Shown here piece after piece: positions 1 to 64,000 of a stretch of DNA of 64,000 nt (positions within the stretch are counted from its first letter, which is position 1; every line of letters begins with the position of its first letter). The position numbers were made by a program, and so were the translations under genes. The notes beneath the pieces were generated by a model. It was not told the DNA's origin, did no database searches, and saw only the letters and a program-made list of their open reading frames with translations. The stretch is from Ramlibacter sp. GTDB taxonomy: Bacteria; Pseudomonadota; Gammaproteobacteria; Burkholderiales; Burkholderiaceae_C. The stretch spans positions 1-64,000 of the forward strand of contig JAAYCV010000092.1 of NCBI GenBank assembly GCA_012729605.1, read 5' to 3'.

Positions 1-481
1 GTGCCTTGACGGCGGCGCTGGTGTTGGCGTACACCACCACCTTGCGATCCGGATGGGCATCGCAGAAGGCGCTGAATTCATCGATCGGGCAGCCCAGGTC
101 CAGCGAGCAAGTCGCGTCCAGATCCGGCATCAGCACGGTTTTTTCCGGGCTCAGGATCTTGGCCGATTCGCCCATGAAGCGCACGCCAGCCACGACCAGG
201 GTCTGCGCCTCATGGTCACGGCCAAAACGCGCCATTTCCAGCGAATCCGACACGCAGCCACCGGTAGCCAGCGCCAGATCCTGCAGGTCGCCATCCACAT
301 AGTAGTGCGCCACCAGCACGGCATTGCGCGCCTTGAGCAACTCGGCCGACTGCTGCATCAGCGCGTCGCGCTCGGCGGTGCTGAGCTGCGGCGGCACCTT
401 GGCCCAGGCATGGGCGGTACAGGTCGCGCCTTCGGCGTCCTGCAGCGGAAAATCAAACTGGCGAACGGGGGATTCGATCAT
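1..481 (-). CDS. nadA: quinolinate synthase NadA (3' end cut by window edge)
   Basis: First 160 residues of quinolinate synthase, which condenses iminoaspartate with dihydroxyacetone phosphate in de novo NAD synthesis using a [4Fe-4S] cluster. The reading frame opens at the ATG at 479-481 and runs off the left edge. Recognisable family segments are [14 protein letters not shown] and [19 protein letters not shown], followed by [11 protein letters not shown] with an expected cluster cysteine, and [13 protein letters not shown] at the edge. It lies about 100 bases downstream of mutT on the same strand and may be the last gene of that transcript. Identification rests on direct reading of the reverse strand. 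The C-terminal two thirds are not visible. Confidence 0.93.
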
Positions 482-580
482 GCTATGTCTCTCTCTTTCA
501 CTGGGGGCACTGCCGTAGCGGCCGGCTGTGCCATTGCCGCGTATTGTCTCGCAGATTGGAGTCGGCCCGGAGCTGCAAGT

Positions 581-1054
581 TCAACCGGCGCGCTCCTGGG
601 TCAGCCAGTCCAGTACCGGAATCGTGCCCGGCAACACCGGATCGACCTGCACCGGCAGCTGCTGCCAGCTGTAATGCTGGCCCTCGTGCATGCACAGCTC
701 GCCTTCCCAGGCCGTCACCTTGCAGAAATGCAGCTGTACCAGGGCATGCGGATAATCGACCACGCTATCGCGCCAGGGCTGTACCGTCGTGATACGTACG
801 CCGATTTCCTCCTGCAGCTCACGCCGCAGCGCCTGCTCCACCGACTCGCCCTGCTCCAGCTTGCCGCCCGGAAACTCCCAGTAGCCGGCATAGACCTTGC
901 CCGGCGGGCGGCTGGTCAGCAGAAAGCTGCCATCGGGCTGCAGCAGCACGCCCACGGCAACCTGCACCAGCTGGCGTGCTTCGCCTGTGGCAGCATCATC
1001 TCGCGGGCGATCGCCATCGGCGACCAGCGGTTGCGCTTGGGTATAGCGGCTCAT
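581..1054 (-). CDS. mutT: MutT-type Nudix hydrolase (8-oxo-dGTP diphosphatase)
   Basis: 157-residue Nudix protein, probably hydrolysing 8-oxo-dGTP to keep oxidised guanine out of DNA. The Nudix box is complete at residues 64-86: Gly64, Glu70, Arg78-Glu79, Glu82-Glu83 and Gly85. The preceding segment GYWEFPGGK is typical of MutT. The length is slightly above that of E. coli MutT because of an N-terminal tail of about 28 residues. The start codon overlaps the stop of the upstream DUF815 ATPase gene as ATGA, so the two are probably translationally coupled. Substrate specificity is inferred from the family and was not tested. Confidence 0.88.
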   Translation of the reverse strand: MSRYTQAQPLVADGDRPRDDAATGEARQLVQVAVGVLLQPDGSFLLTSRPPGKVYAGYWEFPGGKLEQGESVEQALRRELQEEIGVRITTVQPWRDSVVDYPHALVQLHFCKVTAWEGELCMHEGQHYSWQQLPVQVDPVLPGTIPVLDWLTQERAG

Positions 1055-1935
1055 GCGCTCTGCCTTCCGGCATAGTCCCTGGCAAACTGATAGGCCACAC
1101 GGCCACTGCGCGAACCGCGTTCCAGCGCCCAGACCAGCGCCTCAGGCTCGGCAGCGCTCATCGCCGATTCCGGCACACCCAGGCTGCGCAGCCACTGGCG
1201 CACAATCGCCAGATACTCGTCCTGGCTGAACGGGTAGAAACTGATCCACATGCCAAAACGCTCGGACAGGGAGATCTTCTCCTCCACCACTTCACCCGGA
1301 TGCACCTCGCCATCAGGCGTATGCTGGTAGCTGAGGTTTTCCTTCATGTATTCGGGCAATAGGTGACGGCGGTTGCTGGTGGCGTAGATCAGCACATTCG
1401 GCGTAGCCGCCGCGATCGAGCCGTCCAGCATGGACTTGAGCGCCTTGTAGCCGATCTCGCCTTCGTCAAAGCTCAGGTCGTCACAGAAGATGATGAATTT
1501 TTCCGGGCGCTGCGCCACCAATTCGGCGATATCCGGCAGGTCCACCAGATCAGTCTTGTCCACCTCGATCAGGCGCAGGCCCTGATCCGCGTAGGCGTGC
1601 AGGCAGGCGCGCACCAGCGAGGACTTGCCGGTACCGCGCGAGCCGGTCAGCAGCACGTTGTTGGCGGGACGGCCAGCGACAAACTGCTCGGTATTGCGCA
1701 CCAGGCGTTCCTTCTGGCCATCGATTTCCTGCAGGTCCTGCAGCGCCATCACCGCCACGTGACGCACGGGCTCCAGCACGCCGACCTGGCCCATCATGCC
1801 GCGCCCGCGGCGGCGATAGCGGAAGGCAATCGAGGCATCCCAGTCCGGTTGCTGCAGCGGCTGCGGCAGCACCTGTTCCAGCCGCTCCAGCACGGCTTCG
1901 GCACGCATCAACAGTTTTTCAAAAGCGACATTCAT
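1051..1935 (-). CDS. DUF815 family AAA-type ATPase
   Basis: Predicted ATPase of the DUF815 family, 294 residues from the ATG at 1933-1935. A longer frame upstream adds 18 poorly supported residues. Walker A is GSRGTGKS at residues 98-105 and a Walker B-like FIIFCDDLSF lies near residue 160. The segment SERFGMWISFYPFSQDEYL near the C-terminus is typical of the family. The cellular role is not established. In Burkholderiales it commonly sits next to mutT, as here, with an ATGA overlap, which suggests co-expression but does not reveal function. The gene begins about 55 bases beyond the rplI terminator hairpin. Confidence 0.85.
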   Translation of the reverse strand: MNVAFEKLLMRAEAVLERLEQVLPQPLQQPDWDASIAFRYRRRGRGMMGQVGVLEPVRHVAVMALQDLQEIDGQKERLVRNTEQFVAGRPANNVLLTGSRGTGKSSLVRACLHAYADQGLRLIEVDKTDLVDLPDIAELVAQRPEKFIIFCDDLSFDEGEIGYKALKSMLDGSIAAATPNVLIYATSNRRHLLPEYMKENLSYQHTPDGEVHPGEVVEEKISLSERFGMWISFYPFSQDEYLAIVRQWLRSLGVPESAMSAAEPEALVWALERGSRSGRVAYQFARDYAGRQSA

Positions 1936-1990
1936 TTTCTTGGGCAGACAGTAAAGGCAAGAGTTCAAGCATACATCAGCCGCCAGCATG

Positions 1991-2024
1991 ACAAAGGCCG
2001 CCGGGTTTCCCCGGCGGCCTTTGT
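1991..2024 (-). terminator. terminator hairpin after rplI
   Basis: A 15-bp perfect stem (1991-2005 with 2010-2024) encloses a TTTC loop. The stem is GC-rich with AAA/TTT ends, so it could work in both directions. It lies 22 bases past the rplI stop and closes the ribosomal protein operon. Confidence 0.85.
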
Positions 2025-2046
2025 TCTAGGCGCTAGTGCGCGTGTA

Positions 2047-2499
2047 TCAGGCGGTTTCGCCGTACACGACCACGTTCACGTCCACCACCACATCGGTGTG
2101 CAGAGCCACCTGGACGGTGTTGTCGCTCACGGTCTTGATCTGGCCGTTGGGCATGCGGATCTGGGACTTGTGCACTTCGTAACCTTGCTTGACCAGTTCG
2201 TCAGCAATGTCGTGGTTGGTCACGGAGCCGAACAGACGGCCATCCACGCCAGCCTTCTGGGTCAGCTTGATGGACAGGCCTTCCATCTTCTGGCCCAGGG
2301 CTTCGGCAGCAGCCAGCTTCTCGGCAGCAGCCTTTTCCAGTTCGGCGCGCTTGGCTTCAAACTCTTTCAGGGCAGCTTCGGTGGCACGACGGGCACGGCC
2401 GGAGGGGATCAGGAAGTTGCGGGCGAAGCCGTCCTTGACCTTGACCACGTCACCCAGGTTGCCCAGGTTCACGACTTTGTCGAGCAGAATGATTTGCAT
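2047..2499 (-). CDS. rplI: 50S ribosomal protein L9
   Basis: 150-residue ribosomal protein L9, which binds 23S rRNA at the base of the L1 stalk. The N-terminal domain is diagnostic: [17 protein letters not shown] followed by [19 protein letters not shown] long alanine/glutamate-rich connecting helix spans about residues 42-75 and the C-terminal domain contains [16 protein letters not shown]. Full length for the family. It is the last gene of the rpsF-priB-rpsR-rplI operon, 17 bases after rpsR, preceded by an AGGAGT-type ribosome binding site and followed by a strong terminator. Confidence 0.98.
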
Positions 2500-2516
2500 G
2501 ATTGGGACTCCTTGGC

Positions 2517-2792
2517 TTAGATCTTGTGCTGATCGGTGTAGGGCAGCAGGGCCAGGAAACGGGCGCGCTTGATGGCGGTGTTCAGCTGGCGCTGGTAGAT
2601 CGCGCGGGTGCCGGTCAGGCGAGCCGGGATGATCTTGCCGTTTTCAGCGATGAAATCGCGCAGCGTATCCACGTCCTTGTAGTCGATTTCCTCGACCTTG
2701 GCGACGGTGAAGCGGCAGAAGCGCTTGCGCTTGAACAGCAGGGATTGGGTATTGCGCTTGGGACGCTTGTCTTTGTTGCTCTTGAAGGCCAT
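2517..2792 (-). CDS. rpsR: 30S ribosomal protein S18
   Basis: 91-residue ribosomal protein S18, which forms a heterodimer with S6 on the platform of the small subunit. Diagnostic stretches are KRFCRFT, the [11 protein letters not shown] region and [10 protein letters not shown] followed by QRQL. The length is slightly above the E. coli protein owing to a basic N-terminal tail. It lies between priB and rplI in the conserved operon, about 20 bases after priB, with an AGGAGT ribosome binding site. Confidence 0.98.
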
Positions 2793-2813
2793 GATGGACT
2801 CCTGAAAATCTGT

Positions 2814-3164
2814 TTAAAAAGGGTTGTCTCGTGCTATCGGCATGAAGTCCTGAAGGTGGAACACCAGCCGCGTACTGCTGCTGACGCCTGCCCCGCGACG
2901 TACCGGCGTGGCCAGAAAGCCGCTGAATCGTGCCGGTTGCCCCAGGCTGAGGCGATTCAGCTGTTCTGCCATCGGCCCGATGGCGACACACGCCACCTGG
3001 GCACTGACCTTGCGCACACTGCCGGCTTCGTGCTGTTCGGATGTGTGCGTCAGCACACCATCGACAACAGGGACGCCGGCGGGCGTCATTCGCAAGGGGC
3101 CACGTTCGACCAGTTCTGCCGTCAGTTCCAACTGGTTGACGGCGACGGGTACGGGGGATTCCAC
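2814..3164 (-). CDS. priB: primosomal replication protein N (PriB)
   Basis: 116-residue single OB-fold protein related to SSB that stabilises PriA-DNA complexes during replication restart. Family-like segments are NQLELTAELVERGPLRMTPAGVPV and VACVAIGPMAEQL (the first continues at residues 10-33), with LVFHLQDF near the C-terminus. The start appears to be the GTG at 3162-3164, since no other in-frame ATG or GTG is found upstream before the rpsF stop. It sits between rpsF and rpsR, its standard place, and probably depends on translation through rpsF. Confidence 0.93.
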   Translation of the reverse strand: MESPVPVAVNQLELTAELVERGPLRMTPAGVPVVDGVLTHTSEQHEAGSVRKVSAQVACVAIGPMAEQLNRLSLGQPARFSGFLATPVRRGAGVSSSTRLVFHLQDFMPIARDNPF

Positions 3165-3184
3165 TCGCGCTTCTTGACCTGTGA

Positions 3185-3556
3185 TCAGGAAGCGTCAGCC
3201 TCGCTGGCCTGTGCAGTCTTGCGCGCTTCTTCGCGCTCGACGGCCTTCATCATGGTGGAAGGAGCCGTTTCGGCCTTCTTCTTCTGCACGGTCATGTTGC
3301 GCAGCACGGCGTCGTTGAACTTGAACGCGTGTTCCAGCTCGGCCATCACGGCCTGGTCGGCTTCGATGTTCAGGCACAGGTAGTGCGCCTTGTTCAGCTT
3401 GTTGATCTGGTAAGCCAGTTGACGGCGACCCCAGTCTTCGACGCGATGGATCTTGCCGTTGCCAGCAGTAACCATGCCCTTGTAGCGTTCCAGCATGGCA
3501 GGAACCTGTTCGCTCTGATCCGGGTGGATCAGCAGAATGATCTCGTAATGACGCAT
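3185..3556 (-). CDS. rpsF: 30S ribosomal protein S6
   Basis: 123-residue ribosomal protein S6, partner of S18 on the small subunit platform. The start [18 protein letters not shown] is diagnostic and has a GGAGT ribosome binding site, so I place the start at 3556 and not at the longer open frame reaching 3652. [15 protein letters not shown] and [11 protein letters not shown] are conserved. The C-terminal tail is acidic and alanine-rich. First gene of the operon, with a good sigma-70 promoter about 65 bases upstream. Confidence 0.97.
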
Positions 3557-3622
3557 GAAAACTCCTTGTGGAAGTAAGCTGCCCACAGCGCCAGGATGCG
3601 GTGCAGCAAGGTGAAACCGTAG

Positions 3623-3652
3623 ATTATAGCTTGCCTGCGATGCAGGCTGCAA
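3623..3652 (-). promoter_or_regulatory. sigma-70 promoter of rpsF operon
   Basis: On the minus strand, TTGCAG (3652-3647) and a consensus TATAAT (3628-3623) are separated by 18 bases. Position and strand fit transcription of rpsF-priB-rpsR-rplI. Predicted start of transcription is near 3616, giving a leader of about 60 bases. Confidence 0.75.
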
Positions 3653-3690
3653 GTTATTTGGGCAACAACGCCCTGCCCCGTGGCAGAAAC

Positions 3691-3720
3691 GACAAGGGAC
3701 TGCCGCAGCAGTCCCTTGTC
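3691..3720 (-). terminator. hairpin downstream of ppsA
   Basis: A 13-bp perfect stem (3691-3703 with 3708-3720) has a 4-base loop and lies about 30 bases past the ppsA stop. The T-run after the stem is short (GTTTC on the minus strand), so termination may be partial or assisted by Rho. A smaller 6-bp stem sits between it and the gene. Confidence 0.6.
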
Positions 3721-3751
3721 ATGCCAACCGGACTCAGCCGGTTTCAGGGCA

Positions 3752-6145
<2,394 letters not shown>

Positions 6146-6223
6146 AGCATGCTCCAAAAGTTAAACCGGTACCGGGCCTGGCCTTTGCTTGTTCTGGTTA
6201 TGGAGGCGGCGAGCCCATGGCAA

Positions 6224-6248
6224 TACGCGACCGGGTTTCGGTCGCGTA
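6224..6248 (-). other. hairpin in ppsA 5' untranslated region
   Basis: A 10-bp perfect stem (6224-6233 with 6239-6248) and 5-base loop lie just after the predicted ppsA transcription start. No T-run follows on either strand. It may stabilise the leader or be a protein-binding site; the role is unknown. Confidence 0.5.
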
Positions 6249-6261
6249 CTGGCAAAATCTG

Positions 6262-6291
6262 ATTGTAGTCCGACTGGGTTTTTTGCGGCAA
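6262..6291 (-). promoter_or_regulatory. candidate sigma-70 promoter of ppsA
   Basis: Minus strand TTGCCG (6291-6286), an 18-base spacer and TACAAT (6267-6262). It would give a leader of about 110 bases that contains the hairpin at 6224-6248. Call based on hexamer match and position only. Confidence 0.6.
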
Positions 6292-6393
6292 CCCGATCGG
6301 GAAAGTGTGAGGCACTTGACGGAAAAACCTGCATCACCATCGAAACTGCAATGCAGGCTTACCCGGAATAGTTGTCAATAAACGACGATTCCC

Positions 6394-6879
6394 TTACTTG
6401 CTCAGCAGGAACCGGTGCGCATCGGGGCCGGTGACAACCTGGCCATCCTTGTCGAGCATGCGCAACATGGTGTTGGAGATGATGTCGAAGCTGCGACGCT
6501 GGCCTTGCGGATCCAGTGTGATACGGGTTTCGTCGGCATTGAAGGTGAACTGGCCACGCAGCTCATGCTCACGGTCCGGGCCCGCCTTGGTGCGCAGCTC
6601 GTAGGTGGAATCGGAGAACAGCGTCAGCGCCAGCGTCATGTTCTGCGCCGGATCGGCACAGGCCGGGCACGGCAGGTTGCCGCGGTAGGTACCCGGCCAG
6701 GTAGCGACCGCCGGGCCAGCCGGCGCGCGTTCCGCCTGCGGCACACGCATCAGGCCAATCGAGCCGAGCACGCTATCGGTCATGCCCTGCATGCCGCTAC
6801 AACCCGCCAGCGTCAGCGACACCGCAGCCAGGCCGGCCAGCTGCCAGCGACGGACTTGTTCTTGAACACGTCTAGCCAT
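6394..6879 (-). CDS. NlpE-like outer-membrane lipoprotein
   Basis: Lipoprotein of about 161 residues. The N-terminus is basic, then hydrophobic, ending in the lipobox LAGC, so Cys is the expected lipidation site. The mature part holds one NlpE N-terminal-like domain: GTYRGNLPCPACADPAQ, where the Cys-x-x-Cys pair resembles the copper-responsive NlpE motif, followed by strands with TLALTLFSDSTYELRT. It is shorter than E. coli NlpE and lacks its second OB-fold domain. Two adjacent ATGs occur; the second (6879) is better spaced from GGGAG. It follows thrC on the same strand by about 100 bases. A role in envelope or metal stress is inferred from the family only. Confidence 0.75.
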   Translation of the reverse strand: MARRVQEQVRRWQLAGLAAVSLTLAGCSGMQGMTDSVLGSIGLMRVPQAERAPAGPAVATWPGTYRGNLPCPACADPAQNMTLALTLFSDSTYELRTKAGPDREHELRGQFTFNADETRITLDPQGQRRSFDIISNTMLRMLDKDGQVVTGPDAHRFLLSK

Positions 6880-6978
6880 CATGATCTCCCTATAGGCGTT
6901 TTGGAGCCGATTCTACATGCACGATGTGTCCTGCCCTTGTCAGACAGGAGCGCATCCGTACATTACGACACAAGCAAC

Positions 6979-8406
6979 TCAGGCGCAGGCCGCCACGATC
7001 AGCTGCTGGATACGCGCGACATCGGCCGGCACCACCTGCACGCGGCGCGGCAGGGCTTCCAGGCCGGCGAAGCGCTCGGGCATGTCGGGCTTGCGGCCCA
7101 GGGCTTCCTCGATGGTTTCGGCGAACTTGATCGGCAGTGCGGTTTCCAGCACGATCATCGGCACGCCCTGCTCCAGGTGTTCGCGTGCCACCTTCACGCC
7201 ATCAGCGGTATGGGTGTCGATCATCTGGCCCAGGCGCTGGTAGCAATCGCGGATCGTCTCCAGGCGGTCAGCGTGGGTGCTGGAGCCGCTGACAAAACCG
7301 TAGCGCTGTGCCGCCAGCGGAAACACCGGATCGCCGCTCAGGTCGAACTGGCCTTGCTGGCCCAGCGTGCTGCCGAACAGCTCGGCGGTACGCTTGGCAT
7401 TGCGGCCCAGCAGGTCAAACACGAAACGCTCGAAGTTGCTGGCCTTGCTGATGTCCATGGACGGGCTGGAGGTCTCGTGCGTATCGGCGCTGCCGCGCAC
7501 GCGGTAGACGCCGGTGCGAAAGAACTCGTCGAGCACGTCGTTCTCGTTGGTGGCTACCACCAACTGGCGGATCGGCAGGCCCATCATGCGCGCGACGTGG
7601 CCGGCGCAGACGTTGCCAAAGTTGCCGCTGGGCACGGTGAAGCTGACCTGCTGCTGGCTGTTCTCCGTGACCTGGAAATAGCCGGCAAAGTAGTACACCA
7701 CCTGCGCCAGCAGGCGCGCCCAGTTGATCGAGTTGACGGTACCGATCTTGTACTGGCGCTTGAATTCCAGGTCGTTGCTCACGGCCTTGACGATGTCCTG
7801 ACAGTCATCGAACACGCCTTCGACCGCCAGGTTGTGGATGTTCTCGTCCTGCAGGCTGAACATCTGCGCCTGCTGGAAGGCACTCATGCGGCCATGCGGG
7901 CTGAGCATGAACACGCGCACGCCCTGCTTGCCGCGCATGGCGTACTCGGCAGCACTGCCAGTATCGCCGCTGGTGGCACCCAGGATATTGAGCTGTTCGC
8001 CACGGCGACCCAGTTCGTATTCGAACAGGTTGCCCAGCAGCTGCATCGCCATGTCCTTGAAGGCAATCGTCGGGCCGTTGGACAGGCCTTCGACGTACAG
8101 CTCGCCTTCGAGCTGGCGCACCGGCGTGATCTGCTCGGTACCAAACACCTCGGCGGTGTAGGTCTTGTCGCAGATCGCCTTCAGGTCGGCTGCCGGGATG
8201 TCGCTGATGTAGCGCGACAGGATGGCGAATGCCAGTGCGGCATAGCCCTGCTCGCGGTACAGCGTACGCCAGCTTTCGAGCGTGGCGACATCAACCTGCG
8301 GGTAGGCCGTGGGCAGATAGAGGCCGCCATCGGGCGCCAGGCCTTCGAGCAGGATTTCGCAGAAGGTGCGCGGCACCGAGTGGCCGCGGGTAGACAGATA
8401 GTACAT
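6979..8406 (-). CDS. thrC: threonine synthase
   Basis: 475-residue PLP enzyme converting O-phosphohomoserine to threonine. It begins with MYYLSTRGHSVPRTF and carries PTIAFKDMAMQLLG, whose Lys should form the Schiff base, and GATSGDTGSAAEYAM for phosphate binding. The C-terminal half includes VPSGNFGNVCAG. The length fits the long threonine synthase form of proteobacteria and yeast. It starts one base after the hom stop (TGATATG), so the two are surely cotranscribed and probably coupled. Confidence 0.96.
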   Translation of the reverse strand: MYYLSTRGHSVPRTFCEILLEGLAPDGGLYLPTAYPQVDVATLESWRTLYREQGYAALAFAILSRYISDIPAADLKAICDKTYTAEVFGTEQITPVRQLEGELYVEGLSNGPTIAFKDMAMQLLGNLFEYELGRRGEQLNILGATSGDTGSAAEYAMRGKQGVRVFMLSPHGRMSAFQQAQMFSLQDENIHNLAVEGVFDDCQDIVKAVSNDLEFKRQYKIGTVNSINWARLLAQVVYYFAGYFQVTENSQQQVSFTVPSGNFGNVCAGHVARMMGLPIRQLVVATNENDVLDEFFRTGVYRVRGSADTHETSSPSMDISKASNFERFVFDLLGRNAKRTAELFGSTLGQQGQFDLSGDPVFPLAAQRYGFVSGSSTHADRLETIRDCYQRLGQMIDTHTADGVKVAREHLEQGVPMIVLETALPIKFAETIEEALGRKPDMPERFAGLEALPRRVQVVPADVARIQQLIVAACA

Positions 8407-8407
8407 A

Positions 8408-9733
8408 TCAGTTCAGCTCTTCCTTGCGGATCCGGACGATGGGCTGCAGCACGCTGGGCAGCGCCTGCATGGCGGTCAGGGCCTGGTTCATGTGGGCTTC
8501 CTGGCACTCGTGGGTCAGGATCACCAGATCGGTCTGGTTGGTTTCCTCGCCACCGACCTGGTCGGATTCGGCCTGGCGCATGGCGTCGATGCTGATGCCC
8601 AGATCGGACAGGATGGTAGCAATGCGCGCCAGCACGCCCGGCTCGTCGGACACGCGCAGGCGCAGGTAGTAGCTGGTCACAACCTGATCGATCGGCAGGA
8701 TCGCCAGGTCCTTCTGCATGGCATCGGGCTGGAACGCCAGGTGCGGCACGCGGTTGGCCGGGTCGGATGTGTGCAAGCGCGTCACGTCCACCAGGTCGGC
8801 GATCACGGCGCTGGCGGTGGGCTCGCTGCCGGCACCCTTGCCGTAGTACAGCGTGGTGCCGACGGCATCGCCGTTGACCACCACGGCGTTCATCGCGCCT
8901 TCGACATTGGCGATCAGGCGCTTGGCCGGCACCAGCGTCGGGTGCACGCGCAGTTCCACGCCCTGCTCGGTGCGGCGCGTGATGCCCAGCAGCTTGATGC
9001 GGTAGCCCAGACGCTCGGCGTAACGGATGTCGGCCGCGCCCAGCTTGGTGATGCCTTCGGTATAGGCCTTGTCGAACTGCACGTCCACGCCAAAGGCGAT
9101 GGCACTCATCAGCGTGACTTTGTGCGCGGCGTCCACGCCTTCGATGTCGAAGGTCGGGTCGGCTTCGGCGTAACCCAGACGCTGGGCTTCCTTCAACACC
9201 ACGTCAAAGTCCAGGCCCTTGTCGCGCATCTCGGACAGGATGAAGTTGGTGGTGCCGTTGATGATGCCGGCGATCCATTCGATGCGGTTGGCAGTCAGGC
9301 CTTCGCGCAGCGCCTTGATGATCGGGATGCCTCCAGCCACGGCAGCTTCGAAGGCCACCATCACGCCCTTGCGCTGGGCTGCGGCAAAAATCTCGGTGCC
9401 ATGCACGGCCAGCAGCGCCTTGTTGGCGGTGACCACATGCTTGCCGTTCTCGATGGCCTGCAGCACCAGGTCCTTGGCGATGGTGTAGCCACCAATCAGC
9501 TCGATCACGATATCGATATCGGGACGCTGTACGACGGCAAAGGCATCATCGATCACTTCGGTGGAGGCATCAACCACGCTGCGTGCGTGTTCGACGTTGC
9601 GGTCGGCGACCACGGCAATCTCGATGCCACGGCCGGCACGTGCCTTGATGACGGACTGGTTGCGACTCAGGACGTTGTAAACGCCGCTGCCTACCGTGCC
9701 AATGCCCAGCAGGCCCACTTTGATCGGATTCAT
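8408..9733 (-). CDS. hom: homoserine dehydrogenase
   Basis: 441-residue homoserine dehydrogenase, reducing aspartate semialdehyde to homoserine at the branch to threonine and methionine. N-terminal NAD(P) fold: VGLLGIGTVGSGV. Catalytic region: AGGIPIIKALREGLTANRI-type segment and GIINGTTNFILSEM. A C-terminal ACT domain from about residue 350 (SYYLRLRVSDEPGVLARIATI) implies feedback control by threonine, as known for this monofunctional form. No aspartokinase is fused. It lies between alaA and thrC, 35 bases after alaA. Confidence 0.97.
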   Translation of the reverse strand: MNPIKVGLLGIGTVGSGVYNVLSRNQSVIKARAGRGIEIAVVADRNVEHARSVVDASTEVIDDAFAVVQRPDIDIVIELIGGYTIAKDLVLQAIENGKHVVTANKALLAVHGTEIFAAAQRKGVMVAFEAAVAGGIPIIKALREGLTANRIEWIAGIINGTTNFILSEMRDKGLDFDVVLKEAQRLGYAEADPTFDIEGVDAAHKVTLMSAIAFGVDVQFDKAYTEGITKLGAADIRYAERLGYRIKLLGITRRTEQGVELRVHPTLVPAKRLIANVEGAMNAVVVNGDAVGTTLYYGKGAGSEPTASAVIADLVDVTRLHTSDPANRVPHLAFQPDAMQKDLAILPIDQVVTSYYLRLRVSDEPGVLARIATILSDLGISIDAMRQAESDQVGGEETNQTDLVILTHECQEAHMNQALTAMQALPSVLQPIVRIRKEELN

Positions 9734-9768
9734 GTTTCTAGCTTCAGTTGGAAAAGGGTTGGAGAAAA

Positions 9769-11001
9769 TCAGGATTTCGCGCCGTGGCGCTTGCGGTAAG
9801 CCTCGAGGAAGCGCGCCAGGCGCTGGATGGCTTCGCGCAGCGCATCTTCCTGCGGCAGGAACACGATGCGGAAATGCTGGTTGTCGTGGTAGTTGAAACC
9901 GGAGCCCTGCACCAGCATCACGCGGGTCGCCTGCAGCACCTCCAGGAAGAACTGGCGATCATCCTGGATCGGGTACATCTCGGGATCGAGCCTGGGGAAC
10001 ATGTACAGCGCCGCCTTGGGCTTGACGCAGCTCACGCCCGGGATCTGCATGATCAGCTCGTAGGCCAGGTCGCGCTGGCGACGCAGGCGGCCGCCCTCGC
10101 CCACCAGGTCCTTGATGCTCTGGTAGCCGCCGAGTGCGGTCTGGATCGCCCACTGGCCGGGCACGTTGGAACCCAGCTTGATGTTGGCCAGCATGTTCAG
10201 GCCCTCGATATAGTCCTGCGCGCCCGACTTGTCACCGGAAATCACCATCCAGCCGGCACGGAAGCCGCAGCTGCGGTAGGCCTTGGACAGCGAGTTGAAG
10301 GTCAGCGTGAGCACATCGGTGGACAGCGAGGCCATCGACGTGTGCTTGATGCCGTCGTACAGCACCTTGTCGTAGACCTCGTCGGCCATCAGCACCAGAT
10401 TGTGCTCGCGCGCGATCTCGATCAGGCCGAGCAGCAGCGCGTCGGAGTACAGCGCGCCGGTCGGGTTGTTCGGGTTGATGACGACGATGCCCTTGGTGCG
10501 CGGCGTGATCTTGCTGCGGATGTCGTCCAGGTCAGGCATCCACTCGTTGCTCTCGTCGCACAGGTAGTGCACCGGTTTGCCGCCGGCCAGCGAGGTGGAT
10601 GCCGTCCACAGCGGATAGTCCGGGGACGGCACGAGCAGCTCGTCGCCACCGTTCAGCAGCGCCATGGTGGCCATGATGATCAGGTCGCTGGCGCCATTGC
10701 CCAGGTAGATGTCTTCCAGTGTGACGCCTTGCACGCCCTGCTGCTGCGAGTAGTGCATCACCGCCTTGCGCGCAGCAAAGATGCCCTTGCTGTCGGAATA
10801 GCCGGCGGATTCGGGCAGGTTGCGGATCATGTCGGCGACGATTTCTTCGGGCGGTTCGAAACCGAACGGTGCCAGGTTGCCGATATTGAGCTTGATGATC
10901 TTCTGGCCCTCATCCTCCATCTGGCGCGCCGCGTCCACGATGGGTCCGCGCACATCGTAGAGGACATTGGCAAGCTTGGAGGATTTGGCTATGGTCTTCA
11001 C
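9769..11001 (-). CDS. alaA: alanine/glutamate-pyruvate aminotransferase, AlaA type
   Basis: 410-residue class I/II PLP aminotransferase, most similar in motif pattern to E. coli AlaA (glutamate-pyruvate transaminase). Segments are KLANVLYDVRGPI, KLNIGNLAPFGFEPP, YCDSK-like GYSDSKGIFAARKA, NPNNPTGA, ADEVYDKVLYD, and NSLSKAYRSCGFRAGWM, which holds the PLP lysine. The start is a GTG at 10999-11001 with a good AGGAG upstream. It heads the alaA-hom-thrC operon. The upstream region, shared with a divergent gene, is AT-rich with possible -10 elements near 11030-11040. Precise substrate preference is inferred. Confidence 0.88.
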   Translation of the reverse strand: MKTIAKSSKLANVLYDVRGPIVDAARQMEDEGQKIIKLNIGNLAPFGFEPPEEIVADMIRNLPESAGYSDSKGIFAARKAVMHYSQQQGVQGVTLEDIYLGNGASDLIIMATMALLNGGDELLVPSPDYPLWTASTSLAGGKPVHYLCDESNEWMPDLDDIRSKITPRTKGIVVINPNNPTGALYSDALLLGLIEIAREHNLVLMADEVYDKVLYDGIKHTSMASLSTDVLTLTFNSLSKAYRSCGFRAGWMVISGDKSGAQDYIEGLNMLANIKLGSNVPGQWAIQTALGGYQSIKDLVGEGGRLRRQRDLAYELIMQIPGVSCVKPKAALYMFPRLDPEMYPIQDDRQFFLEVLQATRVMLVQGSGFNYHDNQHFRIVFLPQEDALREAIQRLARFLEAYRKRHGAKS

Positions 11002-11126
11002 ACCGGCTCCTGTGGAAAATTCAGAGGAAAACTATAATTTGACCACATTTTGACGACAGACAGCCGCATTGCCAGTTCTACACCGGCCGTCTGCTCCGCT
11101 TTCCCCGCCTCTACCGGACTTCCACC

Positions 11127-11507
11127 ATGAAATTCGTACCCGACCAGATGGACGTTCCCGCCATCACCGCCCATGGCCCGGGCTGGGTGGCCGTCAATGG
11201 CCAGCCTTTCAGGCACCACCTGTTGCTGACGGCCCAGGGCCTGCTGCAACCCTGGCACTGCACCGGCTTTGACCAGCTCGATACCGGACACTTCAGCCAA
11301 TTGGCCGAACTGCCCTGCGAACTGGTGCTGTTCGGCACCGGCGACCGCCTGCGCTTCCTGCATCCCTCGGTCACGGCCCCGTTGATGGCGCGCGGCATCG
11401 GCATCGAGACCATGGACACCGCTGCCGCCTGCCGCACCTACAACTTCCTGGCCGGCGAAGGCCGCCGCGTGCTGGCCGCGCTGCTGGTGGATGCCCCGGC
11501 ACCGTAA
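11127..11507 (+). CDS. Mth938-like domain protein (DUF498)
   Basis: 126-residue protein of the Mth938-like family, which includes the mitochondrial complex I assembly factor NDUFAF3. Features are ITAHGPGWVAVNGQPF near the N-terminus, CELVLFGTGDRLRFL in the middle and GIGIETMDTAAACRTYNFLAGEGRRVLAALL at the C-terminus (the last a family hallmark). The biochemical activity of bacterial members is not known. It is divergent from alaA and precedes bcp, with a separate leader in between. Confidence 0.85.
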   Translation: MKFVPDQMDVPAITAHGPGWVAVNGQPFRHHLLLTAQGLLQPWHCTGFDQLDTGHFSQLAELPCELVLFGTGDRLRFLHPSVTAPLMARGIGIETMDTAAACRTYNFLAGEGRRVLAALLVDAPAP

Positions 11508-11561
11508 CAAGGGCTTTCACCCTGGCAAGCGCTTGTGATGAATTTCGTTTAAAATAGGGGT

Positions 11562-11695
11562 TTCGATGGCGTCCGGGTTGCCGCAACCCGCGCCGGGTAG
11601 CTGGCCATCGTCTGCCGGCTTCTGTGCCACTCGGGCATCCCAACCGGCGGCACACCTGTGTCGCCTCACCCACGACCATGCCCGAGTCGTCTTTA
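11562..11695 (+). ncRNA. structured RNA leader of bcp (candidate)
   Basis: The 200 bases between the Mth938-domain gene and bcp hold no ORF but several perfect helices: 11564-11570 with 11604-11610 (7 bp), enclosing 11575-11580 with 11584-11589 (6 bp, CCG loop), and 11629-11638 with 11678-11687 (10 bp) enclosing a further small ACAC/GTGT stem. Bases 11614-11618 can also pair with 11644-11648, inside the last loop, giving a possible pseudoknot. A TAAAAT (11550-11555) sits just upstream. The ribosome binding site of bcp follows immediately. I do not recognise a known riboswitch class. Confidence 0.45.
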
Positions 11696-11715
11696 GGAAA
11701 GAGATAAATAACATA

Positions 11716-12204
11716 ATGGCAATCGTCGTAGACAAGCTGATCCCCGAATTCGAGGCCAATGCCACGAGCGACGTCAAGGTCAGCAACACTTCCCATAATG
11801 GCCAGATCCTGGTCCTGTTTTTCTACCCCAAGGACAACACCCCTGGCTGCACCACCGAAGCCATGGAATTCCGTGACCAGTACGAGGCTTTCGAGCAGGC
11901 TGGCGCCGTGGTGTTTGGCGTATCGCGTGACAACATGACGTCGCATGACGGCTTCAAGGAGAAGCTGGGCCTGCCCTACGAGCTGATCGCCGATACCGAA
12001 GAAAAAATGTGCCATATGTTCGGCGTGGTCAAGAACAAGATCATGTACGGCAAGAAGGTCAAGGGCATCGAGCGCAGCACCTTCCTGATCGGCCCCGATG
12101 GCGTGCTGCGTCAGGAATGGCGTGGCGTCAAGGTCGCCGGCCATGTGGATGCCGTGCTGAAGGCCGTGCAGGAACTGAAAGAGACCCTGGCTACCGCCGA
12201 ATAA
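11716..12204 (+). CDS. bcp: peroxiredoxin, Bcp/PrxQ family
   Basis: 162-residue thiol peroxidase that reduces hydrogen peroxide and organic peroxides. The start is the ATG at 11716 after AGGAAAGAG. The peroxidatic Cys45 is in NTPGCTTEAM. The resolving Cys five residues later in E. coli Bcp is replaced by Met50. The only other Cys is Cys99 in EKMCHMFG, so the enzyme is either 1-Cys or uses the distal Cys as in atypical 2-Cys PrxQ. Full length for the family. Followed by a strong terminator. Confidence 0.94.
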   Translation: MAIVVDKLIPEFEANATSDVKVSNTSHNGQILVLFFYPKDNTPGCTTEAMEFRDQYEAFEQAGAVVFGVSRDNMTSHDGFKEKLGLPYELIADTEEKMCHMFGVVKNKIMYGKKVKGIERSTFLIGPDGVLRQEWRGVKVAGHVDAVLKAVQELKETLATAE

Positions 12205-12229
12205 GCTCCCTGGCCTTGTCGCCAGCCGA

Positions 12230-12256
12230 AAGCGCCTGCCCAGCAGGCGCTTTTTT
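12230..12256 (+). terminator. Rho-independent terminator of bcp
   Basis: 10-bp stem (12230-12239 with 12243-12252), CCA loop and a T6 run (12251-12256), 25 bases past the bcp stop. Confidence 0.92.
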
Positions 12257-12435
12257 CATGGGCACTTTCCCGCAGCCCGCAGACGGGGGCTGACGCACGG
12301 TTGCAAATATGACCGCCGGGTGACGGCAATCTGCAAGTCAGCATGTATATTAGGTCTGTGTGAAACGCCTAGCGTCGTGTTTCGCAGGGCGTGCGCCAGC
12401 CGCATGCATGTTCAACCTGTTTTCCGCACACTTAC

Positions 12436-14277
12436 ATGCCATTGCCTCCCGCTCCCAAGAAGCGCGCCACCAAACTGGATGCCGAGCTTCTGACCCAGAC
12501 TCCCCCTACCCGTGCCAGCCAGGCCGAGCCGGCTGACACCACGCCCGTCGCAGCAGCAACAACAGCCAGCACGGACAGCAGCACCAGCGCGCCCAAGCGC
12601 AGCACTACCCGCCGCACCACGACCAGCAGCACGCGCAAGACGAGCGCCGTGACGCCTTCGCTGGATGCCGCTGCAGCCGTGGCAGCCACGGCACCTACGC
12701 GTCGTCGCACCGCAGCAGCCAAGCCTGCCGCGGCAGCAGTGGCCGAGAGCCCGCCGCCTGCAAGCACTGTCACGACCCAACCCACCGCCAGACCAGCTGC
12801 AGCCAAACCGGTGGCCGCCACTCCGGTCCCGGCCACCCGGCCGGCTCGTGCACGCAAGAAGGCCACTGGCAGCGAGCCCGAGGTGCGCCGCCTGTTCGTG
12901 CTGGATACCAATGTGCTGATGCACGATCCGATGTGCCTGTTCCGCTTCGAGGAACATGACATCTTCCTGCCACTGATCGTGCTGGAAGAGCTGGACAGCC
13001 ACAAGAAGGGCATGACGGAAGTCTCGCGCAACGCGCGCCAGACCAGCCGCACGCTGGATGCGCTGGTGGCAGCGGTGGAATCGCAGGACATGAGCCACGG
13101 CATGCCGCTGGACGCGACCGGCCACAAGGAAGCCACCGGCCGCCTGTTCTTCCAGACCGAGGCACTCGATTACACCCTGCCGAGCTCGCTGCCGCAGGGC
13201 AAGGCCGACAACCAGATCCTGGGCGTGGTGCACGCGCTGGAAGCCGCGCACAAGGACCGCCAGGTCGCGCTGGTGTCCAAGGACATCAACATGCGCGTCA
13301 AGGCGCGCGCGCTGGGCCTGCTGGCCGAAGACTACGAGAACGACAAGACACTCGACGACGACGAGCTGCTGTACAACGGCATCCTGATGCTGCCGGCCGA
13401 CTTCTGGGATACGCAGGAAGGCGATATCGAGAGCTGGCAGGAAGGCGCGCATACCTATTACCGCGTGCAGGGCCCGCTGACGCAGCAGATGCTGATCAAC
13501 CAGTTCGTCTATTTCGAGCAGCCCGGCGAGACCAGCCTGTACACGCGCGTGACCGAAATCCGCGGCAATACGGCGGTACTCAAGACGCTGCGCGACCATA
13601 CCCACCCCAAGCATGCCGCCTGGGGCGTGACGGCGCGCAACCGCGAGCAGAACTTTGCCATGAACCTGCTGCTCGATCCGGAGATCGATTTCGTCACCCT
13701 GACCGGTACCGCCGGTACCGGCAAGACGCTGCTGGCGCTGGCCTGCGGCCTGACCCAGGTGCTGGATGACCGCCGCTACACCGAAATCATCATGACGCGT
13801 GCCACGGTCAGCGTGGGCGAAGACATCGGCTTCCTGCCTGGCACCGAAGAAGAAAAGATGGGCCCGTGGATGGGCGCGCTGGACGACAACCTGGAGTTCC
13901 TGACCAAGGGCGGCGACAGCAACGGCGCCGGCGAATGGGGGCGAGCCGCCACCAATGAGCTGATCCGCAGCCGCATCAAGATCAAGAGCATGAACTTCAT
14001 GCGCGGCCGTACCTTCCTGAACAAGTTCGTCATCATCGACGAGGCGCAGAACCTGACGCCCAAGCAGATGAAGACGCTGATCACGCGCGCCGGTCCGGGC
14101 ACCAAGATCATCTGCATGGGCAACCTGGCGCAGATCGATACGCCCTACCTGACCGAAGGCTCTTCCGGCCTGACCGCGGTGGTGGACAAGTTCAAGGGCT
14201 GGCCGCACAGCGGCCACATCATGCTGGCACGCGGTGAGCGTTCGCGCCTGGCAGACTTTGCCAGCGAGGTGCTGTAA
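12436..14277 (+). CDS. PhoH-like protein with PIN domain and long N-terminal low-complexity region
   Basis: 613 residues from the ATG at 12436. Residues ~15-145 are a low-complexity Ala/Thr/Pro/Ser/Arg stretch, probably disordered. A PIN-type RNase domain follows (RRLFVLDTNVLMHDP with the acidic Asp, later VLEELDSHKKG and KADNQILGVVHALE). The C-terminal PhoH ATPase has Walker A GTAGTGKT, VGEDIGFLPGTEEEKMGPWM, and Walker B FVIIDEAQNLTPKQMKT. The PIN-PhoH combination is known as PhoAT/PhoH2-type, with RNA helicase/RNase activity shown for actinobacterial members. A GTG 15 codons upstream is an alternative start. pabBC follows after 3 bases. Confidence 0.9.
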   Translation: MPLPPAPKKRATKLDAELLTQTPPTRASQAEPADTTPVAAATTASTDSSTSAPKRSTTRRTTTSSTRKTSAVTPSLDAAAAVAATAPTRRRTAAAKPAAAAVAESPPPASTVTTQPTARPAAAKPVAATPVPATRPARARKKATGSEPEVRRLFVLDTNVLMHDPMCLFRFEEHDIFLPLIVLEELDSHKKGMTEVSRNARQTSRTLDALVAAVESQDMSHGMPLDATGHKEATGRLFFQTEALDYTLPSSLPQGKADNQILGVVHALEAAHKDRQVALVSKDINMRVKARALGLLAEDYENDKTLDDDELLYNGILMLPADFWDTQEGDIESWQEGAHTYYRVQGPLTQQMLINQFVYFEQPGETSLYTRVTEIRGNTAVLKTLRDHTHPKHAAWGVTARNREQNFAMNLLLDPEIDFVTLTGTAGTGKTLLALACGLTQVLDDRRYTEIIMTRATVSVGEDIGFLPGTEEEKMGPWMGALDDNLEFLTKGGDSNGAGEWGRAATNELIRSRIKIKSMNFMRGRTFLNKFVIIDEAQNLTPKQMKTLITRAGPGTKIICMGNLAQIDTPYLTEGSSGLTAVVDKFKGWPHSGHIMLARGERSRLADFASEVL

Positions 14278-14280
14278 ATC

Positions 14281-16185
14281 GTGTCCTGGCAGCCCGATCC
14301 CGATCGGCTGGTCTTCGTCACCGATTTCCCGGACGCCAAGGGCAGCGTGCAGCGGCTGCGTTTCAGCCAGCCGCAAGAGCTGCTGATCGCCTGGCGTGCC
14401 GATGAGGTACCTGCGCTGTTGCGCACGCTGGATGCACGCGTGCGTGCCGGCTGCTGGGCAGTCGGCCAGCTGGCCTATGAAGCTGCCGCCGGTTTCGATC
14501 CCAAGCTGGCGGCATCGATGCAGCTGGATGCCAGTGCCAGCCAGCCAGAGCCGCTGGCCGCTTTTGCGCTGTTCAGCGGGCCAGACGCTATGCCGGATTT
14601 CGAATCCGGTGCACAGTCGCCGCCCGCCTCCGGCCAGGTGCATGCGGCACCCGACTGGCAGCTGAGCGAAGATGCCGGCCAGCACGGCAAGGCGATTGGC
14701 ACCATCCGCAGCGCGATCCAGGACGGCGAAGTCTACCAGGTCAACCATACGCTGCGCGTACTGGCAGAGCGTGGCGGGCTGCCGCTGTGGCAGTACCACG
14801 AAGCCCTGCGCGCACGCCAGCTAGCCAACTACTGCGCCTGGCTGGACTGGGGCGGCTGGCAGGTGCTGTCGGCATCGCCCGAGCTGTTCTTTGACTGGAA
14901 CCGGCAGACCGGGCAGATTGCAACGCGGCCCATGAAAGGAACGGCCCCGCGCGGCAATACGCCTGAGCAGGATGCCGAAGCAGCACGCCAGCTGCAGGCC
15001 AGCCCCAAGGAGCGCGCCGAAAACGTGATGATCGTGGACCTGCTGCGCAATGACCTGGGCCGCGTCGCGATCACCGGCAGCGTGCAAACCACGGCGCTGT
15101 TCCAGGTCGAGCCCTACCCCACACTGTGGCAAATGACCAGCACAGTGCAGGCAATCACGCGGCCGGAGATCGACCTGCCGGCGCTGATGCAGGCGCTGTT
15201 CCCCTGCGGCTCGATCACCGGGGCGCCCAAGCGCATGGCGATGGAGAAGATCACCTTGCTGGAAAAAGGCCCGCGTGGCGTGTATTGTGGCGCGATCGGG
15301 GTCATGAGCCCGTATCGTGCGGTGTTCAATGTCGCTATCCGTACCGTGACGGCCTTGCCCGATGGCTGCCTGCGCGGTGGCATTGGCGGTGGCATCACGC
15401 TGTCGTCCGATGCAGCATCAGAATATGCCGAGGCCGTGCTGAAAGCGCGCTTTCTGCATACCGAGAGCCTGCCGCTGCCGGACTTCGAACTGCTGGAAAC
15501 GCTGTTGCTGGACAAGGGACGCTACGCCCTGCTGCCCTGGCATCTGCAGCGCTTGCAGACCTCGACGCGGCAATGGAACTGGCGGCCGGTCTCGGATTCG
15601 GCCCTCCAGCGGGAGTTGCAGCAACTGGCCGATGCGCACCCGCATGGCCGCTGGCGCGTACGTCTGCTGCTGTCAGCGGATGGACAGATCAGGCTGACGG
15701 CCACGCAGCTGGACGACTCAGTCACAGACGCCGACTGGGACAGCCACCACGAGGTTCCTGCCGCTTGGCTGCGCCATCCCGATGCTGACAGCCTGACAGT
15801 ACAACCGGTAGCCCTGGCCTCCTCCCCGCTCCCAACCGAACTGCAACCCTGGATCTGCCACAAGACCTCGCGCCGCCAGCATTACGATGCGCTGACTGAA
15901 GCCTTTCCGCAGGCCTGGGACGTGCTGCTGCACGACGAGTCCGGTTTTGCGCTGGAGTGCACGCGCGGCAATATCGTGCTGCAGACTGCCGATGGCCGCT
16001 GGCTGACGCCGATCCAGCGCGATCAGCTGCTGCCGGGCACCTTCCGCGAGGCGCTGCTGCAACGCGGCCTGATCCGCGAGGCGGTGCTGCCGCTGTGCCT
16101 GCTGCAGCGCATGCTGCCAGGCGAGCGGCTCTGGTTCATCAACAGCGTGCGCGGCTGGGTACCGCTGCAGTTGCTGCCGGCCTGA
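14281..16185 (+). CDS. pabBC: bifunctional aminodeoxychorismate synthase component I / aminodeoxychorismate lyase
   Basis: 634-residue fusion of PabB and PabC. The N-terminal ~390 residues are a chorismate-binding domain: SASPELFFDW, TRPMKGTAPRG, ENVMIVDLLRNDLGR, and SITGAPKRMAMEKI at the active site. The C-terminal ~245 residues are a fold-type IV aminotransferase-like lyase: FELLETLLLDKGRYALLPWHL region, ECTRGNIVLQTADGRWLTP and GTFREALLQRG. Together they turn chorismate into 4-aminobenzoate for folate. The glutaminase PabA is not in the window. Start is GTG, 3 bases after phoH. folP, the next user of PABA, is at 33.8-34.7 kb. Confidence 0.93.
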   Translation: MSWQPDPDRLVFVTDFPDAKGSVQRLRFSQPQELLIAWRADEVPALLRTLDARVRAGCWAVGQLAYEAAAGFDPKLAASMQLDASASQPEPLAAFALFSGPDAMPDFESGAQSPPASGQVHAAPDWQLSEDAGQHGKAIGTIRSAIQDGEVYQVNHTLRVLAERGGLPLWQYHEALRARQLANYCAWLDWGGWQVLSASPELFFDWNRQTGQIATRPMKGTAPRGNTPEQDAEAARQLQASPKERAENVMIVDLLRNDLGRVAITGSVQTTALFQVEPYPTLWQMTSTVQAITRPEIDLPALMQALFPCGSITGAPKRMAMEKITLLEKGPRGVYCGAIGVMSPYRAVFNVAIRTVTALPDGCLRGGIGGGITLSSDAASEYAEAVLKARFLHTESLPLPDFELLETLLLDKGRYALLPWHLQRLQTSTRQWNWRPVSDSALQRELQQLADAHPHGRWRVRLLLSADGQIRLTATQLDDSVTDADWDSHHEVPAAWLRHPDADSLTVQPVALASSPLPTELQPWICHKTSRRQHYDALTEAFPQAWDVLLHDESGFALECTRGNIVLQTADGRWLTPIQRDQLLPGTFREALLQRGLIREAVLPLCLLQRMLPGERLWFINSVRGWVPLQLLPA

Positions 16186-16188
16186 TCC

Positions 16189-18666
16189 TCAGTAATCCTC
16201 GGCCATGTGCGCGAGGGTTTCGAACTTGGTCAACGGCTTGATAAAGGCCAGCTTGACGGTGCCAGTCGGGCCGTTACGCTGCTTGCCGATGATGATCTCG
16301 GCCACGCCCGGCTCCTTGCTTTCCTTGTTGTAGTAGTCGTCTCGGTAGATGAACATGATCACGTCAGCGTCCTGCTCGATCGCACCCGATTCCCGCAAGT
16401 CACTCATCATCGGCCGCTTGTCGGTACGCTGTTCCACGCTACGGTTGAGCTGAGACAGCGCAATCACCGGACACTGCAGCTCCTTGGCCAGCATCTTCAG
16501 GCCACGCGAGATCTCGCTCAGCTCGGTGGCGCGGTTTTCGCTGCTGGACTGGCTGCTACCGCTCATCAGCTGCAGGTAGTCGACCACGATCAGGCCGAGC
16601 TTGCCGCACTGGCGCGACAGGCGGCGTGCGTTGGCGCGCAACTCGCTCGGCGTCAGGCCCGGGGTTTCGTCGATGTGCATAGAGACATTGCGCAAGCGCT
16701 CGATCGCCTCGGTCAGGCGCGGCCACTCCTCGTCCAGCAGTTTGCCGGTACGCAGACGACCCTGGTCGATACGACCGATGGAGCCGACGATACGCACCGC
16801 CAGCTGCGCGGCACCCATTTCCATGGAGAACACGGCGACCGGCAGACCTTCGGTCAGGGCCACATGTTCGGCGATGTTGATGGCGAAGGCGGTGTTGTGT
16901 GTGAGCACATCCTGGTCAGTGATATAGAGTCGATCCGGATGGCTGACGCTGATGCACTGGCAGTCGGTACGACGTGTCGGTGTGATCGACAGGATATTCA
17001 GACGCTTCTGGCGCTGCCAGCGCTGCGGCACGCGTGCCAGCTTGTCCGACATCAGGAACAAGCTGGCCGGCTCGGGATGGTGGATATGGCAGACAAAAGC
17101 CGGCAAGCCGGCCATGCGCATACCAGCTACCGTGTAGTACGGCTGCTTCTCGCTGATCGAGCACCAGCCGCCCAGCGAGCGCACCAGCGTCGCCACGTCC
17201 TGCGCCAGCTGTCGGCTGCAGGTAGAAAACCGGACGCTGCCCCAACGCTCGACCCAGCCATCGGTATCGAGCAGGCCACGCAGCACGTCCTGACGGACTT
17301 CCTTGCGTGCTGTCAGATAGACTTGGGGCACGAACTTCTGGTCACTGCTCAGGCCGGACAACTGCAGCGCCTGCAAGGCGACACGCAACGGATTGGGCTG
17401 TGCACCCACCAGGCCGCTCATCTTGCCGCGATCCCGGCGTACTACACGCCAGTTGCAAGTGCCGGCATGGCTCATGACCAAATCGTGACCAACGCGCGCT
17501 TCCATGCGCGCCACGGTTTCCGGGCAGGTGCTGGCAAAGCGGACGGTTCCGGTTCCAGTCAGATTGCCATCGCCCAGCAGCGCGCCCAGCACCCAGCCGT
17601 CAATCGGCAGCTCGTCCTGATGACCGAAGTCGCCACTGGCGCATTCGATCCAGAGCCGGTTCTGGTAACGCTGTACTTGCAGCATGTCGATCAGGCGTTC
17701 GGTGGACAGTACACGCGGCGCTTTCCAGCTGCGGAAATGCACGCGCCACAGGTGTTCGGCACAGCATTCGGTGCTGCGGCCATCAGACAGGGTCACACGG
17801 TAGACCTGGCGCTCGCCCTGCGGGAAAATGCCGGTCACCATGGACGGCGCACCATCACGCGAAGCCAGCGCATCGCCGATTTCCAGCTCATCCATGCGTT
17901 TCCAGCCCCTGAGGGTGCGTACCTGCGCGTCCAGCGGCTGCGCCTTGCCCATGGAGGGACGTGCCGCCAGAATCACCAGATCCCCCGCCTGAAAACCCGA
18001 CGTCATCCGGTCCAGATCGTAAAATCCGGTCGGTACGCCAGTGATGTCGTTCGGGTTCTGCGCCATCTCCTCGACGCGGTCCAGCAGGTCGACCACCAGC
18101 GATTCCATCGCCTGGAAGCCTTCCTTCATGCGCGAGCCTTCTTCGCCGATCTTGAAGATCTTCTGCTCGGCCTCGTCCAGCACCTTTTCCACCGCCATGC
18201 CTTGGGGATTGAAGGCGCGCGTGGCGATTTCGTCGCTGGCGGTAACCAGCTTGCGCAGGATGGAGCGCTCGCGCACGATCTCGGCGTAGCGGCGGATGTT
18301 GCTGGCGCTAGGCACGTACTGTGCCAGCTGGTTCAGATAGACCAGGCCGCCAACCTCGCCGTCCTTGCCCATGGTCTGCAAGGCCTCAAACACGGTGATC
18401 ACGTCGGCCGGGCGCGAACCATTGATCAGCTTGCCGATGGCCTCGAACACCAGCTGGTGCTCGTAGCGGTAGAAATCACCCGGCACCAGCAGGTCGGCGA
18501 CACGGTCCCAGGCATTGTTGTCCAGCAGCAGGCCACCCAGCACGCTGGATTCGGCCTCGTTGGAATGCGGCGGCACGCGCAGCTGGCTGATCTCGCGATC
18601 AACCGGTTCGTCGTAATAGTCAGGGGGGGAGAAGTAATCGGAGTCTTGCACGGCGTGATTGTTCAT
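16189..18666 (-). CDS. dnaB: replicative DNA helicase DnaB with in-frame intein
   Basis: 825-residue precursor; the mature helicase would be 475 residues. N-terminal collar domain (PPHSNEAESSVLGGLLLDN, about residues 30-130), linker, then the RecA-like motor. The P-loop RPSMGK is interrupted after Lys241; the next host residue is Thr592 (TAFAINIAEHVAL). Beyond it are VFSMEMGA, Walker B LIVVDYLQLM, and the C-terminal FIYRDDYYN and EIIIGKQRNGPTG motifs, all normal. The enclosed 350 residues form an intein. Start at the ATG at 18664-18666; a longer frame to 18765 is not conserved-looking. The gene converges with pabBC and is divergent from cysI. ATP binding requires splicing, because the P-loop Lys and Thr are separated. 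Confidence 0.97.
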   Translation of the reverse strand: MNNHAVQDSDYFSPPDYYDEPVDREISQLRVPPHSNEAESSVLGGLLLDNNAWDRVADLLVPGDFYRYEHQLVFEAIGKLINGSRPADVITVFEALQTMGKDGEVGGLVYLNQLAQYVPSASNIRRYAEIVRERSILRKLVTASDEIATRAFNPQGMAVEKVLDEAEQKIFKIGEEGSRMKEGFQAMESLVVDLLDRVEEMAQNPNDITGVPTGFYDLDRMTSGFQAGDLVILAARPSMGKAQPLDAQVRTLRGWKRMDELEIGDALASRDGAPSMVTGIFPQGERQVYRVTLSDGRSTECCAEHLWRVHFRSWKAPRVLSTERLIDMLQVQRYQNRLWIECASGDFGHQDELPIDGWVLGALLGDGNLTGTGTVRFASTCPETVARMEARVGHDLVMSHAGTCNWRVVRRDRGKMSGLVGAQPNPLRVALQALQLSGLSSDQKFVPQVYLTARKEVRQDVLRGLLDTDGWVERWGSVRFSTCSRQLAQDVATLVRSLGGWCSISEKQPYYTVAGMRMAGLPAFVCHIHHPEPASLFLMSDKLARVPQRWQRQKRLNILSITPTRRTDCQCISVSHPDRLYITDQDVLTHNTAFAINIAEHVALTEGLPVAVFSMEMGAAQLAVRIVGSIGRIDQGRLRTGKLLDEEWPRLTEAIERLRNVSMHIDETPGLTPSELRANARRLSRQCGKLGLIVVDYLQLMSGSSQSSSENRATELSEISRGLKMLAKELQCPVIALSQLNRSVEQRTDKRPMMSDLRESGAIEQDADVIMFIYRDDYYNKESKEPGVAEIIIGKQRNGPTGTVKLAFIKPLTKFETLAHMAEDY
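16894..17943 (-). mobile_element. class 3-like intein with LAGLIDADG homing endonuclease, inserted in the DnaB P-loop
   Basis: Exactly 350 codons between GK and T of the P-loop. Intein residue 1 is Ala, not Cys or Ser. Block A: DAQVRTLRGWKRM. Block B: TECCAEHLW with His64 and Trp66. Block F/G: CQCISVSHPDRLYITD then VLTHN, with Cys330 at the block F nucleophile position, Thr348, His349 and Asn350. Trp66-Cys330-Thr348 is the W-C-T signature of class 3 inteins, in which the block F Cys forms the branched intermediate. The endonuclease has two LAGLIDADG helices, VLGALLGDG (about 118-126, Asp125) and LRGLLDTDG (about 221-229, Asp228), both with their acidic residue, so it may still cut intein-less alleles. 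Base composition resembles the host gene. Confidence 0.93.
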
Positions 18667-18815
18667 GGTCAGCCGCCATGGTAGTGGATTGGCGCGTTCA
18701 GGGTGTGGATAACTGTGTGTACAAGCAGGGGGTATCGGCTGGACAGCCTGGGGACAGTCGGGCACAGCCAGGGCTTATATATCCACCTGGAATATAAACA
18801 TCGTAAAAATGTCGT

Positions 18816-18843
18816 TTGATTTCGCATAAAGCCGGACTACAGT
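18816..18843 (+). promoter_or_regulatory. candidate promoter of the cys operon
   Basis: TTGATT (18816-18821), a 16-base spacer and TACAGT (18838-18843), 49 bases before cysI. Just upstream (18776-18815) is an AT-rich stretch with an ACAT-N7-ATGT dyad (18799-18813), the kind of place where a LysR-type activator such as CysB would bind; that is inference. Confidence 0.5.
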
Positions 18844-18891
18844 GCAGGCTGTCTGTATCGGGCATCCCGCCCGTATCGTCCCCTGCCTGAC

Positions 18892-20694
18892 ATGTACCAG
18901 TATTCCGATTTCGACCAGTCCTTTATCGAACAGCGCGCGGCACAGTACCGCCATCAGCTGGAGCGCCATCTGCGCGGCGAGCTGCCCGATGCCGAATTCC
19001 GCCCGCTGCGCCTGCAGAACGGCTGGTATATCCAGCGCTACGCGCCCATGCTGCGCGTCGCCGTGCCCTATGGCGAGATCGCCAGCCGCCAGCTGCGCGC
19101 GCTGGCCCGCATCGCACGCGAGTTTGACAAGCCTTCCGACGAGTTGCTGCAGCATGCGCAAGCCACACAAGATGCGCTGCAGGCCTCGCAGCCCGGCACC
19201 CTGGACGCCCCGCTGCTGCGCTACGGCTACGGCCACTTCACCACCCGCACCAATGTGCAATACAACTGGATCCCGCTGGAGAAAAGTGCCGATGTCATGG
19301 ATCTGCTGGCCAGCGTGCAGATGCACGGCATCCAGACCAGTGGCAACTGCATCCGCAACCTGAACGCCGACGACCTGGCCGGCATCGCGCCGGACGAGAT
19401 CGCCGATCCGCGCCCGTTTGCCGAGATCCTGCGCCAGTGGAGCACGCTGCACCCGGAGTTCGCCTTCCTGCCGCGCAAGTTCAAGATTTCCCTCACCGGC
19501 GGCCAGGAAGACCGCGCCGCCACGCACTGGTATGACGTTGGCCTGAAGCTGCGCCACAATGATGCCGGCGAGCTCGGCTTTGCCGTCAGCGTCGGTGGTG
19601 GCATGGGCCGCACGCCGGTGATCAGCCCGACGATCCGCGAGTTCCTGCCCTGGTCGCAGTTGCTGAACTACCTCGAAGCCGTGATCCGTGTCTACAACCA
19701 GTACGGCCGCCGCGACAACGCCTGGAAGGCACGCATCAAGATCCTGGTGAAGGCCGAAGGCCAGCGCTTCATCGATGCGGTCGAGGCCGAATACGCCAAC
19801 ATCCTGGAGCAGGATGGCGCCCCGCACACCATCACCGAAGCCGAACTGGAGCGCGTCACCGCCTGCTTTGTGCAGCCCGAGCTGCGCCCGAGTGGCCTGA
19901 CGGCAACTATCGATACGCAAGGCCAGGCCTACCAGCGCTGGCTGCAGCGCAACGTGCGTGCGCACCGCCTGCCGCAGCTGCGCGTGGTCGGCCTGTCGTT
20001 CAAGCGCCCCGGCTTTGCCCCGGGCGATGCCGATGGCGACACGCTGGACGCCGTGGCCCAGTTGGCCGATACCTTCAGCGCCGGCGAAGCGCGCCTGACG
20101 CACGAACAGAACCTGGTGCTGCCCTGGGTGCACGAAAGCGACCTGCCAGCCCTGTACGAACAGGCCAAGGCGCTCGGTCTGGCGCAGCCGAACATCGGCC
20201 TGCTGACCGACATGATTGCCTGCCCCGGCGGCGACTTCTGCGCACTCGCCAACGCACGCTCGATTCCGGTGGCGGCCGCCCTGACCGAGCGCTACCAGGA
20301 CCTGGACGAACTCTGGGACCTGGGCGAAATCGACCTGCATATCAGCGGCTGCATCAACTCCTGCGGCCACCACCACAGCGGCCATATCGGCATCCTGGGC
20401 GTGGACAAGGACGGCAAGGAGTGGTACCAGATCACGCTCGGCGGTGCCGATGGCTCCGCGCTGTCTGGCGCGGCCCAGCCGGGCAAGGTGGTCGGCCCGT
20501 CCTTCAGCGCGGCCGAGGTGCCAGATGTGGTCGAGGCGATTCTCGACACCTACCGCACGCTACGCGAACCGGGCGAACGCTTTATCCAGACACTGCGCCG
20601 CGCCGGGCTGGATCCGTTCAAGGCTGCGGCCAATGCCGCCCGCTTCGTGCCTGCCGGCCACGCCGCCAGCAAGTCTGAAACCGCTACCGCCTGA
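18892..20694 (+). CDS. cysI: sulfite reductase hemoprotein
   Basis: 600-residue siroheme / [4Fe-4S] enzyme of the nitrite/sulfite reductase family that reduces sulfite to sulfide with six electrons. Cluster and siroheme ligands are visible as ACPGGDFC and GCINSCGHHHSGHIG near residues 445-505. Two ferredoxin-like repeats precede them (GHFTTRTNVQYNWIPL and NLVLPWVHE). The sulfite assignment over nitrite comes from the operon: DUF934, cysH, cysD and cysN follow on the same strand. No flavoprotein subunit (CysJ) is present, so electrons may come from ferredoxin. Confidence 0.92.
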   Translation: MYQYSDFDQSFIEQRAAQYRHQLERHLRGELPDAEFRPLRLQNGWYIQRYAPMLRVAVPYGEIASRQLRALARIAREFDKPSDELLQHAQATQDALQASQPGTLDAPLLRYGYGHFTTRTNVQYNWIPLEKSADVMDLLASVQMHGIQTSGNCIRNLNADDLAGIAPDEIADPRPFAEILRQWSTLHPEFAFLPRKFKISLTGGQEDRAATHWYDVGLKLRHNDAGELGFAVSVGGGMGRTPVISPTIREFLPWSQLLNYLEAVIRVYNQYGRRDNAWKARIKILVKAEGQRFIDAVEAEYANILEQDGAPHTITEAELERVTACFVQPELRPSGLTATIDTQGQAYQRWLQRNVRAHRLPQLRVVGLSFKRPGFAPGDADGDTLDAVAQLADTFSAGEARLTHEQNLVLPWVHESDLPALYEQAKALGLAQPNIGLLTDMIACPGGDFCALANARSIPVAAALTERYQDLDELWDLGEIDLHISGCINSCGHHHSGHIGILGVDKDGKEWYQITLGGADGSALSGAAQPGKVVGPSFSAAEVPDVVEAILDTYRTLREPGERFIQTLRRAGLDPFKAAANAARFVPAGHAASKSETATA

Positions 20695-20703
20695 TTGCCT
20701 GCC

Positions 20704-21105
20704 ATGACCACCACCACCCTCCGCCTGATCCCCGCCGACCAGTACCAGCCCGAAGCCACCGCCCTGCTGGCGCTGCCCAATGATGCCGATCCCCTGACGA
20801 CCGACCTGGATGGCATCCATGTCATCGTGCTGGATTTCCCGGTATTTACTGATGGCCGCGCCTTCAGCCAGGCCCAGCTGCTGCGCCGCCGCCGCGAGTT
20901 CAACGGCACGCTGCGTGCCAGCGGCGACATCCTGATCGACCAGCTGCAACAGCTGCAGCGCTGCGGTTTCGATGAGGCCGTGCTGCGTGCCGACCAGGAT
21001 CTGGGGCAGGCGCGCCAGCTGCTGGCCATGTACGAACAGGGCTTCTACCAGGGTGACGCACACCAGCCGGCACCGCGCTTCATCTCGGAAGACGCATCGG
21101 CATGA
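20704..21105 (+). CDS. DUF934 family protein of the cys operon
   Basis: 133-residue soluble protein of the DUF934 family, commonly placed right after cysI in proteobacteria and sometimes annotated as an oxidoreductase for sulfite reduction. It has an acidic N-terminal half and the family core LDFPVFTDGRAFSQAQLLRRRREF-like region (about residues 45-66), then GDILIDQLQQLQRCGFDEAVL. No cofactor motif and no Cys cluster are seen, so a redox role is unproven. The ATG at 20704 is 9 bases after cysI; its end overlaps cysH as ATGA. Confidence 0.85.
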   Translation: MTTTTLRLIPADQYQPEATALLALPNDADPLTTDLDGIHVIVLDFPVFTDGRAFSQAQLLRRRREFNGTLRASGDILIDQLQQLQRCGFDEAVLRADQDLGQARQLLAMYEQGFYQGDAHQPAPRFISEDASA

Positions 21106-21857
21106 GCAGCTCCGCCTTTACCCCTGCAGCCTCGCAGCCAGCCACTGCCTTGTACAACCAGCCCTCGGCGGAATACGCCGAGCACCTGCACCAGGCACTC
21201 GACACACTGCACGCCGCCGTGGCCGAATTTGGTGCCGCCCATATCATCCAGGCCAACAGCCTGGGCGCGGAAGACGTGGTATTGCACCACCTGATCGAAC
21301 GCGCCGGCCTGGGCATTCCGGGCTTTGTGCTGCAAACCGGCCAGCTGCATCCGGAAACGCTGGCCTTGCTGCAGCATGTGCAGCAGCACAGCCAGGTTCC
21401 GGTCGAGGTGTTCGAACCAGTCGCCGAACACGCCATTGCCTTTGTCCAGCGCGAAGGCCAGGATGCCATGTACCAGAGCATCGCGCTGCGCAAGGCCTGC
21501 TGCCAGATCCGCAAGATGGAGCCGCTGGCGCGCGCCCTGGACGGCAAGGCGGCCTGGATCACCGGCCTGCGCCGGGAGCAATCCGGTGCCCGCGCCGAAG
21601 TGCCGCTGCGCGATGCCAGCGAAGCCGGCAAGCCTGTCAAGCTGAACCCGCTGGCCAACTGGACCTGGGGCGATGTCTGGCACTACATCGCCAGCCACGG
21701 CGTGCGCTACAACCCGCTGCACGACCAGTTCTACCCGAGCATCGGCTGCGCCCCCTGCACCCGCGCCATCAGCCTGGGCGAGGATTTCCGCGCCGGCCGC
21801 TGGTGGTGGGAAGACGACAACGCCAAGGAATGTGGCCTGCACGTCAAACAGGCCTGA
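21102..21857 (+). CDS. cysH: assimilatory adenylyl-sulfate (APS) reductase
   Basis: 251-residue reductase giving sulfite and AMP from APS. It has the PAPS/APS-reductase ATP pyrophosphatase fold (NSLGAEDVVLHHLI) and four cluster cysteines, KACCQIRK and SIGCAPCTR. These mark the [4Fe-4S] APS-type enzyme, not the cluster-free PAPS enzyme of E. coli. The catalytic Cys is in KECGLH near the C-terminus. This agrees with the absence of an APS kinase (CysC) in the operon. Start overlaps DUF934 by 4 bases. Confidence 0.95.
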   Translation: MSSSAFTPAASQPATALYNQPSAEYAEHLHQALDTLHAAVAEFGAAHIIQANSLGAEDVVLHHLIERAGLGIPGFVLQTGQLHPETLALLQHVQQHSQVPVEVFEPVAEHAIAFVQREGQDAMYQSIALRKACCQIRKMEPLARALDGKAAWITGLRREQSGARAEVPLRDASEAGKPVKLNPLANWTWGDVWHYIASHGVRYNPLHDQFYPSIGCAPCTRAISLGEDFRAGRWWWEDDNAKECGLHVKQA

Positions 21858-21887
21858 ATCGCCATGCATCTTTCACAGGAATCTGCC

Positions 21888-22823
21888 ATGAATGCCCCCC
21901 TGCCCCTGCACGCGCTGGATGCGCCGCTGAGCCATGCCCATCTTGACGCGCTGGAGGAAGAAACCATCTTCCTGCTGCGCGAAGTCGCCGCCGTGTTCGA
22001 GCGCCCGACGCTGCTGTTTTCCGGCGGCAAGGATTCGCTGGTGATGCTGCACTGTGCCGAAAAAGCCTTTGGCCGCGGCCGCCTGCCCTACCCGCTGCTG
22101 ATGATCGACACCGGCCACAACTTCCCCGAAGTTACGGCCTTCCGCGACCAGCGTGCGCAGGAACTGGGCGCCGACCTGATCGTGCGCAGCGTGGAAGATT
22201 CCATGGCGCGCGGCACGGTCCGCCTGTCGCGCCCGGACGAAAGCCGCAACGCGCACCAGTCGGTCACGCTGCTCGAAGCAATCGAGGAATTCCGCTTCGA
22301 TGCCCTGATTGGCGGTGCCCGCCGCGACGAGGAAAAGGCGCGCGCCAAGGAGCGCATCTTCAGCCACCGCGACAGCTTCGGCCAGTGGCAGCCCAAGCAA
22401 CAGCGCCCGGAACTCTGGACCCTGTTCAACACGCGCCTGCAACCCGGCGAACACTTCCGCGTGTTCCCGATCAGCAACTGGACCGAACTCGACGTCTGGC
22501 AATACATCGCACGCGAGAACATCGCCCTGCCGCCGCTCTACTACGCGCACCAGCGCGAGGTGGTGGAACGCCGTGGCCTGCTGGTACCGGTCACGCCGCT
22601 GACCCCGCCGCGTGACGGCGAAGTGGTGCAGACCCGCACCGTGCGCTTCCGCACTGTCGGCGACATCACCTGCACCTGCCCGGTGGAAAGCCCGGCCGCC
22701 AGCGCGCTCGACATCGTGCGTGAAACCGTACAGGCCAACGTCAGCGAACGCGGCGCTACCCGCATGGACGACCAGACCAGCGACGCCAGCATGGAAAAAC
22801 GCAAACTGGAAGGATATTTCTGA
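21888..22823 (+). CDS. cysD: sulfate adenylyltransferase subunit 2
   Basis: 311-residue catalytic subunit of ATP sulfurylase, forming APS from sulfate and ATP. PP-loop LLFSGGKDSLVML, then MIDTGHNFPEV, GARRDEEKARAKER and FPISNWTELDVWQYI are conserved. The ATG at 21888 follows CAGGAA; an upstream in-frame ATG at 21864 has no such site. Its stop overlaps the cysN start as TGATG. Confidence 0.96.
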   Translation: MNAPLPLHALDAPLSHAHLDALEEETIFLLREVAAVFERPTLLFSGGKDSLVMLHCAEKAFGRGRLPYPLLMIDTGHNFPEVTAFRDQRAQELGADLIVRSVEDSMARGTVRLSRPDESRNAHQSVTLLEAIEEFRFDALIGGARRDEEKARAKERIFSHRDSFGQWQPKQQRPELWTLFNTRLQPGEHFRVFPISNWTELDVWQYIARENIALPPLYYAHQREVVERRGLLVPVTPLTPPRDGEVVQTRTVRFRTVGDITCTCPVESPAASALDIVRETVQANVSERGATRMDDQTSDASMEKRKLEGYF

Positions 22824-24172
22824 TGAGCACCCTCACCACCGAACGCCCCGTCCTGGCCGACACCCAGGCCAGCACCGCCTCCGCCCTGCGTTTCATCACC
22901 TGCGGCAGTGTCGATGACGGCAAGAGCACCCTGATCGGCCGCCTGCTGCTGGACAGCCGCTCCGTGCTGCAGGACCAGCTGGCCCACGTCACGCACCAGG
23001 CCAGCGGCCAGATCAACGCCGCCGAACTGGCGCGCCTGACCGACGGCCTGCAGGCCGAGCGCGAACAGGGCATCACCATCGATGTCGCCTGGCGCTACTT
23101 CGCCACGCCGCAGCGCAAGTTCATCATTGGCGATGCGCCTGGCCACGAGCAGTACACGCGCAACATGGTCACCGCCGCCAGCCAGGCCGATTGCGCCGTG
23201 GTGCTGGTCGATGCCACCAAGCTGGCCTGGGCCGCGACTGGTGACGGCGATCACGCCCTGCTGCCGCAGACGCGCCGCCACGCCCTGCTGGCGCAGCTGC
23301 TGCGCGTGCCGCACATCGTGTTTGCCATCAACAAGCTTGATGCCGTGGCCGATGCCAGCGCGGTCTACACGCGGATCCGCAGCGCATTGCAGACCTTCGC
23401 CGATGAGGCTGGCCTGGATGTACGCGCCATCATTCCCGTTTCCGCCCTGACTGGCTGGAACGTGGTCGATCGCCATGCCGACTGGGCCGGCTACCAGGGC
23501 CCGGCCCTGCTCGAGCTGCTGGAACAGCTGCCGCGTGAACCACACGCCACCCAGCTGCCGGCCGCCCTGCCGGTGCAATGGGTCGAATCCAACTCCGCCA
23601 GCAGTGATACCGACCGCAGCCGCCGCGTACTCTGGGGCCGCATCGCCGAAGGCACGCTCCAGCCCGGCGACAGCGTCCAGGTCTTCCCGAGTGGTCAGCA
23701 TGCCACCGTCGTGAAGTTGCTGGATCACGGTCGCCGTCCGCTGGAACAGGCGGCGGCACCGGCCAGCACCGGCGTGATCCTGGATCGTGAACTCGATATC
23801 TCGCGCGGCGACTGGCTGCTGGCTGCCGGCGCCCCGCGTCCGCGCAACCAGTTCAGCGCCACCATCGCCTGGCTCGATACCGAGCCGCTGCAGGTCGGCC
23901 GCGTCTACTGGGCCCTGCACGGTCACCGCTGGATCAAGGCCAAGGTCACGCGCATCACGCACCAGCTCGACATCCACACGCTGCAGACACAGGAGGCCAG
24001 CCAGCTCGCCGCCAACGCCATCGGCCAGGTCGAACTGACGCTGCAGGCAGCGATTCCGCTGCAGCCCTACGCACTCAGCCGCAGCCAGGGCGCGATGATC
24101 CTGGTCGACAGTGCCAGCAACGCCACCGCAGCCGCGTTGCTGGTACAGGCCGAGGTCGAAGAAGACTTCTGA
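22823..24172 (+). CDS. cysN: sulfate adenylyltransferase subunit 1 (GTPase)
   Basis: 449-residue GTPase that drives CysD-catalysed sulfate activation. G motifs: GSVDDGKSTLIGRLL (G1), DAPGHEQYTRNM (G3) and INKLDAV (G4). Translation-factor-like beta-barrel domains follow from about residue 235. It ends at about residue 449 without the fused APS kinase domain found in CysNC proteins, matching the APS-reducing CysH upstream. Last gene of the cys block; a 144-base gap separates it from fdxA. Confidence 0.95.
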   Translation: MSTLTTERPVLADTQASTASALRFITCGSVDDGKSTLIGRLLLDSRSVLQDQLAHVTHQASGQINAAELARLTDGLQAEREQGITIDVAWRYFATPQRKFIIGDAPGHEQYTRNMVTAASQADCAVVLVDATKLAWAATGDGDHALLPQTRRHALLAQLLRVPHIVFAINKLDAVADASAVYTRIRSALQTFADEAGLDVRAIIPVSALTGWNVVDRHADWAGYQGPALLELLEQLPREPHATQLPAALPVQWVESNSASSDTDRSRRVLWGRIAEGTLQPGDSVQVFPSGQHATVVKLLDHGRRPLEQAAAPASTGVILDRELDISRGDWLLAAGAPRPRNQFSATIAWLDTEPLQVGRVYWALHGHRWIKAKVTRITHQLDIHTLQTQEASQLAANAIGQVELTLQAAIPLQPYALSRSQGAMILVDSASNATAAALLVQAEVEEDF

Positions 24173-24316
24173 AGCTTGATCCAGGACAAAAGCTGCCGCA
24201 ACATCCCTTTACAGCGTAGTCTTATCGTGCGAAAGCCGAAGGCAGATCGTTAGAATATAGGGTAAACGGCATCTGTTCCTGCCCTGTCTTTCTGTATCCA
24301 TTTTCCGAGAACTCCC

Positions 24317-24646
24317 ATGACCCACGTTGTCACCGAAGCCTGTATCCGCTGCAAATACACCGACTGCGTCGATGTCTGCCCGGTGGACTGCTTCCGCGAA
24401 GGCCCCAACTTCCTGACCATCGATCCCGACGAATGCATCGACTGCGCCGTCTGCATCCCGGAGTGCCCGGTCTGCGCCATTTACGCCGAAGAAGACACGC
24501 CGGCTGACCAGCAGCACATGATCAAGCTGAACGCCGAACTGGCGCGCCTGCCCGGCTGGAAGACCATCACCCGCCGCAAGGAGCCGCTGCCCGACCACGA
24601 AGAGTGGAAGGACCGCACCGACAAGCTGGGCGAACTGCAGCGCTGA
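24317..24646 (+). CDS. fdxA: seven-iron ferredoxin FdxA
   Basis: 109-residue ferredoxin with one [3Fe-4S] and one [4Fe-4S] cluster. N-terminal cysteines are in [18 protein letters not shown] and the second set in [14 protein letters not shown]-terminal extension of about 50 residues ([18 protein letters not shown]) is typical of proteobacterial FdxA. It lies between the sulfate assimilation genes and a ferredoxin-NADP reductase on the same strand, so it is a plausible donor to CysI, although FdxA is widespread and may serve other partners. Confidence 0.95.
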
Positions 24647-24734
24647 TTCCCGTCTCCGCTTCTGCTTTCTCCCCCTGTGCGACGGCCTTGTCCGTCGCCA
24701 TTTCTTTTCTGGCGGCCGCACACCGCCCCATGCC

Positions 24735-25805
24735 ATGACTGCTGTACGCCCCTTCGCCAATCCGATCGAAACCGATGCCGTGATCATCGGCGCCGGCCCG
24801 GTCGGCCTGTTCCAGATCTTCGAACTGGGCCTGCTCGAGGTCAAGGCCCACATCATCGACTCGCTCGCCTACCCCGGCGGCCAGCCGATCGAGCTCTATC
24901 CCGACAAGCCGATCTATGACATCCCGGCCATCCCGATCTGCACCGGCAAGGAGCTGACCGATGCCCTGCTCAAGCAGACCGAGCCCTTTGGTGCCACCTA
25001 CCACATGGGCCAGGAAGTCTCGGTCGTCGAAAAGCAGGAAGACGGCCGCTTCTTTGTCGAGACCAGCAAGGGCACGCGCTTTCTGACCAAGACCATCTTC
25101 ATTGCAGCCGGCGTCGGTGCCTTCCAGCCGCGCACACTCAAGGTTGAAGGCCTGGACAAGTTCGAAGGCAGTCAGCTGTTCTACCGCGTGCGTGACCCGC
25201 AGCAATACGCCGGCAAGAACCTGGTGATCGTCGGCGGCGGCGATTCCGCCTTGGACTGGGTGCTCAACTTCGTCGAAGGCGAGCACAAGGCCGAAAGCGT
25301 GATCCTGATCCACCGCCGTGACGGTTTCCGCGCCGCGCCGGCCAGCGTCGCGCGCATGAAGGAGCTGTGCGAACAGTTCGAAATGCAGTTCATCGTCGGC
25401 CAGGTCACCGGCTACGAGGAAGAAGACAACGTGCTCAAGGCGGTCAAGGTCACCGGTGGCGATGGCATCACGCGCAGTGTGCCGCTGGATGTGCTGATGG
25501 TGTTCTTCGGCCTGTCACCCAAGCTCGGCCCGATCGCCGACTGGGGCCTGGAAATCGAACGAAAGCAGCTGGTGGTCGATACCGAGAAATTCTCCACCAG
25601 CGAACCCGGCATCTTCGCCGTGGGCGACATCAACACCTATCCCGGCAAGAAGAAGCTGATCCTGTCCGGCTTCCACGAATGTGCCCTGGCCGCCTTCGGC
25701 GCCATGGATATCATCTTCCCGGAAAAGAAGGTGTTCCTGCAGTACACCACCACCAGTCCCAAGCTGCACAAGGTGTTGGGTCTGGAAATGCCGAATTTCG
25801 ACTGA
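24735..25805 (+). CDS. ferredoxin-NADP reductase, thioredoxin-reductase-like type
   Basis: 356-residue flavoprotein with the FAD motif [14 protein letters not shown] at the N-terminus and the NADPH motif [12 protein letters not shown] near residue 165, and GIFAVGDIN for FAD near residue 293. It lacks the Cys-x-x-Cys of thioredoxin reductase, which places it in the YumC/FNR2 type. Expected to pass electrons between NADPH and ferredoxin; fdxA is 88 bases upstream. Followed by a strong bidirectional terminator. Confidence 0.88.
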
Positions 25806-25828
25806 TCCGATCCCGTTCGGGAATCCAT

Positions 25829-25862
25829 GCAAAAAGGCCTGTATCACTACAGGCCTTTTTGC
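25829..25862. terminator. bidirectional terminator between FNR and thiD
   Basis: 15-bp perfect stem (25829-25843 with 25848-25862) that includes A5 and T5 arms, with a TCAC loop. It can end the plus-strand FNR transcript and the minus-strand thiD transcript. Confidence 0.92.
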
Positions 25863-25883
25863 TGCGCATGGGCTGCTGCCGGT

Positions 25884-26723
25884 TTACAGCCGCATCAGGC
25901 GCATCGCCTTCGGATGCGAGGCATGGTTCAGCGGGCCGTTATTCGCCTGGCCGGTCTGGACCTGTGCCCCATTGATCAGCGCAAAACGCACATAGCTGCG
26001 CGCCAGCTTCACCGCATCGGCCAGCTCCTCGCCCAGCGCCAGGTAACTGGCCATCGCCGACGACAGCGTGCAGCCGGTGCCATGCGTATTCGGCGTGGCT
26101 ATGCGCGTATCGCGGAACAGCAGCTCGCTGCCGTCCTCCTGCAGCAGCACATCCACCACCTCGTCACCCGACAGATGGCCGCCCTTGATCAACACGGCAC
26201 GCGCGCCCATCGCCTGCAGCTCGCGTGCGCCCTGCTGCATGTCCTCCACCGATGCCAGTGTGCGTCCGAGCAGCATGCCGGCCTCATCCAGGTTCGGCGT
26301 GATCACGCTGGCCAGCGGGAACAGCTGCTCCACCATCAGCGCCATGGTCCGGTTTTCCATCAGCGCCGCACCGCTGGTCGCCACCATCACCGGATCCAGC
26401 ACGACAAACTCGCACGGATGGCGACGCAAGGCATCGGCCACGCAGCTCACCACCTCGGGCGCATGCAGCATGCCGATCTTCACCGCCTCATAGCCGATAT
26501 CTTCCGCCACCGCATCAATCTGCGCGGCCAGCACCTCCACCGGCACCGGATGGATGGCGCGCACGCCCTGCGTATTCTGCGCCGTGATCGCCGTAATTGC
26601 CGTCATGCCATACACGCCCAGCGCCGAGCAGGTTTTCAGGTCGGCCTGTATGCCAGCACCGCCGCCGCTATCGGAACCGGCAATGCTGAGGACGCGGACG
26701 TAGCTGTATTCAAGTTGATTCAT
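25884..26723 (-). CDS. thiD: hydroxymethylpyrimidine (phosphate) kinase
   Basis: 279-residue ribokinase-fold enzyme that phosphorylates HMP and HMP-P for thiamine synthesis. [19 protein letters not shown], then [23 protein letters not shown], and the catalytic [14 protein letters not shown] near residue 215 are all present. It has an AGGTGA ribosome binding site. No other thiamine gene and no TPP riboswitch are visible nearby. The gene directly upstream (23 bases) on the same strand is an unrelated GIY-YIG nuclease gene. Confidence 0.96.
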
Positions 26724-26746
26724 GAAAATTCACCTAGAAAAATGTA

Positions 26747-27730
26747 CTACACAACAAGGTCTGCCAACTGCTTGCAGTGGAACTTGGAGTAAATCGTAGC
26801 CCGCTTACGCATGACACGCAGAGCCAGGCTGGATGCCGCCTGCTGCACGTATGCATGCCCCAAGACATCACACAGCATGTCATGGTCAGACATGAACAAG
26901 GTCACTTGATGCTGCCCTGCATCCCGGTAATCCCGTTGTACAAGCTCAAGAAACGGAAAATTTTCCAGTAGCTTCCTTTCCGATCCAAACTTGCTCCAGA
27001 GAACATTAGACGCAACTGTCACAAACCCCCACATCCGGTCTGGCTGCGAAGCATGGTGTCCCACCACCAGCAACTCCATGACACCAGCGCTCAGACAGAA
27101 CAGGCGTGGCCACGTATTCAGGTTGGTTGATGGCAAGCAGCTGACACTCCAGAACGAGTACTCTGTCCGTCGAGGTGCCGGCAAGCAATGACGAACATAC
27201 CGAGCCAGCAAATCATTCGCCTTTGCGCTCAATGGATGCTGACCGTACCTGTGGAACTTCCTAGCAAACCGCTCCAGCTGCGCTATCGGCAACACAATGG
27301 GTGAGACTAGGTCTGCCGCGTTGAATGCTTCCGGCGACTCCAGCCACTTGTCTTGCTCTTGGGGCAGCAATATCAGATCAAGATCCATCTCTCCGACCAC
27401 ATTGGAAACATGAATCGTGTTGAGGATGACAAGGCCCTCTCTTTCCGCCCGCTCAATCAGATCACGCTCTACGGTATTCAACCTCTCCTTGACGACAGGA
27501 AGGAAAGAGAAACCGCAAATATCGTCATAGTTTTTTCGATGCTGGCCGAAGCGCCGCACGGCATCAACGGCTTGACCGATGTAGAAACGCTCATCAGGGA
27601 ACTCAAGCAGATAGATCCCGCACCGCTTCTTGCTTGCGCCGAACAGGTGAGCCACAGACTTGAGGGTTGCCACTTGATCCGCCGCCGGGAACCCCAGCAT
27701 GGCGTAGAGGTCTGGAGATGCCATCGTCAT
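26747..27730 (-). CDS. GIY-YIG nuclease domain protein of unknown function
   Basis: About 327 residues from the ATG at 27728-27730; a longer frame to 27799 would start in the tail of the tRNA-Asn terminator. Residues ~37-105 form a GIY-YIG domain with every canonical residue: GIY (Tyr40), YIG (Tyr50), Arg60, Glu88 in NTVERDLI and Asn104 in ILNT. The remaining ~220 residues match no domain I recognise and contain several Trp and Cys. Base composition and codon use are visibly more AT-rich than the neighbours, which suggests acquisition. It is wedged between thiD and tRNA-Asn, co-directional with both. Whether it acts in repair, mobility or defence cannot be told. Confidence 0.75.
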   Translation of the reverse strand: MTMASPDLYAMLGFPAADQVATLKSVAHLFGASKKRCGIYLLEFPDERFYIGQAVDAVRRFGQHRKNYDDICGFSFLPVVKERLNTVERDLIERAEREGLVILNTIHVSNVVGEMDLDLILLPQEQDKWLESPEAFNAADLVSPIVLPIAQLERFARKFHRYGQHPLSAKANDLLARYVRHCLPAPRRTEYSFWSVSCLPSTNLNTWPRLFCLSAGVMELLVVGHHASQPDRMWGFVTVASNVLWSKFGSERKLLENFPFLELVQRDYRDAGQHQVTLFMSDHDMLCDVLGHAYVQQAASSLALRVMRKRATIYSKFHCKQLADLVV

Positions 27731-27803
27731 ACAGCGATCATGCCAGTAAATGCCCTGCAATGCTGCGGTAGAGAGATCCAGATCATGACGGGCACGCATT
27801 GAC

Positions 27804-27843
27804 GAAAAAAACGGGCTGCATCCACGATGTGATGCAGCCCGTT
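27804..27843 (-). terminator. terminator of tRNA-Asn
   Basis: 13-bp stem (27810-27822 with 27831-27843) and 8-base loop followed on the minus strand by a T run (27811-27804). It begins 5 bases after the tRNA CCA end. Confidence 0.9.
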
Positions 27844-27847
27844 ACCT

Positions 27848-27923
27848 TGGCTCCTCAACCTGGGCTCGAACCAGGGACCTACGGATTAACAGTCCGGCGC
27901 TCTACCGACTGAGCTATTGAGGA
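27848..27923 (-). tRNA. tRNA-Asn (anticodon GTT)
   Basis: 76 bases including an encoded CCA (27850-27848). The acceptor stem TCCTCAA pairs with TTGAGGA, the discriminator is G, and the T arm (GGTTCGAGCC) and D arm (AGCTCAGTCGGTAGAGC) are standard. The anticodon GTT lies at 27890-27888. Confidence 0.97.
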
Positions 27924-27935
27924 ACAGAAGCAAAG

Positions 27936-27964
27936 ATTATATACCAGCTTTTTGCGTTTTTCCA
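27936..27964 (-). promoter_or_regulatory. promoter of tRNA-Asn
   Basis: Consensus TATAAT at 27941-27936 on the minus strand, 12 bases before the mature tRNA end, with TGGAAA 17 bases further upstream (27964-27959). Confidence 0.7.
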
Positions 27965-28010
27965 GCCCTGCGATGCTTTTTGCGCGCAGCCTCAGTGCCA
28001 GGCAGCACAA

Positions 28011-28036
28011 AAAAGAAATCCTGCCGAAGCAGGATT
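28011..28036 (-). terminator. terminator of phaB
   Basis: 8-bp stem (28017-28024 with 28029-28036), TTCG tetraloop on the minus strand and a T-rich tail (28016-28008). It lies about 50 bases past the phaB stop. Confidence 0.88.
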
Positions 28037-28082
28037 CCGTATCGACTGGCATGACCTGCAAGCAGGCCATGCAGTTGATCGA

Positions 28083-28820
28083 TCAGCTCATGTGCAGACC
28101 GCCGTTACAGGCGAATTCGGCACCGGTGGTGAAGCCGGAGTCTTCGCCAGCCAGCCAGGCCACGATGGAGCCGATTTCTTCGGGCGTACCCAGGCGCTTG
28201 ACCGGAATGGTGGCCACGATCTTTTCCAGCACGTCTTCACGGATGGCGCGCACCATGTCGGTACCGATGTAGCCCGGGCTCACGGTGTTGACCGTCACGC
28301 CCTTGTTGGCCAGTTCCTGGGCCAGGGCCATGGAGAAACCGTGCATGCCAGCCTTGGCAGCCGAGTAGTTGGTCTGGCCAGCCTGACCCTTGGCACCGTT
28401 GACGGAGGAGATGTTGATCACGCGGCCAAAACCACGCTCCACCATGTCCGGAACGACCTGCTTGGTCACGTTGAACATGGAGTTCAGGTTGGTCTCGATC
28501 ACGGCCTTCCAGTCTTCCGGCGTCATCTTCACGAACATGCGGTCGCGTGTGATACCGGCGTTGTTCACCAGCACATCGATCGGGCCGTGCTCGGCCTTGG
28601 CCTTGGAAAACGCCTCGACGGTAGAGTCCCAATCACCCACGTTGCCGACAGAAGCGTAGAAGGTGTAACCCTCTGCCTTCTGCTCGTCCAGCCACTTCTG
28701 GTAGTCACGCGTCGGACCACAGCCTGCGATTACCTTGAAACCTTCCTTGTGCAGACGCTGGCAGATGGCGGTACCAATACCGCCCATGCCACCGGTCACA
28801 TACGCTACTTTTTGAGTCAT
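28083..28820 (-). CDS. phaB: acetoacetyl-CoA reductase
   Basis: 245-residue short-chain dehydrogenase that makes (R)-3-hydroxybutyryl-CoA for polyhydroxybutyrate. NADPH motif TGGMGGIGTAICQRL, NNAGITRD, and catalytic Ser in ISSVNG, Tyr and Lys in YSAAKAG. The GYIGTDMV and NGGLHMS endings are characteristic of PhaB. It has a GGAG ribosome binding site and lies about 100 bases downstream of phaC. No phaA thiolase is in the window. Confidence 0.95.
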   Translation of the reverse strand: MTQKVAYVTGGMGGIGTAICQRLHKEGFKVIAGCGPTRDYQKWLDEQKAEGYTFYASVGNVGDWDSTVEAFSKAKAEHGPIDVLVNNAGITRDRMFVKMTPEDWKAVIETNLNSMFNVTKQVVPDMVERGFGRVINISSVNGAKGQAGQTNYSAAKAGMHGFSMALAQELANKGVTVNTVSPGYIGTDMVRAIREDVLEKIVATIPVKRLGTPEEIGSIVAWLAGEDSGFTTGAEFACNGGLHMS

Positions 28821-28861
28821 TGTCGTCTCCTCTGGTTGCTACTCAATTCTTAGTGTAAATA

Positions 28862-28885
28862 TCCGGCTGGATGGCACCAGCCGGA
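28862..28885 (-). terminator. hairpin between phaC and phaB
   Basis: 9-bp GC-rich stem (28862-28870 with 28877-28885) with a 6-base loop, 37 bases past the phaC stop. The tail (ATATTTAC) is weakly T-rich, so it may attenuate read-through into phaB and not stop it fully. Confidence 0.5.
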
Positions 28886-28921
28886 CTAGGTATAACTCCT
28901 GCTGCCAGAAACCCTAGGGTT

Positions 28922-30676
28922 TCAGACCACAGAAGCCTTGGCCTTCACGTAACGGCCCGGAGCCGGTTCGATCGCCTTGTGCTTGGTGCTGCCGTAGCGC
29001 TTGGGTGCGGCCACCATGGGGCCACCCTGCTGGGCCAGCCAGCCAGCCCAGTCCGGCCACCAGCTGCCTTCGTTGTCCTGGGCGCCAGCCAGCCAGTCGT
29101 TCACGTCAGCCGGCAGCTCGTCGTTGGTCCAGTAGTTGCGCTTCTTCTTGGCCGGCGGGTTGATCACGCCGGCAATGTGGCCGGAGGCACCCATGACGAA
29201 ACGCTTCTCGCCCGGCAGCACCTGGGTGCTGGCGTAGGCGCCTTCGATCGGCACGATATGGTCTTCGCGGGAGCCGTAGATGTAGACCGGCAGGTCAACC
29301 TTGCCCAGATCCAGCTTCTGGCCGCAAACTTCCAGCTTGTTCGGCTTGATCAGGTTGTTTTCCAGGTACATATTGCGCAGGTACCAGGAATACATCGGGC
29401 CAGGCAGGTTGGTGGAATCGCAGTTCCAGTACAGCAGGTCGAACGGCGGCGGGGTTTCGCCCTTCAGGTAGTTGCCAACCACATAGTTCCAGACCAGGTC
29501 ATTCGGACGCAGGAAGCTGAAGGTGGTGGACAAGTCGCTCGCCGGCAGCAGGCCGCCCTGGCCAAACTGCATCTCGCGCATGCGCACGAAGGACTCGTCG
29601 ATGAACAGGTCCAGCACGCCGGTGTCGGTGAAGTCCATCAGCGTGGTCAGGAAGGTGGCGCTGTTGGCCAGCTTCTCGCCACGGCCTGCCAGTACTGCCA
29701 GCGCGTTGCTCAGGATGGTACCGCCCACGCAGAAGCCCAGCACGTTCAGGTCCGGCTTCTTGGTGATTTCCAGCACCGTCTTCATGGCGGTGATGGCGCC
29801 CTGCTCGACGTAATCGTCCCAGGTCACCTGACCCATGCTGGCATCGGCGTTGCGCCAGCTCACCATGAAGGCATGGTGGCCCTGCTCCAGGATGTAGCGC
29901 ACCATGGAGTTGGCCGGCTGCAGGTCCATGATGTAGAACTTGTTGATGCACGGCGGGATGAACAGGAACGGACGCTCGTGCACCTGCTCGGTCAGCGGCT
30001 TGTACTCGATCAGCTGGAACAGCTCGTTCTCGAATACCACGGAGCCTTCGGTGCTGGCCACGTTGGTGCCGACTTCGAACTTGCTCTCGTCGGTCATGGA
30101 CACATGGCCCTGACGCAGGTCGTGCAGCATGTTCTGCATGCCCTTGGCAATGCTCTCGCCCTTGGTCTCGATCGCCTTTTTCTGGGCGTCGGGGTTGAAG
30201 GCCAGAAAGTTGCTCGGGGCAGCGGCGGCAGCCCACTGCTCGACGGCGAAGGTCACGCGTGCCTTGGTCTTGGCATCTGTCTGCATGGCTTCGGCCATGC
30301 CCATCAGCATGCGGGTGTTGATCAGGTGCAGCGCGGCAGCAAAGCCGGACATCGGCTGGCGCTGCCATTCGTCACTGGCGAAGCGGCGGTCAGTGGCGAT
30401 GGTGGGCGGCACCATGCCCTGCAACCAGAGCTGGGACAGCTCCTGCGCGTAGGTCTGCTGCAGCTGCTGCAGCTTGGTGGTGTCAAACGTGACCTGCGGG
30501 CCATTGGGCAGCGTTGGCACCATCTGCTGGAACATGCCCATCATTTCGGTAGCCGGCATCGGAGCGCCAAAGCCCCCCGTCTGCATGGCCTTGCCATACT
30601 GCTGCATGGCGTTGGTCCACATGGCTTGCATGGGCGCGGCAACGGACTCCCAGGGGTTCTTGGGGGTTTGGCTCAT
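28922..30676 (-). CDS. phaC: class I poly(3-hydroxyalkanoate) synthase
   Basis: 584-residue PHA synthase polymerising 3-hydroxyacyl-CoA. The lipase-like box is GFCVGG with the catalytic Cys, and the Asp/His partners are expected in YGSREDHIVP and GASGHIAGVINPP. PhaC N-terminal domain precedes the alpha/beta fold. The start is the ATG at 30674-30676 after AAGGAGA; the frame extends upstream without support. Length is typical of class I enzymes. phaB follows on the same strand. Confidence 0.96.
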   Translation of the reverse strand: MSQTPKNPWESVAAPMQAMWTNAMQQYGKAMQTGGFGAPMPATEMMGMFQQMVPTLPNGPQVTFDTTKLQQLQQTYAQELSQLWLQGMVPPTIATDRRFASDEWQRQPMSGFAAALHLINTRMLMGMAEAMQTDAKTKARVTFAVEQWAAAAAPSNFLAFNPDAQKKAIETKGESIAKGMQNMLHDLRQGHVSMTDESKFEVGTNVASTEGSVVFENELFQLIEYKPLTEQVHERPFLFIPPCINKFYIMDLQPANSMVRYILEQGHHAFMVSWRNADASMGQVTWDDYVEQGAITAMKTVLEITKKPDLNVLGFCVGGTILSNALAVLAGRGEKLANSATFLTTLMDFTDTGVLDLFIDESFVRMREMQFGQGGLLPASDLSTTFSFLRPNDLVWNYVVGNYLKGETPPPFDLLYWNCDSTNLPGPMYSWYLRNMYLENNLIKPNKLEVCGQKLDLGKVDLPVYIYGSREDHIVPIEGAYASTQVLPGEKRFVMGASGHIAGVINPPAKKKRNYWTNDELPADVNDWLAGAQDNEGSWWPDWAGWLAQQGGPMVAAPKRYGSTKHKAIEPAPGRYVKAKASVV

Positions 30677-30850
30677 CAGCTTGTCTCCTTGCGTCGTTGT
30701 AGTGAGGTCGCCTCTGCATGATAACGGCATGCAGGGCATTGACTGGTGTGAAAACCCTGTTTGTGCAGGCAACCAATTCCTCATCATCCTAAGTCATTTT
30801 TTTGACAGTATGAAGGCACGTGACGGATGTCACAGTACGCAGGATGGGCA

Positions 30851-31642
30851 TCAGCCGCGAATCCAGACCATGGCTGCCATGCGGCCGGTGCGCGGCTGGC
30901 GCCGGTACGAGAAAAACCGCTGTTCCTGGCTGAAGGTGCACCAGGGCAAACTGCCGTCATTGCCGTGGATGGCGCCAATACCCATCGTCTGCAGGCGCTG
31001 GCGCGCCAGCAGTGGCAGGTCTGCCAGCCACTTGCCTTGGCGGCCGGCCGGCTGGAAGGCTGCTGCTGCAGCCGCGTCATGGCGCAGGAAGGTGGCGCGC
31101 ACTTCACCGCCGACTTCAAACGCCGTCGGGCCAATGCACGGCCCCAGCCAGGCCAGCCAGTCGCCGCCGGCATCCTGCGCCCTGCCCTGTTCGGCCAGGG
31201 TCTGCCGCATGCGCGCATGCAGCTGTTCGATCACGCCATCGGCCAGCCCGCGCCAGCCGGCATGCGCGGCGCCCACGATCGGGAAGCGGCGGTGCACCAG
31301 CAGCACCGGCAGGCAATCGGCCACCATCACGGTACAGCCGACCCCTGGCTGTTGCGTGAAACAGGCATCGGCCTGCGGTGCACAGCCTTGCGCCTGTCCG
31401 GCATCGACCACCTGTACGCCATGCACCTGCTGCAGGAAGCCTGGCTCCACGCCGCTGCGCTGCGCCAGCAAGGCGCGGTTCTGCGCCACCGCCGCCGCAT
31501 CGTCCTGCACATGGTCACCCAGGTTGCAGCTGTCAAACGGCGGCTGTGACACGCCACCGGCGCGCGTGGTAAACACGGCACCAACCCAGGGCGGCGCCGG
31601 CCAGTCGGGAAGTATCCAGTCGGAACAGGAATCGGTAGGCAT
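30851..31642 (-). CDS. pgeF: PgeF/YfiH-type peptidoglycan editing and purine nucleoside phosphorylase
   Basis: 263-residue protein of the former laccase-domain (DUF152) family. In E. coli YfiH is reported to correct peptidoglycan precursors, and family members show purine nucleoside phosphorylase/adenosine deaminase activity. Metal-site segments are QVHGVQVV, VADCLPVLL, GAAHAGWRGL and WLGPCIGP. The ATG at 31642 is eight bases after GGAG, and I prefer it to the in-frame GTG three codons upstream. It is divergent from the Nudix gene. Confidence 0.9.
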   Translation of the reverse strand: MPTDSCSDWILPDWPAPPWVGAVFTTRAGGVSQPPFDSCNLGDHVQDDAAAVAQNRALLAQRSGVEPGFLQQVHGVQVVDAGQAQGCAPQADACFTQQPGVGCTVMVADCLPVLLVHRRFPIVGAAHAGWRGLADGVIEQLHARMRQTLAEQGRAQDAGGDWLAWLGPCIGPTAFEVGGEVRATFLRHDAAAAAAFQPAGRQGKWLADLPLLARQRLQTMGIGAIHGNDGSLPWCTFSQEQRFFSYRRQPRTGRMAAMVWIRG

Positions 31643-31733
31643 AAGAATCACTCCAGCAGATCAACATGGCAGGACGCTGCCATCGGTACATCATGGTAAA
31701 TTGGCAGGCATTCGCACGCCTGCCGTGTGTCCA

Positions 31734-32342
31734 ATGTATCAGCCCGACGTGTTTACGCCCACCTGCCAGCCCCCCCGAACCGAAAACCTTTTCTGCCGCC
31801 ACTGCGGCACGCGTAACGAGATGCGCGTGCCCGAAGGCGATGGCAGCGAACGCGCCGTCTGCCCGGCCTGCGGCACCATCCATTACGTCAACCCGCTGGT
31901 GGTGGTCGGCACGATTCCGGTGCTGGGCGACAAGATCCTGCTGTGCAAGCGCAATATCGAGCCGCGCTACGGCAAGTGGACCTTGCCAGCCGGTTTCATG
32001 GAACTTGGCGAAACCACCGCCCAGGGCGCCGCGCGCGAAACGCGCGAGGAATCCGGTGCCGCCTTTGACATGGGTCCGCTGTTTGCCGTGATGAACGTGC
32101 CGCAAGCCAGCCAGGTGCACCTGTTCTACCTGTGCACGCTGCAGCATGACCAGTTCGATCCGGGCATCGAGACACAGGAAGCGCGCCTGTTTGCCGAAGA
32201 CGAAATCCCCTGGGAAGAGCTCTCTTTCCTGACCGTGCAGCACGCGCTGCAGGCCTTTTTTGCCGATCGCGTGCGCGGCCACTTCCTGGTCCACACCGGC
32301 GACATCAGCGGCCGCGATTTCGTACGCGACCAGCAGGCGTAA
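31734..32342 (+). CDS. zinc-ribbon Nudix hydrolase
   Basis: 202-residue Nudix protein. A short zinc ribbon comes first (FCRHCGTRN and CPACGTIHYVNP), followed by VVVGTIPV and a Nudix box with LPAGFMELGETTAQGAARE and TREESG. The architecture is shared with NADH pyrophosphatase-like and ADP-ribose/NUDIX proteins of the YjhB group; it lacks the NudC-specific SQPWPFP segment, so the substrate is uncertain. The start is the ATG at 31734; a much longer open frame from 30474 runs over pgeF antisense and is rejected. It converges with glmM. Confidence 0.85.
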   Translation: MYQPDVFTPTCQPPRTENLFCRHCGTRNEMRVPEGDGSERAVCPACGTIHYVNPLVVVGTIPVLGDKILLCKRNIEPRYGKWTLPAGFMELGETTAQGAARETREESGAAFDMGPLFAVMNVPQASQVHLFYLCTLQHDQFDPGIETQEARLFAEDEIPWEELSFLTVQHALQAFFADRVRGHFLVHTGDISGRDFVRDQQA

Positions 32343-32371
32343 AAAACGCCCTGCCGGTCATGGCAGGGCGT
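32341..32371 (-). terminator. terminator of glmM
   Basis: 10-bp stem (32346-32355 with 32362-32371) followed on the minus strand by T6 (32346-32341). It overlaps the stop codon of the convergent Nudix gene and could act weakly on that strand too. Confidence 0.88.
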
Positions 32372-32392
32372 CGTCATCGATCAGTCGACCCG

Positions 32393-33733
32393 TCAGCGCA
32401 CAGGCACTTTCGCGGCAATCGCCTCGGCCCAGCGCTGCGCCTCGGCGGCATCACGCGCTTCCACCATCACGCGCAGCACCGGCTCGGTGCCACTGGCACG
32501 GATCAGTACGCGGCCATTGTCAGCCAGCGCCTGTTCGGCTTCGACAATCGCCTGCTGCAGCTCCACACTGCCCTGCCAGTCGGTGCCGGCTTCCATGCGC
32601 ACGTTGATCATGGTCTGCGGGAACAGGCTGGCATCGGCCAGCATCTCGGCCATGCTGCTGCCGCTGCGCACCACCGCATTCAGCACCTGCAGCGCGCTCA
32701 CCAGGCCATCGCCGGTGCTGTGCTTGTCCAGCACCAGAATGTGGCCGGAGCTTTCGCCGCCAATCAGCCAGCCATTTTTCTGCAGCTGCTCCAGCACATA
32801 GCGGTCGCCCACCTTGGCGCGAATCAGCTCGATGCCCTTGGCACGCAGCGCGGTCTCGATCGCCATGTTCGTCATCAGCGTACCGACCACGCCCGGCACC
32901 GGCTTGTACTGCGCCAGGCGATCCATCGCCAGCAGGTAGACCAGTTCGTCACCGTTGTAGAGGCGACCGGAAGCATCGACCATCTGCAGGCGATCCGCAT
33001 CGCCATCCAGGGCCACGCCGTAATCGGCGCCATGCTCACGCACCGCTGCCACCAGTGCATCAGGGGCGGTAGCACCCACGCCCTTGTTGATGTTGATGCC
33101 GTCCGGTTCGCAGCCGATGGCAATCACCTGCGCGCCCAGCTCATGGAACACCATGGGCGCGATCTGGTAGGCCGCACCATGGGCGGCATCGACGACGATT
33201 TTCAGCTCGCGCAGGCTCAGGGAATAATCGAAGCTGCTCTTGCAGAACTCGACATACCGCCCGACCGCATCCTTGAGGCGCCAGGTGCGGCCCAGCTGCT
33301 CAGACGGCATGCACACCATCGGTTCGTCAATGCCCTGCTCTACTTCCAGCTCCCAGGCATCGGACAGCTTGGCACCCTTGTAGCTGAAGAACTTGATGCC
33401 GTTGTCGGCAAAGGCGTTGTGGCTGGCGCTGATCACCACGCCGAGCGAGGCACGCTGGGCACGCGTCAGATAGGCCACGGCCGGCGTCGGCACCGGACCG
33501 AGCAGCACCACATCCACGCCAGCTGCGTTGAAACCGGACTCGAGCGCGCTCTCCAGCATGTATCCGGAAATGCGCGTGTCCTTGCCGATGATGACAGTGG
33601 GACGCTCGTCACTGCGCTTGAGCACGCGGCCAACGGCATTCGCCAGTCGCATCACGAAATCCGGCGTCAGCGGATGTTGTCCGACCGGGCCGCGGATGCC
33701 ATCGGTTCCAAAATACTTGCGTTTGCCACTCAT
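32393..33733 (-). CDS. glmM: phosphoglucosamine mutase
   Basis: 446-residue enzyme interconverting glucosamine 6- and 1-phosphate for UDP-GlcNAc, hence peptidoglycan and [14 protein letters not shown] at the start, the phosphoserine loop [13 protein letters not shown], the metal loop DGDADR and the phosphate-binding [11 protein letters not shown] near the end are all intact. It follows folP on the same strand by about 100 bases, the common ftsH-folP-glmM order. Confidence 0.97.
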
Positions 33734-33830
33734 GCGTCTCTGACCTTTTCTTCTTTGCCTGTCGCAGGCGATCTTTCCATACTACCTGATTCCGGTGAGA
33801 TCCCGGCGGTAGCAGTCCACGTTCCCGGCC

Positions 33831-34745
33831 TCAGGACTCGGTGCGGTGCATGGCTTCCCAGACCGCCAGCGCCTGGCGCGTGGCGGCTACATCGTGCACG
33901 CGCACGATGCGCGCACCGCGCTCCACGGCCAGCACATGAGCACTGACGCTGGCCAGGCTGCGTTCGTGCGCCAGCAAGTCGGACTTGTAGCTCACGTCCA
34001 TCACGCCGGGCGGCAGCGCTTCCAGCACCGCACCCAGGCTGGACTTGCGCGACCAGCCAGCCAGCACCGCATGGCCACCACGCATCAGCTCGCGCTGGTG
34101 CGCCAGCAACGCCAGGTTCTGCGGCACCGTCTTGCCAAAACCGATGCCCGGATCCAGCACGATGCGGTCCTTGCTGACGCCCAGGCTGCGCAGCACGTGC
34201 GAACGCTGGTCGAGGAAGGCGCGTACTTCCTGCACTGTGTCCAGCAGGCTGCCCTGCATCGGCTGCACCTGCATGCTTTGCGGATCACGGTGCATGTGCA
34301 TCAGGCAGACGCCGCAGCGGCCATGCTGGGCCACCACCTGCTCGCCATCCAGCCCGTCGGGGCCGGAACGCCAGCGCAATGCCCAGATGTCGTTGATGAT
34401 GGCGGCGCCGGCATTGAGTACGGCCTGCATCACTTCCGGCTTGTAGGTATCGACCGAGAGCGGCACCTTGTAGGCAGTCGCCGCCTTCACGACCGGCAGC
34501 ACGCGCGCCAGCTCTTCTTCCAGCGGCACCGCCGGCGAGCCGGGACGGGTCGATTCACCGCCAATATCCAGGATCGTTGCACCCTGGTACAACAGCTGCT
34601 CGGCATGCAGCAGCGCACTGCGCGTATCGGCATGGTGGCCTCCGTCAGAAAAGGAATCGGGAGTCACGTTGACGATGCCCATGATATGTGGGCGCTGCAG
34701 GTCCAGCGTGTAGTCGCCGGCTTGCCAGAGGGTCTGTTCGGTCAT
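33831..34745 (-). CDS. folP: dihydropteroate synthase
   Basis: 304-residue enzyme joining 4-aminobenzoate to dihydropterin pyrophosphate; target of sulfonamides. IMGIVNVTPDSFSDGG, GGESTRPGS, DTYKPEV, and GKTVPQNLALL are conserved, with SRKSSLG near the C-terminus. I place the start at the ATG at 34743-34745, preceded by GGAG, since the extra 21 upstream residues overlap the ftsH terminator. It lies between ftsH and glmM. Confidence 0.96.
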   Translation of the reverse strand: MTEQTLWQAGDYTLDLQRPHIMGIVNVTPDSFSDGGHHADTRSALLHAEQLLYQGATILDIGGESTRPGSPAVPLEEELARVLPVVKAATAYKVPLSVDTYKPEVMQAVLNAGAAIINDIWALRWRSGPDGLDGEQVVAQHGRCGVCLMHMHRDPQSMQVQPMQGSLLDTVQEVRAFLDQRSHVLRSLGVSKDRIVLDPGIGFGKTVPQNLALLAHQRELMRGGHAVLAGWSRKSSLGAVLEALPPGVMDVSYKSDLLAHERSLASVSAHVLAVERGARIVRVHDVAATRQALAVWEAMHRTES

Positions 34746-34774
34746 GCAAATCTCCAGTCGCTTCAGAAAACAAA

Positions 34775-34799
34775 ACAGCGGAGCACCAGGCTCCGCTGT
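34775..34799 (-). terminator. terminator of ftsH
   Basis: 10-bp stem (34775-34784 with 34790-34799), 5-base loop and a TTTTGTTTT tail on the minus strand. It lies between the ftsH stop and the folP start, so folP may depend on read-through or its own promoter. Confidence 0.8.
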
Positions 34800-34818
34800 G
34801 GAGATCACGCCAGCGTGA

Positions 34819-36786
34819 TCAGGTCGGGTTGGAGGCCGGCGGTTTGGCCTCGGGCGCCGGGGCTGCCGGCGGCGTGGCGGGAGCCGTTACCGTGGCCGGT
34901 GCCGTACCGCCACCCGCATCACCATCGCCCTTGGGCGGGGTGCGCGGCGCCCAGTCCTTGGGCGGTTGCGGCTCGAGGCCTTCCATGATGGCATCCAGCT
35001 GCTCGCTGTCAATGGTTTCCCAGTCCAGCAGCGCCTTGGCCATGGCATGCATCTTGTCGGAGTTTTCCTCGATCAGGCGACGCGCCAGTGCGTACTGCTC
35101 GTCGATGATGCGGCGCACTTCCTCGTCCACGCGGCGCATGGTCTCTTCGCTCATGTTGGTGGTCTTGGTCACGCTGCGACCCAGGAACACCTCGCCCTCG
35201 TTCTCGGCATAGACCATCGGGCCCAAGGCCTCGCTCATGCCGTAGCGCATCACCATGTCACGCGCAATCTGCGTGGCACGCTCGAAGTCGTTGCTGGCAC
35301 CAGTGGTCATCTGGTTCATGAACACCTCTTCAGCGATACGGCCACCGAACAGCATGCTGATCTGGTTCAGCATGAATTCCTTGTCGTAGCTGTAGCGGTC
35401 CTTCTCGGGCAGGCTCATGGTCACACCCAGCGCACGGCCGCGCGGGATGATGGTGACCTTGTGCACCGGATCGCACTTGGGCAGCAGACGACCGATCAAG
35501 GCGTGGCCGGACTCGTGGTAGGCCGTGTTGCGACGCTCTTCCTCGGGCATGACCATGCTCTTGCGCTCGGGGCCCATGATGATCTTGTCCTTGGCCTTCT
35601 CGAAGTCCTGCATCTCGACCAGGCGCGCGTTGCGGCGAGCCGCCATCAGCGCAGCCTCGTTGCACAGGTTGGCCAGATCGGCACCGGACATGCCCGGCGT
35701 GCTGCGCGCGATGATGGCCGGATTGACGTCAGGGCCAACCGGGATCTTGCGCATGTGCACGTTGAGGATCTGCTCGCGGCCACGGATATCGGGCAGCGTG
35801 ACATAGACCTGGCGGTCGAAACGGCCCGGGCGCAGCAGTGCGGCATCCAGGATGTCCGGGCGGTTGGTGGCAGCCACCACGATCACGCCCAGGTTGGTCT
35901 CGAAACCGTCCATCTCGACCAGCAGCTGGTTCAGCGTCTGCTCGCGTTCGTCGTTGCCACCACCCAGACCGGCACCACGCTGGCGACCGACGGCGTCAAT
36001 CTCGTCGATGAAGATGATGCACGGGGCATTCTTCTTGGCGTTCTCGAACATGTCGCGCACGCGGGCCGCGCCCACGCCAACAAACATCTCGACGAAGTCG
36101 GAACCGGAAATGCTGAAGAACGGTACCTTGGCTTCACCAGCGATGGACTTGGCCAGCAGCGTCTTGCCGGTACCCGGCGGGCCAACCAGCAGCAGGCCAC
36201 GCGGGATGCGGCCACCCAGCTTCTGGAACTTCTGCGGGTCACGCAGGTAGTCCACCACTTCCTTGACTTCTTCCTTGGCCTCGTCGCAGCCGGCGACATC
36301 GGCAAAGGTCACGGTGTTGTTGTTTTCATCGAGCATGCGCGCCTTGGACTTGCCAAAGCTGAAGGCACCGCCCTTGCCGCCGCCCTGCATCTGGCGCATG
36401 AAATAGACCCAGACACCAATCAGCAGCAGCATCGGCCCCCAGCTGATCAGCAGGCTGCCCAGCAGCGAGCCTTCCTCGCGCTGCTTGATGTCGAACTTGA
36501 CGCCGTTGTTCAGCAGGTCACCGACCAGGCCGCGATCCAGATAGGTGGCCGTGGTACGGATGCGACGGTCGTCCATCGTGACCGCCATGATCTCGGTGGA
36601 ACCATTGCTGCCTTCCTGGATGGTGGCGCTCTTGATCCTGCGGTTCTGCACGTCCGAAATGAATTCGGAATAGGCAACCGTGCTGCCCGGTCCCGTTGCA
36701 CCTGTCTCGAACTGTTTGAAGACGGTGAAGAGCACCATGGCAACCACGAACCATACTGCGACTTTTGATAGCAATTGCCTGTTCAA
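34819..36786 (-). CDS. ftsH: ATP-dependent zinc metalloprotease FtsH
   Basis: 655-residue membrane-anchored AAA protease for quality control and regulatory proteolysis. Two transmembrane helices flank a periplasmic domain (about residues 5-22 and 105-125). Walker A is GPPGTGKT, Walker B IIFIDEID, the second region of homology [12 protein letters not shown], and the zinc site HESGH. The proline/alanine-rich tail is dispensable-looking. The start codon appears to be TTG at 36786-36784 with GGAG upstream and an in-frame stop two codons before it, leaving no ATG alternative. It is downstream of rlmE, as in many proteobacteria. Confidence 0.97.
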
Positions 36787-36923
36787 GCCTTACTCCATGA
36801 CATTCCATGGCATGCAGAAGGCATGCCGATATTTCCATATGGGGCCATTTTAGGTGTTTCAAGACATGGGCAGGACAGCATTTTGTGTCCGTCCATGTCG
36901 GATACACGGATATGCGCCGGCCT

Positions 36924-37592
36924 TCAGTCCTGCTGCGGTGCCTTCAGGCGCATGCCGACGATGAAGGTTTCAGACGACTTGTCGCGCGAAGCCTTGGGCT
37001 TGACCGGCTTGACCACCTGGAAGGTTTCCTTGAACAGCTTGACCAGCTGGCTGTAGCCGCTGCCGTGGAACACCTTGGTCACCAGCGCACCCTCCGGCTT
37101 GAGGTGCTGCAGCGAAAACTCGATCGCCAGCTCGATCAGGTGCGCCACGCGCGCGGCATCGGCCGATTCCACGCCGGACAGGTTGGGCGCCATGTCGGAC
37201 ACCACCACATCGGCCTTGCGCCCCTGCAGTTTTTCCTGCAGCTGTTCCAGCACCTCGTCCTCACGAAAATCCCCCTGCAGGAATTCGACACCCTCGATCG
37301 GCTGCATGGGAAGCAGGTCCAGTGCGATAATCCTGCCATTGAGCTCACCAACCGCCGCTCCGTCCGGAGACAGCTTGCGCCGCAGATACTGGCTCCAGGC
37401 TCCCGGCGCAGATCCCAGATCGACGACCCAGTCGCCCGGGCGGATCAGGTTCAGCGTCTCGTCAATTTCCTTGAGCTTGTAGGCTGCGCGCGCACGATAC
37501 CCTTCCCGCTGCGCCAGCTTGACGTACGGATCGTTGATATGGTCATGCAGCCATGACTTGTTGACTTTCTTGCTTTTGGTTTTGAATTTCAT
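36924..37592 (-). CDS. rlmE: 23S rRNA 2'-O-methyltransferase RlmE (RrmJ/FtsJ)
   Basis: 222-residue SAM-dependent enzyme methylating U2552 of 23S rRNA. The basic N-terminus ([15 protein letters not shown]) is followed by [16 protein letters not shown] with a catalytic Lys, the SAM motif [15 protein letters not shown], and DMAPNLSG with the catalytic Asp; KVFHGSG and [17 protein letters not shown] follow. Start at the ATG at 37592. It is divergent from yhbY (50 bases) and upstream of ftsH. Confidence 0.95.
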
Positions 37593-37642
37593 GTTTGTCG
37601 CCTGCATACTGCAGACACTCCCTTTTCAGGAATCATAGTCCA

Positions 37643-38116
37643 ATGCCCCAGATTGTATTGACCACGCAGCAACGCAAGGTCCACCGCGCCGAAGCCCATC
37701 ACCTGTCACCGGTCGTGATGATCGGTGCCGATGGCCTGTCTGAAGCCGTGCTGCGCGAAGCCGATGCTGCCCTCAACGCCCACGGCCTGATCAAGATCCG
37801 CGTGCTCGGCGACGACCGCGAAGCGCGCGAACAGATGTACCAGCAGATCGCCGACCAACTCAATGCTGCCCCGATCCAGCATATCGGCAAGCTGTTCGTG
37901 CTGTGGCGCCCGATCCCCGAAAAGGAGCGCGAGATTGACGAGGACCGCATGCCCGGCCCACGCGACATCAAGGTCATCAAGAACAGCAGCCGTGGCGGCC
38001 AGCGTCCGCAGGTGCGCACGGTACGCGTGCTCGGCAACCAGCGCCTGACTGCCGGCGGCATCCTCAAGCGCGCCAAGAAGCGCCAGGTATCGCCCAAGAA
38101 GCGCCAGGGAGACTGA
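37643..38116 (+). CDS. yhbY: YhbY-type CRM-domain RNA-binding protein
   Basis: 157-residue protein with a single CRM domain (about residues 5-95), known to bind precursor 50S subunits. It starts IVLTTQQRKVHRAEAHHLSPVVMIG and has GLSEAVLREADAALNAHGLIKIR and IGKLFVLWR. The ~60-residue C-terminal tail is highly basic, longer than E. coli YhbY. Start at the ATG at 37643, divergent from rlmE, so both ribosome-related genes probably share the control region. Confidence 0.92.
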   Translation: MPQIVLTTQQRKVHRAEAHHLSPVVMIGADGLSEAVLREADAALNAHGLIKIRVLGDDREAREQMYQQIADQLNAAPIQHIGKLFVLWRPIPEKEREIDEDRMPGPRDIKVIKNSSRGGQRPQVRTVRVLGNQRLTAGGILKRAKKRQVSPKKRQGD

Positions 38117-38120
38117 GCCC

Positions 38121-38852
38121 ATGAGCGATGATCGCATCATCCTGTGCATGAAATGGGGCACCAAGTACGGCCCCGAGTACATCAACCGCCTGTACGCCAT
38201 GGTGCGCCGTCACCTGAGTGGCGATTTTCGTCTGGTCTGCCTGACCGATGACAGCAAGGGCATTCGCGAAGAAGTCGAATGCTACCCGATTCCGCCGCTG
38301 GATCTGCCGCCCGGCATTCCCGAACGTGGCTGGAACAAGCTGACCACCTTCACCGCAGACCTGCACGGCCTGCAAGGCACCGCCCTGTTCCTGGATGTGG
38401 ATGTCGTCATCACCGGCCCGCTGGACGACTTTTTTACCTATCCCGGCGACTTCGTCATCATCCACGATTACAAGCGCCCCTGGCGCATTACCGGCAACTC
38501 CTCGGTCTACCGTTTCAAGATTGGCGCCTATCCGGAAATCCTCGACAAGTTCCGCAAGGAGTTTGCGACCATCCGCGAGCAGTTCCGCAACGAGCAGGCC
38601 TACCTGTCGGACGAGATGCACAAGCTGGGCAAGCTGAGCTACTGGCCGAAAGACTGGTGCCCGAGCTTCAAGTACGACTGCATTCCCGCCTGGCCAACCA
38701 ACTACTGGAAGCCGCCCTTTGTGCCGAAGAACGCGCGCATCGTGATCTTCCATGGCGAATGCAACCCGCCGGATGCCCTGGCGGGCCGCCGCAACCGCCG
38801 CTTCCGCCATATCGAACCCGCCACCTGGGTATCGCAATACTGGCGCGAATAA
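38121..38852 (+). CDS. glycosyltransferase-like protein
   Basis: 243-residue protein that looks like a GT-A fold glycosyltransferase: an N-terminal strand (RIILCMKWGTKYGPEYINRL region), a VCLTDDSKG segment, then ALFLDVDVVITGPLDDFF with the metal-binding Asp-Val-Asp. The C-terminal FHGECNPPD is a second candidate metal/donor site. No signal peptide. It begins 4 bases after yhbY and is likely cotranscribed, which gives no hint of function. The sugar and acceptor are unknown. Confidence 0.7.
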   Translation: MSDDRIILCMKWGTKYGPEYINRLYAMVRRHLSGDFRLVCLTDDSKGIREEVECYPIPPLDLPPGIPERGWNKLTTFTADLHGLQGTALFLDVDVVITGPLDDFFTYPGDFVIIHDYKRPWRITGNSSVYRFKIGAYPEILDKFRKEFATIREQFRNEQAYLSDEMHKLGKLSYWPKDWCPSFKYDCIPAWPTNYWKPPFVPKNARIVIFHGECNPPDALAGRRNRRFRHIEPATWVSQYWRE

Positions 38853-38872
38853 GGCGCGCATACAGCAACAGC

Positions 38873-38897
38873 AAGGCCGGCTTGAAGCCGGCCTTTT
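38873..38897. terminator. bidirectional terminator between glycosyltransferase gene and tatC
   Basis: 9-bp stem (38873-38881 with 38887-38895) of GGCCGGC core with AA/TT ends and T4 following on the plus strand; on the minus strand it lies 28 bases past the tatC stop. Confidence 0.8.
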
Positions 38898-38922
38898 GCA
38901 TCCTGCGTGCCTGTGGCGGTGC

Positions 38923-39717
38923 TTACTCCGCCTTGGCCTCGTCCTCGTTCTCGCTGTCAGGCGACTTGCTGACGCGATTGAACCAGCCCGACCCCCAGAT
39001 GCCGACCTCGTACAGCAAGCACATGGGAATCGCCAGTGCCAGCTGTGACAGCACGTCAGGCGGCGTGACAATCGCGGCCACGACGAAAGCAAGTACGATG
39101 AAATAGCCCCGGAAGGACTTGAGCTGCGCCACCGTGACCATGCCGAAACGCACCAGCAGCATCACCACGATAGGCACCTGGAAGGCCAGCGCAAACGCCA
39201 GATAGAGCGACAGGATCGCCTGCACGTAGGAAGCGACGTCAGGCGTGGCCGCCACCGAATCCGGCGTGAAGTGCTGGATGAAATTGAACATCTTGTCCAG
39301 CACGAAGAATTGCACGAAGGCGATGCCGGCATAGGCCAGCAGGCTGCCGAAGATGATCAGCGGCATCGCGAATTTCTTTTCGTGGTTGTACAGGCCCGGC
39401 GCGACAAAGGCCCAGGCCTGGTACATCAGCCAGGGCAAGGCCGCCAGCACTGCCACCATCATCAATACCTTGAGCGGCACGAAGAAGGGAGAAAACACAT
39501 CGACCGCGATCAGACGCGAATCGGCCGGCATATGGGCACGGATCGGCTGCGCAATGAAGTTGAGCAGGCCATCCGGACCGGGAAAGAAGGCCAGCACCAG
39601 CGCCACCGCGGCGACCCCGTACAGCATGTACAGGATGCGGTCGCGCAGCTCGATCAGATGCTCGACGAAGGGCTGCTCGCTACCCGCGAGCTCGTCCTGC
39701 TTGTTGTCCTCAGCCAT
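38923..39717 (-). CDS. tatC: Sec-independent protein translocase TatC
   Basis: 264-residue integral membrane receptor of the Tat pathway with six predicted transmembrane helices. The N-terminal cytoplasmic segment QPFVEHLIELRDRIL and the first periplasmic loop VDVFSPFFVPLKV are the conserved signal-peptide binding parts. The acidic C-terminal tail is typical. Last of tatA-tatB-tatC. Confidence 0.96.
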   Translation of the reverse strand: MAEDNKQDELAGSEQPFVEHLIELRDRILYMLYGVAAVALVLAFFPGPDGLLNFIAQPIRAHMPADSRLIAVDVFSPFFVPLKVLMMVAVLAALPWLMYQAWAFVAPGLYNHEKKFAMPLIIFGSLLAYAGIAFVQFFVLDKMFNFIQHFTPDSVAATPDVASYVQAILSLYLAFALAFQVPIVVMLLVRFGMVTVAQLKSFRGYFIVLAFVVAAIVTPPDVLSQLALAIPMCLLYEVGIWGSGWFNRVSKSPDSENEDEAKAE

Positions 39718-39775
39718 GGTACCTGTTCAGATGGAAAAGATGGCCGGCACCGGAAGATCCGGCACCGGGTGTGCA

Positions 39776-40333
39776 TCAGATGCGTTTCTTGGGGCGGAAG
39801 CGTGCCACGCGCGCAGCTGCCGACTGGATATGGGTGCGAACGCCCTGCTGCTGCTTGTACCAGACCGGCGTGGCACCGCGCTTGACGCGCCAGTTCTTGC
39901 GCGGATGGCGGTACGACGAGGCCGGACGCGGCGTGTAGCCAGTGTGGCCACCTTCGGCCGTGGCATAGCTGTCGTCAGACTGGAACACCGAGCCGGCACC
40001 GGAACTGGAGCTGCTGTCAGCAGCGCTGCCCGTCGTGCTGCTGGTACTGCCGCTGTCGTAACTGCCTTCCAGGTCGGTCTGCACGCTGCGGCCGGTTTCG
40101 TGGATCTCGCGCTCGACATCGCGCGCGGCACCCTCGACCGTTTCCTTCATCTTGCGCAGCTCGTCCAGCTCCATGCTGCGCGTGACCTCGGCCTTGACGT
40201 CGCTCACATAGCGCTGCGCCTTGCCAACCAGCGCACCCACGGTGCGCGCCACGCGCGGCAGCTTTTCCGGCCCGATGACGACGAGCGCCACCACGCCGAT
40301 CAGCGCCAGCTTGGAAATACCGAGATCAATCAC
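39776..40333 (-). CDS. tatB: Sec-independent protein translocase TatB
   Basis: 185-residue TatB. One N-terminal membrane helix ([21 protein letters not shown]) with the GPEKLP hinge, then an amphipathic helix. Residues ~95-130 are a Ser/Gly/Thr low-complexity spacer and the last ~45 residues are basic ([19 protein letters not shown]), a tail shared by betaproteobacterial TatB. Start is GTG at 40331-40333. Located between tatA and tatC. Confidence 0.95.
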
Positions 40334-40366
40334 GCTCGCCTGCTCCTGTCACCGTCAGACGGCGCA

Positions 40367-40603
40367 TCAGGACTTGTTCTTGGCTTCGACGTCGATGGTG
40401 TTGGCCTGGTCAGCCGCCTTGCTGGCCGTGACCTGCTGCTGGGCAGCGGCATCGGCCGGCGTTTCGCCTTCCTTCATGCCGTCCTTGAAACCCTTCACGG
40501 CGCCGCCCAGGTCGGTGCCGATGTTCTTCAGCTTCTTGGTACCGAATACCAGGACCACGATCAGCAGCACGATCAGCCAGTGCCAGATGGACAGAGAACC
40601 CAT
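40367..40603 (-). CDS. tatA: Sec-independent protein translocase TatA
   Basis: 78-residue pore-forming Tat subunit: one N-terminal membrane helix ([18 protein letters not shown]), the [20 protein letters not shown] hinge and amphipathic helix, and a charged tail. Preceded by the HIT gene, about 75 bases upstream, and followed by tatB. Confidence 0.97.
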
Positions 40604-40678
40604 GTTGAACTCCTTGATGTATGTTCAGTTCAGAAAAATGATTGTAATGTGCGGTGCAGCAAGGCGGAATGCCCTGAC

Positions 40679-41032
40679 TCAGCCTTTTTTCCACGGACGC
40701 GGTCCGCCGATCACGTGGACGTGCAGGTGGTGCACTTCCTGACCACCCTGCTCGCCGGTGTTGATGACCACGCGGAAGCCGCCTTCGGGATAGGGCTCGC
40801 AGCCCTGCTCCATGGCCAGCTTCGGTGCCAGCGTCATGATCTTGCCCATCAGGGCCGCATCGGCCTCGGTCAGCGCCGCCATCGAGCTGATATGGCGCTT
40901 GGGAATGATCAGGAAATGCACGGGTGCCCACGGGTTGATGTCATGGAAGGCGAAGATGTCTTCGTCCTCGTACACCTTGTTCGAGGGAATCTGTCCTGCG
41001 GCAATCTTGCAGAAAATGCAGTCGGCTTGCAT
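40679..41032 (-). CDS. HIT family nucleotide hydrolase (HinT-like)
   Basis: 117-residue histidine-triad protein: CIFCKIAAGQIPSNKVYEDE at the start, IPKRHISSM in the middle and the triad HHLHVHVIGG near the end. HinT enzymes hydrolyse phosphoramidates such as AMP-lysine. The ATG at 41032 is preferred to a TTG eight codons upstream. It sits between the his genes and tatABC, as in many Burkholderiales. Confidence 0.93.
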   Translation of the reverse strand: MQADCIFCKIAAGQIPSNKVYEDEDIFAFHDINPWAPVHFLIIPKRHISSMAALTEADAALMGKIMTLAPKLAMEQGCEPYPEGGFRVVINTGEQGGQEVHHLHVHVIGGPRPWKKG

Positions 41033-41108
41033 GCTCACGTCCGGGTGGTTTGACAAACAATCCGTGGATTATCACCCGGAACCGTGACACATAGCTGACA
41101 TTGCTGCG

Positions 41109-41552
41109 TCATGCACCTACCGGACGGTTGTCATTCATGCGCACCATGCCGCGCACGATGCGGTACAGGAACCAGATCGAGACAATGCCCCAGGCCAGGT
41201 AGCCGGGCACGATCAGCAGCAGGAACAGCGGGCTGGTCACCACATACCAGAAGGTGGCCCAGAGCACGGAGCGGATGCGCCAGCTGAAATGGCTTTCCTG
41301 CCAGGTACCCTTGGCGTCATCGCGCTTGACCAGGTCAATCACGAAGGCCAGGATCAGCACCGCCACCCCCACCTGCAGGCCCGGAATGACGGCGGCCAGC
41401 GCCACCGCCAAGTGCAGCAGATAGCTGACCCAGCCCACGGCCTTGAGGTTGCGGGCGCGGGTTTCCAGGTCGTATCCCTGCGGGAAGGCTGGCGGCTGCA
41501 CTTGCGCCTGGGGCCGGGTTTCGCGGGCTTTTACGTCAAGCACGTCGTTCAT
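41109..41552 (-). CDS. small membrane protein, DUF4870-like
   Basis: 147-residue protein with three or four predicted hydrophobic segments (about residues 42-75 and 95-130) and a polar N-terminal ~30 residues. The layout, including LVKRDDAKGTWQESHFSWRIRSVLW between the helices, fits the COG3671/DUF4870-like membrane proteins. Function unknown. Located between hisE and the HIT gene, on the same strand, in a conserved Burkholderiales arrangement. Confidence 0.75.
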   Translation of the reverse strand: MNDVLDVKARETRPQAQVQPPAFPQGYDLETRARNLKAVGWVSYLLHLAVALAAVIPGLQVGVAVLILAFVIDLVKRDDAKGTWQESHFSWRIRSVLWATFWYVVTSPLFLLLIVPGYLAWGIVSIWFLYRIVRGMVRMNDNRPVGA

Positions 41553-41588
41553 GGCAACTCCTTGTCGAGAACGGTGGGTGGCGCGGAG

Positions 41589-41948
41589 TCAGTCGGCCGG
41601 ACGGCTCGCCTTCTCTGCAATGCCACTGATCCCTTCGCGGCGCGCAAGTTCCGCCGTAATGTCTTCCGGACGCAGGCCGTAGTGCGTGAGCGCGATCATG
41701 CTGTGGAACCAGAGATCGGCGATTTCATACACCAGTTTGGCCTTGTCGGCACCGGCATCCACATCCTTGGCTGCCATCACGGTTTCGGTGGCTTCCTCGC
41801 CAATTTTCTTGAGGAAGGCGTCCGGGCCCTTGTGCAGCAGTTTCGCCACATAACTGGTCTCGGGATTGCCACCGCGTGCCGGCAGGCGCGATTCCAGCGT
41901 GTCGGCGACACGGGCGAGGATGTCTTGCGTGGTGAAGGTCATGGCCAT
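41589..41948 (-). CDS. hisE: phosphoribosyl-ATP pyrophosphatase
   Basis: 119-residue MazG-like enzyme, second step of histidine synthesis. [30 protein letters not shown]-type core (first 17 residues: [17 protein letters not shown]) with the EEATE metal ligands, and [13 protein letters not shown]. Its start overlaps the hisI stop by one base (TAATG), so HisI and HisE are separate proteins but coupled. Confidence 0.96.
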
Positions 41949-42349
41949 TACTTGTAGATGCTTTCAGGGTCTTTCAAGACCGGATCGATGGCTTGCCAGT
42001 GGCCGTTTTGCAAGCTTTGGTAAAAGCAGCTGTGGCGGCCGGTGTGGCAGGCAATGCCGGGCTCGTGGCCGAGCTGCGTGATCTTGAGCAGCACCACGTC
42101 GTTGTCGCAGTCGAGGCGGATATCGTGCACGGTCTGCACATGGCCGCTTTCCTCGCCCTTGAACCAGAGCTTGTTGCGCGAACGACTGAAGTAGACGGCG
42201 CGACCAAGCTCGGCAGTCTTCTGCAGCGCTTCACGGTTCATCCAGGCGAACATCATCACGTCGCCGGTAGCGGCTTCCTGGGCAATCACCGGCACCAGGC
42301 CGTTGGCATCCCAACGCACGGCATCGAGCCAGTCTGGCGTCATCGTCAT
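41948..42349 (-). CDS. hisI: phosphoribosyl-AMP cyclohydrolase
   Basis: 133-residue zinc enzyme for the third step of histidine synthesis. [30 protein letters not shown], the metal-binding [11 protein letters not shown] and [13 protein letters not shown] are intact. It follows hisF by 9 bases and overlaps hisE. Confidence 0.97.
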
Positions 42350-42358
42350 GGCGTCTCC

Positions 42359-43141
42359 TTACAGGCGCACCGGAATGCCGCGCGCCGCCATGTGCTGTTT
42401 GGCCTGCAGCACGGTGTATTCGCCATAGTGGAAGATGCTGGCGGCCAGTACGGCATCGGCACCGCCCTGCTGCACGCCATCGGCCAGGTGATCCAGGTTG
42501 CCAACACCACCGGAAGCGATTACCGGTACCGAAATCGCATCGCTGACGGCACGCGTGAGTTCCAGGTCAAAACCGCTCTTGGTGCCATCCTTGTCCATGC
42601 TGGTGAGCAGGATTTCGCCGGCACCATAGTCGGCCATCTGGCGCGCCCAGGCCACGGCATCGAGGCCGGTGTTCTGGCGGCCGCCGTGGCTATAAACGTC
42701 CCAGCCCTCTCCGCGTGCGGCAATCTCTTCGGGCAGCACGCGGCGCTTGGCGTCGATTGCCACCACAATGCACTGCGAGCCGTAGCGGCCGGCAGCCTCG
42801 CGGATGACCTCGGGATTGGCAATGGCCGCCGAGTTGAAACTGGTCTTGTCGGCGCCAGCGTTGAGCAGGCGACGTACATCATCGACCGTGCGCACGCCAC
42901 CGCCTACCGTCAGTGGGATAAAGACCTGGCTGGCCACCGCCTCGATGATGTGCAGGATCATGTCGCGGCCATCGCTGGTGGCGGTGATGTCCAGGAAAGT
43001 GAGTTCGTCGGCACCCTGCTCGTTGTAGCGGGCGGCGATTTCGACCGGGTCACCGGCATCGCGCAGTTCGACAAAATTGACGCCCTTGACCACGCGGCCA
43101 CCGGTAACGTCGAGACAGGGGATGATTCGTTTGGCTAGCAT
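42359..43141 (-). CDS. hisF: imidazole glycerol phosphate synthase subunit HisF
   Basis: 260-residue (beta/alpha)8 cyclase subunit. [20 protein letters not shown] holds the catalytic Asp11; [10 protein letters not shown] and the second catalytic Asp in [18 protein letters not shown] complete it. The glutaminase HisH is not here. The start lies inside the last codons of the upstream SDR gene (7-base overlap). Confidence 0.97.
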
Positions 43142-44115
43142 GATGCGGATTGTAACGGCTGCCTTGGCAGCAGCCCCTGTTCCGGCGTCGGATAACGCAG
43201 CACCAGCCCCAGTTCCTGTTTCAGGCGGCGGTTGTCCAACTGGCGCGATTCCTGCATGAAACTCAGCAGCATCGGCGACAGCTGTTCGCGCGCCGCAGCC
43301 AGGCTGATGCGTGGCGGACGAGGCAAGCCATACAGATCAGCCGCCAGATCAAAATAGTCCCCCATTTTCAGGCGCGCATCGTCGTTCACGTGCACGATGC
43401 GCTGTGGCCGGCCACGCCATAACGCCAACCAGCAGGCACGCGCCAGGTCATCGGCATGGATGTGGTTGCTGTAGCTGTCATCCTGCGGCTGCAAGGCCGG
43501 TGTGCCACGCAACAGGCGTTCACGCGGCGTGCCTTGTGGCCGGTCTGGCGCGTAGATGCCCGGTATGCGCAGGATGCTGATGGCAGGCTGGCCCAGGCCT
43601 TGCCGGCCCCAGCGGCGCAGGGTCTGTTCGGCATGCACGCGGCGGCGCGCGCGATCGGTGGCGGGGGCCACGATATCGGTTTCACGCAGCAAAGCACCGT
43701 GGCGGTTGCCATAGACACCGCTGGTGCTGCCATAGGCCAGTTGCAAGGGTTGTCGGCCACGCCGCAAGGCCTGCACCAGGGTGCGTGTGCGCAGGTCCAA
43801 TGCGCCAGCATCGGCACCCGGTGGCGCCAGATGCAGCACGCGATGCGCCCAGCCAGCCAGCCGGCGCAGGCTGTGCGGCTGGTCCAGGTTGCCGGACAGC
43901 ACCGCCAGCCCCTGTGTGCGCAGCGCAGCCAGCCGCTGCGGCTGGCTGCTCAATGCCAGCAGCTGCACGCCGCGGCGTGGCACGGCTTGCCGCACCACGC
44001 GCGCACCGACATCGCCACAGCCGACTATCAGCAGACGCTGGCGGCGGAAACGGGCCGGCCATGCGCGCGGGCGTCGGGTCTCGGGATCAACGGTGCGGGG
44101 ACGGAACAAGGACAT
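43135..44115 (-). CDS. SDR-family NAD(P)-binding protein (atypical epimerase-like)
   Basis: 326 residues. An Arg/Pro-rich N-terminal ~27 residues precede the Rossmann motif [29 protein letters not shown] supplies the SDR Ser and Tyr region, although the usual YxxxK is not obvious. [16 protein letters not shown] is a standard extended-SDR segment. The protein resembles YeeZ-type NAD-dependent epimerase/dehydratases, whose substrate is unknown. The end overlaps hisF by 7 bases, so hisF translation may be coupled to it. Confidence 0.8.
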
Positions 44116-44268
44116 GGAACAGCATCATGACAGGCTCAGGCAGCCCCGAATGTAGCAGCGACTGACCCTGCACCGATCAGGGAGCCCCAAGATACAGGAC
44201 AATAGAGCATGATGGCTCCCGCGTGGAGCCGCCCTTTTCCATCCGATTTTTGCAGGAGAACACCCCCC

Positions 44269-45318
44269 ATGGGATACCAGGTCCATATCCAGCCCAGCGG
44301 CCGCCAGTTTGAGGTTCTGGACGGCGAAACCGTGCTCGAAGCCGGCATCCGTCTGACCATCGGCCTGCCCTATGGCTGCAAGGATGGTGCCTGTGGCTCC
44401 TGCAAGTGCAAGAAGATCAGCGGCGAGGTCACGCACCACCCCTATCAGGAAAAAGCCCTGTCCGAGGCCGAACTGGCAGCCGGCATGGTGCTGGCCTGCC
44501 GTGCCGTACCGCAGTCCGACCTGGTGCTGGAATCGCGCCAGGTGACGGCAGCCGGCGCTTTCCCGGTGCGCAAGATGCCGGCGCGCGTGATGGGCCTGGC
44601 GCGCCTGGCCGATGACGTGATGCAGATCACCCTGCAGTTGCCGACCAATGCACCGCTGCAATACCACGCCGGCCAGTACATCGATTTCCTGCTGGCCGAT
44701 GGCCAGCGCCGCAGCTATTCCATGGCCACCGCCCCGCAGGACATCGATCCGGCGCAGCCGCGTGTCGATCTGCATGTGCGCCACATGCCCGGCGGCAAGT
44801 TCACCGACCATGTGTTCGACGGCATGAAGGAAAAGGAAATCCTGCGCATCGAAGGTCCGTTCGGCAGCTTCCACCTGCGCGAAGAAGACGGCCAGGGCCC
44901 GCTGATCTTTCTGGCCTCCGGCACCGGCTTTGCCCCGATCAAGGCCATGCTGGAACACATGGCACACACCGGCAGCCAGCGCCATGCAGTGCTCTACTGG
45001 GGCGCGCGCCGCCCGGCCGACGTCTACATGCACGACTGGATCACGGACTATTGCGCGCGCCATCCGCAGGTACGCTATGTGCCGGTGATTTCCGATGCCC
45101 TGCCGGAAGACGGCTGGACCGGCCTGAGTGGCCTGGCGCTGGACGTGATGCTGCAGGAGAACCCGGACATGCGCGATGCCCAGCTCTATGCCTGTGGCGC
45201 TCCCGCCATGGTGGATGCCGCCAAGGAACGCGCCATTGCCAGCCACCAGCTGGATCCGGACAACTTCTTTGCCGATGCCTTTACCTCGCTGAAGGACAAG
45301 GCGGATCCGCAAGCCTGA
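44269..45318 (+). CDS. [2Fe-2S] ferredoxin / flavin reductase fusion (glucoseen reductase-like)
   Basis: 349-residue NAD(P)H-dependent oxidoreductase: an N-terminal plant-type ferredoxin domain (CKDGACGSCKCKK, then LACRAV for the fourth Cys), an FAD-binding barrel (RRSYSMATAP) and an NAD domain (LASGTGFAPIKAMLE, YACGAPAMVD). Burkholderiales homologues are usually named CDP-6-deoxy-delta-3,4-glucoseen reductase, but no deoxysugar genes are nearby, so it is better viewed as an electron-transfer reductase of unknown partner. The ATG at 44269 follows AGGAG. Divergent from the SDR gene. Confidence 0.88.
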   Translation: MGYQVHIQPSGRQFEVLDGETVLEAGIRLTIGLPYGCKDGACGSCKCKKISGEVTHHPYQEKALSEAELAAGMVLACRAVPQSDLVLESRQVTAAGAFPVRKMPARVMGLARLADDVMQITLQLPTNAPLQYHAGQYIDFLLADGQRRSYSMATAPQDIDPAQPRVDLHVRHMPGGKFTDHVFDGMKEKEILRIEGPFGSFHLREEDGQGPLIFLASGTGFAPIKAMLEHMAHTGSQRHAVLYWGARRPADVYMHDWITDYCARHPQVRYVPVISDALPEDGWTGLSGLALDVMLQENPDMRDAQLYACGAPAMVDAAKERAIASHQLDPDNFFADAFTSLKDKADPQA

Positions 45319-45333
45319 GTAATAGCGGCTGGT

Positions 45334-45735
45334 TCAGTAGCAGAGCTCGACCAGCCGCAAGCGGTTACCGTCAGGATCCAGCACGCGCAGGATGCGCAAG
45401 CCACTGATTCTGCCCTCGCACAGCACCGGTCCCTGGAAGTTGACCCAGCCTTCGCGCTGCAGGCGGGTAGAAATCGCGGACACCGGCTGGGACGCCAGGA
45501 AGTAGAACTCCTGCATCACAGGGTTCATGTGCGCATCAACGCTATTTTCGGCAAGCTGTCGCTGGACTTCGACCAGCTGGATGCTGCCCGGGCTCAATCG
45601 GAATACATAGCCAGCATACGCCTGTGCCATGCAGGCATCGAGCTCCAGGTTCGGAACATGCTGCAGCTTGAGCACTCGGGTATAAAAATCCAGGCACTCA
45701 AATGGCCTGGTACTGGTAATCAGGGGATCCGGCAT
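45334..45735 (-). CDS. VOC (glyoxalase/bleomycin-resistance-like) family protein
   Basis: 133-residue single VOC-fold protein: LITSTRPFECLDFYTRVLKL begins the first beta-alpha-beta unit and LRILRVLDPDGNRLRLVELCY ends the second. Candidate metal Glu is in QLVEVQR and in VELCY. Substrate unknown. The gene is more AT-rich than its neighbours at its 5' end. A TTG eight codons upstream is a less likely start. Located between a plus-strand reductase and livF. Confidence 0.75.
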   Translation of the reverse strand: MPDPLITSTRPFECLDFYTRVLKLQHVPNLELDACMAQAYAGYVFRLSPGSIQLVEVQRQLAENSVDAHMNPVMQEFYFLASQPVSAISTRLQREGWVNFQGPVLCEGRISGLRILRVLDPDGNRLRLVELCY

Positions 45736-45834
45736 ATCTGAAATTGTTGCCGGAAGCAATGATCATTACGCCATCACACATGTTTCATGCGGAAATAAAC
45801 ATCCAAAAAACGTGAAATAGTCCCGCAAGCCAGT

Positions 45835-46551
45835 TTACTCGCCCAGATAGGCTGCACGCACGCGCGGATCCTCCAGCATGCTGCCTGCCTCGCCCTGCAT
45901 GGTCATCACGCCCGACTCCATCACGTAGCCGCGATCGGCAATCGACAGCGCACGGCTGGCGTTCTGTTCCACCAGCAACAGCGTCATGCCGCGCTGGTGC
46001 ACGTCCTGCACCACCTCGAAGATCTTGTCCACCATGATCGGTGACAAGCCCATGGATGGCTCATCCAGCAGCAACAGGCGCGGACGTGCCATCAGGCCAC
46101 GCGCCATCGCCAGCATCTGCTGCTCGCCGCCGGACATGGTGCCGGCCAATTGGGCACGGCGTTCCTTCAGCCGCGGGAACAACTCCAGCATGCGCTCCAT
46201 ATCCTGTGCCACGGCGGCCTTGTCCTTGCGCAGGAAGGCGCCCATCTGCAGGTTCTCGATGATGCTCATGCGCGTGAAGATGCCGCGTCCTTCCGGAATC
46301 ATCACCAGCCCTGCCCGGGCAATATCCCAGGCGCCCTTGCCGCGGATGCTCTTGCCCAGGAACTGGATATCGCCGTTGCGCACCGGCTGCAGCCCGGTGA
46401 TCGCCTTCATGGTGGTGGTCTTGCCGGCACCGTTGGAGCCGATCAGCGAGACCAGTTCGCCCTCGCGCACTTCCAGGTCGATGCCCTTGACCGCATTGAT
46501 GCCGCCGTAGGCCACTTCCAGTCCACTGATTTTCAACAGGGTTTTGCTCAT
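45835..46551 (-). CDS. livF: branched-chain amino acid ABC transporter ATPase LivF
   Basis: 238-residue ATPase. Walker A SLIGSNGAGKTTTMKAI, signature LAGTMSGGEQQMLAMARGL and Walker B LLLLDEPSMGL, with the LivF ending DPRVRAAYLGE. It pairs with LivG to power the LivHM permease. Separated from livG by 13 bases. Confidence 0.94.
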   Translation of the reverse strand: MSKTLLKISGLEVAYGGINAVKGIDLEVREGELVSLIGSNGAGKTTTMKAITGLQPVRNGDIQFLGKSIRGKGAWDIARAGLVMIPEGRGIFTRMSIIENLQMGAFLRKDKAAVAQDMERMLELFPRLKERRAQLAGTMSGGEQQMLAMARGLMARPRLLLLDEPSMGLSPIMVDKIFEVVQDVHQRGMTLLLVEQNASRALSIADRGYVMESGVMTMQGEAGSMLEDPRVRAAYLGE

Positions 46552-46564
46552 GCTGTGTTCTGCC

Positions 46565-47335
46565 TCAATGCTGCCCGGTGCCCAGATAGGCCTCGATCAC
46601 CTTCTCGTCCTTCTGCACCTGCGCCGGCGTGCCTTCGGCGATCACCTTGCCATAGTCCAGCACCGTCACGCGGTCGCACAAGCCCATGACCAGCTTCACG
46701 TCGTGCTCGATCAGCAGAATGGTGCGGTTGTCCTTGCGGATGCGGTCGATCAGCTCGCGCAGCTGCACTTTTTCGGTGGCGTTCATGCCGGCTGCCGGCT
46801 CGTCGAGCGCAATCAGCTGCGGCTCGGTCGCCAGCGCGCGGGCAATCTCCAGCCGGCGCTGATCGCCATAACTCAGCGTACGCGCACGGAAATCCGCATA
46901 TTGGCCAATGCCGACATAGTCCAGCAGTTCCTGTGCACGCTCGCGGATGGCGGCTTCCTCGGCACGGAAGGCGCGTGTCTGGAAGATGGCACCCAGCACG
47001 CCGGAATGGGTACGCACATGGCGCCCCACCATCACGTTTTCCAGCGCCGTCATCTCGGCAAACAGGCGGATGTTCTGGAAGGTCCGAGCGATGCCAGCCT
47101 GGGCCACCTTGTGTACCGCCGTCGGCTCGTAGGCCTTGCCGGCCAGTTCAAAGCTGCCACTATCCGGCGTATACAGGCCGGTGATGACGTTGAAAAAGGT
47201 CGTCTTGCCGGCGCCGTTGGGACCGATCAGGCCGTAGACCTGGCCCTGCTCGATATGCAGCTTGACCTCGCTCAGCGCCTGCAGGCCGCCAAAGCGCTTG
47301 GACACATTGCGGACTTCGAGAATCGTCGTGCTCAT
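46565..47335 (-). CDS. livG: branched-chain amino acid ABC transporter ATPase LivG
   Basis: 256-residue ATPase. Walker A LIGPNGAGKTTFFNVITGLY, signature LSYGDQRRLEIARAL, Walker B LIALDEPAAGMN and the LivG C-terminal VIAEGTPAQVQKDEKVIEAYLG. Located between livM and livF with short gaps. Confidence 0.94.
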   Translation of the reverse strand: MSTTILEVRNVSKRFGGLQALSEVKLHIEQGQVYGLIGPNGAGKTTFFNVITGLYTPDSGSFELAGKAYEPTAVHKVAQAGIARTFQNIRLFAEMTALENVMVGRHVRTHSGVLGAIFQTRAFRAEEAAIRERAQELLDYVGIGQYADFRARTLSYGDQRRLEIARALATEPQLIALDEPAAGMNATEKVQLRELIDRIRKDNRTILLIEHDVKLVMGLCDRVTVLDYGKVIAEGTPAQVQKDEKVIEAYLGTGQH

Positions 47336-47347
47336 GCTGTTTCCGCC

Positions 47348-48544
47348 TCAGGGGTTGACGCTGTCCTGGCGGACCGTAGTAGTGCCGGGAACGGCATCGG
47401 CGGGCGAGTCGACGCCAGGCGGGTTCTGCTGGGCCGTCACCGGCTGGGCCTTGCTGGCACCCACCTTGCGGCTGGCCGACTTGCCATGCTCGGGCGAAGG
47501 CCACAGACCGCGCGGACGCAGCAGCATCACCGAGATCATGGCCAGTGCAATCAGCAGCTGGCGCAGGATCGCCGGATCCAGGCGACCATCGGTCATGGCC
47601 TGCAACGGGTGCGCCACATAGCGCAGCACCTCGGGCAGTGCCGACAGCAACACTGCGCCCAGGATCACGCCCGGCAGGTGGCCCAGGCCACCGAGCACCA
47701 CCATGGCGACGATCATGATCGACTCCATCAGGCTGAAGGATTCGGGCGAGACAAAGCCCTGGAAGCTGGCAAACATGGCACCGGAAATGCCACCAAAAGT
47801 GGCCCCCATGCCGAAGGCCAGCAGCTTGAGGTTGCGCGTGTTCAGGCCCATCGCCTGCGCCGCCGTCTGGTCTTCGCGGATCGCCATCCAGGCGCGGCCA
47901 ATGCGCGAGTCCTGCAGGCGGTAGCAGACCACCACCGTCAGCACCACCAGCACCAGGAACAGGTAGTAGTACAGGCTGACCGAAGCCACGGTAAAACCGC
48001 CGATATCGAGCGAACGCGACAGCGAATGGCCGGCCACGGTGACCGGATCGATCTGGCCGATGCCCTTGGGCCCGTTGGTGATATTGACCGGCGCATCCAG
48101 GTTGTTCATGAAGATACGGATGATCTCGCCAAAGCCCAGCGTAACGATGGCCAGGTAATCACCGCGCAGCTTGAGCAGCGGGTAGCCCAACAGCACACCG
48201 ACAATGCCGGCCAGCGCCGCCGCCAGCGGAATCACCGCCCAGAGCGGCAAGTGCATGCCGTTGGGAAACACCGCCACCAGCTGTGGAAAGGTGCCGAGCA
48301 GATGCGGCGAAGCCAGTAGCGCGAACAGGTAGGCACCCACGGCATAAAACGCCACATAGCCTAGATCCAGCAGGCCGGCGTAGCCGACCACGATATTCAG
48401 GCCCAGCGCCAGCATGATGTACAGCAGCGCCAAGTCGGCGATGCGCACCCAGGCGTTGCCGAACTGCTGCAGCACCAGCGGCAGTACCAGCAGGCCAATC
48501 GCCGCCAGCAGGAAGACAAACAGTTTGCTCTTGCTCGATGTCAT
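47348..48544 (-). CDS. livM: branched-chain amino acid ABC transporter permease LivM
   Basis: 398-residue polytopic permease with the LivM segment LGLNIVVGYAGLLDLGYVAFYAVGAY (first 18 residues LGLNIVVGYAGLLDLGYV) and the coupling-loop region AWMAIREDQTAAQAMGLN. A C-terminal hydrophilic tail of about 60 residues (after RPRGLWPSPEHG) is longer than in E. coli LivM. Confidence 0.93.
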   Translation of the reverse strand: MTSSKSKLFVFLLAAIGLLVLPLVLQQFGNAWVRIADLALLYIMLALGLNIVVGYAGLLDLGYVAFYAVGAYLFALLASPHLLGTFPQLVAVFPNGMHLPLWAVIPLAAALAGIVGVLLGYPLLKLRGDYLAIVTLGFGEIIRIFMNNLDAPVNITNGPKGIGQIDPVTVAGHSLSRSLDIGGFTVASVSLYYYLFLVLVVLTVVVCYRLQDSRIGRAWMAIREDQTAAQAMGLNTRNLKLLAFGMGATFGGISGAMFASFQGFVSPESFSLMESIMIVAMVVLGGLGHLPGVILGAVLLSALPEVLRYVAHPLQAMTDGRLDPAILRQLLIALAMISVMLLRPRGLWPSPEHGKSASRKVGASKAQPVTAQQNPPGVDSPADAVPGTTTVRQDSVNP

Positions 48545-48557
48545 GCGGTTCTCCCGG

Positions 48558-49487
48558 TCAGGCGCGGTCGGCCACGCGTTCGCCCAGCAGGCCGGACGGG
48601 CGCAGGATCAGGATCAGCACCAGCACCAGGAAGCCCAGGATGTCGGTGTAATGGCTGCCCAGCACGCCGCCGGTCAGCACACCCAGGTAGCCGGAGCCGA
48701 TCGATTCGATCAGGCCCAGCAACAGGCCGCCAACCACGGCTCCGCCGAGGTTGCCAATGCCGCCCAGCACCGCGGCGGTAAACGCCTTCAGGCCCGGCAG
48801 AAAGCCCATGGTGTGCTGCACTGTGCCGTAGTTGGCGGCAAACATGACGCCGGCCACGGCGGCCAGCACGGCGCCGATGATGAAGGTGGCAGAAATCACG
48901 GTATCGGGCTTGACCCCCATCAGCGAGGCCACGCTCGGATTTTCGGCGGTGGCACGCATGGCACGGCCCAGGCTGGTGCGGTGTACCACGTAGAGCAGCA
49001 CCGACAGGCAGATGGCGGTCACGCCCAGCACCATCACCTGGGTCACGGTGATGACAGCTCCGGCGACCTGGAACGGCTCGGCCGCCAGCAGCGTCGGGTA
49101 GGACTTGTAGTTGGGTTTCCAGATGATCATGGCCAGCGTCTGCAGCAGGATGCTCATGCCAATGGCGGTGATCAGCGGTGCCAGCCGCGGGCTGTTGCGC
49201 AGCGGCCGGTAGGCAATTTTCTCGATGCTGAAGTTGAGCACGGCAGCCACCACGCAGGCCACCAGCATGGCAATCAGCAGCACCATCCAGCCTGGCAGGC
49301 CCGGCATGCTTTCCTGGATCAGACCGACAATCGTCCAGCTGGTGAGCGCGCCAATCATCAGCACTTCGCCGTGCGCAAAGTTGATCAGGTTGATGATGCC
49401 GTACACCATGGTGTAGCCAAGGGCGACCAGCGCGTACATGCTCCCCAGGACCAGACCATTGATGATCTGTTGCAACAAGATTTCCAT
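48558..49487 (-). CDS. livH: branched-chain amino acid ABC transporter permease LivH
   Basis: 309-residue permease. It begins MEILLQQIINGLVLGSMYAL followed by LGYTMVYGIINLINFAHGE, the LivH hallmark, and carries RAMRATAENPSVASLMGV. The ATG at 49485-49487 has a GGGAG upstream. First gene of livHMGF; the periplasmic binding protein normally nearby is absent from the window. Confidence 0.95.
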   Translation of the reverse strand: MEILLQQIINGLVLGSMYALVALGYTMVYGIINLINFAHGEVLMIGALTSWTIVGLIQESMPGLPGWMVLLIAMLVACVVAAVLNFSIEKIAYRPLRNSPRLAPLITAIGMSILLQTLAMIIWKPNYKSYPTLLAAEPFQVAGAVITVTQVMVLGVTAICLSVLLYVVHRTSLGRAMRATAENPSVASLMGVKPDTVISATFIIGAVLAAVAGVMFAANYGTVQHTMGFLPGLKAFTAAVLGGIGNLGGAVVGGLLLGLIESIGSGYLGVLTGGVLGSHYTDILGFLVLVLILILRPSGLLGERVADRA

Positions 49488-49683
49488 CGTCTGGGTTCTC
49501 CCCTGATCTGACCGGCAACGGTGTGCGCTACCTCTATAACCGGTGCGTGTGACACCTGTCGCGGTACCGCCAGCCCTGTTGCAAATCCTTACCCAGCGGG
49601 CAGCGGCAAACGATTGTAGCAAGCACGATCGTACGCTCCCGGCTGTTTTGCGTGGGGGATTCCCTGATATGTAATCCCTGAAA

Positions 49684-50988
49684 TCAGGGCTTGCCGGCCT
49701 CTTCGTCCCAGCGTTTCAGCTGCGCCAGCTTCTCGCCAATGCGCAGTTCCAGCCCGCGCGGCACCGGCTGGTACCAGCCGGGATCGGCCATGTCATCAGG
49801 CAGATAGTGCTCGCCGGCGGCATAGGCATGCGGTTCGTCATGCGCATAGCGGTAGGCACGACCATGGCCCAGTTCTTTCATGAGTTTGGTGGGCGCATTG
49901 CGCAGATGCACCGGCACCTCGCGGCTCTTGTCCTGCTTGACGAAGGCGCGCGCCTGGTTATAGGCCTTGTAGCCGGCATTGCTCTTGGCGGCTATCGCCA
50001 GATAAATCACCGCCTGCGCCAGCGCCAGCTCCCCTTCCGGGCTGCCCAAGCGCTCGTAGGTCAGCGCGGCGTCGTTGGCGATCTGCATGGCGCGCGGATC
50101 GGCCAGGCCGATGTCTTCCCAGGCCATGCGGATGATGCGGCGCGACAGGTAGCGCGGATCGGCGCCGCCATCCAGCATGCGCGTCAGCCAGTAGAGTGCG
50201 GCATCCGGGCTGGAGCCGCGCACCGACTTGTGCAGCGCCGAGATCTGGTCGTAGAAGTTGTCGCCGCCCTTGTCAAAACGGCGCGCATTCAGCGTCAGCG
50301 CGTTTTCGATGAAGGCGGCATCGATCTGCTGCACGCCAGTGGTGTGCGCAGCCGTCTGGCACTGCTCCAGCAGGTTCAGGAAGCGGCGCGCATCACCATC
50401 GGCATAGCCGATCAGGGTATCCACCGCCAGTTCGTCAAACTGCAGCTCACCCAGCGCCATGGCCTGCGCGCGCTGCAGCAGCTGGCGCAGCTCCTCATCG
50501 GTGAGCGACTTGAGCACATAGACCTGCGCCCGTGACAGCAGTGCCGAGTTGACCTCAAATGAGGGGTTTTCTGTGGTGGCACCGATAAAGGTAACCAGGC
50601 CGCTTTCGGCATAGGGCAGCAAGGCGTCCTGCTGCGACTTGTTGAAGCGGTGGATCTCGTCCACGAACAGGATGGTGTGGCGGCCCTGCGCCAGATTCTG
50701 CTCGGCCTGCTCCATGGCGGCACGGATGTCCTTGACGCCGGAAAACACCGCCGACAGCGCGATAAAGGCGCAGTCAAACGCCGTCGCCGTCAGGCGCGCC
50801 AGCGTGGTCTTGCCCACGCCGGGCGGGCCCCAGAAGATCATCGAGTGCGGCTTGCCCGACAGGAAGGCCAGCCGCAGCGGCTTGCCTTCACCCAGCAAAT
50901 GGGTCTGGCCGATCACCTCGTCCAGCGTTTTCGGCCGCAGCGCCTCGGCCAGCGGCGGGATCGGATCCTGCGAGAACAGGTCAGCCAT
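49684..50988 (-). CDS. rarA: replication-associated recombination protein A (RarA/MgsA)
   Basis: 434-residue AAA+ clamp-loader-like ATPase acting at stalled forks. EALRPKTLDEVIGQTHLLG, Walker A GPPGVGKTTLARL, Walker B ILFVDEIHRFNKSQQD, sensor GATTENPSFEVN and the C-terminal DPRYLSRRIIRMAWEDIGLADP and LRNAPTKLMKELG are conserved. Start at the ATG at 50988, 6 bases after AGGAGG; ATGs just upstream are within or too near this site. Confidence 0.95.
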   Translation of the reverse strand: MADLFSQDPIPPLAEALRPKTLDEVIGQTHLLGEGKPLRLAFLSGKPHSMIFWGPPGVGKTTLARLTATAFDCAFIALSAVFSGVKDIRAAMEQAEQNLAQGRHTILFVDEIHRFNKSQQDALLPYAESGLVTFIGATTENPSFEVNSALLSRAQVYVLKSLTDEELRQLLQRAQAMALGELQFDELAVDTLIGYADGDARRFLNLLEQCQTAAHTTGVQQIDAAFIENALTLNARRFDKGGDNFYDQISALHKSVRGSSPDAALYWLTRMLDGGADPRYLSRRIIRMAWEDIGLADPRAMQIANDAALTYERLGSPEGELALAQAVIYLAIAAKSNAGYKAYNQARAFVKQDKSREVPVHLRNAPTKLMKELGHGRAYRYAHDEPHAYAAGEHYLPDDMADPGWYQPVPRGLELRIGEKLAQLKRWDEEAGKP

Positions 50989-51019
50989 GGGCATCCTCCT
51001 GCACAAGAGACAGCAACAG

Positions 51020-51055
51020 CACAGCCCTGTGCGCCGGCAGGCAGACAGGGCTGTG
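51020..51055 (-). terminator. hairpin between lolA and rarA
   Basis: 11-bp stem (51020-51030 with 51045-51055) with a 14-base loop. No T-run follows, so it may be a Rho-dependent or processing structure. Confidence 0.4.
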
Positions 51056-51142
51056 GGATTCGGGATTGCAGGCCATCAGACGCATCATCATGCCTGCATG
51101 TTACCCGTATTGCCTGCCACTACGGGCAGGATCATGCCGTGC

Positions 51143-51829
51143 TTACTGCTTCAGCACGTCGGCACCAGCCGGCGGCTTGAAGTTGAAGCTGACATTGGCC
51201 GGCAGCTTGCTGCCAAAGTTCTGAAACTGGATATCGGAACGCTGGCCGAAGTTGTCCAGGATCACCAGCGAACGCAGGTCCTTGCCCTGGAAACCGATCA
51301 TCACGTTCTTGATCTGGCCGTCCTGGGCCTTGGGCGTGGCGCGCACCCACTCCAGGCCACCCTGCCCGGTCGCATTTTCCAGCTTGTAATGCGTCTGCAG
51401 CGACTTCAGGCTGGTCGCCGAGGCCACCAGGGCGGCCGGCGTGGCGTCCAGCACCTGGGCCTGGCTGCGCTGCGTCACCTGGTTCAGGCCGGCGTCGTAC
51501 ATCCACAGCGTCTTGCCATCAGCGACGATGGTCTGCTTGAACGGCTTGGTGTAATCGAAACGGAACTGGCCCGGTCGCTTGAAGCTGAAGGTGCCGGAGC
51601 TCTGGCGTGCCGTACCTTTCTTGTTCACATTGGTCACGGTCTGGGTAAAAGTGGCCTGACCGGACTTGCTGTTCTTGATGTAGCTGTCGAGCGTGGACAG
51701 GCCATCCGCATGGGCGGCGCCACTCCAGCCAGCCAGACCCACGGCCAGGACGGATGCAGCTCCCAGCAGCGAACGGCGACGGGAAGCGGCAGCGGGCTGC
51801 ACGGATTTGGCGGTTTCTTGCTTGAACAT
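51143..51829 (-). CDS. lolA: outer-membrane lipoprotein carrier LolA
   Basis: 228-residue periplasmic chaperone that moves lipoproteins from LolCDE to LolB. The mature part has the LolA core KSGQATFTQTVTN, SSGTFSFKRPGQFRFDYTKPF and VILDNFGQRSDIQF. The signal region is unusual: about 17 polar residues, then SRRRSLLGAASVLAVGLAG and AHA as the likely cleavage site. The twin-Arg pattern resembles a Tat signal, while LolA is normally a Sec substrate. Start at the ATG at 51829 with AAGGAG. Follows ftsK on the same strand. Confidence 0.93.
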   Translation of the reverse strand: MFKQETAKSVQPAAASRRRSLLGAASVLAVGLAGWSGAAHADGLSTLDSYIKNSKSGQATFTQTVTNVNKKGTARQSSGTFSFKRPGQFRFDYTKPFKQTIVADGKTLWMYDAGLNQVTQRSQAQVLDATPAALVASATSLKSLQTHYKLENATGQGGLEWVRATPKAQDGQIKNVMIGFQGKDLRSLVILDNFGQRSDIQFQNFGSKLPANVSFNFKPPAGADVLKQ

Positions 51830-51996
51830 CAGCGATTTCTCCTTCGTAGGCTGACCTGCCACACGGCCCCATGCCGTGCATCTGCAGACGGGCTGCTTCA
51901 GGTCTTGCTGTCAGTTTAGAGGGGGAAACGGGCAGGAGTTCAGGTGCAAGCGTTGCAAAAGTCCTGCCATGGCAGAAAATGTAACAGCTAACGGCG

Positions 51997-52033
51997 CAAG
52001 TCCCTGCCGGTCTTGCCACCGCACAGGGACTTG
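51997..52033 (-). terminator. hairpin downstream of ftsK
   Basis: 10-bp stem (51997-52006 with 52024-52033) enclosing a 17-base loop, about 30 bases past the ftsK stop. No T-run beyond it. Confidence 0.4.
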
Positions 52034-52061
52034 TTACAAAACAAGGACAGAAAGCTGACGT

Positions 52062-54437
52062 TTATTCGTCGCGATTCGGCACCAGGATGTCGCGCTGGCC
52101 GCTGCTGGACAGGCTGCTGACCAGGCCAGCACGCTCCATATCCTCCAGCAGGCGGGCAGCGCGGTTGTAGCCGATGCGCAGTTCACGCTGCACCAGCGAG
52201 ATGCTGGCCTTGCGCTTCTTCAGCACCACTTCGACGGCCTGGTCGTACATCGGATCCTGCTCGCCACCACCCTGGCCATCGGCACCGCCCTCCTCGCCAT
52301 CGACGGTACCGCCTTCCAGCACGCCCTCGATGTAGTTGGGCTCGCCGTGCTCCTTCAGGAAGGTCACGACGCGGTGCACTTCGTCATCGCTGACAAAGGC
52401 ACCGTGCACGCGCGTCGGCATGCCTTGGCCCGACGGCAGGTAAAGCATGTCACCCATGCCCAGCAGGCTTTCGGCACCCATCTGGTCCAAAATGGTGCGG
52501 CTGTCGATCTTGCTCGATACCTGGAAGGCGATACGCGTCGGGATGTTGGCCTTGATCAGGCCGGTGATCACGTCCACGCTCGGGCGCTGCGTCGCCAGGA
52601 TCAGGTGGATGCCGGCAGCACGCGCCTTCTGCGCCAGACGCGCAATCAACTCCTCGATCTTCTTGCCGACCACCATCATCAGGTCGGCCAGCTCGTCGAT
52701 CACCACCACCAGATACGGCAGGCGCTCCAGCGGCTCAGGCGAATCGGGCGTCAGGCTGAACGGGTTCGGGATCAGCTCCTCACGGGCCTTGGCCTCCTCG
52801 ATCTTGGCGTTGTAGCCCGCCAGGTTGCGCACGCCCATCTTGCTCATCAGCTTGTAGCGACGCTCCATCTCGCCGACGCACCAGTTCAGGCCGTGGGCGG
52901 CCTGGCGCATGTCAGTCACGACCGGCGCAATCAGGTGCGGAATGTCTTCGTAGACCGACATTTCCAGCATCTTGGGGTCGATCATCAGCAGGCGCACTTG
53001 CTCGGGCGATGCCTTGTAGAGCAGGCTCAGGATCATGGCGTTGATGCCGACCGACTTGCCGGAGCCGGTGGTACCGGCCACCATCACGTGCGGCATCTTG
53101 GCCAGGTCAGCCACGATCGGCGTACCGACGATGTCCTTGCCCAGGCCGACCGTCAGCAGCGACTTGCCGTCGTGGTAGGCGTTGGAGCCCAGCACCTCGC
53201 TCAGATGGATAGTCTGGCGACGCGCATTCGGCAACTCCAGCGCCATCAGGTTCTTGCCCGGAATGTTCTCGACCACGCGGATCGACACCAGACTCAGCGA
53301 ACGCGCCAGGTCCTTGGCCAGGTTGACGATCTGCGAGCCCTTGACGCCGGTCGCCGGCTCCATCTCGTAGCGCGTGACCACCGGGCCCGGCTTGGCCGCC
53401 ACCACGCGCACCTCCACGCCAAAGTCCTTGAGTTTCTTTTCGATCAGGCGGCTGGTCATTTCCAGCGTCTCGTGCGGGATCGCTTCACGGTTGGCCGGCG
53501 CTTCGTCCAGCAGGCTGATCTGTGGCAGCGTGCTGTCAGGCAGTTCGGTAAACAGCGGCTTCTGGCGCTCCTTGGCAACACGCACACTGGGCTCGGCCGC
53601 CAGCGGTCGTACCGGCATGTCGACGGCCACCGGAATCGGATGGTTCTCGCGCACCTGTTCCAGCTCCTGCTCGACCTCGACTTCGCGCTGGCGGGCGGCT
53701 TCCTGGCCGGCTGCCACATCTGCCGCCACTTCACGACGGGTACGCGCGGCATCGATGCGCTGCTCGATCCAGGCACCGATCTGCTGCGACACCTGGCCCC
53801 AGGAGAAGCGGAACACCCAGGCAAACGCCGCTACCAGCAGCACGATGCCCAGCACGCCGGAGCCCAGCCCGCCCAGGAAAGACTGCATCAGCGGGCCGAC
53901 AAAGCTGCCCAGCATGCCGCCAGCGCCCCCCGGCAGCGAGGCTGCACCGGCATACAGGCGGCTCCATTCCAGGCCAGCGGCCGACGCCAACAACACCAGC
54001 AGGGCCAGCCACCAGACCAGGCGCTGGTCAAACCAGCCCAGCCAGCGCTGACGCCAGCCGATGTTGTCTGCCTGCGCTACGCCTGCCACCTCGGGCAGCA
54101 TCTGGCCGCGGATCCAGCTGCGGAACAGGCGCACCCAGCCGGCAAACAGCGCCAGGAACAGCAGCCAGACCGAGCGGCCCAGCAGGAAATAGCTGATGTC
54201 GGCGACCCAGGCGCCGGCATGGCCAAGCCAGTTGCGCGGCTCGGAATAGACGCCGGTGGTGCTCCAGGCAGGGTCAGCGGTATCGTGGCTGACCAGGGCG
54301 GCCAGCCAGAATACCAGCAGCAGCAGGCCGACAAACAGCACGGTCTCCTGGCTGAAACGCCGGAAAAAGGCGGGGACCAGCGGCTTGTCGTCTACGGGGG
54401 CGGGTTCAGTCTGGGTATTGCGAATCAGGTATGCCAT
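52062..54437 (-). CDS. ftsK: DNA translocase FtsK
   Basis: 791-residue septal DNA pump. Four or five hydrophobic segments in the first ~210 residues anchor it. A short charged linker (about 215-330) leads to the motor: Walker [17 protein letters not shown], Walker [15 protein letters not shown] and [17 protein letters not shown]. The C-terminal gamma domain ([22 protein letters not shown]) should read KOPS sites. The linker is much shorter than in E. coli FtsK. Divergent direction from trxB, with the Crp-family gene directly upstream on the same strand. Confidence 0.96.
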
Positions 54438-54459
54438 TCAACTTCCTTGGCAGCCGTCT

Positions 54460-55134
54460 TCAGTCTGCCTGCTGGCTGCGCGGGGTCAGCACGAAGCTGC
54501 CATCCGGACGCTCCACCAGCGTGCCATCTTCCTCAAAGTGTTTCATCACGCGGCTGACCATCTCGCGCGAGGCGCCGACCATCTTGGCCACGTCCTGGCG
54601 CGATACCTTCTGGCGCAACACCATGCTGCCGTCGGCATCGGTTTCCGTCATGTCGATCAGTACCGTCTGCACGCGGCCATAGACATCCATCAGCGCCAGC
54701 GATTCGATCTGCTTGTCGGCCTTGCGCAGGCGGCGCACCAGGCCCCGCATGACCGCCTCGGCCATGCTGGAGTTCTCGCGCAGGCTGTTGACGAAGGCGT
54801 CGCGATCCAGCGTGAGCACGTCGGTCTGCACCTCGGCACGTACCGTGGCGGAATGCGGCTCGCCGTCGATCAGGCTCATTTCGCCGATGCAGTCACCCAC
54901 CTCCAGCGTGGCCATGATGACCTCGCGCCCACGGTGATCCTGCAGCAGGACGCGCGCCCGGCCGGACAGGATCATGTAGAGGGTGCCGGAGATACGGCCC
55001 TCTTCCACAATGTTTTCACCGCGCTTGAAGCGCTTTTTTCCGATGTTGGCGTACAGCACGCTGGTTTGTGTCGTAGTCAAGTCACTGAACAGGGGAACCC
55101 TGCGGATCAGATCCAGATTGGAAACAATGGTCAT
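54460..55134 (-). CDS. Crp/Fnr family transcriptional regulator
   Basis: 224-residue regulator. An N-terminal cyclic-nucleotide-like beta-barrel (GTLYMILSGRARVL, GEMSLIDGEPHSATVRA), a long dimer helix and a C-terminal winged HTH (VSRQDVAKMVGASREMVSRVMK). The recognition helix keeps the Arg-Glu-x-x-x-Arg of E. coli CRP. In the phosphate-binding cassette the CRP Arg82 position is His, so cAMP binding is doubtful. No Fnr-type N-terminal cysteines. The ATG at 55134 follows AAGGACGAG. A longer frame to 56094 is antisense to trxB and rejected. Confidence 0.88.
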   Translation of the reverse strand: MTIVSNLDLIRRVPLFSDLTTTQTSVLYANIGKKRFKRGENIVEEGRISGTLYMILSGRARVLLQDHRGREVIMATLEVGDCIGEMSLIDGEPHSATVRAEVQTDVLTLDRDAFVNSLRENSSMAEAVMRGLVRRLRKADKQIESLALMDVYGRVQTVLIDMTETDADGSMVLRQKVSRQDVAKMVGASREMVSRVMKHFEEDGTLVERPDGSFVLTPRSQQAD

Positions 55135-55190
55135 CTCGTCCTTTCCCTGGCTAGCCGGGCATGCCGGTAGCTGCCATTTTGCCCTAATAG

Positions 55191-56316
<1,126 letters not shown>

Positions 56317-56340
56317 TCCGGATCTGTGGCAAGAACCGCG

Positions 56341-56362
56341 CAGGGCAGCTTCGGCTGCCCTG
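56341..56362 (+). terminator. hairpin after trxB
   Basis: 9-bp stem (56341-56349 with 56354-56362) with a TTCG loop 25 bases past the trxB stop. Only a short T tail follows. Confidence 0.65.
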
Positions 56363-56379
56363 TTGCATGGTGCAAGTCC

Positions 56380-56408
56380 TTCACGACAAACAGTTTTTGT
56401 TCTATAAT
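56380..56408 (+). promoter_or_regulatory. promoter of rpmB-rpmG
   Basis: TTCACG (56380-56385), 17-base spacer, consensus TATAAT (56403-56408). It gives a leader of about 155 bases before rpmB, containing a GCCTGC-AA-GCAGGC hairpin (56456-56469). Confidence 0.7.
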
Positions 56409-56571
56409 CCGAGGTTTTGCGAAACAGCCGATTGGCTAGTTTCTCAAATAAACCGCCTGCAAGCAGGCATACAGGGGTTTTCTAGGCCTTTGCATGCCGC
56501 AGGCGAGGTGCAGGATCGGCCAGCGTTGTCGGCCCTGTTATTGCAACAACCACAGTCAAAGGAGTGCTTCA

Positions 56572-56805
56572 ATGGCACGCAAATGTGAAGTCACGGGCAA
56601 GGGCCCGCAAGTGGGCAACCATGTTTCCCACGCCAACAACAAGACCAAGCGTCGTTTCCTGCCCAACCTGCAGTCTCGCCGTTTCTGGGTAGAGAGCGAA
56701 AACCGCTGGGTGCGCCTGCGCGTGACCAACGCCGCCCTGCGCCTGATCGACAAGAATGGCATCGACTCCGTGCTCGCCGACATGCGTGCCCGTGGCCAGG
56801 CCTGA
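56572..56805 (+). CDS. rpmB: 50S ribosomal protein L28
   Basis: 77-residue L28: [20 protein letters not shown], then [19 protein letters not shown], and [14 protein letters not shown]. The AAAGGAG ribosome binding site and ATG at 56572 fix the start; the frame extends upstream without match. Followed by rpmG after 29 bases. Confidence 0.98.
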
Positions 56806-56834
56806 TCCACAACACTGACTGAAAGGACATCATC

Positions 56835-57005
56835 ATGGCAAGCAAAGGCGGACGCGAAAAGATCAAGCTGGAATCCACTGCGGGTACCGGCCACTTCTAC
56901 ACCACGACCAAGAACAAGAAGACCATGCCCGAGAAAATGACGATCATGAAATTTGATCCGAAGGCTCGCAAGCACGTCGAATACAAGGAAATCAAGCTGC
57001 GTTAA
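56835..57005 (+). CDS. rpmG: 50S ribosomal protein L33
   Basis: 56-residue L33 read directly from the sequence: [20 protein letters not shown], followed by [15 protein letters not shown] and a basic end [11 protein letters not shown]. The zinc cysteines of the C+ form are absent, so this is the Cys-free paralogue. GAAAGGA ribosome binding site; cotranscribed with rpmB. Confidence 0.97.
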
Positions 57006-57029
57006 TCCGGCTTTTTCCCTGTACCCAAG

Positions 57030-57053
57030 AAGCCCGCTCCAGCGGGCTTTTTT
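57030..57053 (+). terminator. Rho-independent terminator of rpmG
   Basis: 9-bp stem (57030-57038 with 57041-57049), 2-base loop as drawn, and T6 (57048-57053). Confidence 0.92.
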
Positions 57054-57078
57054 GCGTCTGTACGCCAGCCCTGGGGCC

Positions 57079-57103
57079 AAAAAACGGCACCCGCAGGTGC
57101 CGT
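57079..57103 (-). terminator. terminator of rsmB
   Basis: 8-bp stem (57084-57091 with 57096-57103) with a 4-base loop and T6 on the minus strand (57084-57079), 20 bases past the rsmB stop. Confidence 0.88.
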
Positions 57104-57122
57104 GAGAGCTGCTGTTGCAGAC

Positions 57123-58406
57123 TCAGGCCTTCTGCCAGACAGCAGCAAAGAAGCCGTCCATGTCGTGCAGGTCCGGCCACAGGCGCAGATAGCGCCCAGC
57201 TTCGGTCTCGCCCTGCTCCGGACTGCCCAGCAGCTCGGCCTGCTCGACCTTGCGCTGCGCCAGCAGCTCCACCACATTCAGCGGCTTGAACCCAGGATTG
57301 GCCTGACTGAAGGCTTCGGCGATCTGCTCGTTCTCCTGTGGCAGCACGCTGCAGGTGGCATAGACCAGACGGCCGCCGGACTTGACCAGGCGCGCGGCGC
57401 TGGCCAGGATGGCAGCCTGTTTCGCGACCAGTTCCTGCACCGTCTGCTCGGACTGGCGCCATTTCAGGTCCGGGCTGCGGCGCAGCGTGCCCAGGCCGGA
57501 GCATGGGGCATCAACCAGCACGCGATCGATCTTGCCGCTGAGGCGCTTGATGCGCTCGTCGCGTTCGTGCGCGATGGCGGCCGGATGCACGTTGCTCAGG
57601 CCGCTGCGTGCCAGACGCGGCTTGAGCTTTTCCAGCCGGTGTGCCGACACGTCAAATGCGTACAGGCGGCCAGTGTTGCGCATTTCTGCACCCAGTGCCA
57701 GTGTCTTGCCGCCGGCACCGGCACAGAAGTCCACCACCATCTCGCCACGGCGTGCATCCAGCAGCAGTGCCAGCAACTGCGAGCCCTCATCCTGCACCTC
57801 GAAAGCGCCCTCCTTGAACAACTCCAGTCGTGTCAGCGCCGGGCGTTCGCGCAGGCGTATGCCCCAGGGCGAGAAACGCGTGGCTTCGGCCTGCAGCTGC
57901 TCCTGCGCCAGCGCCTTGAGCACATCGGGCCGCTTGGCCTTGAGGGCGTTGACACGCAGATCCAGCGGTGCGCCCTGCAGCAGGCTGTCGGCCAGCTGCT
58001 GGAAGCGCTCGGCACCCAGCTGCTGCTGCAGCGCATCGGCCAGCCAGTTGGGCAGGTTGTGGCGGTGGATCGGCAGCAGCTGCTCATCCGTAATCTGCTG
58101 GCAGGCCGCCAGCCATTCCTTTTCCTGCGGCTGGATCGCGCCCTGGACGAAATCGGCCGGTGCAGCCAGCCCCAGGATCGCTAGGCGACGCTCGCGCGCA
58201 CCACTGCCGCTGCGGGCCAGCAGCTCGAAATACGGCTTGCGGCGCAGCACCTGGTAGACGGTTTCGGTCAGCGTGGCGCGCTCGCGAGAACCGAGTTCAC
58301 GATGCTCGCGGAAATAGCGCGACACGATGGCGTCGGCTGGATGGTCAAAACGCAGGATCTGGCCTACCAGGGTGGCGGCATGGTCCAGCAGGGCTTTGGG
58401 ATGCAT
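57123..58406 (-). CDS. rsmB: RsmB-like 16S rRNA cytosine-C5 methyltransferase
   Basis: 427-residue Nol1/Nop2/Sun-family enzyme. An N-terminal ~140-residue helical region precedes the SAM fold: VVDFCAGAGGKTLALGA (motif I), DAPCSGLGTLRRSPDLKWR (motif IV with the first Cys) and VYATCSVLPQENE (motif VI with the catalytic Cys). C967 of 16S rRNA is the expected target by similarity; the N-terminal region is only loosely like the NusB domain of E. coli RsmB, so another RsmB/RsmF-type target is possible. Followed by a terminator. Confidence 0.85.
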   Translation of the reverse strand: MHPKALLDHAATLVGQILRFDHPADAIVSRYFREHRELGSRERATLTETVYQVLRRKPYFELLARSGSGARERRLAILGLAAPADFVQGAIQPQEKEWLAACQQITDEQLLPIHRHNLPNWLADALQQQLGAERFQQLADSLLQGAPLDLRVNALKAKRPDVLKALAQEQLQAEATRFSPWGIRLRERPALTRLELFKEGAFEVQDEGSQLLALLLDARRGEMVVDFCAGAGGKTLALGAEMRNTGRLYAFDVSAHRLEKLKPRLARSGLSNVHPAAIAHERDERIKRLSGKIDRVLVDAPCSGLGTLRRSPDLKWRQSEQTVQELVAKQAAILASAARLVKSGGRLVYATCSVLPQENEQIAEAFSQANPGFKPLNVVELLAQRKVEQAELLGSPEQGETEAGRYLRLWPDLHDMDGFFAAVWQKA

Positions 58407-58488
58407 GGAAACTCTCTCAGTCAGGGCCCGATACGCTTCGGGCCGGAAAATTCGGATCAGGCAGGTCTGGTGCCCTGCCCGCTTGGGT

Positions 58489-59577
58489 TCAGAACAGCTC
58501 GGACAGCAAGTCCAGCGCCTGCATGTAGGCGCTGCTGCACATCAATTCGTCCCAGTCCGGTGCCGGGCCGGTCGGCAACAGGGCGCGGCGGCGCAGCTCG
58601 CTGGCTTCGTCCAGCAACAGCTGCTGCTTGACCACGGCTTCGCTGACGTGCGCCATGGCGGCATCGAGTGCTTCGCCGCCATCCAGGCTCTGATTGCACA
58701 GCAGCACCAGGTCACAGCCGGCGCGAATCGCGGCCACGGCGGCTTCACCATGCGTGAGCGTGCGGCCCTGCATCTGGCGTGCGCCCTGCATGCTCAGGTC
58801 ATCGCTAATCACGGCGCCCCGGAAATCCAGCTCGCCACGCAGGATGTCCTGGATCCAGGTAGCGCTGAAACCGGCCGGACGCGCATCGACCTTGGGGTAG
58901 ATCACGTGGGCCGGCATGACGGCGGTCAGCGTGTTGTTGAGCCAGCCATAGGGACGCACATCGTCCTTCAGGATGCGCTTCAGGCTGCGCTTGTCGACCG
59001 GAATCGCCACGTGCGAATCGGCCTTGACGTAGCCGTGACCCGGGAAGTGCTTGCCGCAGTTGCCCATGCCGGCCTGCAGCAGGCCGAGCATCAGGCTTTG
59101 CGATAGCTGCGTCACCAGGTGCGGATCGGCATCAAAGGCGCGATCACCGATCACGCTGCTTTCGCCGTAGTCGAGATCGAGCACCGGGGTAAAGCTGAAA
59201 TCGATGCCGCAGGCGCGCAGCTCGGAGGCCAGCACGTAGCCACAGGCGGTCGCCACCTGGCTGGCATGCTGCGCCTGCTTATTGAGGCGGCGCTTGCCGC
59301 CCTGCCCCTGGCGCCACAGTTCGCCCAGCGCGCGCATGGGCGGCAGGCGGGTGAAGCCATCGGTGCGGAAACGCTGCACGCGGCCGCCTTCGTGATCGAC
59401 CGCGATCAGGATATCGGGCCGGATCGACTTGATCTCGGCGCTCAGGGCGCTGATCTGCGCACGGCTTTCCCAGTTGCGGCCAAAGTAGATCAGGCCACCC
59501 ACCAGCGGGTGTTGCAGGCGTTCACGGTCGGCAGCGTCCAGGTGGGTGCCGGCAATATCGATGATCAGGGGATGCAT
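58489..59577 (-). CDS. nagZ: beta-N-acetylhexosaminidase
   Basis: 362-residue GH3 enzyme that removes GlcNAc from anhydromuropeptides in cell-wall recycling. LVGGLIYFGRN, AVDHEGGRVQRF, the KHFPGHG His-Asp loop with catalytic His further on, and VISDDLSMQGA with the catalytic Asp nucleophile are intact. Cytoplasmic, no signal peptide. It follows acpS by 33 bases. Confidence 0.96.
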   Translation of the reverse strand: MHPLIIDIAGTHLDAADRERLQHPLVGGLIYFGRNWESRAQISALSAEIKSIRPDILIAVDHEGGRVQRFRTDGFTRLPPMRALGELWRQGQGGKRRLNKQAQHASQVATACGYVLASELRACGIDFSFTPVLDLDYGESSVIGDRAFDADPHLVTQLSQSLMLGLLQAGMGNCGKHFPGHGYVKADSHVAIPVDKRSLKRILKDDVRPYGWLNNTLTAVMPAHVIYPKVDARPAGFSATWIQDILRGELDFRGAVISDDLSMQGARQMQGRTLTHGEAAVAAIRAGCDLVLLCNQSLDGGEALDAAMAHVSEAVVKQQLLLDEASELRRRALLPTGPAPDWDELMCSSAYMQALDLLSELF

Positions 59578-59610
59578 GGCGGACGGTCTCGGAAAAAAAC
59601 AGATAAGAAA

Positions 59611-60018
59611 TCAGGAGTCGGAATCGGGCAGATACTCGACGATGACAAAACTGGAAGCCTGCTCGGCCTCGTCGGTGACGCTGACATGGGCGTGCAGGCG
59701 GCGTTCGCGGAACCAGCGGTCCAGGTCACCGTGCAGCACGATCTGCGGCTGGCCGCTGGGCGCATTCAGGATCTCGCAACGGCGCCAGTGCATGGGCATG
59801 CGCATGCCCATGCCAATCGCCTTGCTGAAGGCTTCCTTGGCGGAAAAGCGCGTGGCCAGATAGCTGACACCACGATCGGCCCAGCGCGCGCTGCGCTGGC
59901 GGTAGACCTGCAGCTCGCTCGGGCCGAGTACGGTTTCGGCAAAGCGCTCGCCGCGCCGCTCCAGCGTGGCACGGATGCGGCGGATATCGCACAGGTCGGT
60001 GCCGATGCCGTAAATCAT
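59611..60018 (-). CDS. acpS: holo-[acyl-carrier-protein] synthase
   Basis: 135-residue enzyme that transfers 4'-phosphopantetheine to [18 protein letters not shown] has the first metal Asp, and [15 protein letters not shown] the Lys-Glu pair. The start overlaps the upstream hydrolase stop as ATGA. The normal upstream neighbour pdxJ is one gene further on because of an inserted hydrolase gene. Confidence 0.96.
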
Positions 60019-60815
60019 GCGAGTACACCCCAGTCCTGCAGCACCTGCAGCATCGCCTGTTGCGTGACCTCAGGATTCTCCAGATGCGGCGAATGGCCGC
60101 AATCGGGCAGCAATAGATCAGTGGCGCCCGGAATGCCGGCGGCGATATCGTGCATGTGCTGCACCGTGGCGTACTGGTCGCCAGCGCCCTGCATCACGCA
60201 GGTGGGCACTTGAACAGCGGGCAAGGCATAGGCCAAGTTCCAGTGGGCAAACGCCGGCAGCTGCCAGGTCGCGTTCCAGGCCATGAACACCGTTTCGACG
60301 CGGTCTGCGCCATGGTAGCGCGCCAGGCCGCGCGACAGCTTGCCGGCGTCCCAGGCCACACGCGCCTCGCGGATACCCTGCAGCGTCACCTCTTCCACGT
60401 AGATGTGGGCGGCCAGCGTGATCAGGCCACGCAGGCGTTCAGGCTGTTCGGCCGCGTGCAACAGGCCGATGCTGCCGCCATCGGAATGGCCGATGGTCAC
60501 GTAGTCACGATCGGGAATCGCTTGCGCCAGTACCTGCGGCAGTTCTTCCAGTGCATAGCGATGCAGGTAGTGGATGGTGCGCGGCTGCTGTTGCGGATCG
60601 GACTGGCCATGGCCCTGGCGGTCAAACAGCAGGCCGTCGCAGCCGGCGGCATCGCACAGGGCTTGCGGAAAGCCCTTCCACATGCGCGTGCTGCCCAGGC
60701 CCTCGTGCAGGAACACCAGCACCGGTCGGCTGGCGGCCTGGCTGGCATCAGCTGGTTGCAGCGCCTCGGCATGGATGCGGGCGCCGTTGTTCAGAAGGAT
60801 GTTGTCGGTATTCAT
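60015..60815 (-). CDS. alpha/beta hydrolase
   Basis: 266-residue alpha/beta-hydrolase. [14 protein letters not shown] has the oxyanion loop, the nucleophile elbow is [10 protein letters not shown] with Ser, and [13 protein letters not shown] near the end supplies the His. Substrate unknown. Start at the ATG at 60815, which overlaps the pdxJ stop as ATGA, and its own stop overlaps acpS the same way, so it is embedded in the pdxJ-acpS unit. Confidence 0.88.
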
Positions 60816-61579
60816 GCGTGGCGGCCTGCGGCGCGCAGGCATTGCAGATAGGCTTCCACCGTTGACGCGTAGCCCAGCTCCAGCGCATCGGCGATCAGGG
60901 CGTGGCCAATCGAGACTTCCTGCAGGCCTGGTACGGTACGGGCAAAGTCGATCAGGTTGTCCCGGTTCAGGTCATGGCCGGCATTCACGCCCAGGCCGGC
61001 GTCGAGTGCGGCCTGCGCGGCAGCGGCAAAACGCTGCAGCTGTTGCTGCTGCTGATCCGTACCCCAGGCGGCGGCATAGGGCTCGGTATACAGCTCGATG
61101 CGGTCCGCACCGACTTCACGTGCCAGCGGCATCAGCGCCGGCTCGGCATCCATGAACAGGCTGACACGCACGCCCAGCCCATGGCACTCCTCGATCAGCG
61201 GACGCAGGCGATCGCGCACACTGACATCTTGCAGATCCCAGCCATGGTCGCTGGTGAACTGGTCTTCGCTATCAGGCACGAAAGTGGCCTGGTGCGGACG
61301 CGTCTGGCGGATGAAATCCATCAGGTTCTGGGTCGGATTACCCTCGATATTGAATTCCTGGTGCGGCCAGTTCTGCATCAGATCGGCCAGTTCCTGCACA
61401 TCGCTGCTGCGGATATGGCGCTCATCCGGACGCGGGTGGATGGTGATGCCATCGGCGCCGGCCTGCAGGCACAGGGCCGCCGCACGCGTGACGCTGGGAA
61501 TGCCCAGATGGCGCGTATTGCGCAGCAAGGCCACCTTGTTCACGTTTACCGACAGCTGGGTGGTTCCGGTTGGATTCAT
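60812..61579 (-). CDS. pdxJ: pyridoxine 5'-phosphate synthase
   Basis: 255-residue TIM-barrel enzyme forming pyridoxine phosphate. LSVNVNKVALLRNTR, GITIHPRPDERHI, FNIEGNPT, VSLFMDAEP and GLGVNAGHDLN are conserved. The ATG at 61579 overlaps the recO stop (ATGA); the longer frame upstream lies within recO. Confidence 0.97.
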   Translation of the reverse strand: MNPTGTTQLSVNVNKVALLRNTRHLGIPSVTRAAALCLQAGADGITIHPRPDERHIRSSDVQELADLMQNWPHQEFNIEGNPTQNLMDFIRQTRPHQATFVPDSEDQFTSDHGWDLQDVSVRDRLRPLIEECHGLGVRVSLFMDAEPALMPLAREVGADRIELYTEPYAAAWGTDQQQQQLQRFAAAAQAALDAGLGVNAGHDLNRDNLIDFARTVPGLQEVSIGHALIADALELGYASTVEAYLQCLRAAGRHA

Positions 61580-62334
61580 AGTTTCTGCAACTCCATCATC
61601 ATCTTGCGCGTACGCAACATCTCCACGCCACAATGGGCATGCAGCACGCCACGCAGCTGCTGTTTCAGGCCCTGCGCCACGTCACGCTGTGCCATGCACA
61701 GCTGCATCACCGCCTGCAGCGACTGCTCACCCTGCATCGCCTGCTCCAGCGCCAGCCAGTGCGACGCGGCCAGTGCCTGGCGCCGTTCTTCCGGCTGTGC
61801 CAGCCGCAGGCCGCTGTGCGCCAGCAGCACATAGTGCCGGTCGGCTTGCAGCGGCTGGTGCGTCAGTGTCTGCACATCGAGCGCCGGCAACAGGCCGACT
61901 TCGCGCAGCAGCGTCAGTTCGAAGGCGCGCAGCACCGCTTCCAGCCATTCGCCGGCATGGTCGGACGCCATCAGCGCCAGTGCGCGCGCATAGACATCGA
62001 ACAGCGCCGGATGCGGATCATCCCGTGCCAGCATGCGCAGCAGCAATTCATTCAGATAATAGCCCGACAGCAGGCGTTCCCCGGTCGGCATGATATGGCC
62101 GCCGATCCATTCGGCCGAACGCAGCATGCGGATATCGGCATCGCCGCCAAAGCTCAGGTGCAAGGGCTGCAGCGGCAGCAGCACCGGCCGGAAATTCGAA
62201 CTGGGCTTTTTCGCGCCACGCGCCATCAGCGCGGTGCGGCCATGGTGGCGCGTGAACACCTCCAGGATCAGGCTGCTTTCGCTCCAGTCGTAGTGATGCA
62301 GCACGAAAGCCGGCTCATGCGCCACGCGTTTCAT
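61576..62334 (-). CDS. recO: DNA repair protein RecO
   Basis: 252-residue RecFOR-pathway protein. An N-terminal OB-fold (AFVLHHYDWSESSLILEVFT, then GRTALMARGAKKP) is followed by a helical domain (GYYLNELLLRML, RAFELTLLREVGLLP). No zinc cysteine cluster is evident. Located between era and pdxJ, the usual order. Confidence 0.94.
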   Translation of the reverse strand: MKRVAHEPAFVLHHYDWSESSLILEVFTRHHGRTALMARGAKKPSSNFRPVLLPLQPLHLSFGGDADIRMLRSAEWIGGHIMPTGERLLSGYYLNELLLRMLARDDPHPALFDVYARALALMASDHAGEWLEAVLRAFELTLLREVGLLPALDVQTLTHQPLQADRHYVLLAHSGLRLAQPEERRQALAASHWLALEQAMQGEQSLQAVMQLCMAQRDVAQGLKQQLRGVLHAHCGVEMLRTRKMMMELQKL

Positions 62335-62361
62335 GCTGCCTCCAGGGGCCGCCGCATGGGC

Positions 62362-63399
62362 TTACTCGTAACCGAAAGAGCGCACGCGCGCTTCGTCGTC
62401 GGCCCAGCCGGAACGCACCTTGACCCACAGCTCCAGGAACACCTTGGCATCCATCAGGCGCTCCAGCTCCTGGCGCGCCTCGGTGCCGATGCGCTTGATG
62501 CGCTCGCCCTTGTCGCCAATCACCATCGCCTTGTGGCCATCGCGCTCCACCACGATGGTGGCGGCAATGCGCACCATGCGTGCAGCCGCCTTGCCCGGCT
62601 CCTCCTGGAACTGGTCGATCACCACGGTCGAGGTATAGGGCAGCTCGTCACCCGTCAGGCGGAACAGCTTTTCACGCACGATCTCGCTGGCCAGGAAGCG
62701 CTCGCTCTTGTCGGTCAGCTCGGCTTCGTCATGCCACCAGGGCTGTTGCGGCAGATATTTGGCCACGATGTCGAGCAGGCGCTCGATATCGCGGGAATTC
62801 TTGGCCGACATCGGCACGAATTCGGCAAACGGATGGCGCTCCTGCATGTCGCGCAGCCAGGGCGCGATTTCGCTGCGGCGGTGCACGGTGTCCAGCTTGT
62901 TGGCCACCAGCAGCACCGGTACATCGGTCGGCAACAGCGACAGCACCTTGGCATCGGCCAGACTGAAGCTGCCAGCCTCGACCACGAACAGCACCACCTG
63001 CACGTCAGAGACGGCGCCGGTCACGGCCTTGTTCAGCGACTTGTTCAGCGCATTGCCGTGGCGCGTCTGGAAACCCGGGGTATCGACAAACACGAACTGG
63101 TCGTCGCCGCGCGTGCGGATGCCGGTGATGCGGTGGCGCGTGGTCTGCGCCTTGCGCGAGGTGATGCTGATTTTCTGGCCGACCAGCGCATTCAGCAGCG
63201 TGGACTTGCCAACGTTGGGCTTGCCGACGATGGCCACCATGCCGCAACGCTGCTGCTCCGGGTCGGAAGCACCCGGCTGGCTGCCCGGCTGTGCCGGTGC
63301 CAGCGGTTCCTTGCCCAGCAGGCGCTGCAGCTGGGCCTCGGTATCGGCATCCAGTGCAGCGGCGGCAGGCTTGGGATCGGTCGGGGAAGAAGAACTCAT
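62362..63399 (-). CDS. era: GTPase Era
   Basis: 345-residue GTPase for 16S rRNA/30S maturation. Motifs G1 [10 protein letters not shown]3 DTPGF, G4 ANKLD, and a C-terminal KH domain [13 protein letters not shown]. The first ~50 residues are a polar Ala/Pro-rich extension absent from E. coli Era. The start overlaps the rnc stop (ATGA). Confidence 0.97.
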
Positions 63400-64000
63400 G
63401 TCGGTTTCCGGGTAGAAAGTAAGGGGCGGCGCGGCTTGGCCGCAGCGGCGGCCTGCTGTTGTTGCAGCAGCACCAGCACGCGGCTGGCGGCATCCTGCTC
63501 GGCAGCGCGGCGGGAACGGCCCTGGCCACGCTGGCTGATCTGCAGTGCCGGAATCTGGCAATCGACCAGGAAGGTCTGGCTATGCGCCTCGCCCTCGATA
63601 CCAGCCACATCATACGTGGGGACCTTCATCTTGCGCGCCTGCAGCCATTCCTGCAAGGAGGTCTTGGCATCCTTGGCGGTGACGGACTGGTTCTGGCTCA
63701 GGTCGACATCGGCAAACAGGCGATGCACCAGGGTTTCAGCCGCCAGATAACCGGCGTCCAGGTAGATGGCGCCAATGATGGCTTCGAAGGCATCGGCCAG
63801 GATCGACGGGCGTTTCAGGCCACCGGAGCGCAGCTCGCCCTCGCCCAGCCGCAGGCAGTTCGCCAGCTTCAGTTGCAGTGCCAGCTGGTGCAGGCTGTCC
63901 TGCTTGACCAGGTTGGCGCGGATGCGTGACAGGTCGCCTTCGGGCGATGCCTTCAGGCGCTCGAACAGCAGGCTGGAAATCGCCAGGCCAAGCACCGAAT
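63396..64000 (-). CDS. rnc: ribonuclease III (5' end cut by window edge)
   Basis: C-terminal ~201 residues of RNase III. The frame enters from the right edge at [15 protein letters not shown], which directly follows the GDS signature in this family. The second catalytic acidic stretch is [19 protein letters not shown]. The dsRNA-binding domain is about the last 85 residues ([20 protein letters not shown], later [15 protein letters not shown]), with a Gln/Ala-rich tail. The GTG at 63995 is internal, not a start. Coupled to era. Confidence 0.95.

Follow-up and report, generated by a model that had tools for sequence, protein, structure and literature searches.

The stem-loop of Escherichia coli ompA is the type case of a 5'-terminal stabilising structure in a protein-coding mRNA. 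Bcp/PrxQ is a widespread antioxidant enzyme. Stem-loops and 5' UTRs are described as a protection against RNases in PMC7509114, and the sucA motif is named as a 5' UTR element in PMC4603805, the main text of which contains no occurrence of bcp or peroxiredoxin. The leader analysed here lies upstream of bcp in a window of 64,000 nucleotides, the whole stretch of Ramlibacter sp. DNA that was studied. No Rfam 15 model matched it at gathering scores or at E ≤ 5, and none matched the bcp loci of 20 relatives. A literature search that covered mostly non-subscription papers listed no paper on a bcp leader. Comparative analysis indicates that structure in the 5' UTR of bcp is under selection, at least in part of the family; such a structured leader is real in the family and moderately likely in the window.

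The bcp leader of the window and its folding

The best NCBIfam match of the bcp product was PrxQ (E = 2e-43), the scores being below the curated cut-offs for both the PrxQ and the thiol peroxidase models, and the nearest named relatives by Bcp sequence were mostly Comamonadaceae (among the best 80 of 560 encoding stretches). An in-frame ATG upstream allows a 212-aa reading of bcp (11566-12204), which automatic annotation could take as the start. The gene immediately upstream of bcp (11127-11507) encodes a DUF498 protein. A long inverted repeat of high GC content with a run of T behind it, AAGCGCCTGC-CCA-GCAGGCGCTT-TTTT, lies after bcp at 12229-12256; by eye it resembles the terminator of the gene, and it was not listed by the consensus scan; the downstream gene (12439-14277) resembles PhoH2 (NCBIfam name: RNA 5'-3' helicase), with 246 bits, below the curated cut-off of 680 bits.

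Table 1. Features of the bcp leader and gene in the window
Feature	Position	Strand	Basis and details
-10-like element TAAAAT	11550..11555	+	sequence; start site ~11561-11563 predicted from spacing
5' hairpin	11568..11594	+	predicted fold; GGCG 11568-11571/CGCC 11591-11594, then CGGGTTG 11574-11580/CAACCCG 11584-11590 (exact 7 bp, 3-nt loop)
Long-range 7-bp helix CGATGGC 11564-11570/GCCATCG 11604-11610	11564..11610	+	exact in sequence; competes with the base of the 5' hairpin
10-bp helix ACTCGGGCAT 11629-11638/ATGCCCGAGT 11678-11687	11629..11687	+	exact; 3' arm stops 8 nt short of the SD-like sequence
Inner hairpin 11646-11653/11658-11665	11646..11665	+	8 bp, one G-U; in minimum-energy folds
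SD-like sequence AGGAAAGAG	11695..11703	+	sequence
bcp (PrxQ-type thiol peroxidase) CDS, 162 aa	11716..12204	+	Pfam AhpC-TSA, E 1.1e-33; reading frame

The 5' leader of bcp lies in the window between the -10-like element and the start codon (Table 1). A TAAAAT is found 50-185 nt upstream of the bcp start in 114 of 125 distinct loci of the family. An earlier note, made from the sequence of the window, had placed a -10-like element upstream of three helices of 7, 6 and 10 bp. The TAAAAT is indeed present, but no full sigma-70 promoter was found by consensus scan between 11450 and 12400; likewise, all three helices are exact in the sequence, but the one given as 6 bp actually has 7, and the inner hairpin, a fourth helix, was absent from the list. 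The distance of 8 bases between the end of the 10-bp helix and the ribosome binding site was confirmed. The long-range 7-bp helix competes with the hairpin base 11568-11571/11591-11594 and with a further pairing, 11599-11605/11614-11620, and the fold of a shorter stretch prefers the latter two. The hairpin begins in the predicted fold at 11568 (or 11564), close to the predicted transcript start. By sequence and predicted fold, the window shows the pattern seen in the family, in which a hairpin comes after TAAAAT close to where bcp is predicted to start. The SD region, 4-16 nt before the start codon, has a mean pairing probability of 0.46 in the predicted ensemble; over ten leaders the values ranged from 0.18 to 0.65, neither clearly open nor clearly masked.

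The pairing had also been judged too perfect for an ordinary leader, a judgement that did not hold against the background of the contig. Perfect Watson-Crick helices of at least 10 bp occur in 95 of 3194 segments of 134 nt from the same contig, and the z-scores of the folding energy were only -1.12 for the 181-nt region (22 of 200 shuffles fold equally well), -2.07 for the 144-nt leader (19 of 500 equally stable) and -2.41 for a 139-nt cut of the leader (p = 0.015). A stability equal to or greater than that of the leader was found in 76 of 487 GC-matched segments sampled from the contig. Among 1000 shuffles of the leader, an end helix like the 10-bp one was formed in 192, a 5' hairpin in 313 and both in 62; the overall frequency of such patterns in shuffles was 13-20% for the end helix, ~30% for the 5' hairpin and 4-6% for both. 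On its own, the leader of the window appears to fold beyond chance only weakly.

Similar comparisons were made for bcp leaders in general. In a set of 60 dissimilar ones the mean z was -1.16 (19 at p ≤ 0.05), compared to -0.19 for the bcp coding start (3 at p ≤ 0.05) and -0.01 for the stretch before the promoter (2 at p ≤ 0.05). The upstream regions of other genes from the same or related genomes, whose starts were set by rough, rule-based means, gave mean z values of -1.35 (n = 12), -0.70 (n = 39) and -0.36 (n = 20), compared to a mean for bcp of -1.06 (n = 70); tests for a lower value at bcp gave p = 0.76, 0.10 and 0.046, respectively. Stability alone does not set bcp apart from the upstream regions of other genes. 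Beyond the family, little folding was seen upstream of bcp in 25 genomes belonging to the order (start found by rule in 25 of 28 loci), with a mean z of -0.13.

Covariation and distribution of the family hairpin

The first collection comprised 115 bcp loci, of which one (L116) had no start by pattern. Many leaders among the 114 upstream sequences consist of TAAAAT, then GGTTG, then a hairpin, and most are shorter than the leader of the window. Exclusion of 10 loci without a -10-like site by rule and of 5 duplicates left 99. As the alignment of the whole family (MAFFT, 84 leaders) gave no consensus fold, covariation was tested in the alignable group only; a second subgroup of leaders (n = 14) gave no consensus fold and a third (n = 7) a partial one. 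The alignable group of 26 leaders was derived from 22 chosen by pattern, from which L057 was removed by hand and to which L027, L030, L109, L111 and L115 were added. In a structure-blind alignment these 26 share a GUUG/CAAC base and an 8-bp helix, with 93.3% of the cells paired. Their covariation score was 0.184, whereas shuffles gave 0.127, none of 500 attaining the observed value, and slid versions of the structure gave at most 0.117; two-sided changes were present at 3 pairs, a number reached by 14 of 500 shuffles. RNAalifold, unaided, recovered the same helices from this set.

A larger set of 75 leaders (69 distinct) was aligned by fitting to the model and is therefore biased towards the structure by construction. 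Its sources were loci with earlier matches, leaving out L216, L219, duplicates and weak matches such as L031, L094 and L063. Two-sided changes were found in this set at each of the 8 main-helix pairs and at 1 of the 4 pairs of the short base helix, amounting to 34 two-sided cells (0 of 500 shuffles as many). A tree-based null of our own was obtained by redistributing substitutions over a FastTree tree. Against this null, E within the tested set was below 0.05 for 4 of 12 pairs (0.0345, 0.0091, 0.0235 and 0.035) and 0.071 for a fifth; the best structure pair in an open search over all column pairs had only E = 2.9. The short GUUG/CAAC helix showed almost no covariation. The main hairpin helix of the family bcp leaders is supported and the short base helix is not. 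The covariation check that had been proposed for bcp leaders gave support for the main helix in part of the family, but the resulting model misses the leader of the window.

The covariance model of the family hairpin, named R1, matched 61 of 399 family genomes, in 21 of 141 genera and once in each genome, and had no match in the other 338. Of 200 genomes drawn across the order, 3 were matched, all of them in the family of the window. The match abuts the bcp start codon in all 40 checkable cases among the 61 (39 by coordinates, plus G028), an adjacency that is partly built in, as the model includes the start codon. R1 did not detect the window at E ≤ 5, nor did it match the genome of the window at E ≤ 0.01 or any of the eight other loci of the genus. 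The interpretation of the region as a cis-regulatory element is upheld in part: a covarying 5' hairpin adjoins bcp in part of the family, but with R1 missing the window the support there is indirect.

Two short blocks recur before the bcp start in the set of 125 distinct loci (start found in 182 and missed in 4, L210, L213, L216 and L219, with L001-L005, L015-L022 and L160-L188 excluded beforehand). CAACGA is present in 55 of the 125, compared to 0 and 2 in two control stretches, and GTCACACGAGA in 19, compared to 0 and 0. Both are common to part of the family, and no conserved core common to the window and the family leaders was found. Two broader candidates were rejected: a regulon sharing CTGTCACACGAGA, which has 11 occurrences among 10 of 100 genomes, 7 immediately upstream of bcp and the other 4 uncheckable; and TAAAAT-N4-GGTTG as a promoter specific for bcp, which has as many as 4 sites each in 7 of 8 genomes.

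Long leaders of the genus and the early bcp codons

The bcp gene is present in all nine genomes of the genus that were examined. A promoter core, TTTAAAATAG, is kept in four of them (the window, G002, G003 and G005), ~160-168 nt upstream of the start codon, and is followed there by a leader of ~150 nt, with folded parts of 135-144 nt; the remaining five genomes have different bcp upstream regions. The nearest relative, G002, is 83% identical to the window over 201 bases. By eye, it keeps 9 of 10 pairs of the 10-bp helix with one mismatch, 6 of 7 pairs of the hairpin at 11574-11590 (one compensatory double change, one U-G, one pair lost) and 5 of 7 pairs of the long-range helix; the inner hairpin is kept and one pair longer. 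G003 and G005 have leader sequences very unlike that of the window, and a 5' hairpin, an end helix and an inner hairpin are still predicted. Their 5' hairpins lie at the same place with another sequence, and a 9-bp helix of different sequence takes a place comparable to that of the 10-bp helix, the predicted 3' arm of the end helix again being near an SD-like sequence. A fixed rule applied to the four long leaders found the end helix in 3 of 4 and the 5' hairpin in 3 of 4, and the z-scores of the three relatives were -3.32 (G002), -1.48 (G003) and -2.89 (G005). The similar predicted fold of these four leaders is suggestive of selected structure, the evidence being statistically weak, and the claim for the lineage of the window, based on four genomes, is kept moderate. 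We infer that the leader of the window belongs to the same evolving element as the family hairpin, of which it would be at best a diverged and enlarged relative.

Synonymous choice at the beginning of bcp is strongly constrained among 77 representatives less than 90% identical. Codon 4 is GTT in 92% of them (17% of Val codons overall), codon 2 is GCG in 76% (22% overall) and codon 5 is GTC in 90% (42% overall); they rank first, third and fourth, respectively, in synonymous constraint among 137 positions. The constrained codons correspond to 11719-11736 of the window, where codons 3-5 read ATC GTC GTA, codon 4 thus being GTC rather than GTT. The leader block CAACGA is exactly complementary to UCGUUG in codons 3-5, and this complementarity suggests a two-state leader. 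CAACGA would then pair either with the 5' GUUG, leaving the ribosome binding site free, or with UCGUUG, looping the start codon and the ribosome binding site, as a Comamonadaceae-specific cis-regulatory RNA of bcp that the genus of the window rebuilt in a longer leader; we hold this reading to be improbable. The duplex energies between leader and bcp start were overall no better than those of shuffles (a mean z of -0.33, with p ≤ 0.05 in 11 of 117), and the biased codon choice persists at loci without CAACGA.

Pairing with the bcp start was accordingly rejected as a general feature, the duplexes being at the level of the shuffles, with single loci that stand out (L039, L125, L027, L130, L069 and L010). 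In L039 (named Limnohabitans), L069 and L125, the duplex of the leader with bcp codons 1-9 has -20.0 to -25.1 kcal/mol (z -2.5 to -4.3), and in L027 (Comamonas) the z of the leader against the bcp start is -3.9. A trans-acting small RNA carrying an exact 13-nt complement of codons 3-6 was also discarded: such a complement occurs in 20 of 60 genomes with one match each, and these did not reveal a conserved second locus. Thirteen of the 20 matches are at bcp by their coordinates; that of G028 comes directly after the R1 match; those of G062, G079 and G034 are on contigs other than the one with the best bcp match, G025 has no bcp match, and G064 and G027 are uncheckable.

Interpretation and comparison with described elements

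Our preferred reading, held with middling confidence, is that the region is the 5' UTR of the bcp mRNA and acts in cis through protection of the 5' end, tuning of translation or both. In part of the family, a stem-loop lies no more than a few nucleotides from the predicted 5' end of the transcript and is followed by the ribosome binding site; in the genus of the window, the longer leader of ~150 nt has an added predicted helix that stops 8 nt short of the SD-like sequence. The 5' stem-loop may protect the end of the transcript against 5'-end-dependent decay. The accessibility of the ribosome binding site may be set by the folded leader, so that the output of bcp would be set post-transcriptionally. 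If the leader does act in cis, part of Bcp control in these bacteria is post-transcriptional, and it would depend on an RNA element without match in Rfam 15. End protection and translational tuning are preferred to ligand sensing because of the predicted position at the 5' end and of a structure kept under changing sequence.

It is nevertheless quite possible that the leader is an ordinary one and that in the lineage of the window the helices arose by chance in a GC-rich 5' UTR that changes fast and has no selected structure, whether or not a hairpin is under selection in other genera. The modest z-scores, the recurrence of helices this long along the contig, the failure of R1 to detect the window, the similar folding of upstream regions of other genes and the broken long-range 7-bp helix in the nearest relative are all consistent with chance. 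Against it stand the reappearance of the hairpin and the end helix in three congeners (G002, G003 and G005) despite sequence change, including the compensatory double change, and the low z-scores of G002 and G005. A regulated switch (riboswitch, thermometer or redox-responsive leader), in which a signal-dependent fold opens or closes the ribosome binding site, seems unlikely. An antioxidant gene with a structured leader, a helix beside the SD-like sequence in the genus of the window and a conserved CAACGA complementary to strongly constrained bcp codons would suit such a switch, but the window and the other leaders have no common conserved core, the leader-start duplexes do not exceed the shuffles, the codon bias is also present at loci without CAACGA and no Rfam match was obtained. 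As to the sensing of redox ligands, for which the earlier note had proposed probing, no evidence was obtained, the loops differing by eye between congeners; ligand sensing is neither shown nor suggested.

That the leader gives rise to an autonomous small RNA, as the same note had also considered, is very improbable. Nothing beyond the structure itself speaks for it; the leader has no intrinsic-terminator-like site, the only one listed by consensus scan between 11450 and 12400 lying inside bcp at 11800-11814, and it matches its own genome only once. A partly coding leader, in which translation from the ATG at 11566 would give Bcp a 50-residue N-terminal extension, is hardly credible. The frame is open in the window from this ATG to the end of bcp, but the same ATG lies in G002 146 nt from the bcp start and so is not in frame, none is present at this place in G003 or G005, and both the position and the sequence of the start at 11716 are conserved. 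The leader was thus rejected as protein, its frame being lost in G002 and its ATG absent in the two other congeners.

Under the preferred reading of a 5' UTR acting in cis, the bcp leader resembles the 5'-terminal stabilising stem-loops of the E. coli ompA type in having a stem-loop near the predicted 5' end of a protein-coding mRNA and in being conserved in structure and not in sequence. It differs from them in that the window adds a second helix near the ribosome binding site and in that the bcp 5' end is a predicted one. With the R1 hairpin of other Comamonadaceae, the window has in common the same gene, a TAAAAT with a hairpin after it close to the predicted start and a ribosome binding site downstream of the hairpin, whereas it is undetected by R1 and differs in leader length and in the sequences of the helices. 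The sucA motif (RF01070), a 5' UTR element of the Burkholderiales (PMC4603805), belongs to a different gene, and no Rfam model, that of sucA included, matches the leader of the window; like this motif, the bcp leader would be a lineage-restricted structured 5' UTR of the same order.
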